Position numbers and translations under genes: made by a program. From the NCBI GenBank assembly GCA_947650365.1, contig OX393554.1:39467200-39531199 (forward strand): DNA of 64,000 bases, given 5' to 3'. The notes under the pieces were generated by a model that saw only the letters and a list, made by a program, of their open reading frames with translations, was not told the origin of the DNA and searched no databases. Of this stretch, positions 1-64,000 are shown one piece after another; position 1 is the first letter of the stretch, and every line of letters begins with the position of its first letter. The stretch is from Chamaelirium japonicum (lineage: Eukaryota; Streptophyta; Magnoliopsida; Liliales; Melanthiaceae).

Positions 1-402
1 CTCCCGTTTTCTCTCTTTTTATCTCTGGTCCATGCCGAAACACCGCTTCAGTGTCCGGGGCCACCCTGGATCCATTCGTTTTCTTTGGACACTTTGGCGA
101 TCTAGGAGGGTGAAGAAGGCGCTCCGTCCTGCATGTGATCTGCTGGCTATTGGCCTTTGCTGGAGCATTTGGCGTGAACGCAATTCCAGAGTCTTCTCGA
201 ACAAGGAATCACCTATCGGGATCATCTGGTCCAACTTTGTAGCTATGGTTATTAGCTGATCGCCAGGTTTCTCTGTTAAGCTCTCAGGGATGATTAGCCC
301 TTACCTTTGTGGCTTATAACTTCTTTATTATTTTAATAAAGCTTGGGGTATGCTCAACCCCATCCTCTCCTCCTCGGAGAGGAATTGCTCAAAAAAAAAA
401 AA
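1..402 (+). mobile_element. 3' end of a plant LINE (non-LTR retrotransposon)
   Basis: The frame from about 32 to 259 encodes the C-terminal tail of a plant LINE ORF2 product. The stretch WSIWRERNSRVFSNKE is the hallmark just after the zinc-binding reverse-transcriptase region (zf-RVT) of plant L1-type elements. A short 3' UTR follows and ends in a 12-A tail at about 390-401. The 5' part lies outside the window, so no target duplication can be checked. The 3' UTR differs from that of the LINE near 46 kb, so this looks like a separate subfamily. Confidence 0.8.
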
Positions 403-429
403 TCTCTTTCCCAATGCGTCTTTCATCCA

Positions 430-2060
430 AGCAAGTTATTCATCGTCCCTTTTAATTTGCACCATCAATCGCAAAAGCCTTCATATTCTTGACTTCATCT
501 CGAGAAGATTCCTCGACTTTGCCTCGAGAAGACGACGGTGTGACAAATCGAAGGATCCGGTGACTTCGATCGGCGACCTTACTCCGCGAAGGATCCCTTG
601 GGAGATTCTTTGCATCTCGTGGCAATTTGATCACCGTTTGTATCTTTCCCTTCTTTTCACAACTTTCTTCTTACTGAAATATTAAACTCTACATCAATAC
701 ATCGCTGAAATCATCTTCTTCGGATTTCATCTTGTGCCCCATTAGAGCTCCTTGATAGTTGCGTACATAAAGATTTATCGGATGCCCAACTGCATGCCTA
801 TTAGCTTTATTTATATATAAAATGTGCTGCTGTCATGTTTTTATTATGTGCAGAAATCCAATTTCTCATGATGGAATTGATGTACTAATCATGGATTTAT
901 TCATATATTAGTCTGTGCTTGCATATGCTTGATAGTATCGACAAAAGAGACTCCTCTTTTGTCTAAAGGACATAGAAGGGTCTCATATTTGTAATCCTAT
1001 ACATTCTGGGCTCTTTCAGATGTGTTCCTGCATTAATATTTAATAAAATACAGCAAAACATGTATCTGCAGGGTGCCAAGCGACAGTCGAGATTAAATCT
1101 TAAATTTGTTGGTTAGATTGTCATGATTAAAGCCATTAAATGACGTGGTAATTAATTGGGCTTTATGAGAACCAAACCTACTCTGCCCATACCCTCTCTA
1201 CTCTCTTACACACCCCCTTTCTTCTTTTGACCGTACTGTTTATGGCTCTCTCTTTTTCACATGAAGGTTGTGCCCCTTCTTCCTCTTTGATCCCTCCTGC
1301 CCCCCCCCCCCGCGACACACACACACACACATCTAAGCCCATTCAAACCTTTAATTCTTTCGAACTCCATCTTCCGTTAGAACACTTGTGAAGAACAAGA
1401 AAGGAATTCAGATTTTGATGATTGTTGCTTTCTGTTTGTGAGAACCCTAGAAGAAGACGACGACTTGCCCTCTTTCTCATTCCTCAACTTCGCCTTGGGT
1501 AGTCCCTTGAGACACCACGATTTCGTCTTGAGAAGACCTTCTAATTCGAAATTCCGAAGGATCTGATGATTCCATCAATTCGCTTTGCTCTGTGAGAGGA
1601 CTCAACGACGATTCGTTGCATATGTGGCAAATCCTTTGCAGATCTATTAAGCGGTCATTATATTATAAAATATGATTCTTTGGGTTTATTTTTATATAGA
1701 TATCAGTTGTTGTCTTTAATTCATATCATGCTCATGTTCGTATAAAACCTAAATCCAAAAACCAAATTGCAGAACAAAATCTGATGCTGAACTTATTTAT
1801 AATATCATGCTCATGTTTTTATAAAATCTGCACATAGATTCAGCCATAAGGCCCATAAGTTTATATCTAACTATCCGATCGACTTCAAACTTTGATCGGT
1901 CCTTGCTAACATCATTACCCTCACCTCCACCAAATTTTGTCAAGATTGAAAAACTGAACACACTGAAAAGACAAAAGTACCCATGGCTGTCCTAATTCCA
2001 AATTTCCTCTAAATCCTTCCCAAACCTAGTGTAGGTCCTTCCTTACCTACATCTTATTAC
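430..2060 (+). repeat. Two partial copies of an LTR family (also seen at 19.2-21.8 kb)
   Basis: About 440-660 and 1000-2050 share recognisable blocks with the LTR at 19165-20425. These are a cap-proximal stretch with 'tcgagaagattcctcgac'-like wording, a GGATCCG/GATTCGATGA block, and a block near 1860-2050 matching 20230-20420 (Met-less, 'tttgtcaagat' and 'cctagtgtaggtcctt'). The pieces are broken and out of register, so these are decayed fragments, not intact LTRs. A short C-run and (AC)n tract lie at about 1301-1331. Confidence 0.5.
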
Positions 2061-2298
2061 TTATTCATTCAGGATTTTCATTGTGGAGCATGCCCTCATC
2101 ACTGTTATGAATACATTTTCAATATCCCTGATTCTGTCAGCTTTGATGGTTGGAAGGGCCAGCCTTTATAGATCCGTTGATAAAATGGCAAATAATGGAG
2201 GATGTCATCTGAAAACAAATCATGTTGTATTGTCTAGTATTTATTTACCTCCATCATGTATGCAAACACGTAACTGAATTTTATTTGAGAATCAACAG

Positions 2299-2408
2299 TG
2301 TTAGATACCCTCACGCCCCAAAACCCGATTTGTAAGAGGAGGTCCACATGGGGTATATTAAATGGGTGATGAGTGCCTCCTCCACCGATATGGGACTATT
2401 CGTCAACA
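2299..2408 (-). repeat. TRIM LTR a (minus)
   Basis: 110-bp LTR, read on the plus strand from TGTTAGATACC to GTCAACA. It forms the left outer end of the composite and lies next to the left AACAG duplication. Confidence 0.85.
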
Positions 2409-2529
2409 CTCCTCATGCGGAGCACGCATGGCAATGATCCTCCCACGCGGAGCACGCGTGGCAAGGCACGATTGGTGGGGAGCACCCGAAGCGGGAGCAT
2501 GAGCAGGAGACGGATCAGCTCTGATACCA

Positions 2530-2639
2530 TGTTAGATACCCTCACACCCCAAAATCCGGATCGTAAGGGGAGGTCCATAACGGGTATATTAAGTGGTTGA
2601 TGGGTGCCTCCCTCATCGATGTGGGACTGACCGTTAACA
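2530..2639 (-). repeat. TRIM LTR b (minus)
   Basis: 110-bp LTR directly preceded on the plus strand by GCTCTGATACCA (2518-2529), the reverse complement of the tRNA-Met primer-binding site. The orientation switch of the array lies just to its right, at about 2680. Confidence 0.85.
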
Positions 2640-2756
2640 CTTCCCCTCACGCGGAGCACGCGAGGCAAGGCCCGATCGGTGGTCCCCACCGATCGTGCCT
2701 TGCCACATGTTTCTCCGCGTGGGAGGATCTTTGCCACTCGTGCTCCGCGTGAGGAG

Positions 2757-2865
2757 TGTGGACGAATAGTCCCACATCGGTGAGGGAGGCACCCATCACC
2801 CATTTAATATACACCCTGTGGACCTCCCCTTACGACCCTGGTTTTGGGGCGTGAAGGTATCTAAC
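2757..2865 (+). repeat. TRIM LTR c (plus)
   Basis: 109-bp LTR starting TGTGGACG and ending TCTAACA, followed at once by the primer-binding site TGGTATCAGAGC (2866-2877). Confidence 0.85.
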
Positions 2866-2949
2866 ATGGTATCAGAGCTAGCCCATTTCCTGCTCTTGCT
2901 CTTGATTCTGGTGCTCCCTATCGATCGTGCCTTGCCACGTGTGGGGGAG

Positions 2950-3735
2950 TGTTAACGGATAATCCCACGTGCACATCGGTGAGGGAGGCACCCATCACTC
3001 ACTTTATATGTTGAAGATATGGCTCCAAACAAACCACATACAACTCCAATGCTCGTTCGCGAAGAAACGGCAGAAGACGAAGCTTCGGGAGCAAGGAAGG
3101 GTCGGCCAGGAAGAGTCGTGCCCACGATTGGCATCGACAGAAAAGTCGGACGAGAAGACGGGTCAGGTCGTGCGCATGACTGTGGTTGGCAGAACGCGGG
3201 ACGCTTTTTTGCGTGCGTTTTCTCGTGGGACTCCTTCCCCAAGTCGGATACGAATGTAACCCTATAAAAGGGAGGTCTTAGGACGAACCTAGGGCATCGT
3301 GGATTATCTCAAAGGCCCAAGAGAGTCCTAAGGGAGAGATTAGAAGGTAGCCATCACCAAGGGAGAGGAAGAGGAAACCATTGGAGACCTGTGGGGTTTC
3401 GGAAAGGGTTTCTTCTTGTTCTAAGGGGTTTAGGGCTGCGGGTTTTCTTCTCTCAAGGTGGGATCTCTTTGTGGGTGTATGAGGGATTGGGTAGAGGCAA
3501 TTGTAATTGTACTCGGGTTTTTCCCATACTAGTAAATCTAACGATCGGTCGTTGCCAGAATTTCTTGGGTGTTTTGCTTGTTCTTTCTATACTCTCGGTC
3601 TTGTCAGTGGTCGTCTTCACCGTGGTACTTATATGCTCATCGTGTTCCGCTGCGCGAGGACCTCGGATCGCAACATTATGTACCCTCTATGGACCTCCCC
3701 TTACGACCCGGGTTTTGAGGTGTGAGGGTATTAAC
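2950..3735 (+). repeat. TRIM LTR d (plus), split by a nested solo LTR
   Basis: The LTR starts at TGTTAACGG and ends TATTAACA before a second primer-binding site at 3736-3747. Its middle is interrupted at 3009-3675. Removing that insert gives a normal-length TRIM LTR. Confidence 0.85.
3009..3675 (+). mobile_element. Solo LTR nested in TRIM LTR d
   Basis: A 667-bp sequence starting TGTTGAAG and ending CGCAACA, flanked by TTATA (3004-3008) and TTATG (3676-3680), a 5-bp duplication with one change. It contains a TATA box (TATAAAA, 3263-3269) at the place expected for an LTR promoter. No internal coding region or second LTR is present, so it is a solo LTR left after LTR-LTR recombination. Confidence 0.8.
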
Positions 3736-3845
3736 ATGGTATCAGAGCTGACCTGTCATCTGCTCCTGCTCCCCACCGATCGTGCCTTGCCACACGTGCT
3801 CGCCGTGGGAGGATCCTTGCCACGTGTGTTCTGCGTGAGGGAAAG

Positions 3846-3953
3846 TGTTGACAAGTAGTCACACATCGGTGAGGGAGGCACCCATCACCCGTTTAATATA
3901 CCCCGGTGGACCTCCCCTTACGACCTGGGTTTTGGGACGCAAGGTATCTAACA
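3846..3953 (+). repeat. TRIM LTR e (plus)
   Basis: 108-bp LTR starting TGTTGACA and ending TCTAACA. It forms the right outer end of the composite and abuts the right AACAG duplication. A purine stretch (gagggaaag) before it fits a polypurine tract. Confidence 0.85.
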
Positions 3954-4068
3954 AACAGATTTAAAAAAGGCAATATATATATTACCAAATTATAATATTC
4001 TGCACTGTTTTAAGACTGATTTGAATACATCGGCATGAGATTTGTGTTTCGCTCTGTAAAAACTGCAG

Positions 4069-4320
4069 TTGGCGTCCCTGATGTCAGTTCCTTCTGCGAC
4101 CGTCTTTGCGAGGCGGGGCCTGTCGTATTTGATGAGCGGCCAACCGGAGCTCGCCCTCCGGGACGCGATGCAGGCACAGGTGTGCATGCCCGAGTGGCCC
4201 ACGGCCTTCTACCTGCAAGCTCTTGCTCTCTCAAAGCTCGGAATGGAAACCGACGCCCAGGATATGCTCAACGACGGAGCTGCTTACGAAGCCAAGAAGG
4301 AGAACAGCTGGCGTGGCTAG
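4069..4320 (+). pseudogene. Last exon of a brassinosteroid-signalling kinase (BSK) gene, isolated fragment
   Basis: The frame encodes [20 protein letters not shown] and, further on, [20 protein letters not shown] and [18 protein letters not shown], which is the C-terminal TPR region of the BSK family. BSKs are membrane-anchored pseudokinase-like proteins that pass the BRI1 signal to BSU1. The exon opens after an acceptor-like 'ctgcag' at 4063-4068 and closes with a TAG at 4318-4320. The open frame is undamaged here, but no kinase-domain exon is visible in the preceding 4 kb of the window. The TRIM composite sits only 115 bp upstream. Either an orphan gene fragment or the 3' end of a gene whose other exons lie left of the window. 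Identity is confident; functionality is not. Confidence 0.75.
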
Positions 4321-6260
4321 ATCCCGGCTCCCTCGTGCTGTTCTTGATGTCCTTGATGCGCGATCCGCGATGCTCTCCTTCCTTGTGCTGCTCCTGATGA
4401 CTCCCGGCCAGCGCTGGGTGGTCTGTAGATGCCGTGAAGGAGGTGCATTGCATGCAGATGGAAGGATTGAGTTGGTACTGAATGATTTCTAAGCACATTG
4501 TGTTAGGGCTTATTATCTATTGTTAGCTAATCACTGTTTGCATTTCTCATAACTATCTCAAGGGAGGACATTCAGGGGTGGATAATTGCGAGAAAAAAAA
4601 AAAATCTATCTCCATGTACAATTTATCTCTCACTTGCACCTCAAAATAAGATCAAATTAGATGTTTTGAGCACTCTCTTGATCCGCCGAATGTCTCCTGT
4701 TTCAAAGTTTATCGCGGCGATAATGGGATTATCTCAAAATGGATGGACTATTCCCGGCGGTATGTATCAGCCAAGCTATTGCATCGATATTTATCGAAGT
4801 ATTTTAATAAAAATTTAAATGTATTTGATATTTTTTGACATTCTTTGTTGCCCATTCAAGCTTAATGGTGCTTTGGTATCAGAGCACTTAGTAAACAACA
4901 TTTGGGTGGAATTTTAGAATTTCATCAAATGTGAAGAACTCCTTGCTGTCATTTGTCTCACAGTAACAAGTTTACATGGAGGACATGCAAAGAGTTTTGA
5001 GTAATTTATTTTTCAAAATTTCATCCGAATATTGTTATTGCGGAGACTTATATATGGAACAATACTTGACGGCTACGTAGCTAGACCCAGTACACGAGGA
5101 GGTGGTGTGCAGGGATTGGTGTCAGAGAGTGGGGCCCACAATATAATATATAAAAAATCTGATAAAGCACGGTGAATCGGTAAGCCGTGCAGTAAAACCT
5201 TTATCAAATTTTTTTCTTCTATTTTTTATATTGTGGTCATCAAATGTTTGAAACTTTATCGATTGCCCATTTTAACTGTTAATTTGAAAGAGTTTTCAGA
5301 ATTTACTGGTTTTTGGTGAGGTGGTCAGCAATTCTGATACCTCTGTGTAGGTGAAGGACCATAAGTAAATGTATGAGTAACCGAAACATAAGTAAGTGTA
5401 TCCTTTTTCCTATACATAGAGTGAATGGTTTTTTCAGAGGGACCTCACAATTAGTATATTGCCTGTTAGTACTTAGAGTGCAAGATAGAACAAGGTTCGA
5501 ACCTTACCTTGCCTATAATATTGCCACACGGGAGCATTGATGAACCCTCTTACCGCATTATGGTACATTGTCGTTTAGCATTTAATTTGTGTGCACAAGT
5601 TACTTTCGATGAGACTGTGAGCCTAGATTGTGACAATGTTCTGCAGCCGTTGAAAATGTTTAAGTGCGGTATAGTGCTTCATGAAAACCAAAAGGTTTGA
5701 CTTGACCATCTCCAAATGTTTACTAGCGCGTTTGGTTCGATGATATGGGTGGGGTCTAGAAAATCAGGGTTTTTGCAAATTCGTTCGGATTTTATATGCG
5801 ATTTGCTGAATTCGATCGTTTTATGTTTCTCGAAGTTGGATTGACTTTTAAAATGACTTTACATTGAAAAATTATTTTTTTTATATTGATTCAATGCTTC
5901 ACGGATTTTTCAGACCTTATCGGACTTTATCGAAATTGAATCAATCGTGGCCAAACACTTGGAAATATTCTGAGTGTTCAAATTCTACAAAGCTACTCCA
6001 GAGAATCATTTGAATTGGTTCTCTTAGGCATTTGAACAGTCGTTCGGTTGTCTAAGCTCAGATTTGAACTGCTCAATTTGGTTCGGATGAGTAGCAGAAT
6101 TGTCACGTGACGTTTGAACAATCGTTCATGTTAATGTATAGATGGGTCAAATTCTATGTACAGTTGAGTCGGGTTCTATATTGTATATATATATATTGGG
6201 TTTAGTCCTTCATTGAAGAGCATTCCATTATCTCCAAACCCCAGCCATCATCTCCTAATA
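4321..6260. other. Non-coding AT-rich interval with a primer-binding-site-like motif
   Basis: No convincing exon was seen. TTTGGTATCAGAGCAC at about 4873-4888 resembles the tRNA-Met primer-binding site of copia-type elements, which suggests a decayed LTR retrotransposon around 4.6-5.5 kb, but no LTR pair could be matched by eye. Confidence 0.35.
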
Positions 6261-6279
6261 TGGTAACATAACTCTATGG

Positions 6280-6720
6280 TGAAGGTGATGATGACAACCT
6301 CCTCCTCCGATCACCGCATCTCCTCCGACCTCTCTCTTGTCCACCCGACCCCCATCCAACCTCCTCCCCCACCCGACCTCCTCCCCTCCCCCACCCAACC
6401 TCCTCCCCCATCCCCCCTCCTCCACTCGGCCTCTTCCCAGATCCCCTCCCCTCCCCTCCCCCACCTGACCTCCTCCCCGACCCCCTGTCCATCACCCATT
6501 CTCTCCTCCCCCCCCCCCCCCCCCCCCCAACCACCACCCGGCCTCCTCTCTGACCCCCCTCCTCTCCGACCCCCCTTCCTCTCATCCCCGACCCCACCCC
6601 CCTTTCTCCAATTCTCGATCCCCCAGCCCCACCCAGCTCTGATCTCCCACCCCAACCAACCCCATCCCGGCCTCACCTTGTTCCCACCCCAACCCACCCC
6701 GTCGTCGAGATCTCCCCTTG
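6280..6720 (+). repeat. C/T-rich low-complexity tract (proline-rich if translated)
   Basis: A run of CCTCC/CCCAC-type repeats including a 21-base C tract at about 6508-6528. Long open frames on both strands here are products of base composition and should not be read as genes. Confidence 0.7.
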
Positions 6721-6830
6721 CCTTCACTCGATCTCCCTGTGCCTTTCGTCGCCTTGAGCCTACTCCTCCATGGCGCCTTCACTAGATCTCCCTGTGCCTT
6801 TCGTCGCCTTGAGCCTACTCCTCCATGGCG
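6721..6830 (+). repeat. Tandem duplication, 55-bp unit, two copies
   Basis: Copies at 6721-6775 and 6776-6830 differ at only one or two positions. Each carries gatctccctgtgcctttcg and the ATG-containing cctccatggcg. Confidence 0.85.
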
Positions 6831-7160
6831 TCTGCTACTGTGCTCTCAATCATCACGATCTTTCCGCCACTGAAGGTTGTTTCGTTGCATTTGACCTCGG
6901 CCAACGACTGGTTAGATTGGTCGTTCATTGTCAAGGCCGCAATCTCTGGGGTCACATCACCGGTGATGATCCACCTCCGACTGCCTACCCAATCCTATCA
7001 AAACTCAGGTTGGGTCATTTTGGATTCGGGTTAGCTCAACCCAAGTTGCAACTACTATCTAGCGCCATATCCAATGACTGTCAGGCCGGTCCAGCCAAAA
7101 AATCAAAAAAAAAAAAAAAAAAACCAAGACCAAATTTATGAGCCACTCTAAAAACATTTA

Positions 7161-7761
7161 GAGTGGGGCTATTGACACACCAAGTATTTCTTTTCACACA
7201 CCACCCAGTTTTAATTTTTTTTTTTATTTGCTCATTGCACACCTCATATTTTTAAACAATCCTATACTACCCTTCTTTTTCAAATTACTCCACATACACA
7301 CACCCAAACCCCAACACCCTACCTCCACCATCAACTGCTCTGACGAGCTAGTCTTCGCTCTCCCCTCCTCCCCGAGCTCCCCCCCCCCCATCTCACCCAC
7401 CCCTCCCCGAGCTCACCTGAGCCTCCCCGCCTAGATGACGAGCTCCTCTCTTCGTCGTCATCTACCGACATCCAAACCTTACGTTTGGCCGACCAGAGCC
7501 AAACATTATACAGTGCGTTTGGCCATCCAGCATGGTACAGTATGTTCGACCGTGGTCGACCGAACATACAATACAATGTTCGACTCTGGTCGACCAAATA
7601 TACTAGACCTTTTTCGGCCCTGGTCGGCTGAACATGTCTCGAACAAAAATAATAAAAAAAAAAACTGATTGTTTGGCCATTTTACTTGGGGGTAATTTAT
7701 AATAAAAAAACTTTCAAATGGTGTTTGGAGAGCAAATATTGGTGTGCCAATAGCCCCACTC
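7161..7761. mobile_element. Non-autonomous Mutator-like element (MITE) with 9-bp target duplication
   Basis: The ends are inverted: GAGTGGGGCTATTGACACAC on the left and its complement on the right, matching 21 of 22 bases, with weaker similarity further in. Both sides are flanked by AAACATTTA (7152-7160 and 7762-7770), a perfect 9-bp duplication, which is the Mutator-superfamily signature. The 601-bp interior has no transposase. It carries several short diverged repeats around 'ttggccgaccagagcc' and 'gttcgaccgtggtcgacc' (about 7480-7640). Confidence 0.88.
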
Positions 7762-7974
7762 AAACATTTATGCGATTAGATTGGAAAAGACCCTATATAG
7801 ATCTTCGCTAGAGTTCCATCAATATGCATAAATTTACAAGGTTTGAGAATGGTATGAGTATAGGATCTCTACCCGATTAACTTTCGGGTATGGGTATCTC
7901 AATACTCATATCCGAGATCCAAAACCCAAAACCTGATTGCCCCTCTAACTTGTGTATACTAGATAATACAGTTT

Positions 7975-7978
<4 letters not shown>

Positions 7979-8009
<31 letters not shown>
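7979..8009. repeat. (AT)n microsatellite
   Basis: About 15 uninterrupted TA units. Confidence 0.9.
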
Positions 8010-8011
<2 letters not shown>

Positions 8012-8570
8012 TAATTTGGATCCTATGTCATTAAAACAAAAGCAAGGAAATGTTGCATTCTTGCACTTCTCATTGTGTCCCTACAAAATTACTGATATGC
8101 CCTTATGCCTCTATCATTATTTCATGTGTCCATACCCTATACTAAAATGGCAGTTTTAGTTTGTGATAAAAGGGTCCATAGATCAGCAATTGTTGCACAT
8201 GCAACACACATGCTCAATGCACTAGTAACAACTCATGTGAAGCAAAACAACGAACTAGAAATGATTAAATGTCCTTAGTAGTACAAGTTCTGGTATAACA
8301 AAATCCAACTCAGTTTCACCGATCACACGTTGGCCCTCCGTCATCGACCCTTTTCTCCTAACTAGAATCTCAGTAAGAGTTGCGAAGGCTTCTGCTCAGT
8401 GGCTGAGTTGTTGCAGTCATCAAACCGTATGTCTCCGCTCTGCATTTGAGGTGCCCACGCAGCTTCTCTGCCCGTCAGATGCTTACTCGTAAGAGACCCC
8501 ATCCATTGGATGCCGAATCCATCTCCAACTCTCCGTAACTCCACCTCCATGATGATCAACCGCATGTCGA

Positions 8571-8934
8571 TCATGCTTCTTGGATGCATACAATGTTCAT
8601 CGAGTGCAGTTCTTGGATGCATACAAAAAAAAAAGAGATCCTGATGAGATCCGAAAAAGAGTTGAGACGAAGATAGTAGAAGGCACGATTGGTATAGGGA
8701 GTCGCATTCATCTCTGCGGCACAAATTATAAGTCAAAGAGCTGAAATAAAACATTCGTATTTTCTCCAAATAGCTATCTTCAACGAGAATCTGATCAGCA
8801 TCTTACCTGAAACAGAAGCTTGCAGGCATATGGCAGTTTCATGGTCGATACATTCTCCCATTTTTGCACATTGAACAAAAAGGAAACTTCAGCTTGTGGT
8901 TGTAATAGCCTAATAAACCACATTTTCCGCAAAC
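8571..8934 (-). pseudogene. NRPC2: Last two exons of the RNA polymerase III second-largest subunit gene (NRPC2), damaged
   Basis: An exon at 8934-8807 encodes the C-terminal zinc-binding segment and clamp region typical of plant NRPC2: VCGKCGLLGYYNHKLKFPFC, then SMCKNG, then (shifted by one base) ENVSTMKLPYACKLLFQ. It is bounded by an acceptor (ctctag) and a donor (CAG/gtaag). The frame shift falls in a short G run near 8850, where one base seems lost. Downstream, about 8612-8571 resembles the tiny final exon (E-L-H-S-M-N-I-V) but its acceptor is not a clean AG and the end is diverged. NRPC2 normally forms part of the Pol III active centre. This copy cannot make it as it stands. Confidence 0.75.
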
Positions 8935-9177
8935 CTAGAGAAACAACAACGATCAAGAATGAGAGAATGTAAGCGAGAGCTGATGCTGCTAGCATCAATA
9001 ACACAACACTAGAGCTACATGGCTGTGCTTAGTGATGATCACACACATGGACAATCAAAAGTTAATGTGAACTCTAGCATATCAATTAAGCAACTAATGC
9101 CTATATCCTTCATGTCCTCAAATATAGGATTGACTTGAGGATATTCTCATACCACAATAGTGCGAGAGAATCTAGCT

Positions 9178-10835
9178 TGGCACCCCACATCAAGAACAGC
9201 AGCAACAGGCACACGCAGGCACCCTAAATGCCAGCAGGGACCCCTGCCACTAGTATTTAATTCCAGGGCACCCCACAACAGCCCCAATTTATCCAGGGCA
9301 CCCCGAATCATTCCCAAGGCTTCGTACGGTTAATTCGAGCCTCCCGGCAGGTTTATTTTCTTCTTCGATAAAGTGCTTTGCTTTCTGGATTTGTGAGTCT
9401 GCATAAAAGGTTAATCTATCATTGTTTAATCTTTTCTTTGGAATGTTTAGCGGGTTGCTATTTGATTTTTGTGGGACCTCAATCTCTCCGACACCAGTTT
9501 GGTTTCAGAGCTTTAGTCATCATGTCCTACTAATTGAAAAAAGCTCTGATGTGCAGATTTCTACAGTGGATGGCGTATTTTGATTCCCTACGGAGATCTA
9601 AGAGGCCGATCGTCAATCCGTCTGTATCATTAGAAAGATATTTTGATTGTCTACAACTTTGGTATTTTACTTTTTGTTGATCCGACTTGTGGATCTTGAA
9701 TTATTGTTATTTTTATTTCTGGTTTGGATAGGTGTGAGCCATATTTGCATCCGGTTTGAGCCATAATGCCGAACTGACTAGTTCATCGTATGTCGAAGAG
9801 GATAAAAGGCAAGATTCGAGGCAGAGGAGTGATGATTTATTTGTATATGGTTCATCGGTTGATATTGGGGCAAACATTTGCTTGTGTGTGGATAATCGGT
9901 TGATTTTGTGACACATATTTAAGTTATTTCATATTTCAAGAAGTTATCAACCTTCCATTTGAAAGATTTGAGAGAAATCGATGTACTTCTTTATTGATGC
10001 GGAGCAGGTTTCCAATTCAGCCCAGATACGCACAACCCATCCCTCGGGGGGGGGGGGGGGGGGGGGGCAGTTAGCTTTTTATAGTTTTAATTTATTTATT
10101 AATTTATTTTTGGAGTATTTAATTAGTAAATTAAGACTTGGTGTGCAAGTTAAGTTAGGTTTTATTTTAGTACCATATTGCGTATGGGAAAATTTGTAAT
10201 CACATGTTGGGTTATTGAAAGCCCCCATGCCCTCTTTATTTGCCAATGAATGAATAATGAATAAAAAAAATGAGTTTTCTTTTATGAGTTTTTGTTGGTG
10301 GTGATGCGATAAACCCCTAGTGGTGTGATTCTAGGGTTTCTTCTTCCCCCTCTTTATTTTTTCTTTTCCTTGCAATCTCCACTGTGTTATCGAATCGATC
10401 CTGGTATTCTCTCGCAATCTTCCCGTGCAAAAGAATAAGATGCAAAAGAAGAAGTGGAGAAGAATCACAAGACGAGGACGAGAAGATCTGGGCTTCGGCT
10501 CTTTCCTTCTCTCTCTCTCATCCTCTCTCTTTCTCCGTACACCAACCCTGTGCTGCCCTCCTGGTTTCCTCCTTGGTTTGGCGTGCAAAGAAAGGCCCAC
10601 GGTCTCCCCCTCTGTTTTCACGTGAAACAGAGGACGGGAAGGGCTTCTGTGCATGCAACGTGATTTTAATCCTGTGCCTGCTGGCACCCCCAGGGGCACC
10701 AAATGTGAAGCAGGACACCACGATGGGCACCACAATCCCCCAGGGAACCCTGCAAGCCACCCCAATTTCTACTCAGGGCACCCCTAAGGCCTACTGTGCA
10801 TATTTTGTCTCCCTTGAATGCGTTTATCCCAAAAT
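9178..10835. repeat. Decayed retrotransposon-like sequence between the two NRPC2 pieces
   Basis: GGCACCCC-rich blocks recur at about 9180-9310 and 10670-10795. A primer-site-like TTGGTTTCAGAGC lies at about 9500-9512. A 22-base G tract is at 10046-10067. A polyadenylation-like stretch (gaatgaataatgaataaa) is at 10245-10264. None of the open frames here looks like a known protein. Superfamily uncertain. Confidence 0.4.
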
Positions 10836-11600
10836 TTAGCGCAACGACACTTGATTATCTTCCACAAGGCATCATCAATTAACAATGTTATATATATTTC
10901 TTTGCTAAAACCTTCTCTTTTCTATGATTCAGCATCTTTTTGTTGATTCAGAGGGACTTCCTACTTTTTCCTGTATCATTTATGCCAAGATTATGAGAAG
11001 ATATTCAGGTTGAGTTTTGAAATTTTATTTATTTTTATTTCTAAACTAATTCTTTGCTAGATCAAGAATGACCTGAACCGGACCTATCAAGATTATGTCC
11101 TAAACTCGAATGATCCATCTAGCAGGTTGCCCTAGTTGTTATGCCGATGGTCCAATCTTACCAACTCGAGTGGATCAGATGAAACCACTCAACTGCAACT
11201 GCAAAATAATGATAAAATAATTACGCGGATATTCATCACAATCATAAAAACACAATATTATCATATAACAAGAAGTTAAAATATTTTTAGTTAAAAAAAA
11301 GCAGGAGAGTAATGGTTTAATTACAGTAGCAAAGAAGTCTTATGCAGATTTAAATTAGAGTCAACTACAATACAAATGTAATGAAATTTGAAATATTTAC
11401 TTCATGAAAAATGTAGAAGATCTTAGACTTAATTAACTCATTTGAATAAATTTGTAAAATCATAGGTCAACTAGAAAGTTCCGAAAAAATTAAGAAAATC
11501 ACACAAGTCAAGTGAGATTCAATATGAAATCAAAAGACTAACAATTAATCAGCTATCGAGTACTTAAGAAAATATTTGGCCATTTCTGTGCGCAGTTTAT
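10836..11600. other. AT-rich interval, no exon seen
   Basis: No NRPC2 middle exon or other conserved coding stretch could be recognised on either strand. It is probably intron-like or intergenic sequence. Confidence 0.4.
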
Positions 11601-11638
11601 AATATCAAAAGATGATGATGATGGTATTGAGGAGAAAC

Positions 11639-11844
11639 CTTGAGGAAAGCAGGGAGGAGCTGGTACTTGTCGACGGCGGATTTGATGGGCGCGGCGAGGG
11701 ATTTGGGGGTGAGGGCATAGCTGTGAATCGAGTATTAGATCGGAAACAAAAACAAAAAAAATTCAAGATCGGAAACAAAAACAAAAAAATTCAAGATCGA
11801 TCTGGGGGATTAAGGGAAACGTACTCCTGTTCTTCGAATCCCAT
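11639..11844 (-). pseudogene. NRPC2: First two exons of NRPC2
   Basis: Exon 1 (11844-11825, 20 nt) starts ATGGGATTCGAAGAACAG and ends in phase 2 before gtacgt. Exon 2 (11720-11639, 82 nt) starts after ttcacag and reads YALTPKSLAAPIKSAVDKYQ then LLPAFLK before gtttct. The phases join exactly. The peptide matches the N-terminus of plant Pol III subunit 2 (S-A-P-I-K-S-x-x-D-K-x-Q-L-x-P-x-F-L-K). Between the exons is a 28-bp direct repeat (attcaagatcggaaac, about 11735-11795). These exons look undamaged, but roughly 1,100 codons that should follow are absent before the C-terminal exons at 8.9 kb. Confidence 0.8.
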
Positions 11845-12008
11845 CTCTGATCTCTCGCGGGCTGTCTGAGGAGACGGCGACGGAGGAGCGACGATGGAGG
11901 GTTTTGTGGGGGTTTAGGAGTCGGTATACGAAAAGGGGAATGGTGTTGCTATTTGCGCCAACAAAATGGGCGCCAATTCCATAAGAGCACCCCAGCTAAT
12001 TCCATGGG

Positions 12009-12612
12009 GGCCTCTATTTGCACTCATGGAATTAGTGACGGCACCCAAACAAATAAAAAAATTTATATTTTCTATTTATCCTCATTTTCAACCACTAGTC
12101 GGTCACCATCGATGTCGCCTCCGCCACCTCCTTTTCCGATAACACTTTATGCCGCTCTCATCTTCATCCTCCTCCTCCTTTCTTTCTTTCTTTCTACTCT
12201 TCCTCCTCTTTCTTCCTCCTTCCTCCAGCTCCCTCGCGCCGGAACCCTAAGTTGATGGCCCTCCTCTCTCCTCCCCCTTCATTCTTCCATCTCCTCCTCC
12301 CCCCTACTTCTTCTTCCTCCATCCTCCCTGCTCCTGAAGGAGGAGGAGAAAGGGGGGGGGGGGGGGGGGGGGAGAGAGATCGTAAGCGACGGCTTAGGGT
12401 TCCCGTATGGGGAAGATGGAGAAAGAAGGAGGAAGGGGGTGAGAGGAACACATGGATGATGGCGACAAAGGGGGGGGGGGGGGGGGGGCTCGGAGAGACA
12501 AAGGGCAATTTGGGGGTTACCATGGGTGCAAAGAACAGCATGCCAAAATGGATTGGGAGCCAAGAAAGGTTCGAGTGCCATCACTAATTCCATGGGGACG
12601 AATAAACGGACT
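12009..12612. mobile_element. Inverted-repeat element upstream of NRPC2 exon 1
   Basis: About 12013-12050 and 12562-12606 are inverted copies (ATGGAATTAGTGACGGCACC on one side, ATGGAATTAGTGATGGCACT on the other, read in opposite directions). The interior is CT/GA-rich with two long G tracts (12352-12372 and 12470-12488). No target duplication could be fixed, so the superfamily is open. Confidence 0.5.
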
Positions 12613-12671
12613 CTCCCTTTTCGATCTCCTCCTCCCCCCATGGATCGCCACTGACGTCGTGTATGTCTTCA

Positions 12672-14662
12672 CTGATTCAATGGGATTGCATTAGCGATGA
12701 TGTGGTGCGTGATGTCCAAGGTTTTTTCTGGACATAGATTATGACGGTCGGGTGGAATGATACAACTGTGGTCCTGATCCCGAAAACTACTTCACTGTCT
12801 CACACTGCGGACTATAGACCTATCAGTCTATGCAATCAAAACTACAAAATTGTATCCAAGATTTTGGCTAATCGCTTATGGGTTTTACTACCTTCTATAA
12901 TTAGCGAGGATCAACACGCGTTCATTCGAGAGCCACAAATACGGGATAACGTTCTTTTTGCTCAGGAGGTCCTTCATTTTGCTGCATAATGCACCGAGGT
13001 GGCAAGCGGCGATGGCGGTGAAAGTAGATCTAGATAAGGCCTATGATAGGGTTCAATGGGATGTAGCGGTCGTGGTTATAGATAAGATGGGGTTTCATCC
13101 AATTTGGGTCCATGGGTTTTGCAGTGTCTTCGATATATGATTGTTAGCTTGTTGGTTGACGATAAGGAAACATAGGGGTTTACTCTTAGCTGTGGGCTAA
13201 GGCAATGGGATCCCCTATCCCATTAGTTGCTCTTGCTAGTAGCACAGGTGATCCAAGGGGGGATATCGATGGGTTCATGATTATGAGAAATCCTAGGCCG
13301 ATTACTGCCCAAGTAGCCCTTAGCATTGAGTTATGTATTAACCCAATGAAGTTGAGCATCAAATTCTCAAGGTGTGTGTCGAGATCGATGTGCGCACGGA
13401 TTGTGAGGTTTTGGGGATTATGGAAGTGAGTGAGCCGTGGATTCATCTGGGTGTCCCTGTTAATGGCGGCAAGGTCGCAGCCTTGTTGAATATTTTCAAA
13501 ATATATTTGCTATATATCTGTTAAAACGGAGATAGTTACAACAAATGTGTTGTAAATCCTTAGTGAGCAATGTGGCTTGCTAGGAAGGAGATTTGAATTC
13601 AAATCCTCAAAAGGTGCTTCAAAGCATATGTTGGCTCAAAATGTGTTTCAAAGCATCTGTTGGTTTATAAGGTGCTTCAAAAGCATCTGTGACTCAAAAG
13701 GTGCTTCAAACCATTTGTTGATTGACAAACCATTACATTGGTTGACGAACCAATGCAAACCAAGGGGTGCTTCCTGGAACCCATTGGCGTGCGAACAGAT
13801 GCAACCCGACCAGAGGGTGCATTGTGGCATCCATTAGCCAGTAAACAATTGCAACCTGCGACAAGGGATGCATTGTGGCACCCGTTGGCATAAATCAAAG
13901 GGTGTCTTGCACTCTATAAATAAAGGGGCATTTCCTCCATGATAAAGAAGCGTCACATACCCGAATGACCCAATTAGGAATGAAGCGAGAGTGTTTTTAT
14001 GCATCATAAGTTCAATCTTTTGAGGGTATATCCTAGTCAGATCGGGGAGTACATACTTCGCATCTAACGAACCACGGATTATGGACTTCTTTGTATCATG
14101 AGGACGGTTTCTCAAACACTCCATTTGTCCTCGCGGTTTTTACTGGAGCGGGAGAAATTTGTCTAAAAGACAGCGAATTAATTTTCGTGCCCTGAAGCTT
14201 TTGATTAATCCATTCTTGTTTATCGACCCAAATTTTCAACAAGCCTCTCAATTTCATTTTGTTTTAAGCCGGATGGAGGCTAAACTCACAGGGTCGAAAG
14301 CACACTTGTTATCTCAGGCAGGTTGGTTGACTTTGATTCGGTCGGTTTTGGCCACAATGCTGACGCATTTGATGGTTAATAGGTGTCTTCCGGTGGGGGT
14401 TATGAACATACTGGATAAACTCTATGGATTTTTTTTTTTTGGGGAGGGGGGGGGGGGGGGACACATGTGGATCTCTTCTTCAGCGCTGTCTACAGACCTG
14501 GGACCAATTACCTGGAGGTCTCGGTTCAATGGGTGTCTAGGACCGCCAATAGTGCCTCCCATTGGTTGGCTAGTGAGGCCCGGGTTGAGGGTTTTGATAT
14601 GTACTGGGAGTCTAACTTCCCGCCCGAACACAGTCCAAGTTACCACCCAAAAAAAAAAAAAA
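12672..14662 (+). mobile_element. Degenerate LINE (ORF2 fragments) split by a solo LTR
   Basis: Reverse-transcriptase blocks in order: WDCISDDVVRDVQGFF (about 12677), NDTTVVLIPKTTSLSHTADY and RPISLCNQNYKIVSKILANR (12755-12890), QHAFIREPQIRDNVLF, then KVDLDKAYDRVQW (13020-13060), then HLGVPVNGGKV (13450), then FHFVLSRMEAKLTGSKAHLL (from 14250), and an RNase-H-like VQWVSRTANSASHWLA (14520-14575). It ends in a 14-A tail at about 14649-14662. Several frameshifts and stops break it, and the catalytic YxDD region between 13140 and 13400 is not readable. The endonuclease part is absent. Confidence 0.8.
13484..14241 (+). mobile_element. Solo LTR inside the LINE
   Basis: 758 bp, starting TGTTGAATATTTTC and ending AAATTTTCAACA, flanked by a perfect 5-bp duplication AGCCT (13479-13483 and 14242-14246). 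A TATA box (TATAAATA, about 13914) fits an LTR promoter. Taking the LTR and one AGCCT away brings the LINE coding frame back into register (G-K-V-A-A-S-Q-F-H-F), which confirms both boundaries. The LTR contains diverged repeats of 'aaggtgcttcaaa' (13612-13720) and of 'gcattgtggca' (13817-13880). Confidence 0.92.
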
Positions 14663-14944
14663 TTATTGGCACAATAGTTCTGATAATACAAACGAACTAA
14701 TTTCCACCTCATTTATCTATCTTTTGAAATTCATTTACAGACAACATCAAGATCAGATATGTTCAGCATTTGCAATTGCAGATGCATCCATCAGAAGAGC
14801 AAAACAAAAAAGGAGAGGGAGCCGAAACAGTTGTATGAATTATTCATGCAGATGCGACAATGCCTACAACAAAGTTTGATCCAACTCTTGTCGATTCAAA
14901 CGGCAGCACACAGAAACCCTAGGCAGCCGGCGCTCCAATCGAAG

Positions 14945-15430
14945 CTATGAACTCGCGCTGCCGTAGGCATGGATTCTTTCTTCGATGTGCGCTTTGCAGC
15001 ACGGACAGGTGGTCTTAGCCTGCTTCTCTTGCTCCTCGTTGCAGCCGGCACACAGAACCTGATGGGCGCATGGTAAGAGGACCACCGAGCTCTCGTCCTG
15101 AGCGCAGAGGATGCATTCTCTGTTGCGGTTTATTTTTCGGACCTCGTGCGGTTTATTAAACCCTTGAGGCTTAGCAGCGTCGATATCGACTGAGCCCAAA
15201 GTGTTTGATGCTGGGTTAGTCAGCTGAGCCGATCCGGCAAGCACTCGGGAGATCTCTTCTTCAAGCCTCTGGATGTCGTCCTGGTGGCGCTGGCAATCTA
15301 TCTCCGTCTTCTGCCGCAATACCTCGTGCTTCCTCTTTATGCTAGCATCAGCAGCTTCCTTGGCTCTGCGTTCCTCCTCAACCTGTGAGATGGCTACTTC
15401 TTTGGCTTTCATCTCTTGCCTCCATTTCAT
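14945..15430 (-). CDS. RING protein of the MIP1/RF298/RF4 family, exon 2 (C-terminal)
   Basis: The terminal exon starts after a good acceptor (tttgcag, 15431-15437) and ends with TAG at 14945-14947. It encodes 161 residues: the end of the long coiled coil (MKWRQEMKAKEVAISQVEEE and onward), a short linker, then a C3HC4 RING finger at about residues 608-648 of the joined protein, with C-I-L-C, L-P-C-A-H-Q-V-L-C, A-G-C and C-P-C-C all present, and the tail HIEERIHAYGSASS. The RING should bind E2 enzymes. All zinc ligands are intact. Joined to exon 1 in phase 0 it gives about 663 residues, close to the family length. Confidence 0.9.
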   Translation of the reverse strand: MKWRQEMKAKEVAISQVEEERRAKEAADASIKRKHEVLRQKTEIDCQRHQDDIQRLEEEISRVLAGSAQLTNPASNTLGSVDIDAAKPQGFNKPHEVRKINRNRECILCAQDESSVVLLPCAHQVLCAGCNEEQEKQAKTTCPCCKAHIEERIHAYGSASS

Positions 15431-15624
15431 CTGCAAATCAAAAATTGTGTAAGAAAATACAAGACTCAAGTTACATGAGCTCCCTTAAAAACCTAAACAA
15501 CTCCTTTATGGTTACCTATTATGGATCCACATGACATGAGTCCCATGACAGAAGAAAAGAAGAGAAGAGAGTTATGGAGAATGGTATAGGGAGACGACAA
15601 CCATAGGTGAGGTGTCTACAAAGC

Positions 15625-15758
15625 AAATTCCGTGTGGAATTGAGACCTTACGATCTCCCAACACTTGTTTGGTGGGACCCATTACTACACCAAATTCCAT
15701 GTGGAATTGAGACCTTACGATCTCCCAACACTTGTTTAGTGGGACCCATTACTTAGAG
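15625..15758. repeat. Tandem duplication, 67-bp unit, two copies
   Basis: Starts at 15625 and 15692. Copies share ggaattgagaccttacgatc and cccaacacttgttt with two or three differences. Confidence 0.85.
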
Positions 15759-16579
15759 CCAGCCACATGTCATTATAATATTTTTTCTTATCTGTCTTAG
15801 CTCTCCTTCTCAACTAAAGTGAATTAATCCAAACCTTAAATCCAAGTGCTTTGATGTTAGATATCTGTTCTCTATCGACCTTTACTACGCATAGATCCCA
15901 TTTCTAAGTCTATCTCACTCCACGAGGGTCCCTCTTTTTTTCTTCATCAAATCAGAACCTAGTGCTCCTTTTCAGTTGTTTACTCCATCGGATTTCAACA
16001 AGATCTCAAATACCATGAAACTTTATCCTTTTAGCTGCTCCTTTGTCGAAAAAAAGAAAAGATAACACAAAGAGATGATCAGATTGTGAGAGAAGGAAAC
16101 CAAGAGAAATCCTTTCTCTGCTGGACTCTTGGCAAAACCCTGAGTTTGTATTTCTTCTATTCCAGTTTCTTCTTGATCCACCACCTACCCTTCCACCCTT
16201 CACCCATCAGCATGTCGTTTCGTCATGGCGAGGAACCAGGCAAAATCGGTGCATGTGCATCTACCGACGCATATTCGTGATCATTTGTTTGGCTTCAAGG
16301 TGGAATTCTTTCTTCATCTTTCTTGTTTGCTAGCCATACACAGTTCCTTGCAATCGTTACTCGAGATCTTTGGTTTGTTTGAACTGTTCATTGGTTAAGC
16401 TATCCCTAGTGATCTTACATCTTTCATCTATTTCCAGTGAGTTTTTTACTAATTTCAATTATTGACAAATTATGTTTGGGAAAATAAACTAATTTCATTA
16501 GTTAGCTTTCTCGTTTAGCTATAAATCTGCATGTTGTCATTGCTATAGTTGCGAACCCCATTAGCTAGAGACCTAGTTT

Positions 16580-17200
16580 GCATTGGTTGGTATCAGCGCA
16601 AGTTCAACCCCAAAAAGATTCACGCACAAAACATTTATAGCGTACGGCCTGCATTTAGATCTTTAGAAATCTCATTATTATAACAATTCTAGTACACACA
16701 CATGAACAACCATCACCATTCATAGTAGTGTACTTGCATAATTGCATACATACCTTTCATACACAAAACACTTGAAGAGGCTATCCTAGATCATCTTTGC
16801 AGTCAAAATTCAGTTAATGATGATTTAAACCGAAGCCAATAGAAAACTCCTCAAATCAATCTTTGGAAACCTAAATCTATCGAGAAAAAATCCCATGGCA
16901 GACCATAACCCTGAAGTTCACCCAATACCTAGAGATGCCTACATGCATCAACGACGGGTGAAGAATCAAATCCAAGCCCAATTTGAACATGAGATGACCA
17001 TAACCCTGAAGTTCACCCAATACCTAGAGATGCCTACATGCATCAACGACGGGTGAAGAATCAAATCCAAGCCCAATTTGAACATGAGATGCAACTCTCC
17101 CTGAGAGTAGGAGGACGGACCGGAGCGCGACTGCAACCTAACCAATCACTACCTCCGAGATCGCCCTGGTCGGAAGGCACCAGGCTAGAATGTCTGTAGA
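16580..17200 (+). mobile_element. LTR-retrotransposon fragment: primer-site-like motif and gag start with internal duplication
   Basis: TTGGTTGGTATCAGCGCAAG (about 16582-16601) resembles a tRNA-Met primer-binding site. An open stretch from ATG at about 16894 reads MADHNPEVHPIPRDAYMHQR and onward, like the start of a retrotransposon gag. A 95-bp unit is exactly duplicated in tandem (16901-16995 and 16996-17090). Because 95 is not a multiple of three, the duplication breaks the frame. Confidence 0.55.
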
Positions 17201-17485
17201 TTAAAAATTATCGTAGCTTATGTTCTCTCCTCACCCTGGAATGTTTAATCGATTACATGTATGGGTATTAGATATCAATTAGGTTTCTCTCTTCCCTCTT
17301 GCTGCAAACAGATCATAGAACGGTTTATGTCAAGTGCAGGGCAAAAACATACAAGGCTTGCATGAGAAAGCTATACTATGAAATATATATATATATTTTC
17401 TAGAGGAAAACCATTCAAGGGAAAACCTTGTAGGCTGCGCTGGTTGATGAGAGCAATCTGCTAAAATTAAAAGGTTCAATACAAG

Positions 17486-18510
17486 CAAGGTTTGAATTTC
17501 GGTTTCGACCACAATCGAAGTGAAACCCCTATGTGAAACCTCGATATTCTAGTTTTCGAAGGTTTTCGGTGCATTTCGTGGCATTTCGACTAATTCAACG
17601 AAACTATGGTCGAAATAAGTGGACAAAACGGGTTCTCCTTGGACGCAAATAAATGGCCTCACAGCCTCCCTCGCACAAAGATTCAGAGTCAAAAGACGTA
17701 GGTTGACAGCACAAGTTTTCCTTGAACGCAAAGAAGCAGAAGTCACGGTGAAGATACTGTGACAAACGGATCGGAAGTAGAGGTGTTACACGACTGAAAC
17801 AACACTGCCGGTTACTTCCTTGATGTATTAGAGTGCTTGAAGTCTTCGACTGAGGTCAAAATAGCTATGTGCACTTTATTAAGGAGCGAGGAATACGAAG
17901 TTCATATTCGGACCCCCAAGTCATCGAAAAAGAAAGGACGGATCCAAACTCCATCCACCAGAGGTCGTTCAGAACCAGATGATGATATCGAGTACCCTCC
18001 AGATATTGAGACAGAAGAGGAGAGGACTCAATATCGACATGCTGTCTTTTAGATTCGAGACGGACCCAGTAGGAGCGAGATGAGAGGGACTGGACATGGG
18101 CATAGTTTGGAGGCAGCGGTAGCAGTAGTGGACCTTATTCGTTAGCCGGAGGTTACAGTGGAGCTGGTGCATCAAGGGCTAATGATGATGAGTTCAGATA
18201 GATGAGCAAATAAGAGTTTACTTGGACGAGCGAGGATGAGTGATTTTGTCTTATTTGTTACTTAAACAACGTAAATTTATGTAAATTAAATAATTCAAGT
18301 TAAGCTTTGGTGTGTTTCCTTCAAATAATTCAAGTAAATAAGCATGCACAACTATAAGACTTAAATTTAAAATTAAAAAAAAAATTCACATAATTGGACA
18401 TTTTTTTAGCATTTTGAATTTTCCAACATTTCGATATTTCGAAATTTTGGTCGAAATTTTGATTTTGGCTATGACCGAAACCCGACACGAAATCAGAATC
18501 ACAAACCTTG
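17486..18510. mobile_element. hAT-type DNA transposon, non-autonomous, with transposase-tail remnant
   Basis: The 1,025-bp element has 9-bp perfect inverted ends CAAGGTTTG/CAAACCTTG followed by related 'ttcggtttcgacc'/'ggtcgaaat..gaccgaaac' sequence. It is flanked by 8-bp AATACAAG (17478-17485) and AATATAAG (18511-18518), seven of eight matching. An 8-bp duplication is the hAT signature. The interior carries the remnant described in the next entry. It lies in the intron of the RING gene. Confidence 0.75.
17837..18205 (+). pseudogene. C-terminal remnant of a hAT-like transposase
   Basis: An open stretch with RGRSEPDDDIEYPPDIETEE, and in another frame SSGPYSLAGGYSGAGASRAN followed by DDEFR and a stop. 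Acidic and Ser/Gly/Tyr-rich tails of this sort follow the dimerisation domain of plant hAT transposases. The catalytic and dimerisation parts are missing, so the assignment rests on style and on the surrounding hAT ends. Confidence 0.45.
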
Positions 18511-19164
18511 AATATAAGAATGGAGATCAGGTCTCATGGGTCCTTCTAGAAGTTCGCATCCACACCATGTTGATTTCTACCCTCTCCTCGATTCTTTGTA
18601 AACCTCCTGACTGACCACTTTTCACTCGAATCACACGATCCAACACAAGTTGCCCTAGATACTTACCCGAGACGAACTCAGACTCCCTCCTTGCAAGCAA
18701 AGACACCCAAAGGTGAATCCCACCCTAATGTGGGTGCTATCACCGTATAAGGAACTACTTCGCCGATTTCCCCAATCGACATACCCCAAATGAATTACAA
18801 CGGTTCGCCCATAAGCCGACTAATGGGAATTAGGGTTCTTCTTGCAAAATTCGCTCAAATCAAAACCCGACCCTTTTCCGATTGACTTGGAAGAACCTAA
18901 CACATTGGATTTGCAGGGGCAGAAATAGAAAAATCCAAACAAAAAAACACGACACTTGCACAAAGGGAATCAATGCAATCCGATAGGAAAACATAATCAA
19001 GCAATCGAACATATCGATGCAAAACAATAGAAGAAGCTACCTACAAGCCTAAGAAATCGATACGTTGAGGAATCGGCTTGAAGGGAGAAAGAAAACGAGA
19101 TGAAACCTAAAGATCTTCTCCAAATAAGTTTTCTTTTCTTTCTCCTTTAAGCTTCCACAACCCA

Positions 19165-21754
19165 TGTTGCAGGTCTGATCTGCATCAAGGTTCTTTAAAC
19201 ATTATAATATTAGTCATTTTCATTTATTTATGTCTATTTAGGTTTTTATGATGTTTATGGCCATTGTATGTCTAATTTATCGCTTGTAATCAATGCCTTC
19301 TTGTGCGGGGATGTCCATGACCTCATCCAAGAGCTTTTTGGACCAATACGGACTCTTTTGGGTGTGTTTCCAGCTTTAATTTGAATAAATAGGCTAACAA
19401 GTATCAGCAAGGCACCCGACGATCGGGATTAGATCTTGAATCCGGCGGTTGGATCATCATGGCTTAAACAGTAAATGACATGGCACTAAATGGGCTTCGA
19501 ATTAAACCTTATTGGGCTTTTAAAATAAAACCCACATGGCTTCCTCACATACTTGCCATCCTCTCTCTCCCCTAGCCGTACGGATCCACGGCTTCCCTCT
19601 CTCTCTCTCTCCTCTTCTTTCCCGTGAACCGTCCCTTTCTCTCTCTCTCTCTTTATCTTTTTTTCTTCTTTTCTTTCTTTATTTCTTTATTCATTTCCTT
19701 CTTTACACCTTTTGATCTTAGTCGTTCGTGATTATTGGGATTGATCTCCCTCCGTTGCAAACCCTAAAATTATAAAAGAGGGGGAAAAGAATGAAAATCC
19801 AGATTTTGATGAATGAAGAATTCCCCCGTGTGAGATATTAGGGTTGACTCGTGTCCCCACCCCCTTATTCCTCGACTCCGTCTCAAGAAGCATCAACATT
19901 TGCCCCTGTGAGTGGTACCAGTTAGCGAACCGAAGGATTCGATGACTTTGATCGACGACCTTTCTCGTGAAAGATCCCCTAGAAGATTCCTTGCAAATCC
20001 GGGACAATTTAATTTATCCTCTTCTTTTTCTTCCACATCCACATCAGTCTACATTATTTTATTTGTTTTCGCGACCTTTTTGCTGCATTCATCCCATTGA
20101 AGCTTATATAATTGGTATAATCATTATTAAGTTTAATCAGATCGTCGAGGCCCTCTGCAGGATCGTTTAGCTACTTTTTATATGAAAAATGTTGGTTGTT
20201 TTTATAAAATCTACTCACTGTTTTAGCCGTAACTTCACATGAAACGATCCAATCGACCAAAAACTTTGACCAACCCTTCCTAACATTGATACCTACACCT
20301 CAGCCAACTTTTTTGTCAAGATCATAAAAATTGAACATCGTGAAAAGATGAAAATACCCCTGGGAGTCATGATTTCCAGATTCCCTATATCCTCTGAAGC
20401 CTAGTATAGGTCCTCCCTTGCAAACATCAAGTTGGTATCAGAGGATCTGGTGCCTACATCAAGTTGATATCAGAGCAATTTGATGTCATGTCCTTAATGC
20501 AGCTGATCCCTATATTTGCTTGATTAACGTGACACCCAAGTCTACAAAAATTTGCTGAATTATTCAATCGTTTTGAACCGCTTCATACTATTCACCCAAG
20601 ATCTCCCAAAGAACTCCGTTATTCATTTGTGATTAGAGATTGAGCCCATTAACTGTATTTACCTTCCAAACCTTTTGTCTAGTAGATTTTACAGTTATTT
20701 ATTATCATCATTAAAGGCCAGATATAATGAAACTCAACTCCTTCCTATTGACGATATTGAAGATGAGTTGGAATGACGAGAACAACAAAACAAGAGCCTT
20801 GCCAGGCAGAGAAAACCACTACCTCCAGTAGAGCCTCCATCACTTGTGGGGTCTTCGATTCTATCAGCACCCACAGAGGGGATTCCACCTCCAGTGCCTC
20901 TAGAGGAGCCTCCTCATGTAGTGACTACAGAGTAGCTTTCTCTACCTTCAGTAGTGCTTACAGAAGAGCCACCTCCTCCTGCAGTAACTCTAGAGTAGCT
21001 TTTTCCACCTTCGTCATTCTCATCAGAAGAGCCACCTCCTCCTGCAGATCTTCCTATGGCAAAGACACTAGTGGAGCCTCTGCCTTCCATGGAGCTTCTA
21101 CCATCACCGCAGTCGGAGTCAGCTGTGGAGTCTCAGCCAGCTGAGTGGCTTGACCACTTCAACTTCGTCGGGACAGACCGACCACTTATAGCTCGCGTGC
21201 TTTTGCACCAATTCTTAAGTGACCTCCGACCCTTGCTCGACGTCAGTCATTCCTTCACGAGGGATCCGAAGGATACCTGCTGCATTCCGCGACATCATCT
21301 GATAGAGTTCATCATCAGATCCAAACTCAACGGCGATCCCACGGTGGCGTTCCTTCTACTGCAGGCGAGTGGAAACGATTGATGCAGGCCTGATTTGTAT
21401 CAGGATCCTTTAAAAATTATACTATTAGTTTTTTTCCATTTATTTATGTCTGTTCAGTCTGTTTAAGATTGTTTTGACCATTTTATGTTTTATTTAATGG
21501 TTGTAATCAATGCATTATTGTGCGAGGGTACCCACAACCTCATCCGCGAGTGTTTTTGGATCATTCCGGGCTCTTTTGGGTGTGTTCCATCTTTTAATAT
21601 AAATAAATATGCTAGCAAATATCCGCAGGGCACCCAACGGTCGAGATTAGATCTCGAATCCGATGGTCGGACCATCGTGACTTAAACATTAAATGAGCTT
21701 TGAATTAAACCTTATTGGAATTTTAAGATAAGCCCAATAGGGCTTCCTCACATA
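19165..21754 (+). mobile_element. Pol-less LTR retrotransposon with truncated 3' LTR
   Basis: The 5' LTR spans about 19165-20425 (TGTTGCAGG to GCAAACA) and is followed at 20432 by TTGGTATCAGAGG, a tRNA-Met primer-type site. A second LTR copy starts at 21380 (TGATGCAGG) and stops at about 21754, where similarity to the first LTR ends. The internal region is under 1 kb. It encodes no protease, integrase or reverse transcriptase that I can see, only a proline-rich, stop-interrupted frame (EPPHVVTTE, EEPPPPAVTLE) and an open segment at 21056-21382. That marks a non-autonomous element. The 3' truncation removes any target duplication. Confidence 0.7.
21056..21382 (+). pseudogene. Open segment of the non-autonomous LTR element, unknown protein
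   Basis: Encodes about 108 residues including EWLDHFNFVGTDRPLIARVL and HLIEFIIRSKLNGDPTVAFL, ending at the junction with the second LTR. Not recognised. Upstream the frame has stops in a repetitive PP-rich region (20800-21060). It may be a gag-like product peculiar to this family. Confidence 0.35.
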
Positions 21755-22194
21755 CCAACTATGTAGGAGTCGACCACTTAAGTGTATTCTCTGCATAGTT
21801 TTGGCATTTGCCATTTGTATTGTCATGTTGGTTAATTTTGATCCTATTTGCTAAGAACATTTTGAATGTAATTTATGGGTTGTACTGGATTTGCTTCACA
21901 GTTCACACTATTCTTAACATGGTAAGCATAGGTGGAGTCATGTAAAAGGAAAACTAAAGGATATATGATCATGTATATTAATGTATTACAAAATTATGCA
22001 TTTCTCTTCCCTACACTAGAATGATGATTACAAGTCATAATGCAAACCATGCACCTTCATTTAGACCAGCTTATGTGTGACCATTATTTTTTGGATGATT
22101 GAGAGAACATCAAGCGACAAAATCTCACTTTCTGAAAATAAATTGATAAGTGGAAAATATACTTAAGTAAAAATATTAAGAAATGTAAAATTGT

Positions 22195-22375
22195 TGCACC
22201 GGTCGAATCGGCCGCTACCTGCCTAACTCGATCGATACGGACCGATTTTGACAAGTATCGACCGATATGGGGCTTAATGTGGTTTTGAGAGTGGCTCGAT
22301 ACTGGCCTAGTCCAAACCTGAGTCGTACCGGCCGGTACGACTTCATATAGGCCGAGTCTTGATTCCATGGTTTCT
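22195..22375. repeat. Palindromic GC-rich repeat (GGTACGAC family)
   Basis: Contains gtaccggccggtac at about 22325-22338 and several 'cgatacggaccg'-type words. The same word set appears at 54580-54660 and 56580-56740 in the ends of the foldback-like element, which suggests a related DNA-transposon end. Confidence 0.5.
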
Positions 22376-23249
22376 TTCACGTGTGGTTCTTATCTACTAG
22401 TTCTACCTCCTCTTTGTTCTTCTAATGATAATAGTAGCTGCTACCTAATAGCATAAGCAAAAGCAATTAACTCTAATACGCAAACATAGGAAAGTGAGAA
22501 AGCAACCAAACAAAGAAGGGTAAGGAAGGCAATGGAAAATAATAGAAGGAAAAAAATGAAAATAATGAATAAAAAATTTGTCATCATGCAACTCACCCGG
22601 ACCATACTGTCTGTTAAAGGCAATATATGGTAAGGCAAGTGTCTGGGAGATCACATCGTAATCTTGAACGTTTGGTCTAGGCACACTATAGGAACCTAGG
22701 AATGCCTTATAATGCTTAATATTTGTGAACAGTTAGGCTTACATAGATACATGCGGACAATGCCTAGGCAGATGGTTCAGATTTGGACCAGTTGAAACAA
22801 TTAAACTCTTAATTTTAGGAGCGATTTTTTTAATTTGGGAATTATAAATACACTCCTTGTTTTCTATCGTTTCCTACCTTAGGTTTACATCTGAATTTAA
22901 CATTTTAATTATCTTTTTAACTGAAACTGCGGCCGCACCACATAAGAGCCACCTACAATCTTGAAAGCATTAGTAAAGACCCATGATACCTACATCTAAA
23001 CTTAATGGAGCAGAGGAAAAAGTTCTGAACTCCAAAGCATACACAATACACAGAAACAAGACAAAGAAAAAACTAAGCGCTCAACCCACCATCACCACAC
23101 ACACACACAGTCCACATGCACCCTGTCTTCCTCGAATCTTAACAAGCATCATATCCACAGTTATGTTGAATTCAAGCTCGTTTAATGGTCCATTGTCATA
23201 TTCTATCAATGTTCTCTAGGGTTAGAGCAAGTACCAATCTAACAACTAA

Positions 23250-23371
23250 AAGCAAGGGAAATCTTCCTATATATTAGAAGGTAAAAATCCAAGTAATGTA
23301 TATATATATATAGATCATTTGATGTTCTAGCAAGGGCAATCTTCCTATATATAGATCATTTGATGTTCTAG
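23250..23371. repeat. Short tandem repeats next to the RING gene splice donor
   Basis: The unit 'caagggcaatcttcctatat' plus 'agatcatttgatgttctag' occurs at about 23251 (partial), 23309 and 23331-23371. The last copy ends a few bases from the exon 1 donor. Confidence 0.7.
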
Positions 23372-23381
23372 GTCCACAAAC

Positions 23382-24887
23382 CTCGGTTTCCTTCTGAGCT
23401 TCTTGGAGCTCGTTAGACTGCTGCTGCAGCTGAGCAATCTTCCTTCGCACCTCGGCAATCTCCTTCTGCAGCTTCTCACTCTGCTTTCCCTGTACCGACA
23501 ACCGCTTGAGGCACTTCTTCTCCCTCTTCTCCACCTCCAAGCACGTCTTCACCGACTCCGAAGCACTCAGCTTAGAGGCCTCCATCTCTGCCCTTATCTC
23601 CGCGTTCTCTGTCTCCATCCCCCGGACCGCCAAGTTTGCGCGGTCCACCTGCCCACTGGCCTTCTTAAGTGCACTCTCCATCTCCGACAGTCGCTTCATG
23701 GTTGAATCTTCCTGCGCCTGCTTCCCCTTCTTCACCCGCTGGTTCTCTTCTCGCTCCGTTCGTAGCAGTGTCAGCTGTGTCAGGTCGCTGCTGAGCTTTC
23801 GCGCTGCCTGCATGGCCTTCTGCTGCGCCCACTCACGCCGCTCATTCAATTGCACCTCGAGCTCCCGGATCTGCCGGATCAGATCCAAGATCATCCCCTT
23901 CTTGTGGTCCTCCGCTCCATCCGGCGCTGTATCGTTCTCCTCGATGCTCATGCTTTCCAAGCTCTTCATCACGGAGGCCACAATGTCTGGGTCTTGATAG
24001 CCCTTCGCCAGTGGGGTGACCAACGCACCATCCTCGGAGTGCTGCTGCTGCTCTGAGGTGGAGCCAGAGAGAGACCTCGCACTCAGGTGGCAGCCTCCGG
24101 CGGAAATGGGAGCGTTCCGCTTCAAGAGGGGCTTCATAGACTGTGGGAGATCAAATCGCTTGGGGCATCCGAGGGGTGAATCACCACCACTGCCGGCTGC
24201 TGTCGGGAATCTGCGGAGGGTGGAGGGGGAGAAGTCGGCACCGGCAAGGGAGGGGATGTCGATTGTGCTGGCACGGCCGACGTGGAGATCGCTCAAGAAA
24301 AGGCACAACATGGCATCACCGCGGGTGAGGTGGGGGCGGACCTGCTGGAGGAGGCAGACCATGCCGGCCAGGGAGTATTCTTGGAGGTGGCGGAGGTTGG
24401 AGAAGGCGGATGAGGGCGCGGGGCTGCAGGCGCAGCCGCCGCCGCAGCCACCGCCGGCGAGCTCGTGCGGCGGAGCGTTGAGGTAGGCCCTGGCGTTGTG
24501 GAGGATGTTGGAGAGGGCGTCGAGGGATCCGTAGCAGTGGCCGTTGCAGAGGATGGCTCGTTGGGCGAGGACGTCGTCGTAGCCAAGGGAAACGAGCCGG
24601 GAGAGCGCCTCCTGGTAGACGAAATCAAGATTTTTCAGGAGGAACTCCTCCAGCTGCTCCTCCGTGTAGTAACCGCACCCGGGGTCATCGTTAGGGTTAG
24701 GGTTCAGGCTGAGGTTCGGATCGCAGCCGAGGTTGTTGGGATCGGCCTCCATCGACAGGGATGGATTGGGGGCGACTGGACAAGCGTCGATCTGACCAAC
24801 AGGATGGGCGCCGTCGGCGAGCGGCTTCCCGGAGTGCCGGGACCTCCGGCCACTGCGGATGGACTTCTCCCTCGCGTTGCAGCCCAT
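23382..24887 (-). CDS. RING protein of the MIP1/RF298/RF4 family, exon 1 (N-terminal)
   Basis: The start at 24887 (MGCNAREKSIRSGRRSR) is chosen because this family typically begins M-G-C-x-x-R-E-K with a basic stretch. The open frame runs further upstream to 25205 through a proline and C-tract region that is probably 5' UTR. Exon 1 gives 502 residues: a UBA-like segment at about 73-135 (YYTEEQLEEFLLKNLDFVYQ to NILHNARAYL), a conserved block at about 165-213 (LQEYSLAGMVCLLQQVRPHL, LHVGRASTIDIPS), a Ser-rich middle, and a long coiled coil from about 324 to the exon end. The donor is GAG/gtttgt at 23380-23381. Members are annotated as putative E3 ubiquitin ligases; one was named for interaction with the meiotic protein MND1. 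No frameshift or stop was seen, so this is the best candidate functional gene in the window. Confidence 0.9.
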
Positions 24888-25402
24888 CGGCGCCGAACCC
24901 GTCGGAGGCGGAGGAACCCTAGATCGGTACGGCGGAGGGGGGGGGGGGGGGGGGGGGGGCGGGGACGAGGGCGGAGGCGGAGAACACGAGGTGATCCGTG
25001 AGGGACTCAAAACTCCAATGGGGAGCTGGGTGGCAGCAGGCCGATAGAAGGGTGGGTCCCACGGAACCGCATCTTTTGAAAGGTGGGTGGTGATGGGGAG
25101 TGGTACATTCCAGACGGGAGGCTCATGCACAGTTGCACTCGTGGATTTGGCATTGGCACCCAAAAATTTTAGGTTGGGTTCGAAAAATCTCAAAATCGTG
25201 CCCACATTGATCTCATATTGTGTCGGATCCGAGTTGGTTCATCGAGCAACAAATTATTTATCTCAATGACATATAAAACTTGGATATAATGTAGAAAATA
25301 TTCTTAGTGTAGCATATAGGAGATGATACAAGTACTCATGATGTGTATACCAACATCTTAAACAATGTCAAAGGGTTGATACTGATATTCTCCAATGATG
25401 GT

Positions 25403-25529
25403 GTGGGTATCGAAATTAGTCCATGAATAAAACCCGATCCACGCACAACGGCTCGCACACGAAGCTCGGCCCATGTACAACGGCCCGCACCGGAAAAGGG
25501 TCAAACCCGACTCAGATTAACACTAGTGA
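25403..25529 (+). repeat. Fragment of the LTR family found intact-looking at 39.4-41.7 kb
   Basis: The block from 'attagtccatgaataaa' to 'aacactagtg' matches 39400-39512 with moderate divergence. The CACTA element starts exactly where this similarity stops, so the CACTA probably inserted in it. Confidence 0.7.
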
Positions 25530-26120
25530 CACTACACCAAAATCACGACTTTGCAACGCTAATAATTGTTACAATAAATTTTAGTAACACAAAAAAACCG
25601 TTAGGAATACGGCGTTACAAATATTTGTAACACCTTTTGTAACAGTTATAAGTGTTACAAAATTAGTTTTAGTAACGGTTATAAGCGTTACGTTTCTTTC
25701 ATAACGGATGTTCAGAAGTCAAATTTATCCTCATTCGTAACACTTATAATCGTTACAAACATTAGTAACGGTACATATCTTACGGATATAAACGTTGGAT
25801 ATTATTTGTTACTAAACATTACTAACAGTTATAAGCGTGATTTATGTATTTTGTAACAGATCCAAGAAGCAAAACTCCTCACATATTAATTCGATTTGTA
25901 ACACTGATAACCGTTACAAAATTTAGTAACGATCAATATCTAACAATTATATCCGTTACGAATAATATGTATTATTTTTTTAATAATTCTCTTGGCTATC
26001 AAGAAAACTATTGAAGCATTAATAAAATACGAGTGGTACAATAAACAAATACAAGACTATATTGTATCCACAACTGAGATAAGTATAGAATCAAATTCAA
26101 AGTTTTATGTCTCGAAATTG

Positions 26121-26760
26121 ACCACACCATATACCCACAACTGAGATAAGCACATAATCAAGTTCAGAGCTTTAAGTCTCCAAATTGACCATACACACTA
26201 CTAGCTAGCACATAGACATAGCAGCCGCAGACTACCAGAGAGACAGACACCATATATATAGAGCAGCAAGGAAAACAAATAAGTGTTCTGAATATCAAAA
26301 GCCCGCCCGCAGCCCCACCACTTGCACCAGAATGGAAACCAGCAGCAAACCTACAATTTTAAAAAATAAGAGTGAAGATTAGTATCATAATCTTCAAATT
26401 AACCACACCATATACCCACAACTGAGATAAGTACATAATCAAGTTCAGAGCTTTAAGTCTCCAAATTGACCATACACACTACTAACTAGCACATAGACAT
26501 AGCAGCCGCAAACTACCAGAGAGACAAACACCATATATATAGAGCAGCAAGGAAAACAAATAAGTGTTTTGAACATCAAAAGCCCGCCCGCAGCCCCACC
26601 ACTTGCACCAGAATGGAAACCAGCAGCAAACCTGCAATTTTAAAAAATAAGAGTGAACAAATTGACCACACCATATACCCACAACTGAGATAAGTACATA
26701 ATCAAGTTCAGAGCTTTAAGTCTCCAAATTGACCATACACACTACTAGCTAGCACATAGA
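26121..26760. repeat. Tandem repeat, units of about 263-281 bp, 2.4 copies
   Basis: Copies start at 26121, 26402 and 26665 with 'accacaccatatacccaca', and share 'agcccgcccgcagccccacc'. The third copy is cut after about 96 bp. It lies inside the CACTA element and copies differ at few positions. Confidence 0.85.
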
Positions 26761-28319
26761 ATTAAAATTGTTGTGCTTACAATGGAGATGAAAAATGCTT
26801 GGCCTTATCACTTCTTGCATCAATATAAAATACCAATAGGTCATAAGCAATTCGTTAGGAAAACCCAACTAAGAAATTGGGTTTCGAGTATGGGTATTGG
26901 GGTATCCGATGCCAATACCCTACCCAAACATTTCCCTTGATGTTGTTTTAAAACATAGAATTGAGAAGATTAAAATGGAGAACAAAATATAGGATGGAAG
27001 GAAGAATGGGAGTGGATTAGTGGGATTGCCCTTCCCATTATAGCCCTTGTTTTTTAAATGGATAAATAAGATTCAATTGATTAGTGACAAAAAAAAGAGA
27101 AAAATGGGAAACAAAAAGTAGGATGAAAGGATTAATGGGTTAGTGAGATTTATGAATTATGCTACTCCATTCGTCCCTATCTATGAACATCATCCATCAT
27201 TGAGAACTTCTTTAATTCATCTCTCACATCTTACCATAAAAAGTTTTTAGCATAAAACTTGAAAACTGAATGCATTTTGAAATCTTCGTAGTACTATGTG
27301 GGCTCTGACCTTGATAAAGGTCACACCTTTGCAACTATGCTCCACTAAAAATTAGAGACCTTGTTTGTGAAATACTTATTTGTAACCTTCATTGATTTTA
27401 CTTTTGCTTCAATCATGTCAAAGATTGAAACAAAAAGCTTCGCTATTCTCCATTAATCATGATTCACTTTCACTAAAAGTGAACATATCTAGAACACAAG
27501 CAACATTCTCTACCAAATACAATGATGAATCGGATATTTCTATGTTATTCAACTTATGTTCAGTGCACAGATTTCCTATAATCATTTAGCATGGAGCATA
27601 AGGAGTAGTTAATAAATGTAAGCTCGTTTGAAGATAGTCCAAAACCCTTCAATGATCTACTTTTCTTATCCAAATTAATAGCCAAAAAGATGGCATTACT
27701 AAATGGAAATACAAAAGGTACTAACCTGAATTCACATGAGTGCCTTGCGGTGTGAGGCTACTCATATCGGCTGAGACAGAGGCATTCCTACGAAGCTTTA
27801 GCATGTTATTGGTGTCATCAAATCTCCTGAAATGAAGGGACATGAAATGAATAAATGACAGTATCTAACAGGTGAATGAGTTACTTATGTATGTATATCG
27901 ATAACTCTACATGCATTAGAATCAGAGGCCTGGAAAAACAAAAAATATGAGGAAATGTAGTTTTATCTACCGACCTTAAGTGAAAAGTCAGTTACATCTA
28001 GCAACAATAATTTAGCCTCGAAATAATGGGCTAGAGCATTTGCAAGCATCTGCTGATAGAGTTCTGCAAATGGGACTCACTATAATTAGTTTCACAGCTA
28101 TAAAATAGACATTAGGCACCAAATATTTCTAGCTAATACATGTGGTCATTGTGAAAAGTAAACGGAGATATGACTATGTTATAAATTTGAAGAAAAAAAT
28201 AATAATCAAGCCCCTAAAGCATATATATACAATAAAGATAAAAGATATATATTTTTATAAGAAAAAAAAATGGGGTATTGAAAATAAACAAATACCTCCA
28301 AATTACTATATTTGCAGTC

Positions 28320-29960
28320 TGGCTTCAAGCCAAATCAAAAAACCACCTTCAACTAAACCTTGCATTAGAGTATGGCCATCTTGGGGACCATCATAGATGA
28401 GAGCTTGTCCAACCAGTACTTCCTCGACATAGACTTTTTTTTCACCGAGTCCCTCTTTTCTACCATGACAAATTCCACTAGTTTGATCAATCACAACATA
28501 CCCCTTAGCCACTGATCTACCATCTCTATCCAATAAAATGACCTTAGGATTGGTAGACAACCCAAAAGAACGATTCAAAGTTTTCAAAATTGGAGCCAAA
28601 TTTATAGGTGTAATCGGTGTTGTTCGACTAACTGAATTGGAACCAACTTCAGTTCTAGGCGTATTCACCACAGGCGGTGATTGGGCGCTCGGCATCCCAG
28701 TTACATGATTAAGCACAACCTGTGATGCAATGAATAACAAATATATATATAAGATATATCGTATTAACTGTATGTAAGAATAGTTGCAATTACAAACTGA
28801 TAATACACCCTCAAATCTGGCTAGGGTGCATTTGACCTCAGCCACAATATCAGCCTTCATCTCATCATATGATGTAGATTTTGATTGTTCAAGTACTGCC
28901 GTCGCAACAGTAGTATATTGTAGTTGCTTCTTAGAGACATGGGAGCCGACTGCACGAATTTTTCCCATTTTATCCCCCCCAAAGACTTCTGTCAGTTCAT
29001 CCGAGTCGAGGTCTAGCAGACTCGAACTACCACCTTCGCTCGTGCTTGTATTTTTTCTTTTTTCTCCGGCAGCCTTTACTAGTTACTGTAATTTTCACAT
29101 AGGAAAAAGTATTGATAACAGTAGTTCACAAGTATATGAAAAAGTAAAATACAGTTATACTCACATATTTTTCACGAGCACTCTCCAACACAGTCCCATC
29201 AGTACGTTCATGTCCTTTATACCAATCATCTACACGTTAATTTTTTTTGTAGGATCTTTTTTTTGCTGTGCAAAAAATTAACATTAGTTATAAATATATG
29301 TCATTATAATTTTATTGTATAGGGTCTATACACACCAGAGTATGATGAATTCGGGCATAAGAGAACCGCCCAAGAGTATGGCCGATCGTATTCTTCTGTC
29401 TATTTTGTGAGTTTTTCGCATTCGCTTCTTTTACTTCACGCTTGTCCTCACGGGCGACGAAATTTGTCCAATGACCCGGATCAATACCAGGTGGACATGT
29501 TGTTATAGCTGTTTCTAAGCTTTCAACATTTTTTAAAAATTCTTTCTGATATGTCGCTTTCATTGTCCTAAACATTTGGGGAAATGCCTTCTCCAACAAA
29601 GGACGAGCCAGTTCTGGGGCAATATTTAATTCGAATTCATCCTATCAAAAATAGTCTAGTTAGGTTGCACCATATGAAATGGTTAGGAAACAAGCAAATA
29701 ATGCTAATGTTATTCCATTACAAATAAGTAAACATTACCATCAAAGCATTCCAAACATCGTCCTTGAAGTTCTTTGGCACTAGCCTCCAATCCTTGATAT
29801 CAATAGGGACATGAGATCGAATGAAGTGTCCAGTACATGTACTCCATTTACTCGCATTTTTACCCACAATGGCGCCGTCAGGTTGGATTTCGATGGGCAA
29901 TTTTATGGTGTTACCCGTTGATTGTGTACCTTGGGGCTGACTAGTTGGATCACTTTGATG
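28320..29960 (-). pseudogene. CACTA transposase-type gene (Transposase_24 family), multi-exon
   Basis: Read on the minus strand, exon-like blocks occur in order. 29960-29740: GAIVGKNASKWSTCTGHFIR then SHVPIDIKDWRLVPKNFKDD. 29641-29334: ELARPLLEKAFPQMFRTMKA, CPPGIDPGHWTNFVAREDKR, NAKNSQNRQKNTIGHTLGRF. 29235-29165: KGHERTDGTVLESAREKY, closed by gtgagt. 29085-28320: FGGDKMGKIRAVGSHVSKKQ and a Gln/Pro-rich tail with VEEVLVGQALIYDGPQDGHT. This order and wording match plant Ptta/En/Spm-type proteins (PF03004), which are accessory DNA-binding products of CACTA elements. Several blocks are intact, but a start and the upstream exons are not visible, so functionality is unclear. Confidence 0.7.
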
Positions 29961-30164
29961 CCATTGTATTCACCTAATTTTAGAGTGGGCAAGAGTTTAG
30001 ACAATGCAATTTGATTCAATTGTTGTTGTAAATGCAAATTAAAAAAAATTATGAAAATTCTGATTGGCGAGTAGCCCAACATATACTAATTGAACGTTTG
30101 AATATTTCAAAATTGGATAACTACAGAATTTTCATACGTTAAAGTTCATAAATATGAAGGTAAT

Positions 30165-30335
30165 GTTCATAAATTTGCTTTTGGATTTTGGTGATTTTTA
30201 TGTTTTGGTTTTGAAAAGCCAACTTTCCAACCGGATCCTGAACACACCAATCATCTAATTTCAAAATCAGTTTGGCAAGTAGAACCATTTTTTAGCCAAA
30301 GCCAATGCCAAATGCACCCTACATTTAGCCCATTC
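30165..30335. repeat. MITE-like repeat, copy 1 (pair with 49675-49850)
   Basis: Shares 'ttttggattttggtgattt', 'gtttggcaag' and a right end 'ccaaatgcaccc' with the copy at 49.7 kb (there 'ccaaacacaccc'). Such GGGTGTGTTTGG ends are common in plant hAT/Harbinger-type MITEs. Confidence 0.55.
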
Positions 30336-30402
30336 AATTCAATTCAGTTTAAATTTTGATTCTAAACAAAAAAACCCAGCAAACAGAAAAAAACAGCTAC
30401 AA

Positions 30403-30406
30403 CCCC

Positions 30407-30439
<33 letters not shown>

Positions 30440-30440
30440 A
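30403..30440. repeat. C15 tract followed by (CT)n
   Basis: A simple sequence with no genes nearby. Confidence 0.9.
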
Positions 30441-31239
30441 TCCAATCTCTGCATACCACCACCCAAAAAAACAAAAAAAACAACTGTCAACCATAAATTC
30501 ACATCCCTAACAAGAAAAAAAAAACACTCCAACGTGGGCTGCCTTGATCAATAGCCAGAAGCCTAGTTCTCGTTTTTTTACGTCGGAAGCTAAAATCCTC
30601 TATCAACATATTTATTATATTTTACTAATATCAAAATTATCTCAGAAAATGGAATTAAAAAAAATTGAAGATTTCGCAAGCCAATATGATATGTAGTTTT
30701 TCCCTAGTTGAAACTTTGTGTGAGCCAACTCTAGGAAAGGAGCTCAAAATTGATTATCCAAGGCTTTTTTTCTTTGTAAATAAAAATTAAAAAAACAAAA
30801 TGAGTATAACAGGAGATATCACAGCAGATATTAGTGATTGCGACAATGGCATTTATTAATAGCCAATTATACAGATACCATTTAATCTCAACCGCGTTCA
30901 TAAGTTGATGTAAAGTGAGCAATAGAGAACAATTTTATTCATGAAAAAATCCCTAGCTCTCCCACCCGAGTCTTCTATGCCTCGTGAGCACCATCCAAAG
31001 CTGCCTCGCACAAGAAATCCTGCTTCCTCCTCTTGGAAGAAATTCTCCTCTTCCGAGAAACCAGGGTCTCAGGAAGACTCTGAACTCCGCCAGTTGGAGT
31101 CATCTCCACCTCCTGTACAGAAGAAGAGGCCCGAAAAACACTCTCTCAATGGTTGTGTGACCTCTCAAGTCGCTGTGCTCCGGACCAAAGACAACGGTCC
31201 TTTGACCCAACCGAAGGCTCAAAAACAAAGTTAACTCGC

Positions 31240-31589
31240 TCATTACTAGCTAGGACTTTCATCGAAAAGTTAGCCAAAAGTGGAAGCAGTGACTCCTTGA
31301 TCCAATGATAGTATTCAGGAGTTATGCATGGCATCCCTTTAGCCCTAAAATGCACTTAGTAAATCGGGCATAAAGTGTCATCCAAAGTTGGTACGCCTCC
31401 TACGAAGTGTAACAAGGCTGCATTCGCTATGGAGTCCCCGGTATCTCTTGACAAAAACCCTGTTGCCAAGCAAACAAATGAGGAGAGTACTGCTCTACCT
31501 TCACTATATCCCCGTGGCACCAGACAAGGTACCCGAGCCTGCAACTCACTATGCTGCAGTCAAGACGCTCAGACATCTGCGGCCCATCA
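31240..31589 (-). pseudogene. Possible plant-mobile-domain (PMD) transposon gene, downstream part
   Basis: Read on the minus strand from 31589, the frame gives SERLDCSIVSCRLGYLVWCH then VEQYSPHLFAWQQGFCQEIP. The second block resembles the 'Y-x-P-H-x-x-A-x-Q-F-G-F-x-Q-x-I-P' signature of plant mobile domain proteins, which occur in Mutator- and gypsy-type transposons and in MAIN-like host proteins. The upstream part of the same frame is at 36927-37080, beyond an inserted copia element. Stops follow toward 31240. Confidence 0.45.
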
Positions 31590-33705
31590 TGTTGGGAAAT
31601 TAATCCTTGATAGAGGCTCGCAGCGGAAGCGATTTGGCGGTCGAAAGACCGTTCATGGTGCACGTTACACGATTTAAACTTTTATCGAAACTAATCTACA
31701 TATGTGTGCATGTGAATGCACGTGAATCATAGCGTAATGATTAACTAGCATGGATGCAAATAATAATGCTCGCTAGATCTACATGTTAGATTACACATAC
31801 CTTTCGTACGGATCTTTTAACCGCGGAGAATTGTCTTCTTTGTCGATGGAGACTGAAGATCGTTCGCGAAGATGCCGATGGTACGATTGGAGATGTTGCC
31901 TTCTTGTTCACCCGATCTCACACGATGCACGGAACGTCGCTCTCGGATCTCTGAGTGCCTCCGAAGAATGACCCTTCTCCTTCTTCAGAACTCCATGCGA
32001 GGAAGACGAAGTAGCAAGCGGGAAACGGGAGATAGATTAGGGAGAGAACTAGAGAGATGAGAGCAGAGGGGGTTCGGTTTTTGCTCACATAGGGCCGGCG
32101 CCCTATAGGCCCTTTTATAGGGCCGGCCTAACCCCTTGGATAAGGATCCAAGGGGATAAAGACCTCCCACAATTATCTCTCCATTATCTCCTTTTTATCT
32201 CTCCACGTATTTATCCGTTTTCCCACTTTTTAGGGCTCGACTTTATCCGTTTTATCGCCCTATCCCTATCTATATGGCCGGCCCTATAGATGAGGGATTC
32301 TTATCCCTACATCATAGGGCCGGCCCTAGCAAGGTGTCCCACTACTAGGGTCGGCCAACAGTGAGGTCCGACAGAGTGAGGTTTTTACCAAAACGCCCTG
32401 ACGCCTCATTTTGACCATTTCTAGCGTACGATACCTAGCGGCCATTACTTAAGTGATATCTACTAGTTACCTACTATTAACTGAGGCCACCGAAGGGTGC
32501 CTCTAGCAAAGTCAACTAGTCAACTCGCAACATACCCCGGTGCATCGCACCTATGCAGCGAAGTTCACTTACGGCTAGGGATTACTACATGCGACTCTGT
32601 ACTAGTCTCGGGCTTAACCCATAGTACTCGTATGTAGTTACGCATCTACCGTGCTCTAGTGCCAAGCACACACAAAGCGTTTACTTCTTTCTTTCTCCTA
32701 GTGCTTATGGTGTTCCGAGGAGATGGTTCGAGAACCGTACATAATGTTGATAAGGTGGAACCATCAGGGACCGGGGTTCATGGCTTCCAACTCAAGCTCG
32801 ATCGACACACTACCCGAGTGTACCATCGATCCTCTGAGCTCGAGTTAACCTGCGTAGCCACCCAGAGTGCGACGCAGGCTGCACTCCAATTCACCCGGAC
32901 TTACTATGTTCTCCATCATACCCCTGCTCTCCGCTTAGTAGTGGTAAACCCGCTGTCCCTCCACTTGATGCCATGATTCACTTCGACCGGTGAAGACTAC
33001 CGTCAGACTCGAATGATCATATGACTTGGTTCCTTCCAGGTTGACCTATACATCGTACCTCTGATTACCCCGTCGAGTAATCGAACCCGGTCAACAGTCA
33101 AACTGGTGACCACCAGGCCTGTGTTTGGTACAGTGTAAGTCACACCAAGGAACGCACCTCCCTTCAGGGGTGTGGATGGCCTGCAGGAGTGACACGCTAA
33201 TGCAACGCCAGCCGGGTAACCCAGTACATCGTGGTTTTGGATCACTGCATACGGATCCTCACACATTGGTGCGCCAAAGCACCACGCAACTGGTTAGTCC
33301 ATCAGACGTGGTTCCTCAGGGTTTAGGACCGTTTTACCCTAAGCAGAAACACGGCTTAGTGTACCAGTGTCTGCTCACTGATCTGTACACCGTGTTAGTT
33401 CCGTTCAGCCACAGACACTGTGCCTGGTGATGACCATGGTGAAGACATCCCATGAACTGTCATCGCCAACAGCTTATCATGATGAGGCGACCAACCTGAT
33501 CATAGCTGCGAACTTATTTAGATTATATGGGACCAATCCACTCAGTCTTCAACTCAGTGGACTACCATATAACCATGGCTCTCTGTTCTTAAAAGAACAC
33601 GTAACTATGTTACGCACCTATATGCATCTCATATAATAATAACTATCAATCTTTATTAGACCAAAACATAAAGTTTTACAAGCTTAGAACACATCAATCC
33701 TAACA
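31590..33705 (-). repeat. Complete 3' LTR of the copia element
   Basis: 2,116 bp, starting TGTTAGGATTG and ending CCCAACA on the minus strand. A TATA box (CTATAAAAG, about 32122-32113 on the minus strand) lies in a GGCCGGCCCTATA-rich stretch. Confidence 0.88.
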
Positions 33706-33719
33706 ATCTCCCACTTGGT

Positions 33720-35549
33720 CTAGCGAAGCAAAACGGTTTTGACTCCCATCGCGTCCACATGTCGCTCGAATGCCTTGGTAGGTATTGCCTTTGTGAAAGG
33801 ATCAACAACATTATCTGTAGATGCAATCTGTGTCACCGCTACTCGCCCTTGCTTTTGAAACTGCCGAATCAAGTGGAACTTCTGCTCGATGTGCTTCTCC
33901 TTTTGGTGATGTCTTGGCTCCTTAGCTTGTGCTACTGCCCCACTATTGTAGCAGTAAAGCACAATAGGTAACTGGGCCTCTGGTACGCACCCCAAATCCG
34001 TAAGGAATTTCTTGAGCCATACCGCCTCTTTGGCTGCCTCGCACGCTGCAACGTACTCAGCCTCTGTGGTAGAGTCTGCGATGCATTTCTGCTTCACACT
34101 CTGTCAACTAACCGCTGCTCCTCCTAGCATAAACACAAAACCTGATGTCGACTTCCTGGATTCCAAATCTGACATAAAGTCAGAATCTGTATATCCAATC
34201 GGCGTCAGTTCTTGTCCTGTGTAAACCAACTCATAGTCCCTTGTTCTACGAAGGTACTTGAGTATACACTTCACAACTGTCCAGTGATCTGGACTCGGAT
34301 TCGACTGAAACCGACCCATCATTCCTACTACGAAACAGATATCAGGCCTTGTACAATGCATAGCATACATTAGACTACCTAATGCCGAAGTATAAGGTAT
34401 CTTCTGTATTTCTGCTCTCTCCTCGGGTGTCTTAGGACATTGATCCTTAGACAGTTTTACGCCATGTCTAAATGGCACAAAACCCTTCTTGGAGTTTTGC
34501 ATGTCAAATCTAGCCATAACCTTATCTATATACGCAGCCTGTGATAGCGAGAGAATCCTGTTCTGGCGATCACGTGTTACCTTGATCCCCAAAACATAAC
34601 TCGCTTCACCTAGGTCTTTCATATCGAACTGTGTTGACAACCAGACCTTTACCATTGATAATGTTTCTACATCATTTCCAATTAGTAGAATATCGTCTAC
34701 GTAAAGTATCAAATATACTACTGTGGTCTTATCAGTCCTCTTGTATACACATGGTTCATCCTCGTTTTGAGTAAATCCATACGACTGGATTGCCTGATCA
34801 AAACGGATGTTCCAACTTCTAGATGCTTGCTTTAGTCCATAAATGGACTTCTGCAACTTGCAAACTAGATATTCCTGACCCTCTGACTCAAAGCCTGGTG
34901 GCTGAATCATATAAATGTCTTCTTCCAAATTCCCGTTGAGGAATGCTGTCTTGACATCCATTTGCCAGATCTCCTAGTCATAATGGGCTGCAATGGATAG
35001 GAGGATCCAAATAGACTTTATCATAGCCACCGGCGAGAAGGTTTCGTCAAAGTCGATTCCTTCTCTCTGGGTATAACCCTTGGCAACTAATCTAGCTTTA
35101 TAAGTCTCTATTATACCATCGGATCCTCTCTTCTTCTTGTACACCCACTTACACCCAATAGGTTTAATATTGGATGATGGTGTAACTAGAGTCCAGACAG
35201 CGTTATGGGACATTGATGCAATTTCTGCCTCCATAGCTTTTTGCCAGTCAGAGCTGTCAGAAGCTCCCACTGCCTCATCGTAGCTCAGTGGGTCATCCTC
35301 CTGACCCTCTGGATCAACCAATAAGGTCTCTCCATAGTATCTGTCAGGAGCTCTGATGCTTCTCCCACTGCGACGAGGTGGTGGTGGTGTTACAGGATGA
35401 ATAGGTTCTACAGTTTCTGGTATATTAGTGTCTGTAATGTCAGCTCCCACTATGCTTTCGGATGCGCTCTCTGATCTAGTACCCAGTAGCTCATCCAGAA
35501 CTACCTTACTAGCAGGCTTGTGGTCCATAATATAATCATGTTCTAGCAA
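33720..35549 (-). pseudogene. Ty1-copia pol remnant: reverse transcriptase and RNase H
   Basis: Three open pieces in one frame. 35549-34974 covers the linker after integrase and the RT start ([20 protein letters not shown]). 34961-34104 covers the RT core (MDVKTAFLNG, ILYVDDILLIGN with the catalytic YVDD, then KSTSGFVFMLGG of RNase H). 34097-33720 covers the RNase H end (DSTTEAEYVAACEAAKEAVW, HIEQKFHLIR). The pieces are separated by two single in-frame stop codons, at about 34971-34973 and 34107-34109. No frameshift was seen. The enzyme cannot be made from this copy as it stands. Confidence 0.9.
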
Positions 35550-36921
35550 GGTGTCCCACTACTAGGGTCGGCCAACAGTGAGGTCCGGCAGAGTGAGGTT
35601 TTTACCAAAACGCCCTGACGCCTCATTTTGACCATTTCTAGCGTGCGATACCTAGCGGCCATTACTTAAGTGATATCTACTAGTTACCTACTATTAACTG
35701 AGGCCACCGAAGGGTGCCTCTAGCAAAGTCAACTAGTCAACTCGCAACATACCCCGGTGCATCGCACCTATGCAGCGAAGTTCACTTATGGCTAGGGATT
35801 ACTACATGCGACTCTGTACTAGTCTCGGGCTTAACCCATAGTACTCGTATGTAGTTACGCATCTACCGTGCTCTAGTGCCAAGCACACACGGAGCGTTTA
35901 CTTCTTTCTTCCTCCTAGTGCTTATGGTGTTCCGAGGAGATGGTTCGAGAACCATACATAATGTTGATAAGGTGGAACCATCAGGGACCGGGGTTCATGG
36001 CTTCCAACTCAAGCTCGATCGACACACTACCCGAGTGTACCATCGATCCTCTGAGCTCGAGTTAACCTGCGTAGCCACCCAGAGTGCGATGCAGGCTGCA
36101 CTCCAATTCACCCGGACTTACTATGTTCTCCATCATACCCCTGCTCTCCGCTTAGTAGTGGTAAACCCGCTGTCCCTCCACTTGATGCCATGATTCACTT
36201 CGAGCGGTGAAGACTACCGTCAAACTCGAATGATCATATGACTTGGTTCCTTCCAGGTTGACCTATACATCGTACCTCTGATTACCCCGTCGAGTAATCG
36301 AACCCGGTCAACAGTCAAACTGGTGACCACCAGGCCTGGTTTGGTACAGTGTAAGTCACACCAAGGAACGCACCTCCCTTCAGGGGTGTGGATGGCCTGC
36401 AGGAGTGACATGCTAATGCAACGCCAGCCGGGTAACCCAGTACACCGTGGTTTTGGATCACTGCATACAGATCCTCACACATTGGTGCGCCAAAGCACCA
36501 CGGAACTGGTTAGTCCATCAGACGTGGTTCCTCAGGGTTTAGGACCGTTTTACCCTAAGCAGAAACACGGCTTAGTGTACCAGTGTCTGCTCACTGATCT
36601 GTACACCGTGTTAGTTTCGTTCAGCCACTGACACTGTGCCTGGTGATGACCATGGTGAAGACATCCCATGAACTGTCATCGCCAACAGCTTATCATGATG
36701 AGGCGACCAACCTGATCATAGCTGCGAACTTATTTAGATTATATAGGACCAATCCACTCAGTCTTCAACTCAGTGGACTACTATATAACCATGGCTCTCT
36801 GTTCTTAAAAGAACACGTAACTATGTTACGCACCTATATGCATCTCATATAATAATAACTATCAATCTTTATTAGACCAAAACATAAAGTTTTACAAGCT
36901 TAGAATACATCAATCCTAATA
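35543..36921 (-). repeat. Truncated 5' LTR of the copia element
   Basis: Corresponds to 32336-33705 of the complete LTR. The outermost dinucleotide reads TA instead of TG on the minus strand. It is joined directly to pol at a shared CTAGCAAGG. Confidence 0.88.
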
Positions 36922-36926
36922 CATCA

Positions 36927-37080
36927 TGCACCGTGAATCCCTTTACGGGAACAAGTGTGTTTTCCGAAACAAAGTCAAAGTCGGAGGGTCTCATACATCG
37001 TAGCATCTCTCGAGTAGTGGGCCTTGGATGCTCCCAAGCATAATAGGCGTTCATTACTCCTCCTACACAAGGAAAAAAAA
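36927..37080 (-). pseudogene. Possible PMD transposon gene, upstream part
   Basis: Read on the minus strand after an acceptor-like tgtgtag (about 37061): GVMNAYYAWEHPRPTTREML then RCMRPSDFDFVSENTLVPVK and GFTVHD, ending at the copia insertion. The frame continues into 31589 when the copia element and one CATCA are removed. Confidence 0.45.
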
Positions 37081-37101
37081 GGAAGTGATACCAGATACCC
37101 A

Positions 37102-38875
37102 TGTTATAGCTCGTGTGTCATGAGTATGGATTTTTTATATTAATATTAATAAAAATGACTTTGGTTATTGCTTTAATTGGAATACTGTCATGGTATGTGT
37201 AATCCCCATGTAATAAGGACCTTAGGAAACACAATTGGCCACTAAGGTGTATGGTGGGTCCATGCTTGGAAGACCCAGTGGACTAGTCATGTGTAGACCT
37301 CGACTGAGTTCATAGCTTTGGTAATGTTAGTCGCTTCACCAAAAATAAGCTTTTGGTAGGTAGAGGAATATGGTGAAGTCTCTACTGTGGGAAAGTTAGA
37401 TCTCCATTCACTTGACTAAGCATGATAATCGTGTTGAACAGTAACCAAGACAGTGCACAGATCAGTGAATCAGATACTGGTGCATAAATCGTCTTTCTAC
37501 TATAGATAATATGTCCTCAACCCTGAGGAACTATATACACTGATCAATCAGTCGTGTGGTGCTTTGATGTGCCAACGTTTGCAGACCTTCCATAGTCCAA
37601 TACCATGGTATATTGGGTTACCCGGCTGGCGCTAGAGTGACATGCAACCCCTGTAGATTATTCGACATACAGAGTTGGATGAGTGTATTTTGATGAGTCA
37701 TTATGTCCATACAATTAACCCAAGCTTGGTGGTTATCAGAGTATAGTAGAGAACATAGTTATGAGGGAGTAACATAAGTTTAAGATTACTAGAGTTCAAC
37801 TCACGTCGCACTCTAGATGGCTACGCGGGTTAATTAGATTAGGACTGATTAGCGAAACTTTCGGTATGCCACGGAAACAATTAATCAGGGATCCAGTTGG
37901 AGCTAGAAATCCTGAACCCTCAAGGTTCCATCATATCATTGCATATAGAAATTGTTCACCGATCCAGTTAGATACACTAGATGTGAAGTAGCACGATGGA
38001 GCGCAAGCCTGAAGCCTAAGAATCTAATTCGCATGTGTTAAAAGGGTTTTAGGGGTATTTTGGTAAATATTAAAATATGGTTCAGAACATATTGAATATG
38101 GATCTTAAAATGAGTGGAATAATTCCAGGAGCTCATAGGCACTAAAATAACTCAATTCTAAGTAGCGCAACCCACTCTATCTCTCTTACAGTGCTTCCCT
38201 TTCGTGATAGTGTTTTTGTCTAAGGCATCATGGAAGATAGAGGGAAGCCCTAACCGACCTCCCCTTCATCCCTATCTCTAAGGGGGGCGACCCTAGCTTG
38301 CATATTCAACCAGGGGGGCGACCCTATAAGAGGAAAAGATGGGGAGAGGCTGGCTCTAGCCCTCTCCCTTTTTTGGAAATCTGACCCCCCTCTTGCTCTT
38401 TGTGGTTTCGGCCAAGGAAGAAAGAGTAAGAAGAAGGAGGAAGGAAAGATAAGGAATAAGGAGAGAAAGAGAATAAGGAGATCTTCGTGGCTCACCGTCG
38501 TCTTCGCTAAGTGTCGTCCTTTATCGGCACGTCGTCCTTGCACTCAGAGATAAGATGTCGTGGGGTTCCTTCCTTCGTAAAGGACAAGGTGCTATCCGAC
38601 AGCATCCCTCTCGGTTTATGTATAAATCGTCATCAACGATTGTTCGATTCTTCTCGGATCAAAGATCCGTAAGGTATAATAATTCTAAACACTTAACTAG
38701 ATGCATGCATGTAGATCCTTCGTAAATCGTAGTATGTCTCTAGGATGTCCGCACATATGCTAGGTTCATAGATTTGCATGTAGATTATTTTGTGAAATAA
38801 TTATGACATCCCCTGTGTGATTGAATCTATGTATCTCATCACTTGCGGTGAGAGCAAATCTTCAAAACCACAACA
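37102..38875 (+). mobile_element. Solo LTR related to the copia LTR, opposite orientation
   Basis: 1,774 bp, starting TGTTATAGC and ending CACAACA. Blocks such as 'ccctgaggaact', 'gtggtgcttt', 'gggttacccggctggc' and 'tcaaccctgagg' align in order with the minus strand of the LTR at 31.6-33.7 kb, but with much divergence. No primer site follows. The flanks are ACCCA on the left and TGGGT on the right, which are not a direct duplication but reverse complements. Confidence 0.7.
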
Positions 38876-38886
38876 TGGGTAGGCAC

Positions 38887-39387
38887 TGACTCCTCACCGG
38901 TATGGTGGAATGGCAACTCCAAACCTCCCTACTCGTCTGCCGCTCGCAACCGACTGCTTGCATCGTGCCTGCCTGCCACCGACCACCACCTGCTCCCAAC
39001 CTCCAGCCCGTGGGGAAGACAAAACAGGGAAGGAGAAAGAAAAAAAAAGAGAAAGGAAAGAAAGAAAAAAAAAAGAACGAAAAAGAAAAGAAGAAGGAAG
39101 AAGAAGAAAGAAGAAGGAAGGAGAAGAAGACATACCTTGCTCGCGGAGCCACATCCTCCGCGGCCCGACGGTCTCCCCATCTCCTCAAACTCCTCATGGC
39201 GACCACCTTTAGCCTTCACGTCATCGTTGGAGACAAGAAACCCCAGACGAGGAAACTCTAGTTCTTCATCTCCCGCCAAAGCTCTTACGAAAAATGAAGA
39301 AAACAAAAAAGGCGGGGTCCCTTAAATAAACGCATTAAGGACAAGTGCTACATGTTTTCCACGGGCGTACTCATCCTTGAGGGGGTA
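38887..39387. other. GA-rich tract and an unidentified exon-like stretch (minus strand)
   Basis: About 39000-39130 is a purine-rich low-complexity tract. On the minus strand 39300-39140 reads RALAGDEELEFPRLGFLVSN then GRHEEFEEMGRPSGRGGCGS before a gtatgt, which looks like an exon with a donor. I do not recognise it. It may be part of the transposon gene relic near 37 kb. Confidence 0.25.
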
Positions 39388-41725
39388 TTTTTTTGCATCA
39401 AAATTAGCCCATGAATAAACCGGGCCCACGCACAACGGCTTGCACACGAAGCCTGGTCCATGCACAATGGCCAGCAAAGGAAAAAAGCCGAACTCGACTC
39501 AAATGAACACTAGTGGGCCCATCCCATGCAAGTAGGGGCCACCGGGTACACCCAAGTCTAAAAGGAGGCCAGACGGGTCCACCCGAAAGTGGGGCCCACC
39601 AACCCCTTCATGCAAAACCGTGGCCCCTCCCTCGTGGGGAGGTGTAGCCGACCAAAAAAAAAAGGTAAGAAATCCGCCTTGTGGGGGGGGGGGGAGGTAG
39701 CGTGGATGTCTACAAAAACGTCGATCCCTCGATCTGACGGATAAGATGAGAAGTCATGTCGTCATCGATTAAATATGCAAAGATGGCTCATATCTTAAAA
39801 GATTGAGCCATATCTAGCCTATAACCATCGCTAGAAAAAAGGAAAGGGATAGAGATTGTTTTTCCCTAAAAGAGGAAGATAAATCCTAACGATTATGGAG
39901 AGAGATATTCAAGGAATTCAAAAATTACAGTCATATCTCTCCCATCCTTTCCCCTTCACCTATAAAAAAAGGGGCAGTGGGATGACTTCAAATGTCTAAA
40001 GCTAGTGACGTGAAGGCTCTGCAAAGGAGTCCCGCTTTTGACGACCCAAGGCTTCACGAGGCATGGGTATGCGCATCCCACGGGAACGACTTAGTCCACA
40101 AAAGTCCTCATCAACATGAAGACCTTGCATAGGAGATTAGAGCTTCAACTTTATTCACGAAGAAAAAATCTTGGAGAAGAAGACCCAGAGTCGGCATCAC
40201 CCCGTTGTCTCCAACAAATTTCAACGCTGAAAATGCTAAAGAAGCCCATAGACAAAGTTCAAAGCGGTGCCACATCCATCGTCTTCAACAAACATTTACT
40301 CCATTCACGAAGAAGAAACCTTGGAGAAGGATATCCGAAGCGACGCCACATCAATCGTCTTCAACAAACATCTCTTCCATTCATGAAGAAGAAAGCTTAG
40401 AGAATGATACTCGAAATGGCACTACACTCGTCGTCTTCAACAAAGCCTTCAACTCCGATCACGCTAAATACGTTCGAAGAAGAAGCCGACGCTACAACCA
40501 TCATATGGAGATTGGTGCTACGCCGACCATTTTCAACAACAAAGGCCAACGCTATAACCATCGCACGAAGATTGGTGCTACACCAGCCATCTTCATCAAC
40601 AAAAGACGATGCTACAACCTTCGCATGAAGATCGATGCTACAGCCGTCGTCTCCAAAAGAAATATTCGTCTTCGATCACGCCAAAGAATTTCGGAGAGGA
40701 CGAGAAGTTAGCAAAGCCGATGCTACAATCGTCGCCGCCAAAGTTCCATCCCTAAAAGGAGAAAGCTAGAAGAATTAAAGAAGTCTTGAAGATGTCGCCA
40801 TCGTTGTTCGAGGTAAAGATCAAACCAAAGCCAAAGCAAGAGCGACGTTCGTGCTAAAGCCATGCACGTATTGAGGCCAAGCAACTGTGAAAGATCACGA
40901 GCAAAGCAACTCACTTTTTAGCCGATACGATACGAAGTCAGAAGAACAAAAGCACTGCAAGCCACTACTCCTTCTAAGTTCAAGTGCTAATGCCAAAACT
41001 ACGCCGACGCCAGAGCTATGCTAAAGTAACACCGGAGCTAGACACAAGAAGTTAAAGTCAAAGCCAAAGCTAAGCCAAAACCAGACACCAAAATCCAAAA
41101 CCAAAGCCGGAGCAAAGCTAAAGTTACGCCTATGCTAAAGCCATGCAAGTGCTAAAGTCAAGACTCTATGAAGGATCACGAGTAAAGCAACACACTTTCT
41201 AGTCGATACGATGCAAAGTTTGGAAGAACGAAAATACCACAAGCCTCTACCTCTTCTACGTTCAAGTGCTAAACGTCAAAGCTACGCCGACGCCAGAGCT
41301 AGACGCCAAAAGCTAAAGCCGTAAGTGTAAGCAAGATCGACACCGCGAATCCTTGATCAAGGATGCCGAGGTCTAGCAAGAGCCGATGGAGACATGAAGA
41401 TCGAGAAAATAACACCAAAAGCCCTCTAATCAAAAAAGCGTGAAGCACGAAAGAGATAAAAGCAAAGGCCAAAAACCACTCAACCTCTCAAGAAACCCGA
41501 AACCTTATAAAGACCCCTGTCTTGGGCAACCTCTCCAGAGCTCTCGCACGAAGTAACGTGGAGACGCGGATCAAAGGGACCCTCCAGAGGATCTCTCCCA
41601 CAACCTCCTGATAAAACCTTCGCCGCACCAGGCTCACCACCTTCGAGTCACTGGGTCAAGGCTTTGTAATCTCGTGTTGCGCAATAAAGATGACTCAAAT
41701 CTTTTTTCCGCGGATACAGATGGTG
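39388..41725 (+). repeat. Large LTR (or LTR pair remnant) with internal tandem repeats
   Basis: The left part matches the fragment at 25.4 kb. Promoter-like TATAAAAA at about 39962 and TATAAAG at about 41509, and a polyadenylation-type AATAAAG near 41683, fit LTR layout. A 9-base G run is at 39683-39692. About 40116-40700 and 40780-41340 hold short diverged repeats. No gag or pol was found. Right boundary near 'cgcggatacag' is approximate. Confidence 0.5.
40116..40711 (+). repeat. Diverged tandem repeats (cgtcttcaacaaa unit)
   Basis: About six copies of a 60-105-bp unit centred on 'tcgtcttcaacaaa' and 'acgaagaagaaaccttgga'. The open frame across it is a by-product of the repeats. Confidence 0.6.
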
Positions 41726-42356
41726 ATACTAATAGTTGGTGGCAAAAGAGAGGAAAGTCGTATCTTGAAATTGTGTCACATGGCTTCGTTTGACGTGCAA
41801 AAAAAAAAATTGTGCCTCCTTTGCTATTTTACATTCTTCTTTTTATTTATTTTTCTTGTTTTTTGAGATCAGCGAGTGTCCCAAAACCTTTCGAGTAATG
41901 ACCCACTTCAGACAGGGGCAGAACCCAGGGGGAAAAAGTTGGCAAAATTCTTAGAGGATCCCTTTGAGGTTTTATTTTTTTAAAAAAATATATGTTGAAT
42001 ATTTTGACTTGATTGTACACAAAAATCAGATTGTGATTGGACATACCACATAAATTCATGTCTAACACAATAAAATCACCAGCTTCTAATGGATCTAACA
42101 ATTTTTTTTTGATGCCCTTATCTACTTTGTAAATTCATGCATCAAGAGAATTGCAATTCTTCCAATTATAATCATGGGGTATTTTTCGGGAATCCCTATT
42201 GCAAAGGTGGAGGAGCTGTGGGGTTTAGGGGGAAAGAGAAGAGGAGGTGGATGCACTAATTTACATTGAAAATTCTTCTCCAAAGGATGGGGAAAAAATT
42301 ACATGGCAATCTCGAAGAAAAACCACTAAGATCAAGGAAGAAATTACAAGCACTTA

Positions 42357-42693
42357 TGTTGGGTTTAGTCCCACATCGGCTAGGAGCTAGGCAGTGGTGT
42401 CTTCATATACCCTATGTGGACCTTCCCTTACGACACATACATATCGGAGCGGATTTTGTCTAGCTAGGTTCTAGTTGGGCCAAGGTATGGTCAGGTTGTG
42501 CCAAAGGTGTGCCACTTTTCTGGCTCCTCCCGCATGAGAGGGGGGCCGATGGGTGTTCAGCCCTAACTACATGTGAGGAGGGAATTGTTGGATTTAGTCC
42601 TACATCATATATGGACTGGACAATGATGTCTTCGTATAACCTCTGTAGACCTCCCCTTACGACCTTGGTTTTGGGGCGAGAGAGTATTCAACA
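42357..42693 (+). mobile_element. Complete single TRIM retrotransposon with 5-bp target duplication
   Basis: 337 bp. The LTRs start TGTTGGGTTTAGTCC (42357) and TGTTGGATTTAGTCC (42586), and the second ends TATTCAACA (42693). Both sides are flanked by ACTTA (42352-42356 and 42694-42698). The shared block 'gacctccccttacgacc' relates it to the TRIM at 2.3-4.0 kb, but it is a different subfamily. The 3' end of the first LTR and the start of the primer site are eroded (atatcggagcgg). Confidence 0.88.
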
Positions 42694-42698
42694 ACTTA

Positions 42699-42840
<142 letters not shown>

Positions 42841-42943
42841 ACGCCCGCGCGCATAGGATTTTGATAGATCTAAGATTTTTTGGGTGCAAGATCCTTAGGG
42901 AGTGTATGGTATCGTTCCCGTGGAATGTTTTCGGGGAGATTTC

Positions 42944-43190
42944 GAGGGTGTTTGGCATCGTTCCGGACCCATCAATTTCTATTCACAGTTCCATAATTCA
43001 AACTCAACGGATGATATTTGTTTCAGTGGAATAAAGACTTGGAAACGATAATTTATTACTCCGTCTGTATCTATGCTAATTGGAATGTTGAACTTTCGAA
43101 ATATATTGAAAATAGTAATTGATGAAAATACCCTCTTCTGGATGAGGTTTAAGCGGAACAACCGTTCCTCATGCCAAACACACCCCCTTC
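42944..43190. mobile_element. MITE with GGGTGTTTGGCA ends
   Basis: Left GGGTGTTTGGCATCGTTCC (from 42944) faces right GAACAACCGTTCCTCATGCC then AAACACACCC (to about 43187). The target duplication could not be fixed. Confidence 0.5.
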
Positions 43191-43904
43191 AATTCTTGTA
43201 GAACGATTTTGTTCTGAAACACCGTTTAGCATTGTTCTTTGTTTGATCTTGTTTTGAATTCTTTCGGAATGGTGTTCCTTAGGAACAACGTACATCTTAG
43301 GAATATCAAAAAGCTGTTCCGGGGAAAGATTTTTGTTCCCATGAATACTTATTCCTATCTTTACCCAATATTTTATATTTAAAATATTTATATGCAAGAT
43401 TTTCTCTCTATAATATTGTATCTCCCTCAACAATATTTATTCACTCTACAATTTTTTACTTTCTATAACTCTCTCTACAATAGTCTCTTTCTATCACTTT
43501 CACTCTCTACCTATTTCTTTTTATAACTCTCTCTAGAAAATTCTATCGACAACTTTCTCTCTCTATAATATTTTATCTATAGAGAATATCCTCTCTCTAG
43601 ATAATATTCTCTATCTTCTCTATAGAGGATAGCACTCAACAGATCCTAGGCACAGGTGATAAATTCCCAAACCCGACCTCCTACCCGACATGTCGAAACC
43701 GATCTATATACAAAGCCCGGGAAACCCGAGTTATGTATGTTTAGCTCGGGTTTGAGGCTATGGCTAGCCAACTCCAACCCGACATCGGGTTGGGTTGGGC
43801 TGAGGAATCAACACCACGGGTTGGCTTGGGTTGAACCCCCTACCCGCCCGGGTTGGAGCCCTAGTGTATGGTTACAGGTTATATGGTAATCTGTTAAAAA
43901 AAAA

Positions 43905-44163
43905 AGGTTATTTTGACTTTGCCCCCGAAATTTTGCCTTGAATTAAACTTTACCCCCATATAATTAGACTTTATCCCCAAAACTAACTTTTTCCGTCAGC
44001 TCACCCCCCAAAACTTTATTTCTTTTCCGTTAGCTCATCCTTTCTCTTAGATGGTGAGCTGACAGGAACAATTACTTTTGGGGGGTAAAGTCTAATTAAT
44101 GACAAGATTGGGGGTAAAGTCTAATTCAAGGCAAACTTGGGGGGCAAAGTCAAAACAACCCAA
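43905..44163. mobile_element. MITE with long inverted repeats (GACTTTGCCCCC type)
   Basis: Left 'ggttattttgactttgcccc' and right 'ggggcaaagtcaaaacaacc' are inverted copies, extending through gccttgaattaaactttac. Flanks are A-runs. It contrasts with, but is related in style to, the pair at 50.0 and 54.3 kb. Confidence 0.7.
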
Positions 44164-44171
44164 AAAAAAAA

Positions 44172-45284
44172 GGGAAATTTTATTCATACCCCATAAATCT
44201 GTAATTAGCCCCCATTTCCAACAAACTTGAACACACCCCATTTTTTTTTTCATACCCCATTCCTATCCCAAAAATACCCTTCCCCCTTACACCCCACCTT
44301 CAATACACCCCAGTTAAATGGCCCGCCCCAACTTGATTATACCCCAATCAAACACATACCCCCTTAAATATACCCCAATTATATGCACTCTTAAATACAC
44401 CCCACTCTTAAATAGACCCCATGCAGTTGGCTGATACTTGAAGGCACAAGTAGAGCTGCAACTTGGGCGGGCCAACCTGAACCCAAACCGAGTCCAACTC
44501 GAACCCAACCCGAATTTGGGCGGGCTAATCCGAGCCCAACCCGAATTATTTCTCCTCGACCCGACAGGACCCGACACAAAATTAGCGGGTCTGGGACAAA
44601 GCTAAACGGGTTCGGGTCGTAAACGGGTCGACACGATAGACCCGTTTAATAAACGGGTTGGGTCCTGGTTTAGGGTCTTGACACGGTAGACCTGGGAAGA
44701 CCCGTTTAGTATTCAACGGGTCGTGTCGTGTCGGGTCGGGTCGGGTCTACCAACATTCCAATACTATAATATATAATACTAGTGGGTCTTTCGGGTCAGG
44801 TTGGGTCAAGTCGGATCGGGTCAACTGAATAGATCCGGGTGGTAAACGGGTCTTACTGGGTCTTATCGTGTCTACCTATTTATTAGCGAGTCGGGTACGG
44901 GTTTAGGATCAAGACACGATTAGTTAAACGGGTCGGGTCGGGTTCGGGTCTAGGGGTTTTGGACACGACACGAAACTAGACACGACACGAAACCGACACG
45001 ATAGGACTCATTGCCACCCCTAGCTGCAACTTGGGCGGGCCAACCCGAACCCAACCCGACTTTGGGCGGGTTAACCCGAACCCACCCCGCACAACCCGGC
45101 CAACCCAACGGGTTAGGCTTGGGCTAAGAGGGTTGGGTTGGGGGTACAAAAGACGCTGAGCAGCGGCTTAGGGGTACAAAAAAAAGGGCATTGTTGGTAT
45201 TAAAGGATTGTTGAGTAAGTTATTGAGAAACGCTAGGGATACGGGGGCTAATTACAGATTTTTGGGGTATGAATAAAATTTCCC
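44172..45284. mobile_element. Inverted-repeat element with about 41-bp ends, probably Mutator-like
   Basis: Left GGGAAATTTTATTCATACCC (from 44172) through 'ctgtaattagccccc' has an inverted copy at 45245-45284 with about one mismatch. The flanks are A-runs on both sides, compatible with an A9-type duplication but not provable. The inside is built of GGGTCGGG/CCCGACCC words. 'agctgcaacttgggcgggcc' occurs twice (about 44454 and 45022), suggesting an insertion between the copies. Confidence 0.65.
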
Positions 45285-45364
45285 AAAAAAAATAAAACAA
45301 GAGGATGGGAAGGCGCTCAAGAAATGATCCGTTCTCTCCACGCAGAGTTATAACGGAAAAAGAT

Positions 45365-45448
45365 TGGGGTGAGAGAGGCTCGAACTCTCGACCTCAGGAT
45401 CACTCGAAGCTATGAGACCTACGCGCTAGCCAACTGCGCCACCACCCC
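45365..45448 (-). tRNA. Elongator tRNA-Met (CAT), with intron
   Basis: On the minus strand the gene starts GGGGTGGTGGCGCAGTTGGC and ends GAGTTCGAGCCTCTCTCACC CC plus the discriminator A. The anticodon CAT is at 45414-45412. An intron of about 11 bases (gcttcgagtga-like) follows the anticodon loop purine, as in plant elongator tRNA-Met genes. A-box and B-box promoters are intact and acceptor, D, anticodon and T arms all pair. A T5 run just downstream (45361-45357 on the plus strand as A5) is a suitable Pol III terminator. Confidence 0.95.
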
Positions 45449-45676
45449 CTGGTGACTTCTTTGGTATAATATTATTATTTGTTACAATGAACAACTGATG
45501 GGTTATCAAACCACTGTGGAGCACGACCTTGACTAGGAGAATGGTTGCTCCTCATTACTAATTACCAAAAAAGATCCATATTGGCCCTTACCCTCTATTA
45601 GTGAAGTTTAGAAGCAACTAGTTACTGATAGGATGCACGGACGGCTAAGATTTTGCTTGAGCTGCATAGCACCTCA

Positions 45677-45750
45677 CATACTGAACCGCAAGAGATGATC
45701 GTGCTTTGATACATACTGAACCGCAAGAGATGATCGTACTGTACTGGACG
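45677..45750. repeat. Short direct repeat, unit of about 36 bp
   Basis: 'catactgaaccgcaagagat' occurs twice, at about 45677 and 45713, with 'gatgatcgt' following each. Confidence 0.7.
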
Positions 45751-45988
45751 ATTGTGATTGGCGCTTCAGTCGCACACGCAGCCCGTCGTTCGAATCACAA
45801 GAGATGATCCCACTACAGAGGAGTCGTGCCCTTATTACATTGTTTGTTTTTTTTAATTTTTTTTTAAGCCATGTGGCATAATATCGAGGAGTCTTACGAT
45901 TTAGAATGTAGTTATAGATTTACTTGCTATGTGGACAAAATAGAATAAGAGGATTTGTTGGAACACTTGTAAAAATATATAAGCTCTT

Positions 45989-48728
45989 TTTTTTTTTGAG
46001 AACCCCTCTAGAATGAGGGAGGGTTAGGCAGCCCCCGACCAGTTGTTATAAGCTAGAGAGTCAGGTTACAATACGATTACAAAAGACTCGTGCTTCCTCA
46101 CTGAAGGAACCAACCCAAGGAATGATCCAAAGTTTGAAGATGGAGACCACTGATCTCCGGAGTGCTTCGACCTCTGACGTTTTGCCGTTGAAGATCCGAT
46201 TGTTCCTCTCTAGCCAGATAACCCAAAGAGTGGCCATCGCTAAAATGTCCCAAGGGCCACGTATCTCCTTCTTCACCCTCCTCCTCCTCCATCTAGACCA
46301 AAGCGCCTTCAGGTTCCTCGGGTGGGATGAGATCCCGCATATGCTCTCAAAGTGGTCCCATACTTGCCGAGCGAGGGGACAAGAAAGAAGCAAGTGGGAT
46401 GCACTCTCTTCCTCTGATAGACAAAAGGTGCAAGAAGAGTCTGAGACATTCGGGTTCCTCCTCTTAAGCAAGTTCGCTTTGGTTAGGATCTTATTCCTCG
46501 CCGCCAAAAGGGAGAAAACCTTGATCTTCGTTGGAGCTTTCGCTCTCCAGATAGCTCTCGAAGGACTGAAGCTCTCGTCTTGAGGCAACAATCGCCGATA
46601 GAAGGATCTCACCGAGAAGGTCCCCGAAGAGTGCCAACGCCACTTCACACTATCCGGCCCCGTACGAAAGCTAGCTGCCTGGAGTAGCTGCAACAAATCC
46701 TCCAAGTCCTGCTCTCTCTCTGACGGCAATGGAACTATGAATCTTGGGCTCCAATGCCAGGTGCATCTTGAAAACCGTGCCTGGGAGCGCACCGAAGCAC
46801 CACGAACTCGGGCCAAGGCAAATAGGTGCGGGAACAGGTGGCTAAGCGGCAAGTCACCCAACCACGGATCCTCCCAAAAACTGATGTTGCGGCCATCACC
46901 TAAAGATAAAATGTTGCCCTGCTTGTAGACGTCACGCACCTTCAGAATCCCTCGCCAGAAAGGAGAAATTCTGCCCGAAACTCTGCTCTTGGCCTGGATG
47001 GGGGAGAATCTCCTAAAATACCTAGCAAGCAAAATATCTCTCCAAGAACCACTATCCTCTTGCTGAAGCCTCCACCACCATTTGCCCAACATCGAAATGT
47101 TGAATCTCCTCAGATCTAGCACTCCAAGACCTCCAAGCTTCTTCGGGAGGCAAACTTGATCCCACCTCAACAGATTGTAGGACCCCCCTGAACCGTCACT
47201 ACCTCGCCAAAGGAAGGATCTACGGATCTTGTCGATACGTTCTATCACCCACGTCGGAAAGTAAAAGTAGGCTAGGTAGTAAGAAGGGATAGACGATAGA
47301 ACAGCGTTCACCAAGACCAAACGTCCACCTATGGAAAGGAACCGTCCTTGCCAACTCTCCAGCCTGATCTCAATTTTCTGAATCAGTTTCTCCCACTCCT
47401 CCCTCTTCAGAGCTCTGTCACTGACCGGAATCCCCAAGTACTTCATAGGTAGGTTCGCTTCTTTGCAATTTAGCATTCTAGCAAAGGCCCTCCCAAGATC
47501 CTCTTCGTTGCCAATGAAGTAAATATTACTCTTAAGGAAGTTAATCTTCAATCCCGAGCTGAACTCTAGACCATATAGTAAGATCTTCAAGGATGCCAGC
47601 TGAAAAGGACAAGCTTCACAAAAGAGAAGAGAGTCGTCGGCATAGTGCAGGTTAGAAGTAGACCACCCTCTACCCCCTATCCCCTTTAGTAGACCCTCAG
47701 AATTCGCCTTCCTTATCAGGGCGTCGAACACATCAACTACCAAGATGAAAAGATAAGGAGACAGAGGGCACCCCTGTTTCAAGCCTTTGTACACTTTGAA
47801 CTCCTTGCCTCGCTCTCCATTTATCTGGCAAGCAATCTTCGAGGAGGAGAGCATACCTCTAACCCATCCTATCCATGCCTCAGAGAAACCCTTCGCTCTC
47901 AAGAGCTCTAGAAGGAAGTCCCATCGTACTTGATCAAAGGCTCTCTCGAAATCCAGTTTCAGCAAAATGCCATCTCTGCCTGTCTCCCTCAAGTGCAGGA
48001 TAGTTTCTTGGGCCGCCGCAACACTGTCTAGGATCATCCTTCCTCTGATGAAGGCTGATTGTGAAGGGGACACTAAAGAGCTGATATTGGCGGCCATCCT
48101 GTCAGCTAACACCTTCGAAATGATCTTGTAAAGACAGTTAGCCAAGCTAATAGGACGGAAGTCTCGAAAGCAATCTGCACCAATTTTCTTAGGCAACAAA
48201 ATGACCCAAGAGTAATTGATACAATGAAGGTGCACTCTACCTCGGAAGAAGTCTGATAGCAGCCGACATAGATCCAGCTTGACGACGTCCCAAAACTTCT
48301 GGTAGAAGCTCATCGGGTAGCCATCCGGGCCTGGAGCCCCATCACCTTTGGAGTTGAACACCGCCTTTCGAAACTCCTCCTCCGTGAAGTCCATGTCCAT
48401 AGCTGAATCCGGACTCAATCGAGGCATGTGAAGAGACTCCCAATCAACCAATGCCTTAGCCTGACCGTCATCGCAAAAAGACTCCCTAAAGAAGGAGGTT
48501 GCACCTTGTAGGATATCATGAGTCGACGAAAGGGCTTCTCCCTCATGGTGTAGTGACGAGATGAAGTTCTTCCTCCTCCTCCCATTGGCCACCCGGTGAA
48601 AGTAGGCCGTGTTGGAGTCCCCGAGCTTCACCCACTGCTCTCTCGATCTCTGGCGCCACATGACCTCCTCTTTTCTGAGAACATCTCCTAGGACTGAATT
48701 AAGCCTCTCAAGCTCAGTTCTTTCCACC
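45989..48728 (-). mobile_element. Young 5'-truncated LINE with perfect 15-bp target duplication
   Basis: Both ends carry AATATATAAGCTCTT (45974-45988 and 48729-48743). On the minus strand the element ends in an A-tail (T-run at about 45986-45998 on the plus strand). It starts inside ORF2, so the endonuclease and 5' UTR are missing. That is the usual outcome of incomplete target-primed reverse transcription. The long open ORF and perfect duplication suggest a recent insertion. Confidence 0.95.
46061..48728 (-). pseudogene. LINE ORF2 fragment: reverse transcriptase plus zinc-binding domain, open but truncated
   Basis: About 888 codons without a stop. Motifs in order: RT block GDGAPGPDGYPMSFYQKFWD (about residues 129-148), FRPISLANCLYKIISKVLAD (190-210), SQSAFIRGRMILDSV, LKLDFERAFDQVRW (257-270, catalytic Asp region), GLKQGCPLSPYLFILVVDVF, and the catalytic HYADDSLLF (362-370). 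The C-terminal zf-RVT region has APTKIKVFSLLAARNKILTK, CTFCLSEEESASHLLLSCPL and WVIWLERNNRIFN. All RT catalytic residues are intact. The apurinic-type endonuclease that normally precedes RT is absent. The first codons have no native Met, so it is not expected to give a functional protein. Confidence 0.93.
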
Positions 48729-49027
48729 AATATATAAGCTCTTCACTTGTATGTTGTTCGATCCTGATTCACTTGGGTTGTCATCTTGTGGATTCGATCT
48801 TTTCTGTCATTTGGATTATACGAATTCGAGGCTCGACACATTATAGTCGTCTGATGGCAGGTACCCCCGACACATGAATTGCAACACGTACGTATGAGGG
48901 AATAGGAATCCACTTATATGGGTTATGTTTCAAAACATAACCCACTAAACACCGTAAAATATTCTACGATCCCAAATACAGTTTTAAAATTGCAATCACA
49001 ATGTGTAGGAATAATAAGACCAGGTTC

Positions 49028-49850
49028 ATTACTAAGGGTTTGTTTTTTTGGCGAATAAAATAGATTAGACATTGATTTAACACGGAAAATTTTAATTTAT
49101 CTCATGTTCTTTTGCCTAATGTCCCGGATAACCAAATTTTCAAGATTCTATTTTTTCCCCCCAATTTGGCAGAACATTGGTGTCCCACCAATTTTGATCA
49201 GCCATTGTTTATCCACTAATTGTGGGATATTTATTTATTAATTAATACTCTCTCTTTCTATATTCCTCTCTCTTGCATTTTCTCTCTATAATACTTTTAG
49301 GAAAATGCTAGGTAGCAAACTAGCTTGCCATCTTTTGGGTTGCCAACTTTACATGGCATCCACGTAGGGCTCATCCCATGGCCCCCACAATAATGTTCCC
49401 AGCAATGAGGACCTCCAGCACTCCACATCACGTAGAGCTCACAACAAAAGTTGGCAAACGAGTTGGTTATATAGCAGTACTCTTTTTATATCTACAATAT
49501 ATTTTCTCTAGAATATTGCTCTATAATAACTTTCTCTCTCTACAATATGTTCTATTCTCTTGCTTTATAATTTTTCTATCTTTACAATAGTTTCTCTTTA
49601 CAAAATATGCGTTATTCACAATAGTCTCTTAACTACTGTTTTGTCTCCTTGCCTCAAGAACCCAAAAACAAAAAATATTTATTTTTGGATTTTGGTGATT
49701 TTCTGGTTTTCTTTTTGGAAAACCTACTTTCTAACCGCATCTCAAATGCACTAAGTGCATGTCTTAGACCAAAAATAGTTTGGCAAGCAGAACCGGTTTT
49801 ACCCAAAACCAGGCTTCCAAAACCAATACCAAACACACCCTAAGTTTGAA
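49028..49850. repeat. Repeat region including MITE-like copy 2 (49675-49850)
   Basis: 49675-49850 pairs with 30165-30335. The right end 'ccaaacacaccctaa' faces 'taagggtttgttt' at 49037, so the whole span might be one element of about 820 bp that later took up the MITE at 49.3 kb. Confidence 0.4.
49305..49485. mobile_element. MITE-like inverted repeat (TGCTAGGTAGCAAACT)
   Basis: Left 'tgctaggtagcaaactagct' and 'ttgccaacttt' and right 'aaagttggcaaacgagttgg' plus 'tatatagca' are inverted. 'cacgtagggctca' and 'tcacgtagagctcaca' are also related. Boundaries approximate. Confidence 0.5.
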
Positions 49851-49999
49851 TGGAATCCACTTAAGGATACGACAAATAAATAATAAAAATTCTCAAGCAC
49901 ACCTGAGTTTGTTAACATGCCATTAGTCATGTCCATCTAGAGATGGACCTACATAGAGACCAAGGCAGGCGATGACCCCCCCACTAAATTTTAGATTGG

Positions 50000-50240
50000 A
50001 TAAATTACACCTTGCCCCCTTGAAGTTTAGCTCAAAAACACAACCCCCCTATAGTTTACAAACTACATTTTGCCCCCTTCAATTCATTTTTAATCACATA
50101 AAAATTATCAAATGTGGAAATTAACTAGTTGACAAAAGGGGGTATTGTGCTACATTTCAAACTTTAGCGTGCGATTTGGAACAAAAAAAAAACAAAGGGG
50201 AGTTAAGTGTTTTTAAGCTAAAGTTTAGGGGGTCCCCCCC
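50000..50240. mobile_element. MITE, CTTTGCCCCCCT family, copy 1
   Basis: Left 'aaattacaccttgccccctt' and right 'aaagtttaggggg' with an interior nearly collinear with 54296-54537 (cacataaaaattatcaaatg, tagttgacaaaagggg, acatttcaaactttag). The right end runs into a C tract. Confidence 0.75.
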
Positions 50241-51330
50241 CCCCTCCCCAAGATGAAATCCTGGTTCCATCCCTGTGTTCATCAATGTCTGATTTTGCAT
50301 AGAATATACCAATTGATTATAACTTCGAGCGGTTACCCCATTTTTTTTTTATCAAAACAAGATTGATTTATTTGAGATATATTCTCCTTGATAGGATCTG
50401 AAGAATTTGTATATATTTTTAATCTGGTTTTCTAGTTAAATATTTTATATTCTAACTTTTAACAAACACCTTGTCTTTGGTTTTAATTACTAGAAATAGC
50501 CATAACTAGATACGTCATCTATGAAGATTATAATGAAATTATTACCTCCTTTAACTTGTATGTAGTTTTGTGTAATCACATATAAAATTTCTTTTGATCC
50601 CTATGTATAATCACGAGGTTTTTCTTTCTAGAAGTTGGAGGTAGGATTTTGATTTTGGTTCTCATATTTTCACTAGAATTTCATCCTATAAAATAATCAT
50701 GAAATGTTTGCGCGCAATGATATATTGGATTGTCTAAGTTAAATTGTTTTAGTTTATTTTATTATCTAGCATGATCATTGACGTTTCTAAGATGATTTTT
50801 TTTCTTTGTATCAAACAATCATGATGTCCTCTTAAATCATGACATCGAATTTATAGAATATATAATCTACTTTTAATTGCTGTTATTTGTATTTTATTTA
50901 ATTCTTCTTACCAGGTAACTGCGCAATACAGTGCGTCAATCCTTTTTCATTATTAAAGTTATCAATATTATTATTGTTTATAAATATTATTATTAGTTTC
51001 TTTTTTTGATAAAGTGAAAATGCCCCGTTCATGAACCCGAAAAACTTGAGCATTTACCAACAATATTGATGAGTTAAGGAATCCTAAAAAATCTTTTGGA
51101 CGAAATCCTTCTCCAACAAGCAAAGTGTGGAAGTTAACACAATATAATATAAGTAAATTATCAACTCTCCAAAAATTCACTCAACTTTCTTGCTCTCAAT
51201 GATACTTGTCATATACCGAGGGTGTAAAAGGCTCTAATCAAGCATGATAAGAAACTTTAGAAAGCACACAAAGAATTTTTATGAGAAAACTAAAATGGAA
51301 AAAACCTCACTGAACAAGCTTGGATCCAAC
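50241..51330. other. AT-rich interval, nothing recognised
   Basis: No exon, long repeat or RNA gene could be supported. Confidence 0.4.
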
Positions 51331-51419
51331 TAATCCCCTATGATTCTAAGTTACAAAGAACATAGCCCTCATGCTGAGATTGATGCTCACACGATCACTA
51401 CATCCTTTCCCCCTGTTGC

Positions 51420-52306
51420 TTTTCCACGACTAATGCTCCCACGAACCGAGTCAACTAAAGGCCAAGTCACAACAGGAGGGACCTCCCGAGACATCGCCAG
51501 AGCCACAGCCACATGGACCTCCGGACGAGCCACAACCTGAGGTACCTCACAGCCACAACTGGAGGTATACCACCCACGAGGGCCATATGAGCAATGCATG
51601 GTAAATAAGTTTTATTTGTCCTAAAGTTTTAGTTGTAATATTCATTTAATATTATATTCATATATTCATTGTTATGTGATTGCAGTTTAACATGCTACAG
51701 AAGGTCCACCACGGACTTCAGGCTTTCAGTCGAAGTTACTACTTGGATCTATCTCCGGAGGCCGGGGATGAGATCGATGGTTTACTGGCATTTATGATTG
51801 AGACTCTCGACAGCATACCACCATTTACTGCTACCACTGGCCCGATACCTCTCTTCACCGTCGGAGGTCAAACATGCATCGGCTACCCCGACTGGCCATC
51901 TACCTCCAGAGTAGCTAAGGCCGAGCAAATTATTCAATACTATCACCGGAGAGGAAGAGCTACTATGTCCACCTCCCAGGTTGAGCAGACACATGTTGTG
52001 GTCGAGCATACACAGGTCAATGTCGAGCCACTACCAGAGGGACCTCCTGGGGTGTAGCCACAGGCACTACCAGACACACAGGCACAACCAGAGACACAGG
52101 TTGAGGTCGAGGCTGCAGTCGAGGTCGAGGCTGTAGTCGTGGTCGAGGCTGCAGTCGAGGTCGAGCCAGAGCCCGAGGTTGAGGATGAGGTACCACGTCG
52201 AGGTCGGGGTCGGCCGCCAGGTCGTGGTCGAGGCCATGGACAAGGACGATGCCGAGGACGTGGGGAAATAGATCAGGGCACTGGATCGAAGAGACAGAGG
52301 ACATAA
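51420..52306 (+). pseudogene. Repetitive coding relic with RGRGRPPGRGRG tail, two exon-like blocks, unidentified
   Basis: Block 1 (about 51437-51599) reads EGPPETSPEPQPHGPPDEPQ and ends near a gtaaat. Block 2 (51686-52306) opens after gattgcag with FNMLQKVHHGLQAFSRSYYL, TVGGQTCIGYPDWPSTSRVA and, after an in-frame TAG at about 52056, an EVEAAVEVEAVV repeat and PRRGRGRPPGRGRGHGQGRC to a stop. The exon phases do not join cleanly, and the stop breaks the frame, so this is a relic. The layout (variable middle, Pro/Glu repeats, basic tail) recalls transposon-borne plant mobile domain or MULE genes, but I cannot name it. Confidence 0.4.
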
Positions 52307-53690
52307 CTTGACATATTTTATCCATATATATCATTTTTTGTATTGCCACACTTGATGTATATTGGCATATATATGTGATGACTTCAAATATATGATTTCT
52401 CTCTTTTTATATTGCCACACTTGATGTATATTGACATATATATGAATGGCAGTTCAGATTTTTTGTTATCTTTTGGTTTGAATCTCTTTTGGTTGTCTTT
52501 TCGTTTGAATATCTTTTTTATAACATAGGTTTTTGTTTGTATTATCCAGATATATCTTTTTTATAACAGAGGTTTTTGTTTGTATATATAAATGGTAGAC
52601 ATTGTATGCCACTTAATTTTCATTTCGCTAACACTGATTAATATTATTTAGTTAAATTTTGATCAACTACACAATTTGGATTTTGAAACTTCTTGTAGTG
52701 AACCATCATGCCTCCATGTTGTGAACAATCATATTGATAACGTTTGGTATATACCATTTACCAAGTTGATCTGAGTAGACTTAATCTGAATGCTTTGAAT
52801 TTTTGTTATTCTATACAATTTTATTGTGCAATGTGCAAGTGACCAAGATGCATAATAGCTTGTTCAGCCTCTTGTTCCAGAATCCATATAACCACATGGA
52901 GATTGTGTACCTTGATTTATGCTGTATTTGTTCTTGTTCATCTTTTTATGAGGATTTTACAGGAAACTCTCTCCTTTTGCTTTCATGTACCAGAGATTAC
53001 ATGCTGATACTTAATTGATATAGAAATATGTTGGTATACCTATCTCACTCTGACTATATGCTCCACTTCTGCACTCATTTTTGATGCAAGGAACCAAGGA
53101 ATGATAGACTGATGATGTATGAAGAAAACCAACTTCCAATATCTGCCTTGGAATCTATTTGACTCGGTTATTCTGTACAACTTGCCAATGAATGCAAATG
53201 AATGTTAGCTTCTGCCAGATTTGCTTTGTTGTTTTTCTTTTCAGGTTTTTGTTTAAACCCGGTGGTAACAATATCGGGTTTATAATATATTTTTTTCAAT
53301 ATTTTGTTTAAACCCGGTGGTTGTAATACTAGTTTTAAACACGTTGTTTGTAATACCGACTTTAAAACCGGTTATGTGGATACCGGGTAGTAATTGATGT
53401 TGTTTTTTTTCTAAACTTTGGCCGGGTGGGTTAACTAAGGTTTAATGAATCCGGTATTCTAACCGACGGGTTTATCGTCAGCTTGGAAAAAAAAAGAGGA
53501 CAGCCATCGTGGTGAGCGCTTTTTTGCGCTGACATGCCACGTGGCTGTCAGAGCGCTAGCCTGACAAATACTTTTGGTCAAATACTATTATTTTAAATAT
53601 TTTTTATTTAAATATTATTTTGAAAAAAATCTGTAAAATAATAAATAAATAATTTTTTTCCTAAATTAATCATTGTTCGCCCCCCCCCCC
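52307..53690. other. AT-rich interval; GGTTTAAACCGG-type repeats at 53250-53470
   Basis: About 53250-53470 has repeated 'aaacccggtggt' / 'ccgggt' words in both directions, like subterminal repeats of a DNA transposon, without a clear end. Nothing else is recognised. Confidence 0.4.
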
Positions 53691-53699
53691 CCCCCCATA

Positions 53700-53895
53700 C
53701 GGAGAGTAATTTTGCTTCAAGCTCCTTAAAGTGGTTGGAGCATCACCCTCTCTCTCATTGGTTCATTTCAAGGGCATGTTTGTTATTTTGTACTACTCAT
53801 CATTCTGAAATGACCAAAATCCCTCGAAATGGACCAATGAGAGAGAGGGTGGTGCTTCAACCTCTCCCTAATTGCAAAAAAAAAAAAAAGTTCTC
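53700..53895. mobile_element. MITE in the promoter of the 53.97-kb gene
   Basis: Inverted arms: left 'catcaccctctctctcattg' (53741-53760) and right 'caatgagagagagggtggtg' (53834-53853), with further similarity on both sides ('ggttggagca' / 'tgcttcaacc', and 'ggttcatttcaaggg' / 'ccctcgaaatggacc'). A C17 tract is at 53680-53696 and an A14 run at 53878-53891. It ends about 75 bp upstream of the start codon. Confidence 0.7.
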
Positions 53896-53968
53896 CCTCA
53901 AACGCGAGAGCTCGTGCTTTCCGCTACTCTTGATCTTGTCCTCAATCCCTCAACTCCCATCGGCAGCC

Positions 53969-54002
53969 ATGGCGGCTTCTTCGGCCACTCTCTTGATCAC
54001 CG
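53969..54002 (+). CDS. First exon of a probable plastid-targeted protein gene
   Basis: ATG at 53969 in good context (agccATGGCG) encodes MAASSATLLIT plus one base of the next codon, then GTGAGC (54003). The upstream CT-rich leader and downstream 'gatctg..cgatcg' intron start look like a normal plant gene 5' end. Exon 2 at 60061-60199 opens after ccattag in exactly the matching phase, so the codon split across the intron is GGT. The joined N-terminus (MAASSATLLITGGVHSG and onward) is Ala/Ser-rich and lacks acidic residues, as in a plastid transit peptide. Confidence 0.65.
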
Positions 54003-54295
54003 GTGAGCTTCTCGTACCTTCCGTCGTACCAAATCTGTATAGATCCTCGATCGCTGGATCGGATTCTCCACCCGCCTAGGGTTCTTGTTTTGAGAGATCG
54101 ATGCGTACCTAGATTCATCTTTTGATTCGGATCATTATTGTTTGCTGTGAAATTAATTGTAGGTTTGGATTTCAACACGTTTGGAGACTTAAAACTATCA
54201 ATTTAGTATGGAATTGCAGCATAAACAAGCACAAATTAAGTTCACGAGAAATAGAAGATGGTAGAAAATAAAAGTGAGACAATAGTTTAAAGGGT

Positions 54296-54537
54296 GAATT
54301 ATACTTTGCCCCCCTGACGTTTTGCTCAAAAACACTTAACCCCCCCTAGTTAAAAAACTACATTTTGTCCTACTTCAACTCAGTTTTGATCATATAAAAA
54401 TTACCAAATGAGTAAATTAAGTAGTTGACAAAAGGGGTATTGCACTAACATTTCAAACTTTAGGGAGCGATATGGAACAAAATAAGCTACATGGGGATTG
54501 AATGTTTTTGTGCTAAACTTTAGGGGGGCAAAGTGTA
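54296..54537. mobile_element. MITE, CTTTGCCCCCCT family, copy 2
   Basis: Ends 'aattatactttgccccccta'-like left and 'ggggggcaaagtgtaattt' right are inverted. The interior is collinear with 50000-50240. It lies in intron 1 of the plastid-protein-like gene and within what seems to be the tail of an LTR. Confidence 0.8.
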
Positions 54538-55438
54538 ATTTAAAACTAGGTGCTATTGGTGGGCTTAAACAAGGTTTAAAATGCAGGTATTGGTACCGGT
54601 ATCGGCCGGCACCGGACCGATACGTACCGACGATACGACTCAGTATCGGACTGTACGGACAAAAACCTGACTTTTTTTTTGGGCATTTTGATAATGTGTT
54701 TTGTGTTATTTTATTAATTCAATTCAATGGTAGAGAGAGGGCGAATGCTCCTAAGTGACTCCTTTCGGAATCCTCTATTCTTCCCGGAATGACCCTCTCC
54801 GCCACCACCACCGTGACCATGATCTAGGGTTTCCATCCCGGCTCGAGATCACAAGTACATGGGAAATGACGGGATCATGGTGGGCCGCAGAGGGGTTTGA
54901 AGGTTTTTTGTATCTCCACCATCCCCTTCAAGAAATTGGATTCGGAAGAACCATGATCTATGAAGCACCGACACTCTTGGAACCTCTACGTATCTATGTC
55001 CGACACGTGTCGGACACCGATACTCGTCCGACAGTCTCCAACACGTGTCGGACGCACCAAAAGCGTGTCCTCTATGAAGAAAGGTTGTTCGGCATGTGTC
55101 GGATGCATGTCGGAGCGTGCCAGACATTATCGGAGAGGCTTTTTTCTCATTTGAAGATATTAGGGTTCTTAAGATTGCGAATCTTTTATCAATGAGCTGG
55201 ATATGTAGGTCATGGTCTGTATGGATGATGGCGTCGATAGTGATAATGCGGTGATACTTGACATTAGTCTTGATGATGATTGTATGCGTGTTCTACTTGC
55301 TTTTTTGTGTTTTGAAAGTTTGAAACTATACACTTAAATCATTGATGATTTCAGATGTAATGATGTTATTATTGTTTGTTGGAGATTTTTTAGTTAACTA
55401 TTAGCTTTATATTTGATTATGAATCATAATATTAGACT

Positions 55439-55440
<2 letters not shown>

Positions 55441-55490
<50 letters not shown>
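55441..55490. repeat. (AT)n microsatellite
   Basis: About 24 AT units at the centre of the foldback element. Confidence 0.95.
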
Positions 55491-55493
<3 letters not shown>

Positions 55494-55590
55494 TTCAGTG
55501 TGTTCCCTAACGTGTCTGTGTCCTGGTTTTTTGAAAAATATCGTGTCGGCATGTCCATGTCGTGTTATGTCCGTGTCTGTGCTTCTTAGG

Positions 55591-55745
55591 CCATGATCTC
55601 GTCGGGGATCAATCGAGTGATAACAGTGATCGGCTTCGCGGTAAGCACCATGTTCAGAGTCTTCGTCTACACGAGGCTCATCTATGCCCCAATCCAACTG
55701 AGCGCCTCCGGAGATCCTTCTCCACCGCTTCCAGATCTCTGATCT
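55591..55745 (+). pseudogene. Captured 5' fragment of a RING-H2 (ATL-like) membrane protein gene
   Basis: Plus-strand frame from ATG at 55591: MISSGINRVITVIGFAVSTM then FRVFVYTRLIYAPIQLSAS, after which the expected R-R-S-F-S-T-A-S-R-S continues in a shifted frame. I recognise this as the N-terminal membrane segment that opens a family of plant RING-H2 proteins of ATL type. The RING itself is missing. The same start (MISSGINLVM) occurs in inverted orientation at about 55872-55830, and eroded copies lie at about 54953 (plus) and 56034 (minus), each after the same leader sequence. Confidence 0.6.
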
Positions 55746-56283
55746 CTTGTTCCTCCAATCTCTGTTGGTTGTCACTATGAATAATATCATTTTATTGCTG
55801 GGTTTTCTTTTATCCACCAAGAATTGATATAACTGTTCACCGATCATCACTAGATTGATCCCCGACGAGATCATGGCTCCTCCGAATCCAAATTTCTTGA
55901 AGGGATGATGGAGATACAAAAAACCTTCAAATCCCTCTGCGGTTTACCATGATCCTGTCATTTCCCCTGGTTATCTTTTATCCACCAAGAATTATTATAA
56001 TCGATCATCACCAGATTGATCCTCAACGAGATCATAGCTCCTCCTGCGAATCCAATTTCTTGAAGCGAATGGTGGAGATATAAAAAATCTTCAAACCCCT
56101 CTACGGCTCACCATAATCTCGTCATTTTTCATGTACTCGTGATCTCGAGCCGGGAAGGATATCCTAGATCGTGATCACGGTGGTGGTGGTGGAGAGTCAT
56201 TCCGATAAGAAGTGAGGATTCCAAGAGGTGTCACTGAGGATCTTTCACTCCCTCTCTGCCATTGAATTGAATTAATAAAAAAA

Positions 56284-56530
56284 AATTATTTTTGACTTAC
56301 CCCCCCCATTTTGATATGCGTTTTGTATTACCTCCCAAATTGTTCAATATTAGGATTAACTCACCCCCCCCCCCCCCCCCCCCCCCCCACACACACACCA
56401 TTTTGACGTCCGAGAGGCTGTTCCGTTAAAAAGGGGGGGGGGGGGTGAGTTAATCCTAATATTGAACAATTTGGGAGGATAACACAAAACACATTATCGA
56501 AATTGGGGGTGGGGTAAGTCAAAATAAAAA
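56284..56530. mobile_element. Hairpin MITE with C/G tracts, nested in the foldback arm
   Basis: 'attgttcaatattaggatta' and 'taatcctaatattgaacaat' are perfect inverted copies. Outer parts 'ttttgacttaccccccc' and 'ggggtaagtcaaaa' also pair. The loop contains a C25 tract (56364-56388) and a G13 tract (56433-56445) on opposite sides. Confidence 0.85.
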
Positions 56531-56770
56531 ATATCAAAAAATTGTATTAAAAATTAAAAAAATAAAATAAAATACTGACTCGGTCTCGGTTGTATCAGCC
56601 AATACCTTGTTGACTCGGTCAATACTGATCGATATTTGATACCACCAGGTATCAGTCGATACCGCTCTGTTTCGAATCGGAGGGTGGTATCGGTTCGGTT
56701 TCGACCAGGATCAAGTCGTACCGGTCAGTACAACTCTATTAGCTGAATTTTAAAACCATGAGCTTAAACA

Positions 56771-57349
56771 TGCAATGTGAACATAAGTGCGGAAAACGGT
56801 TGCGAAATGTCCAACACGAAGAAGAGATAATTCTCTGTAGGTTTACAAAGGATCAATCCTTTTTCTTAATACCCCTACCCTCTTTTTATAGGAAAAGCTG
56901 TAGGAGGGTGGCGTATTATTACAAGACGTGTGTCTTCCTCGTGTGGTGTTTTTATTGGTTAAAGTCTCAACCTATCCCTCTTGGACAACTGTCTTTTATG
57001 GATCGGTGCTCGAGCTCGTGCCCTTGGTCCGTCCAGTACTCGTCTCGTGAGTCGTCCGTAGGGCGTTGCTCCTCCTTTAGGAGAAGCTGCTTCATGTTGC
57101 CGTCGACCTGGAAGTGGGATCTTGCTGAGAGGTCTTTGCATGGAACTAGCCCTTTGCCATGGTGCCTTTTCTCCTGGTGTCTCTCTCGGTCATCGCTTGG
57201 GCGACTCTGGGATGATTGTGGCATGGTCCCGAAGAGTTGTATTGTTGCATGCTTGCTTCCTCCGCCTTGTTCTTCGGAGCCTTCTCTTCTGGAAGTTTCG
57301 AACTTGATGCCGAGTAAGGGGGTAATATTTTATGCACCCATAGTTAACA
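56771..57349 (-). repeat. LTR, minus strand, split by the foldback element
   Basis: On the minus strand it starts TGTTAACTATGGG (57349) and has a TATA box in CCTATAAAAAGAGGG (about 56895-56881). It continues across the foldback element (which carries the GCTTAAACA duplication) to 54562 and beyond the MITE at 54.3 kb. Its end was not located. Confidence 0.55.
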
Positions 57350-58070
57350 ATGACTATCTAGGTGAAGACTTAAATTTGGTGGAAATGTACAATATAGTTC
57401 TAGAAAGAATTTAGATTCTTGAAAAGAAGAACGCCAAGTTGATCAACAAGATCAAAGATCTCAGGATGAAAATGGAAAGGTGGTGAACTTGCCACCAACT
57501 TGAATCTTGACAACAAAGAGATGTTCCAGAAGATTGTGCATGAGAAGAACTACATCATTGCTAAAAACATTACATTGAAACCGATTGTGAACGTAGTCAA
57601 GGAAAGCTACACGAAGATGGAGCTAATCTTAAGGCAACATATTTCAATTTGGTTGAGAATGATAAAATTGGTGAGCATCTCTACAACTATTGAGAGAGGA
57701 GAGAGTTTTAGGCTTGCTAGAAACCTTCCTTCTGTGCCTAAGAAGAATAAGTTCAATGTAGCACTCAAGTCTAGGAAGTTTTTTCCTAGTTGCCAACTTG
57801 CCATTGTTTGCGGTGTTATTGGTCACAGAAAACCTCACTGCTGGTATCTTCAGAACCACGTGCTTTCCTCCAGATCTGGTAGGAAGCATATTTCTCATGC
57901 CAATCATGCTCCTCGAAAGAAAAATCCTTCTCCGAGGTTGTCAGCCATTGTTCCCCCTCATGTTCATTCGACCCCCATGATCTTCCGGACTTCGCTGGAG
58001 GATATGAAATGTTTTGTGTGTATCATCGACCATTTGAGAAATCCTATCTTAGCAGATTCCCAGGTGTAAT
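57350..58070 (+). pseudogene. Ty1-copia (SIRE-like) gag relic
   Basis: Fragments read DYLGEDLNLVEMYNIVLERI, LEKKNAKLINKIKDLRMKME, then FPSCQLAIVCGVIGHRKPHC-W. The last is the CCHC zinc knuckle (C-G-x-x-G-H-x-x-P-x-C-W) typical of SIRE/Maximus copia gag, lacking its first Cys pair in register. There are frame breaks at about 57415 and 57490. A downstream R/K/P-rich stretch (HAPRKKNPSPR) fits the gag C-terminus. Confidence 0.6.
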
Positions 58071-60060
58071 TCCTCCTTAATTGCTTAGGGAGTTCATAAA
58101 TAGGCCATATCATTCATTGGCATTGCATTGTATGTCTATGTTTCTGTAATGTACATAACACATTTAGTTTGCACCTGCATAACATTGTTTTTATCTTGAG
58201 TTTTTATTAATTTGAATGTTTCTACTTTTTTCTTTTCTTTTCTTGTGCGTGTCATCCTACCTTCAGTGTCCTCACAACTTTCTTCCTTGGAAAATTTTGC
58301 GTGAGTTCACCAGTGCTGAATGCTTGACTAGTATTTACCTGAGAGGTGAGAGGACAAAATGTATACGTTTGAAGCACCATTAGTTTGTCTCTCTTTCCTA
58401 GTGTGTAGCACTGGCACAAGAGTCTATCCCTTGTAACTCACTACACTTAGATCGGTCAACACTCACTAGTTAAAGACTTGCAATTAGTGTTGATCACTTC
58501 TTCTCGAAAGATGTTGATTCATCTAGCAATTGACCTGTCTAGCCCTCCTGTCAAAAAATAATAAAAAGATTAGTGAACCATTTGAAGTAGATATATCGGT
58601 GTCAAAGTGCTAAATTATGCGTCACAAAGAAGACAACCTTTCTCCAATTTGGAAAGGAACAATGCTGAGCTTTAATAGTAGGAATCTACATTTGAGTGTT
58701 GAAAAAATTAGATGAAAATAAAATTTTATATGCAATCAAAAAGACTGCCTATGAGTGAAGGTCAATGGCTTGTTCGATTTGACTTCTTGCTAGATTGTAG
58801 TGTAAAACCCTAGTAGCAAGTAGTCACCTTTGATCTTGTTGGACACTTGGTGTGTGTCATACCGAGCTTTCACTATGCACACAGGAACCTCTTAGGTTAT
58901 CTACCGTGGTGAAAGATAGTGGGAACAATGCCGAGCTTTAATAGTGGGAATCTACATTTGAGTGTTAAAAAAATTAAATGAAAAGATAATTTTATATGTA
59001 TTCAAAAAGATTGCCTATGAGTGAAGGCCAATGGCTAGTTCGGTTTGACCTCTTGCTAGATCGTAGTGTGAAACCCTAGTAGCAAGTAGTCACCTTTGAT
59101 CTTGTTGGACACTTGGTCTGTGTCATACCAAGCTTTCACTATGCACACGGGAACCTTCTTAGGTTATCTACCGTGGTGAAATATATTTGGACTATAGTCT
59201 CCCTACCGATCTCAGTTGCTCCCAAACCCCTTCTAGTACATCCTTAGTTTGAGCAAAGTAGGTAGTGTTGGACTTCGTGCGAGGGACCAGTTGCCTACTT
59301 TATGTGCCTCGTGTTAGGATGGGACACATATGTTTGACAATTCTTGCATCTCATGTTCATGTACACTTGCGCATTTTGGCATGTAAATCCATAAAACTGT
59401 ACAGATCCTGAAATTCTTTCAAAAATTGGTCCTTGTGTTCTGCATGCATATCTTGCATAAGCATGCATTCCCATGTTCATCTAGTGCATGCATGCATAGT
59501 AGGATGCAATGGGGCCTATTGCTGAACTTCAGATGACCACAAGACCGATAAAACCGAAGAGTGTTTTACTGCCACCTGAGCATGTACAAGCAGAGAGTCC
59601 GTCTAAAGGATTATCTGTCCACGAGGGACGGTATGCTATTTAGCCGTTATTGTTACAGATTCATGATTTGGAACTGATATCTCATATAAACTTGTGCTGA
59701 CATAACAATCAACAATATCAGGGAAATACGATGTCAGGATCTTTATTCAAAATCATAAAATAAAGGAATAAATAAAAATATTTGTGGGCAAACATGTATA
59801 TCAGATGTTTTATCTAGATAGTATTATTACTGCTGTTCAGTGACTTCTAAATTATTCTACAGATCTCCTCTCTTCTAAGTCACACATAAATGCAGGAAAT
59901 ATAAATGACTGAAAGAATCAATGCTGGTTCAACAATAAAAAAATTTGGTGACTAACATCCGAAGCCTAGAATCAATTCAAGCTCTGTGCTCCATCTGTAG
60001 TGGTTATTCCATCAGTTTTCTGTAAAATACATGTTGAATTTATTTTTTCCCTTCCATTAG
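58071..60060. other. Intron 1 remainder with a 266-bp tandem duplication
   Basis: Apart from the duplication at 58656-59187 and retrotransposon-like AT-rich sequence, no exon was recognised before 60061. Confidence 0.45.
58656..59187. repeat. Tandem duplication, 266-bp unit, two copies
   Basis: Starts at 58656 and 58922 with 'ggaacaatgc', ends with 'ttatctaccgtggtgaaa'. The copies differ at scattered positions, so the event is not very recent. Confidence 0.88.
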
Positions 60061-60199
60061 GTGGAGTTCATTCTGGGACATGCAACCTTCAGTCCAATAA
60101 ACTCAAAACAGTAGGCGGCTATCAATCTCAGTTGGCGATATGTCAGAATTCAAAGATGTTGAATCACCGTCGGAATATTTCTGTCCATGCTGAGTACAG
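60061..60199 (+). CDS. Second exon of the probable plastid-targeted protein gene
   Basis: 139 nt between ccattag and gtagag, phase 1 in and phase 2 out. It reads GVHSGTCNLQSNKLKTVGGY, QSQLAICQNSKMLNHRRNIS, VHAEYR. Hydroxylated, basic and nearly free of acidic residues up to V-H-A, a plausible processing site. The next exon was not found before the window end, so the mature domain is unknown. The '...AEYR' boundary reminds me of a small plastid inner-membrane protein family, but that is only an impression. The two exons have no stop or frameshift. Confidence 0.6.
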
Positions 60200-61034
60200 G
60201 TAGAGAAATTTCAACTTTATCTGTTGCCTTCTTAAATTTATTGTAGGTCTATATTGTGAAAGTAGTCTGGGCCTGTTTAGCTTTGTGGTTGGGAAACCTA
60301 AAAGTGATTTTAGAAGGCTTAAGTGCCTTCAGACATGTTTGTAACCACTGAAAAACGTTTTCAAAAGGCCCGAAAATTGAGCTCACTGAAGCACCAGACC
60401 CAAGCCTTTCCCCAAAGAGCTTTTAGTTGAGCATTTTGCTACAGGCTAACGCACAGCCAAATTGGTCTCCTGCAATTGTTTATCTACTGATTCTGGTGAA
60501 AGCAGTGAAAAACAGGAAACTCAATTTTTTAAGATTGTTAAAAGTTAAGGGCTGATTTTTTTACTGTATGATAGTGGTGTTAAACTGTTAATAGGATTGG
60601 GCTGACCCGCTAGTCCAATAAGGCCGGCCTGCTTTAGACCAGCTTTGGGCTGAAAATGGTAGCCTGTTCATTGAATGGACAAGGTGGGTTTGGTTGCTTG
60701 GCCCAATGCACTATAAAAGCTTACAAGTTGTATTATGTTACCTTATCTACTATTTTGTTTCTAGGTCAATAAGTTGTTTGATGGCGTATACAAATTCTTA
60801 GGACCAGAGGTACTAGCTGTATGTATTTTACATTATCTATCATTTTGGTTGATTTGTTTGATAACATACCAATATTCTTTGAACCAATGTTGCTTTTGGG
60901 TCTGATGGCGCTAGTGCATGAGAGCTCTTGATTGATCTTAAAATGTCTCTAATGCCATACCTGTGCTATGCACATGATCAGAAGCAAACAAAATGTTCTA
61001 TGAATGCACACTGCCAATTGAAATCCAAGTGCTT

Positions 61035-61262
61035 CATGCTCGACATTTCTTTGGTCATATGATGTTCCCCCCCCTGCTTGATATGAGGCCATCACATCTG
61101 TCACCCCTGCGGTTCATGGGTGCTACATTTCTTTGGTCGCGTGATTCGCCGTATTGACTTGGGCCATCGCTACCGTCATCCATGCGCTTCACTGGCCCGA
61201 CGTTTGTTTGGTCGCCTACTGCACCCCTGCATTGACATGAGGGCACCCGTCAAACAGGAAGC
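61035..61262. repeat. Three diverged tandem copies of a unit of about 75 bp
   Basis: Each copy has 'tgctcgacatttctttggtc' or a variant, then a Pro-like 'ccctgc', then 'tgacatgagggc' or a variant. Starts near 61036, 61118 and 61190. Copies are strongly diverged. Confidence 0.6.
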
Positions 61263-61559
61263 CATGGTACTCTTCGTTTTTTATAGAATGACATGTGGTT
61301 TGTGGGGAAAAAATCTATGTTCTATAAGGTGCCGTTGCACGGGGAGGGAGGGAGGGAGAGAGAGAAAGAGAGTTTGCATGCTTCCTATTAGATGGTCCTA
61401 TCCAAATTATTGGCATGGTTTCTATCAGAAGATGAACAAGTAACATATTCATCCTCACTCTAAGAATCCATATCCCTAAAAATTGAGCAGGATCACACTT
61501 AGGCTATTAAACCTTTTCAAGAATCCCAAGCTCCCTCTTATACCGACTGTAAGAGCCCC

Positions 61560-62900
61560 AAATGGGGTGGATATGGTTACTCATGATCCTAGCAGTCAGA
61601 CCTAGAGGGGGTGAATATGTCAAGATAAGATATATGATAATTTAAATGTAAGCCTATTCACTATCATAGGATATGTATATATCCATGTTCAAGCACACAT
61701 GTGATGTACTGTATTTAGTAACAACCACTGTGGAATATTTATGTGATAAATACATAAAACCATGATATCAACCACAAAACAAGATAGTATTTGTCTAATC
61801 AATCACATGGCTATTTATTAAAGGTCGACCTAAAATATATTGACCAAGAGATTGATCAGTGAGCATTTAAAAAATCACCCAGAAAAAAGGCACATGATTT
61901 TTACATGGTTCAGTACAAAGTAACTATATCCACAAGAACGAGTCCAGATAAAGATGCACTATGAGAATCAATCAAGTGCAAAACTTGACAAACTTACCAA
62001 TTCAGTTTCAAGCCTCATTGACAATGCCTCCCTTTATTGTGTTGCCTCACACCACCCCACACGTCCACAAATCCGCAGGTCTGATCTCTACTGCAGTGGC
62101 TCCGGTCTCTCTGGTTGATGATCTCCCAAGTGCTCTTGCAATCAACAATTTCTTATGGTCCGGTCTGTTAGTCCACGAGTTGACACAAGACTCGATCTCC
62201 CCAAGTGATGCTCTAGTCTCCAACCTAGCCAAGCAAATCAGGGATCTCACGATCCGAGCTACATCTCGAAGATACTTGAATCCTCCAGCTAATCCCCTCA
62301 ATCAGTTGAAGAAGGTAAAACAAGGTGGATGGCTTCCTAGTTTTTTTTTAAGAAAATCACTCAATATAATAAAGAAAAAACTACGAACTCCCTTGCAAAT
62401 ATGTGGTGCAAAATAGAGATGAGAGATCCTTGATTTTGTGCTCTGAAGTGACCTATGGATTGTCTACAAAATCCTGTCTGAAACTATCGTGGAAAGAACA
62501 CTCCAAAAATATTGACATATTACTCCTATGCGCCGGCTAACGATTGACGGATTGACTTTACAGACAACCGAATACATGAGTCCTGATTAATTTTATATAG
62601 AATGGACTAAGATCGTTCGAGAATGCCCTTATGACCCATCATGCAAAACTTCATCAGTTTTCATGCTCCCCTCTCAGGATGACGCAAACAAAGCAAAATT
62701 TCATCATTTTTTTTTCATCAATCATTATTCTCCATGACTGCTGTCCATGGGTCTTTTATAATGCCCTCAGGTCATAAAAAAGTCCTAATACCAATAAAAG
62801 ATTAAAACAACCCTTATAAGTTGGATTTTTACATGTACTGAAAACAGCTTAATAAATAGTTGCGAAAATCTAAAAAAATACCAAAAAAATCCAAGATAAA
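61560..62900. repeat. LTR-like segment
   Basis: Words typical of plant LTRs occur: 'tagagggggtgaatatgtca' (about 61600), 'gatttttacatggttcagta' (61896) and 'gggtcttttataatgccc' (62750). The open frame at 61961-62416 has no recognisable domain. Boundaries not fixed. Confidence 0.4.
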
Positions 62901-62989
62901 TAGCCCAAGCCGAATAACAAAAGGATCATCATTTGGAACAAAGCTTGGTCTCAAGAATCGTGCATGGTGTGATTTGTTTCTCATCACCA

Positions 62990-63370
62990 ACCCAACCCGA
63001 ACCCAAGTTGAGTATAACATGTCACCTTAGATGCTCCATCCTGCATGGATCCTATTCGAAATCCAAAGGGGCACAAATGGTCAAACGGTGGACGTGAGAG
63101 ACATCTATTGGTAAGGATTACGAATATTATTTTTTCCTGGTATTTTGCTCTTTAAAATTTATTTTTTTTACAAGTAAAGGAATAACGATTACTTAAACCC
63201 GCCCAACCCGACCCTACCCACCAATTTGCGCTAACCGAAGCTCAACCCGGGCTTGGAAGTTTGTTTTCAAGTTAGTCGAGTTAGGCAGCATAGATTGAAT
63301 GTTGGGTTCGGTTGGGTTGCCGGTTGAGAGGTCTGTCACTCGAGTTGAGCTTGGGTGGACCTCTAACTCA
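62990..63370. repeat. AACCCG/CGGGTT-rich repeat
   Basis: Words such as 'cccaacccgacc' and 'gggttcggttgggttg' occur in both orientations, as in the 43.66-43.87 kb and 44.46-45.10 kb segments. These are probably ends of a common MITE family. Confidence 0.45.
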
Positions 63371-64000
63371 ACACAATGAACCGCCTTTTTTCCTAGGTAC
63401 AGCTCAATCTCATTGCTTCACCATCCTTCTTGTTGTTGTCAGCTACTAGCCCGGTAGCCCCGACACCATAATCATCAAGGTGAACACCCAAGCCATCAAT
63501 TAAGTTAATCGAGACTCGGTAGACTTAAATTGGTAATCCAAAATCATGTCCTAAACCCCATAGCTGTGAGCTAACTGCTAAACCTGACCTAATCACATAC
63601 CCATAAGCCTTGTTCTATTGATTTTGAAGTTGTTTTTGGGCTTATTGGATTTTGTTCGTGTTGTAACCATACCTAATAGAATCTAGCATTTGTATGCATT
63701 AATTTACAGGTTTATTTTTGGTAAACATGTATAATTATTTGCACTATATTTCATATACAAGTTGGAGCTTCAATACAAGTAATGCAAGGCTATTCAAGAT
63801 AAAGTAGTGGCAAGGTAATTGGAAATTTGTCTTCTTCAGGTGACTTGACCCAACGCCTCTTAATTCATTGTAGCAAAAAGAAGTATACGAGATCAACAAC
63901 CTAGTGAATCTAGGGATTTACCCATTTGGAGAAAAAGAGTCCATGAGGTCTCATTTCTCATTGAAGAGAGGCTAATGGATTAATAGGGACCTCTTCGATG
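63371..64000. other. No feature recognised
   Basis: No exon or repeat could be supported to the window end. The third exon of the plastid-protein-like gene was looked for and not seen. Confidence 0.4.

What the first reader, a model, noticed from the sequence alone, without database searches (positions are those of the whole stretch)
2294..3958. Palindromic five-LTR TRIM inserted as one unit
Five 110-bp TRIM LTRs in the order minus, minus, plus, plus, plus are enclosed by one perfect AACAG duplication. Tandem TRIM arrays are known, but a head-to-head composite whose outer ends are inverted and which still carries a single duplication implies that the rearranged molecule itself was integrated, or that an inversion happened inside an array without touching its outer borders. 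The orientation switch at about 2680 lies between two inverted internal segments (agcacgcgaggcaaggc / gccttgccacatg), which could fold back during reverse transcription.
Basis: partly seen in the sequence, partly recalled or inferred. Interest (0 to 1): 0.75.

Follow-up and report, generated by a model that had tools for sequence, protein, structure and literature searches.

The report
Fold-back plant mini-retrotransposon inserted whole
A tiny plant retrotransposon array seems to have folded back on itself while being copied into DNA and then to have inserted as one piece, and other copies in the same genome did the like in their own way, often at one palindrome near the predicted start of the element's RNA.

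Summary
Confirmed, with corrections. Five ~110-bp TRIM LTRs (-,-,+,+,+) lie inside one perfect AACAG duplication; LTR4 is split by a 667-bp LTR of another family. Both outer ends are U5 ends. The switch (2664-2704) sits on a hairpin common in the family. The block has five PPT-side but three PBS-side internal ends (a plain five-LTR array has four of each), so inversion inside a finished array does not explain it. In the host genome (1.52 Gb, unnamed plant) the whole junction was found only here among 40 scored of 1284 candidates. But 10 of 39 other loci are inverted composites with other junctions, 7 of the 10 with perfect 5-bp duplications. Many switch at a palindrome (AACCCGGGTT, LTR 78-87), 30 bp below a TATA-like box; genome-wide there are 11 exact U5|U5 fold-back palindromes (8-10 independent) against 701 normal contexts. 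Best reading: template switching during reverse transcription, then integration through two U5 ends. The composite does not look like a transposing unit; the process recurs. An inverted TRIM composite with one duplication is already reported in maize, so this is a new variant of a known kind.

The parts
2294..2298 (.). left target-site duplication AACAG
   Evidence: matches 3954-3958
2299..2408 (-). LTR1, type X; outer end is the U5 end
2409..2529 (-). internal A with PBS side (TGGTATCAGAGCT on minus strand) and PPT side, two 30-bp units
2530..2639 (-). LTR2, type Y
2640..2681 (-). internal B, PPT side only, one 30-bp unit
2664..2704 (.). orientation switch: 18-nt arms round a 5-nt centre (GGTG-GTCCC-CACC); fits fold-back on the family hairpin GGTG-N5-CACC with 1-2 mismatches in 41 nt
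2682..2756 (+). internal C, PPT side only, two 30-bp units
2757..2866 (+). LTR3, type X
2867..2949 (+). internal D with PBS and PPT sides, short form
2950..3008 (+). LTR4, type Y, first part
3009..3675 (+). nested solo LTR of another, high-copy family (flanks TTATA 3004-3008 / TTATG 3676-3680); later insertion, not part of the composite
3681..3736 (+). LTR4, second part
3737..3845 (+). internal E with PBS and PPT sides, two 30-bp units
3846..3953 (+). LTR5, type X; outer end is the U5 end
3954..3958 (.). right target-site duplication AACAG

Best explanation
The block is a TRIM (non-coding mini LTR retrotransposon, type X/Y tandem array) cDNA that became a palindrome during reverse transcription and was then integrated once. 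A minus strand that had copied LTR-internal-LTR and part of the next internal stalled at the hairpin GGTG-N5-CACC and continued on a minus strand, a longer one or its own, instead of on RNA. That reversed orientation and put a U5 end at both termini. Integrase joined the two U5 ends to chromosomal DNA, making one 5-bp duplication. Shown: single duplication, U5/U5 ends, palindromic centre on a hairpin common in the family, unequal PBS/PPT end counts, X/Y alternation in both arms, several independent analogues in the same genome. Inferred: that reverse transcriptase did the switching, which strand was template, and that integrase used both U5 ends. In the analogues the commonest switch point is the palindrome AACCCGGGTT at LTR 78-87, near the predicted RNA 5' end, which fits self-priming or dimerisation of minus-strand strong-stop DNA.
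For: Perfect AACAG and U5 outer ends. Centre 2664-2704 differs from the predicted fold-back at 1-2 of 41 positions; GGTG-N5-CACC intact in 54 of 76 regex matches in other loci. PPT-side ends 5 (A-E), PBS-side 3 (A, D, E), read. X/Y alternation across the switch. Ten of 39 other loci inverted; seven with perfect duplications: TTAAA, TTCCC, TGGTT, CATAC, GTTAC, ATATT and ATAAT (read); AATGA in L079 from a second sample. U5 pieces outnumber U3 pieces in L040, L046, L048, L056, L062, L079. Twelve exact U5 fold-back sites, 0 for the reversed-pattern control; 11 are U5 palindromes on reading; 701 normal contexts. TATA-like box at LTR 48-55, palindrome at 78-87. Self-priming of strong-stop DNA is described for HIV-1 (PMC4668388 passages).
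Against: The arms are not mirror images: left has two LTRs, right three, and B (one unit) faces C (two units), so a plain snap-back of one molecule does not suffice; it needs a switch between two strands or a later loss of one ~230-bp unit. The window's junction was not seen elsewhere. The window switch is at the internal hairpin, not at the recurrent LTR palindrome. Four-base inverted repeats are frequent in internal A (ten rows at eight places; one in D, two in E), so the hairpin match alone is modest evidence, and of the window's own internals only A keeps both hairpin arms. U5 and U3 counts are equal in L038, L052, L044/L072 and L086; L086, and roughly L044/L072, look like balanced inversions between LTR palindromes, which genomic inversion could also make. 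L038, L041 and L063 have no perfect duplication. The RNA start is predicted, not measured. No cDNA was observed.
Confidence: 0.75

Rival explanations
1. A normal tandem TRIM array inserted at AACAG and part of it was later inverted inside the genome.
For: L086 has the layout expected from inversion between the CCCGGG palindromes of two LTRs, with a weak duplication (GAGAG) in a microsatellite; L044/L072 is similar with GTTAC. Tandem arrays are common here.
Against: Inversion keeps end counts. The window has 5 PPT-side and 3 PBS-side internal ends, and both outer ends are U5; an inversion would have to start exactly at the outer LTR border yet leave a cut internal there. L056 ends in a U5|U5 palindrome flush with its duplication.
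Confidence: 0.1
2. Two separate TRIM arrays in opposite orientation inserted side by side at the same target, and a deletion fused them.
For: LTR ends (TAACA) resemble the target AACAG, so reuse of a target is conceivable (sequence).
Against: Needs a second insertion with the same AACAG (chance about 0.001) plus a deletion joining both arms within 5 nt of register (about 5%); and the seven other composites with perfect duplications in the first sample would each need a like coincidence.
Confidence: 0.05
3. The composite is itself a transposing unit, amplified as a palindrome.
For: Outer inverted ends could in principle be used again.
Against: The window junction was not found elsewhere among 40 scored of 1284 candidates, and the composites examined have different junctions and LTR numbers. 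The one repeat, L040 on contigs C38 and C42, has the same layout and spacing and looks like a duplicate contig.
Confidence: 0.04
4. A foldback DNA transposon or MITE that merely resembles a TRIM.
For: Inverted outer ends and a short target duplication.
Against: The modules are LTR, PBS (TGGTATCAGAGC), PPT and LTR in retrotransposon order; non-inverted relatives with perfect duplications are frequent; chimeras with a Copia-like LTR share the PBS.
Confidence: 0.01

Closest known systems
[quoted passage not shown] 2016, PMC4717578, Fig. 2 legend; passages read)
   Same: inverted TRIM copies inside one target duplication (CTTCA); the paper says Zma-SMART TA-TRIMs were checked by PCR and sequencing
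   Different: 559 bp, two TRIMs; the passages I saw give no mechanism, end analysis, hairpin or palindrome ('palindrom' and 'template switch' have 0 occurrences in its text)
Template-switch complexes of Angela, Squiq and Opie (Sabot and Schulman 2007, PMC1950507; passages read)
   Same: several LTRs inside one duplication, explained by strand switching between packaged templates
   Different: same-orientation dimers; 'inverted', 'inversion', 'palindrom' and 'hairpin' have 0 occurrences in its text
Tandem Cassandra arrays (PMC7215508; passages read)
   Same: multi-LTR TRIM arrays, template switching proposed as one route
   Different: no head-to-head composites in the passages; 'head-to-head' and 'opposite orientation' have 0 occurrences
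Self-priming of HIV-1 minus-strand strong-stop DNA (PMC4668388 passages, citing Guo et al. 1997, which I did not read)
   Same: strong-stop DNA folds back at a hairpin near its 3' end and extends itself
   Different: described as aberrant, abortive cDNA; here the analogous products would sit in the genome with target duplications

Membership tests
[quoted passage not shown]
   ~110-bp LTRs; same-orientation relatives such as L036, L039, L043, L045
[quoted passage not shown]
   TGGTATCAGAGCT and purine-rich stretches next to LTRs; that this PBS fits initiator Met tRNA is recalled
[quoted passage not shown]
   83-134 nt in the copies measured; no protein search of the internal was run
[quoted passage not shown]
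   AACAG
TA-TRIM (tandemly arrayed TRIM) | three or more LTRs inside one duplication | tested here: met
   five LTRs, AACAG
TA-TRIM (tandemly arrayed TRIM) | n LTRs with n-1 internals in one orientation (usual form) | tested here: not met
   two minus and three plus LTRs; 5 PPT-side, 3 PBS-side internal ends
Template-switch complex (Sabot and Schulman) | flanking duplication plus near-identical outer LTRs | tested here: inconclusive
   duplication perfect; outer LTRs are both type X but only 83% identical, with all LTR pairs at 80-90%
Self-primed strong-stop DNA product | fold-back centre at the 3' end of minus strong-stop DNA | tested here: inconclusive
   position fits for relatives (LTR 78-87, 30 bp below the TATA-like box); not the switch point in the window block; RNA start not measured

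The most novel reading that the evidence does not exclude
This TRIM family has a regular second route of retrotransposition: because a 10-bp palindrome lies at the predicted RNA 5' end, minus-strand strong-stop DNA self-primes or dimerises into a U5|U5 palindrome. After PBS-mediated transfer at one or both ends this gives cDNA that ends in U5 on both sides, and integrase accepts it as an ordinary substrate. The window block is a related product that switched at the internal hairpin.
Probability: 0.5. Interest if true: 0.75.

Novelty: new variant of a known kind. Interest (0 to 1): 0.62.

Why it matters
Self-priming of strong-stop DNA is described as an aberrant side reaction. This genome appears to keep a fossil record of such products that went on to integrate, so switch points, end use by integrase and frequency can be read from sequence. 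It could also explain inverted TRIM composites such as the maize example, would show that two U5 ends can be integrated in vivo, and gives a source of hairpin-forming inserts.

Tried and rejected
Genomic inversion, fused neighbouring insertions, an amplified composite and a foldback DNA transposon are treated as rivals. A read or assembly fold-back artefact is rejected because the LTRs of the two arms differ by 12-20%. A plain snap-back of one molecule is rejected as the full account because the arms are out of register by one unit. A first idea that all composites share one switch point was wrong: L031 (window), L038, L052, L062 and L063 switch elsewhere.

Weak points of the counts. The script that scored duplications took the best of shifts up to 4 nt; it gave a spurious TACTA for L040 and missed L056 because small end pieces lay below its threshold; I read ATATT and ATAAT by eye. 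CATAC (L062) and GTTAC (L044/L072) assume an outer TG changed to TA. No perfect duplication was found for L038, L041/L071 or L063; L093 has 4 of 5. L086's GAGAG lies in a GA microsatellite. L050, L051 and L058 have opposite-orientation TRIM pieces about 0.1-1 kb away, which I took for separate elements and did not count. The junction statistics (8 of 15 with a breakpoint at the LTR palindrome, P about 9e-5; 4 of 15 exact, P about 0.003) rest on my reading by eye, include the window and L079, leave out the small extra fragments in L044/L072, and assume uniform breakpoints. The automatic end counts (ten composites; window, L041 and L063 not included) double-count overlapping queries in L040 and L062 and miss the last U5 in L056; I corrected these by reading. 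At least four of the 76 regex matches do not look like TRIM internals.

The exact pattern GAGGGAGGCACCCATCACCC has no match in viral contigs or genome contigs. A genome pattern search for other internal fold-backs (GATCGGTGN{1,9}CACCGATC) did not complete. Literature: 10 searches (listings only) and passages of seven papers; in these I saw no report of integrated U5|U5 palindromes in LTR retrotransposons. Most subscription papers are not held.

Full report
What is there. The block 2299-3953 holds five TRIM LTRs in the order minus, minus, plus, plus, plus, inside a perfect AACAG duplication. Reading outward from the switch, the left arm runs internal-LTR-internal-LTR and the right arm has one such unit more; each ends in the U5 end of an LTR, so both outer termini are U5 ends (TGTTAGATACC / GGTATCTAACA). 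LTR4 was later split by a 667-bp LTR of another family (3009-3675); leaving it out of the alignment gives an LTR4 colinear with the others apart from a 6-bp extra stretch and a few bases at the insertion site. That insert matched 39 further places at 81-89% among the 40 candidates scored of 6593.

Two LTR types alternate through the switch: X1 Y2 | X3 Y4 X5. Of six two-against-three sites, five support {2,4} against {1,3,5}, one supports {3,5} and none supports the arms as separate groups; four columns with more than two letters were set aside. Internal length agrees: units leading into X LTRs (A, C, E) have two 30-bp repeats, those leading into Y (B, D) one or less. So an alternating array probably existed before the orientation changed, and the join links a Y-type internal (B) to an X-type internal (C): the arms are out of register by one unit.

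The switch. At 2664-2704 two 18-nt arms surround a 5-nt centre. The normal internal carries GGTG-CTCCC-CACC at this place; 54 of 76 regex matches in the other loci keep GGTG-N5-CACC (at least four of the 76 do not look like internals), and one relative (L076) has the very GGTGGTCCCCACC of the window in normal orientation. Fold-back on this hairpin predicts the 41-nt junction with two mismatches, or one with the L076 loop. A random join of two inverted units would fall within 5 nt of register in about 5% of cases. Four-base inverted repeats are frequent in internal A, and within the window block only internal A keeps both hairpin arms, so the hairpin is support, not proof.

Why not an inversion. 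Inverting part of a finished array conserves its module ends. A five-LTR array has four PBS-side and four PPT-side internal ends; the window has three and five. Every LTR here, including both outer ones, has a PPT side next to its U3 end, which inversion of a plain array does not give.

The genome. The window lies in an unnamed 1.52-Gb assembly. A search with 2640-2756 scored 40 of 1284 candidates: only the window covers the whole junction; the other 39 match one arm at 89-92%. I annotated all 39 with LTR and internal pieces (29 cut out, ten) and read the letters of the inverted ones. Ten of 39 are inverted composites: L038, L040, L041, L044, L046, L048, L052, L056, L062, L063. Seven of these ten have perfect 5-bp duplications: L040 ATATT, L044/L072 GTTAC, L046 TTAAA, L048 TTCCC, L052 TGGTT, L056 ATAAT, L062 CATAC; L038, L041 and L063 do not. 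A second search (3737-3953) scored 40 of 2413 candidates; of its loci not yet held I fetched the first ten in list order, and one of ten (L079, duplication AATGA) is inverted. L086 was picked on purpose because its rows showed overlapping opposite matches. Counting module ends, U5 pieces outnumber U3 pieces in L040, L046, L048, L056, L062 and L079 and equal them in L038, L052, L044/L072 and L086 (corrected by reading; L041 and L063 not counted).

The recurrent palindrome. In many composites the switch falls at AACCCGGGTT, LTR 78-87, thirty bases below a TATA-like TTAATATA at 48-55. By my reading 8 of 15 switches have a breakpoint there, 4 of them exactly. L056 reads LTR-, internal-, PBS, then a perfect 56-bp U5|U5 palindrome, flush with its duplication. 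Genome-wide the exact U5 fold-back core CTCAAAACCCGGGTTTTGAG occurs at 12 sites, with none for the reversed control pattern. I read all 12: 11 are U5 palindromes and one (L090) is an LTR in normal orientation. L094 and L097 share flanks on opposite strands and are one insertion; L091/L092 and L095/L096 lie 1.2 and 0.8 kb apart and could each belong to one composite; so 8 to 10 insertions are independent. At eight of the ten distinct sites the palindrome has a PBS on one side and DNA not recognised as TRIM on the other (L056, L087, L088, L091, L092, L093, L094, L096); in L089 a PBS lies on both sides; L095 has an LTR fragment on one side. Short views of the far ends of five of these reached another array unit in L088, L091 and L094, an LTR of opposite orientation in L096, and in L093 an LTR end with a 4-of-5 duplication. 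The opposite fold-back (U3-R|R-U3) occurs at 2 exact sites. The normal context CTTACAACCCGGGTTTTGAG occurs 701 times.

Mechanism. If RNA starts near LTR 78, minus-strand strong-stop DNA ends in a self-complementary 3' end. Self-priming, or pairing of two strong-stop DNAs, would give U5|U5; copying the tRNA primer would add a PBS; PBS-mediated transfer at one end gives the terminal palindromes, at both ends the central ones (L040, L044, L046, L089). Self-priming from HIV-1 strong-stop DNA is described and is suppressed by nucleocapsid (PMC4668388 passages). The window uses the same principle at another hairpin. Double switches would explain L086 and probably L044. The sequence structures are shown; the enzymatic steps are inferred.

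A likely helper. In L033, L049, L054, L069, L082 and L083 the end of an LTR of another family sits directly upstream of the TRIM PBS and internal; in five of the six a start was found, giving 128-140 bp (not in L033). L052 carries the last part of that LTR at its switch. In L082 it follows the end of a reading frame that looks to me like Copia RNase H (not tested against a family library), and in L082 and L049 TTTGAGGGGGAG precedes the LTR. Shared PBS, LTR ends and PPT suggest that a Copia element supplies the enzymes.

Known context. Tandem TRIMs are common, and Gao et al. [quoted passage not shown] 2 legend). So a head-to-head composite with one duplication is not new in kind. A 2025 survey of tandem LTR retrotransposons has 'inverted' only in its reference list (PMC11899658). 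What I did not see in the passages of seven papers or the listings of ten searches is the U5-ended, palindrome-guided class with several independent integrated members.

Limits. One genome, unnamed. A window gene of MND1-interacting protein 1 type matches Canna, Ensete, Colocasia and Cocos at 50-55%, but also Pistacia, a dicot, at 52%, so it is a plant, perhaps a monocot. The samples are best-scoring hits, not random ones. Switch points were read by eye. RNA start, cDNA and orthologous sites were not available.

Noticed in passing
window 3009-3675: Nested 667-bp LTR of another family (TGTTG..CAACA, flanks TTATA/TTATG); 39 of the 40 scored genome candidates are this element, two pairs of them about 1.8 kb apart.
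   Followed up: partly
window 42358-42694: A second TRIM-like element with part of the same U5 region (GACCTCCCCTTACGACC..TTTTGGGGCG) but a different U3, next to a long CT/GT microsatellite.
   Followed up: no
L033, L049, L054, L069, L082, L083: Chimeras in which a Copia-like LTR directly precedes TRIM PBS, internal and LTR; points to the likely helper element and to template switching between families.
   Followed up: partly
L087 and L092: TRIM U5 palindromes whose PBS is followed by an internal region that does not look like the TRIM's.
   Followed up: no
window 32326-33703 and 35543-36919: Two 1.38-kb direct repeats, 98.5% identical, flanking a Copia-type RT reading frame on the minus strand (34104-34973, RVT_2): probably a young, shortened Copia element.
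   Followed up: no
G000 C3:22.6-23.3 Mb: The same three-part TRIM layout appears five times with equal spacing in the rows, so it has probably been copied by segmental duplication.
   Followed up: no
G000 C38/C42 and C10/C398: Pairs of contigs carry the same insertion with the same layout or flanks, probably alternative haplotype or duplicate contigs.
   Followed up: no
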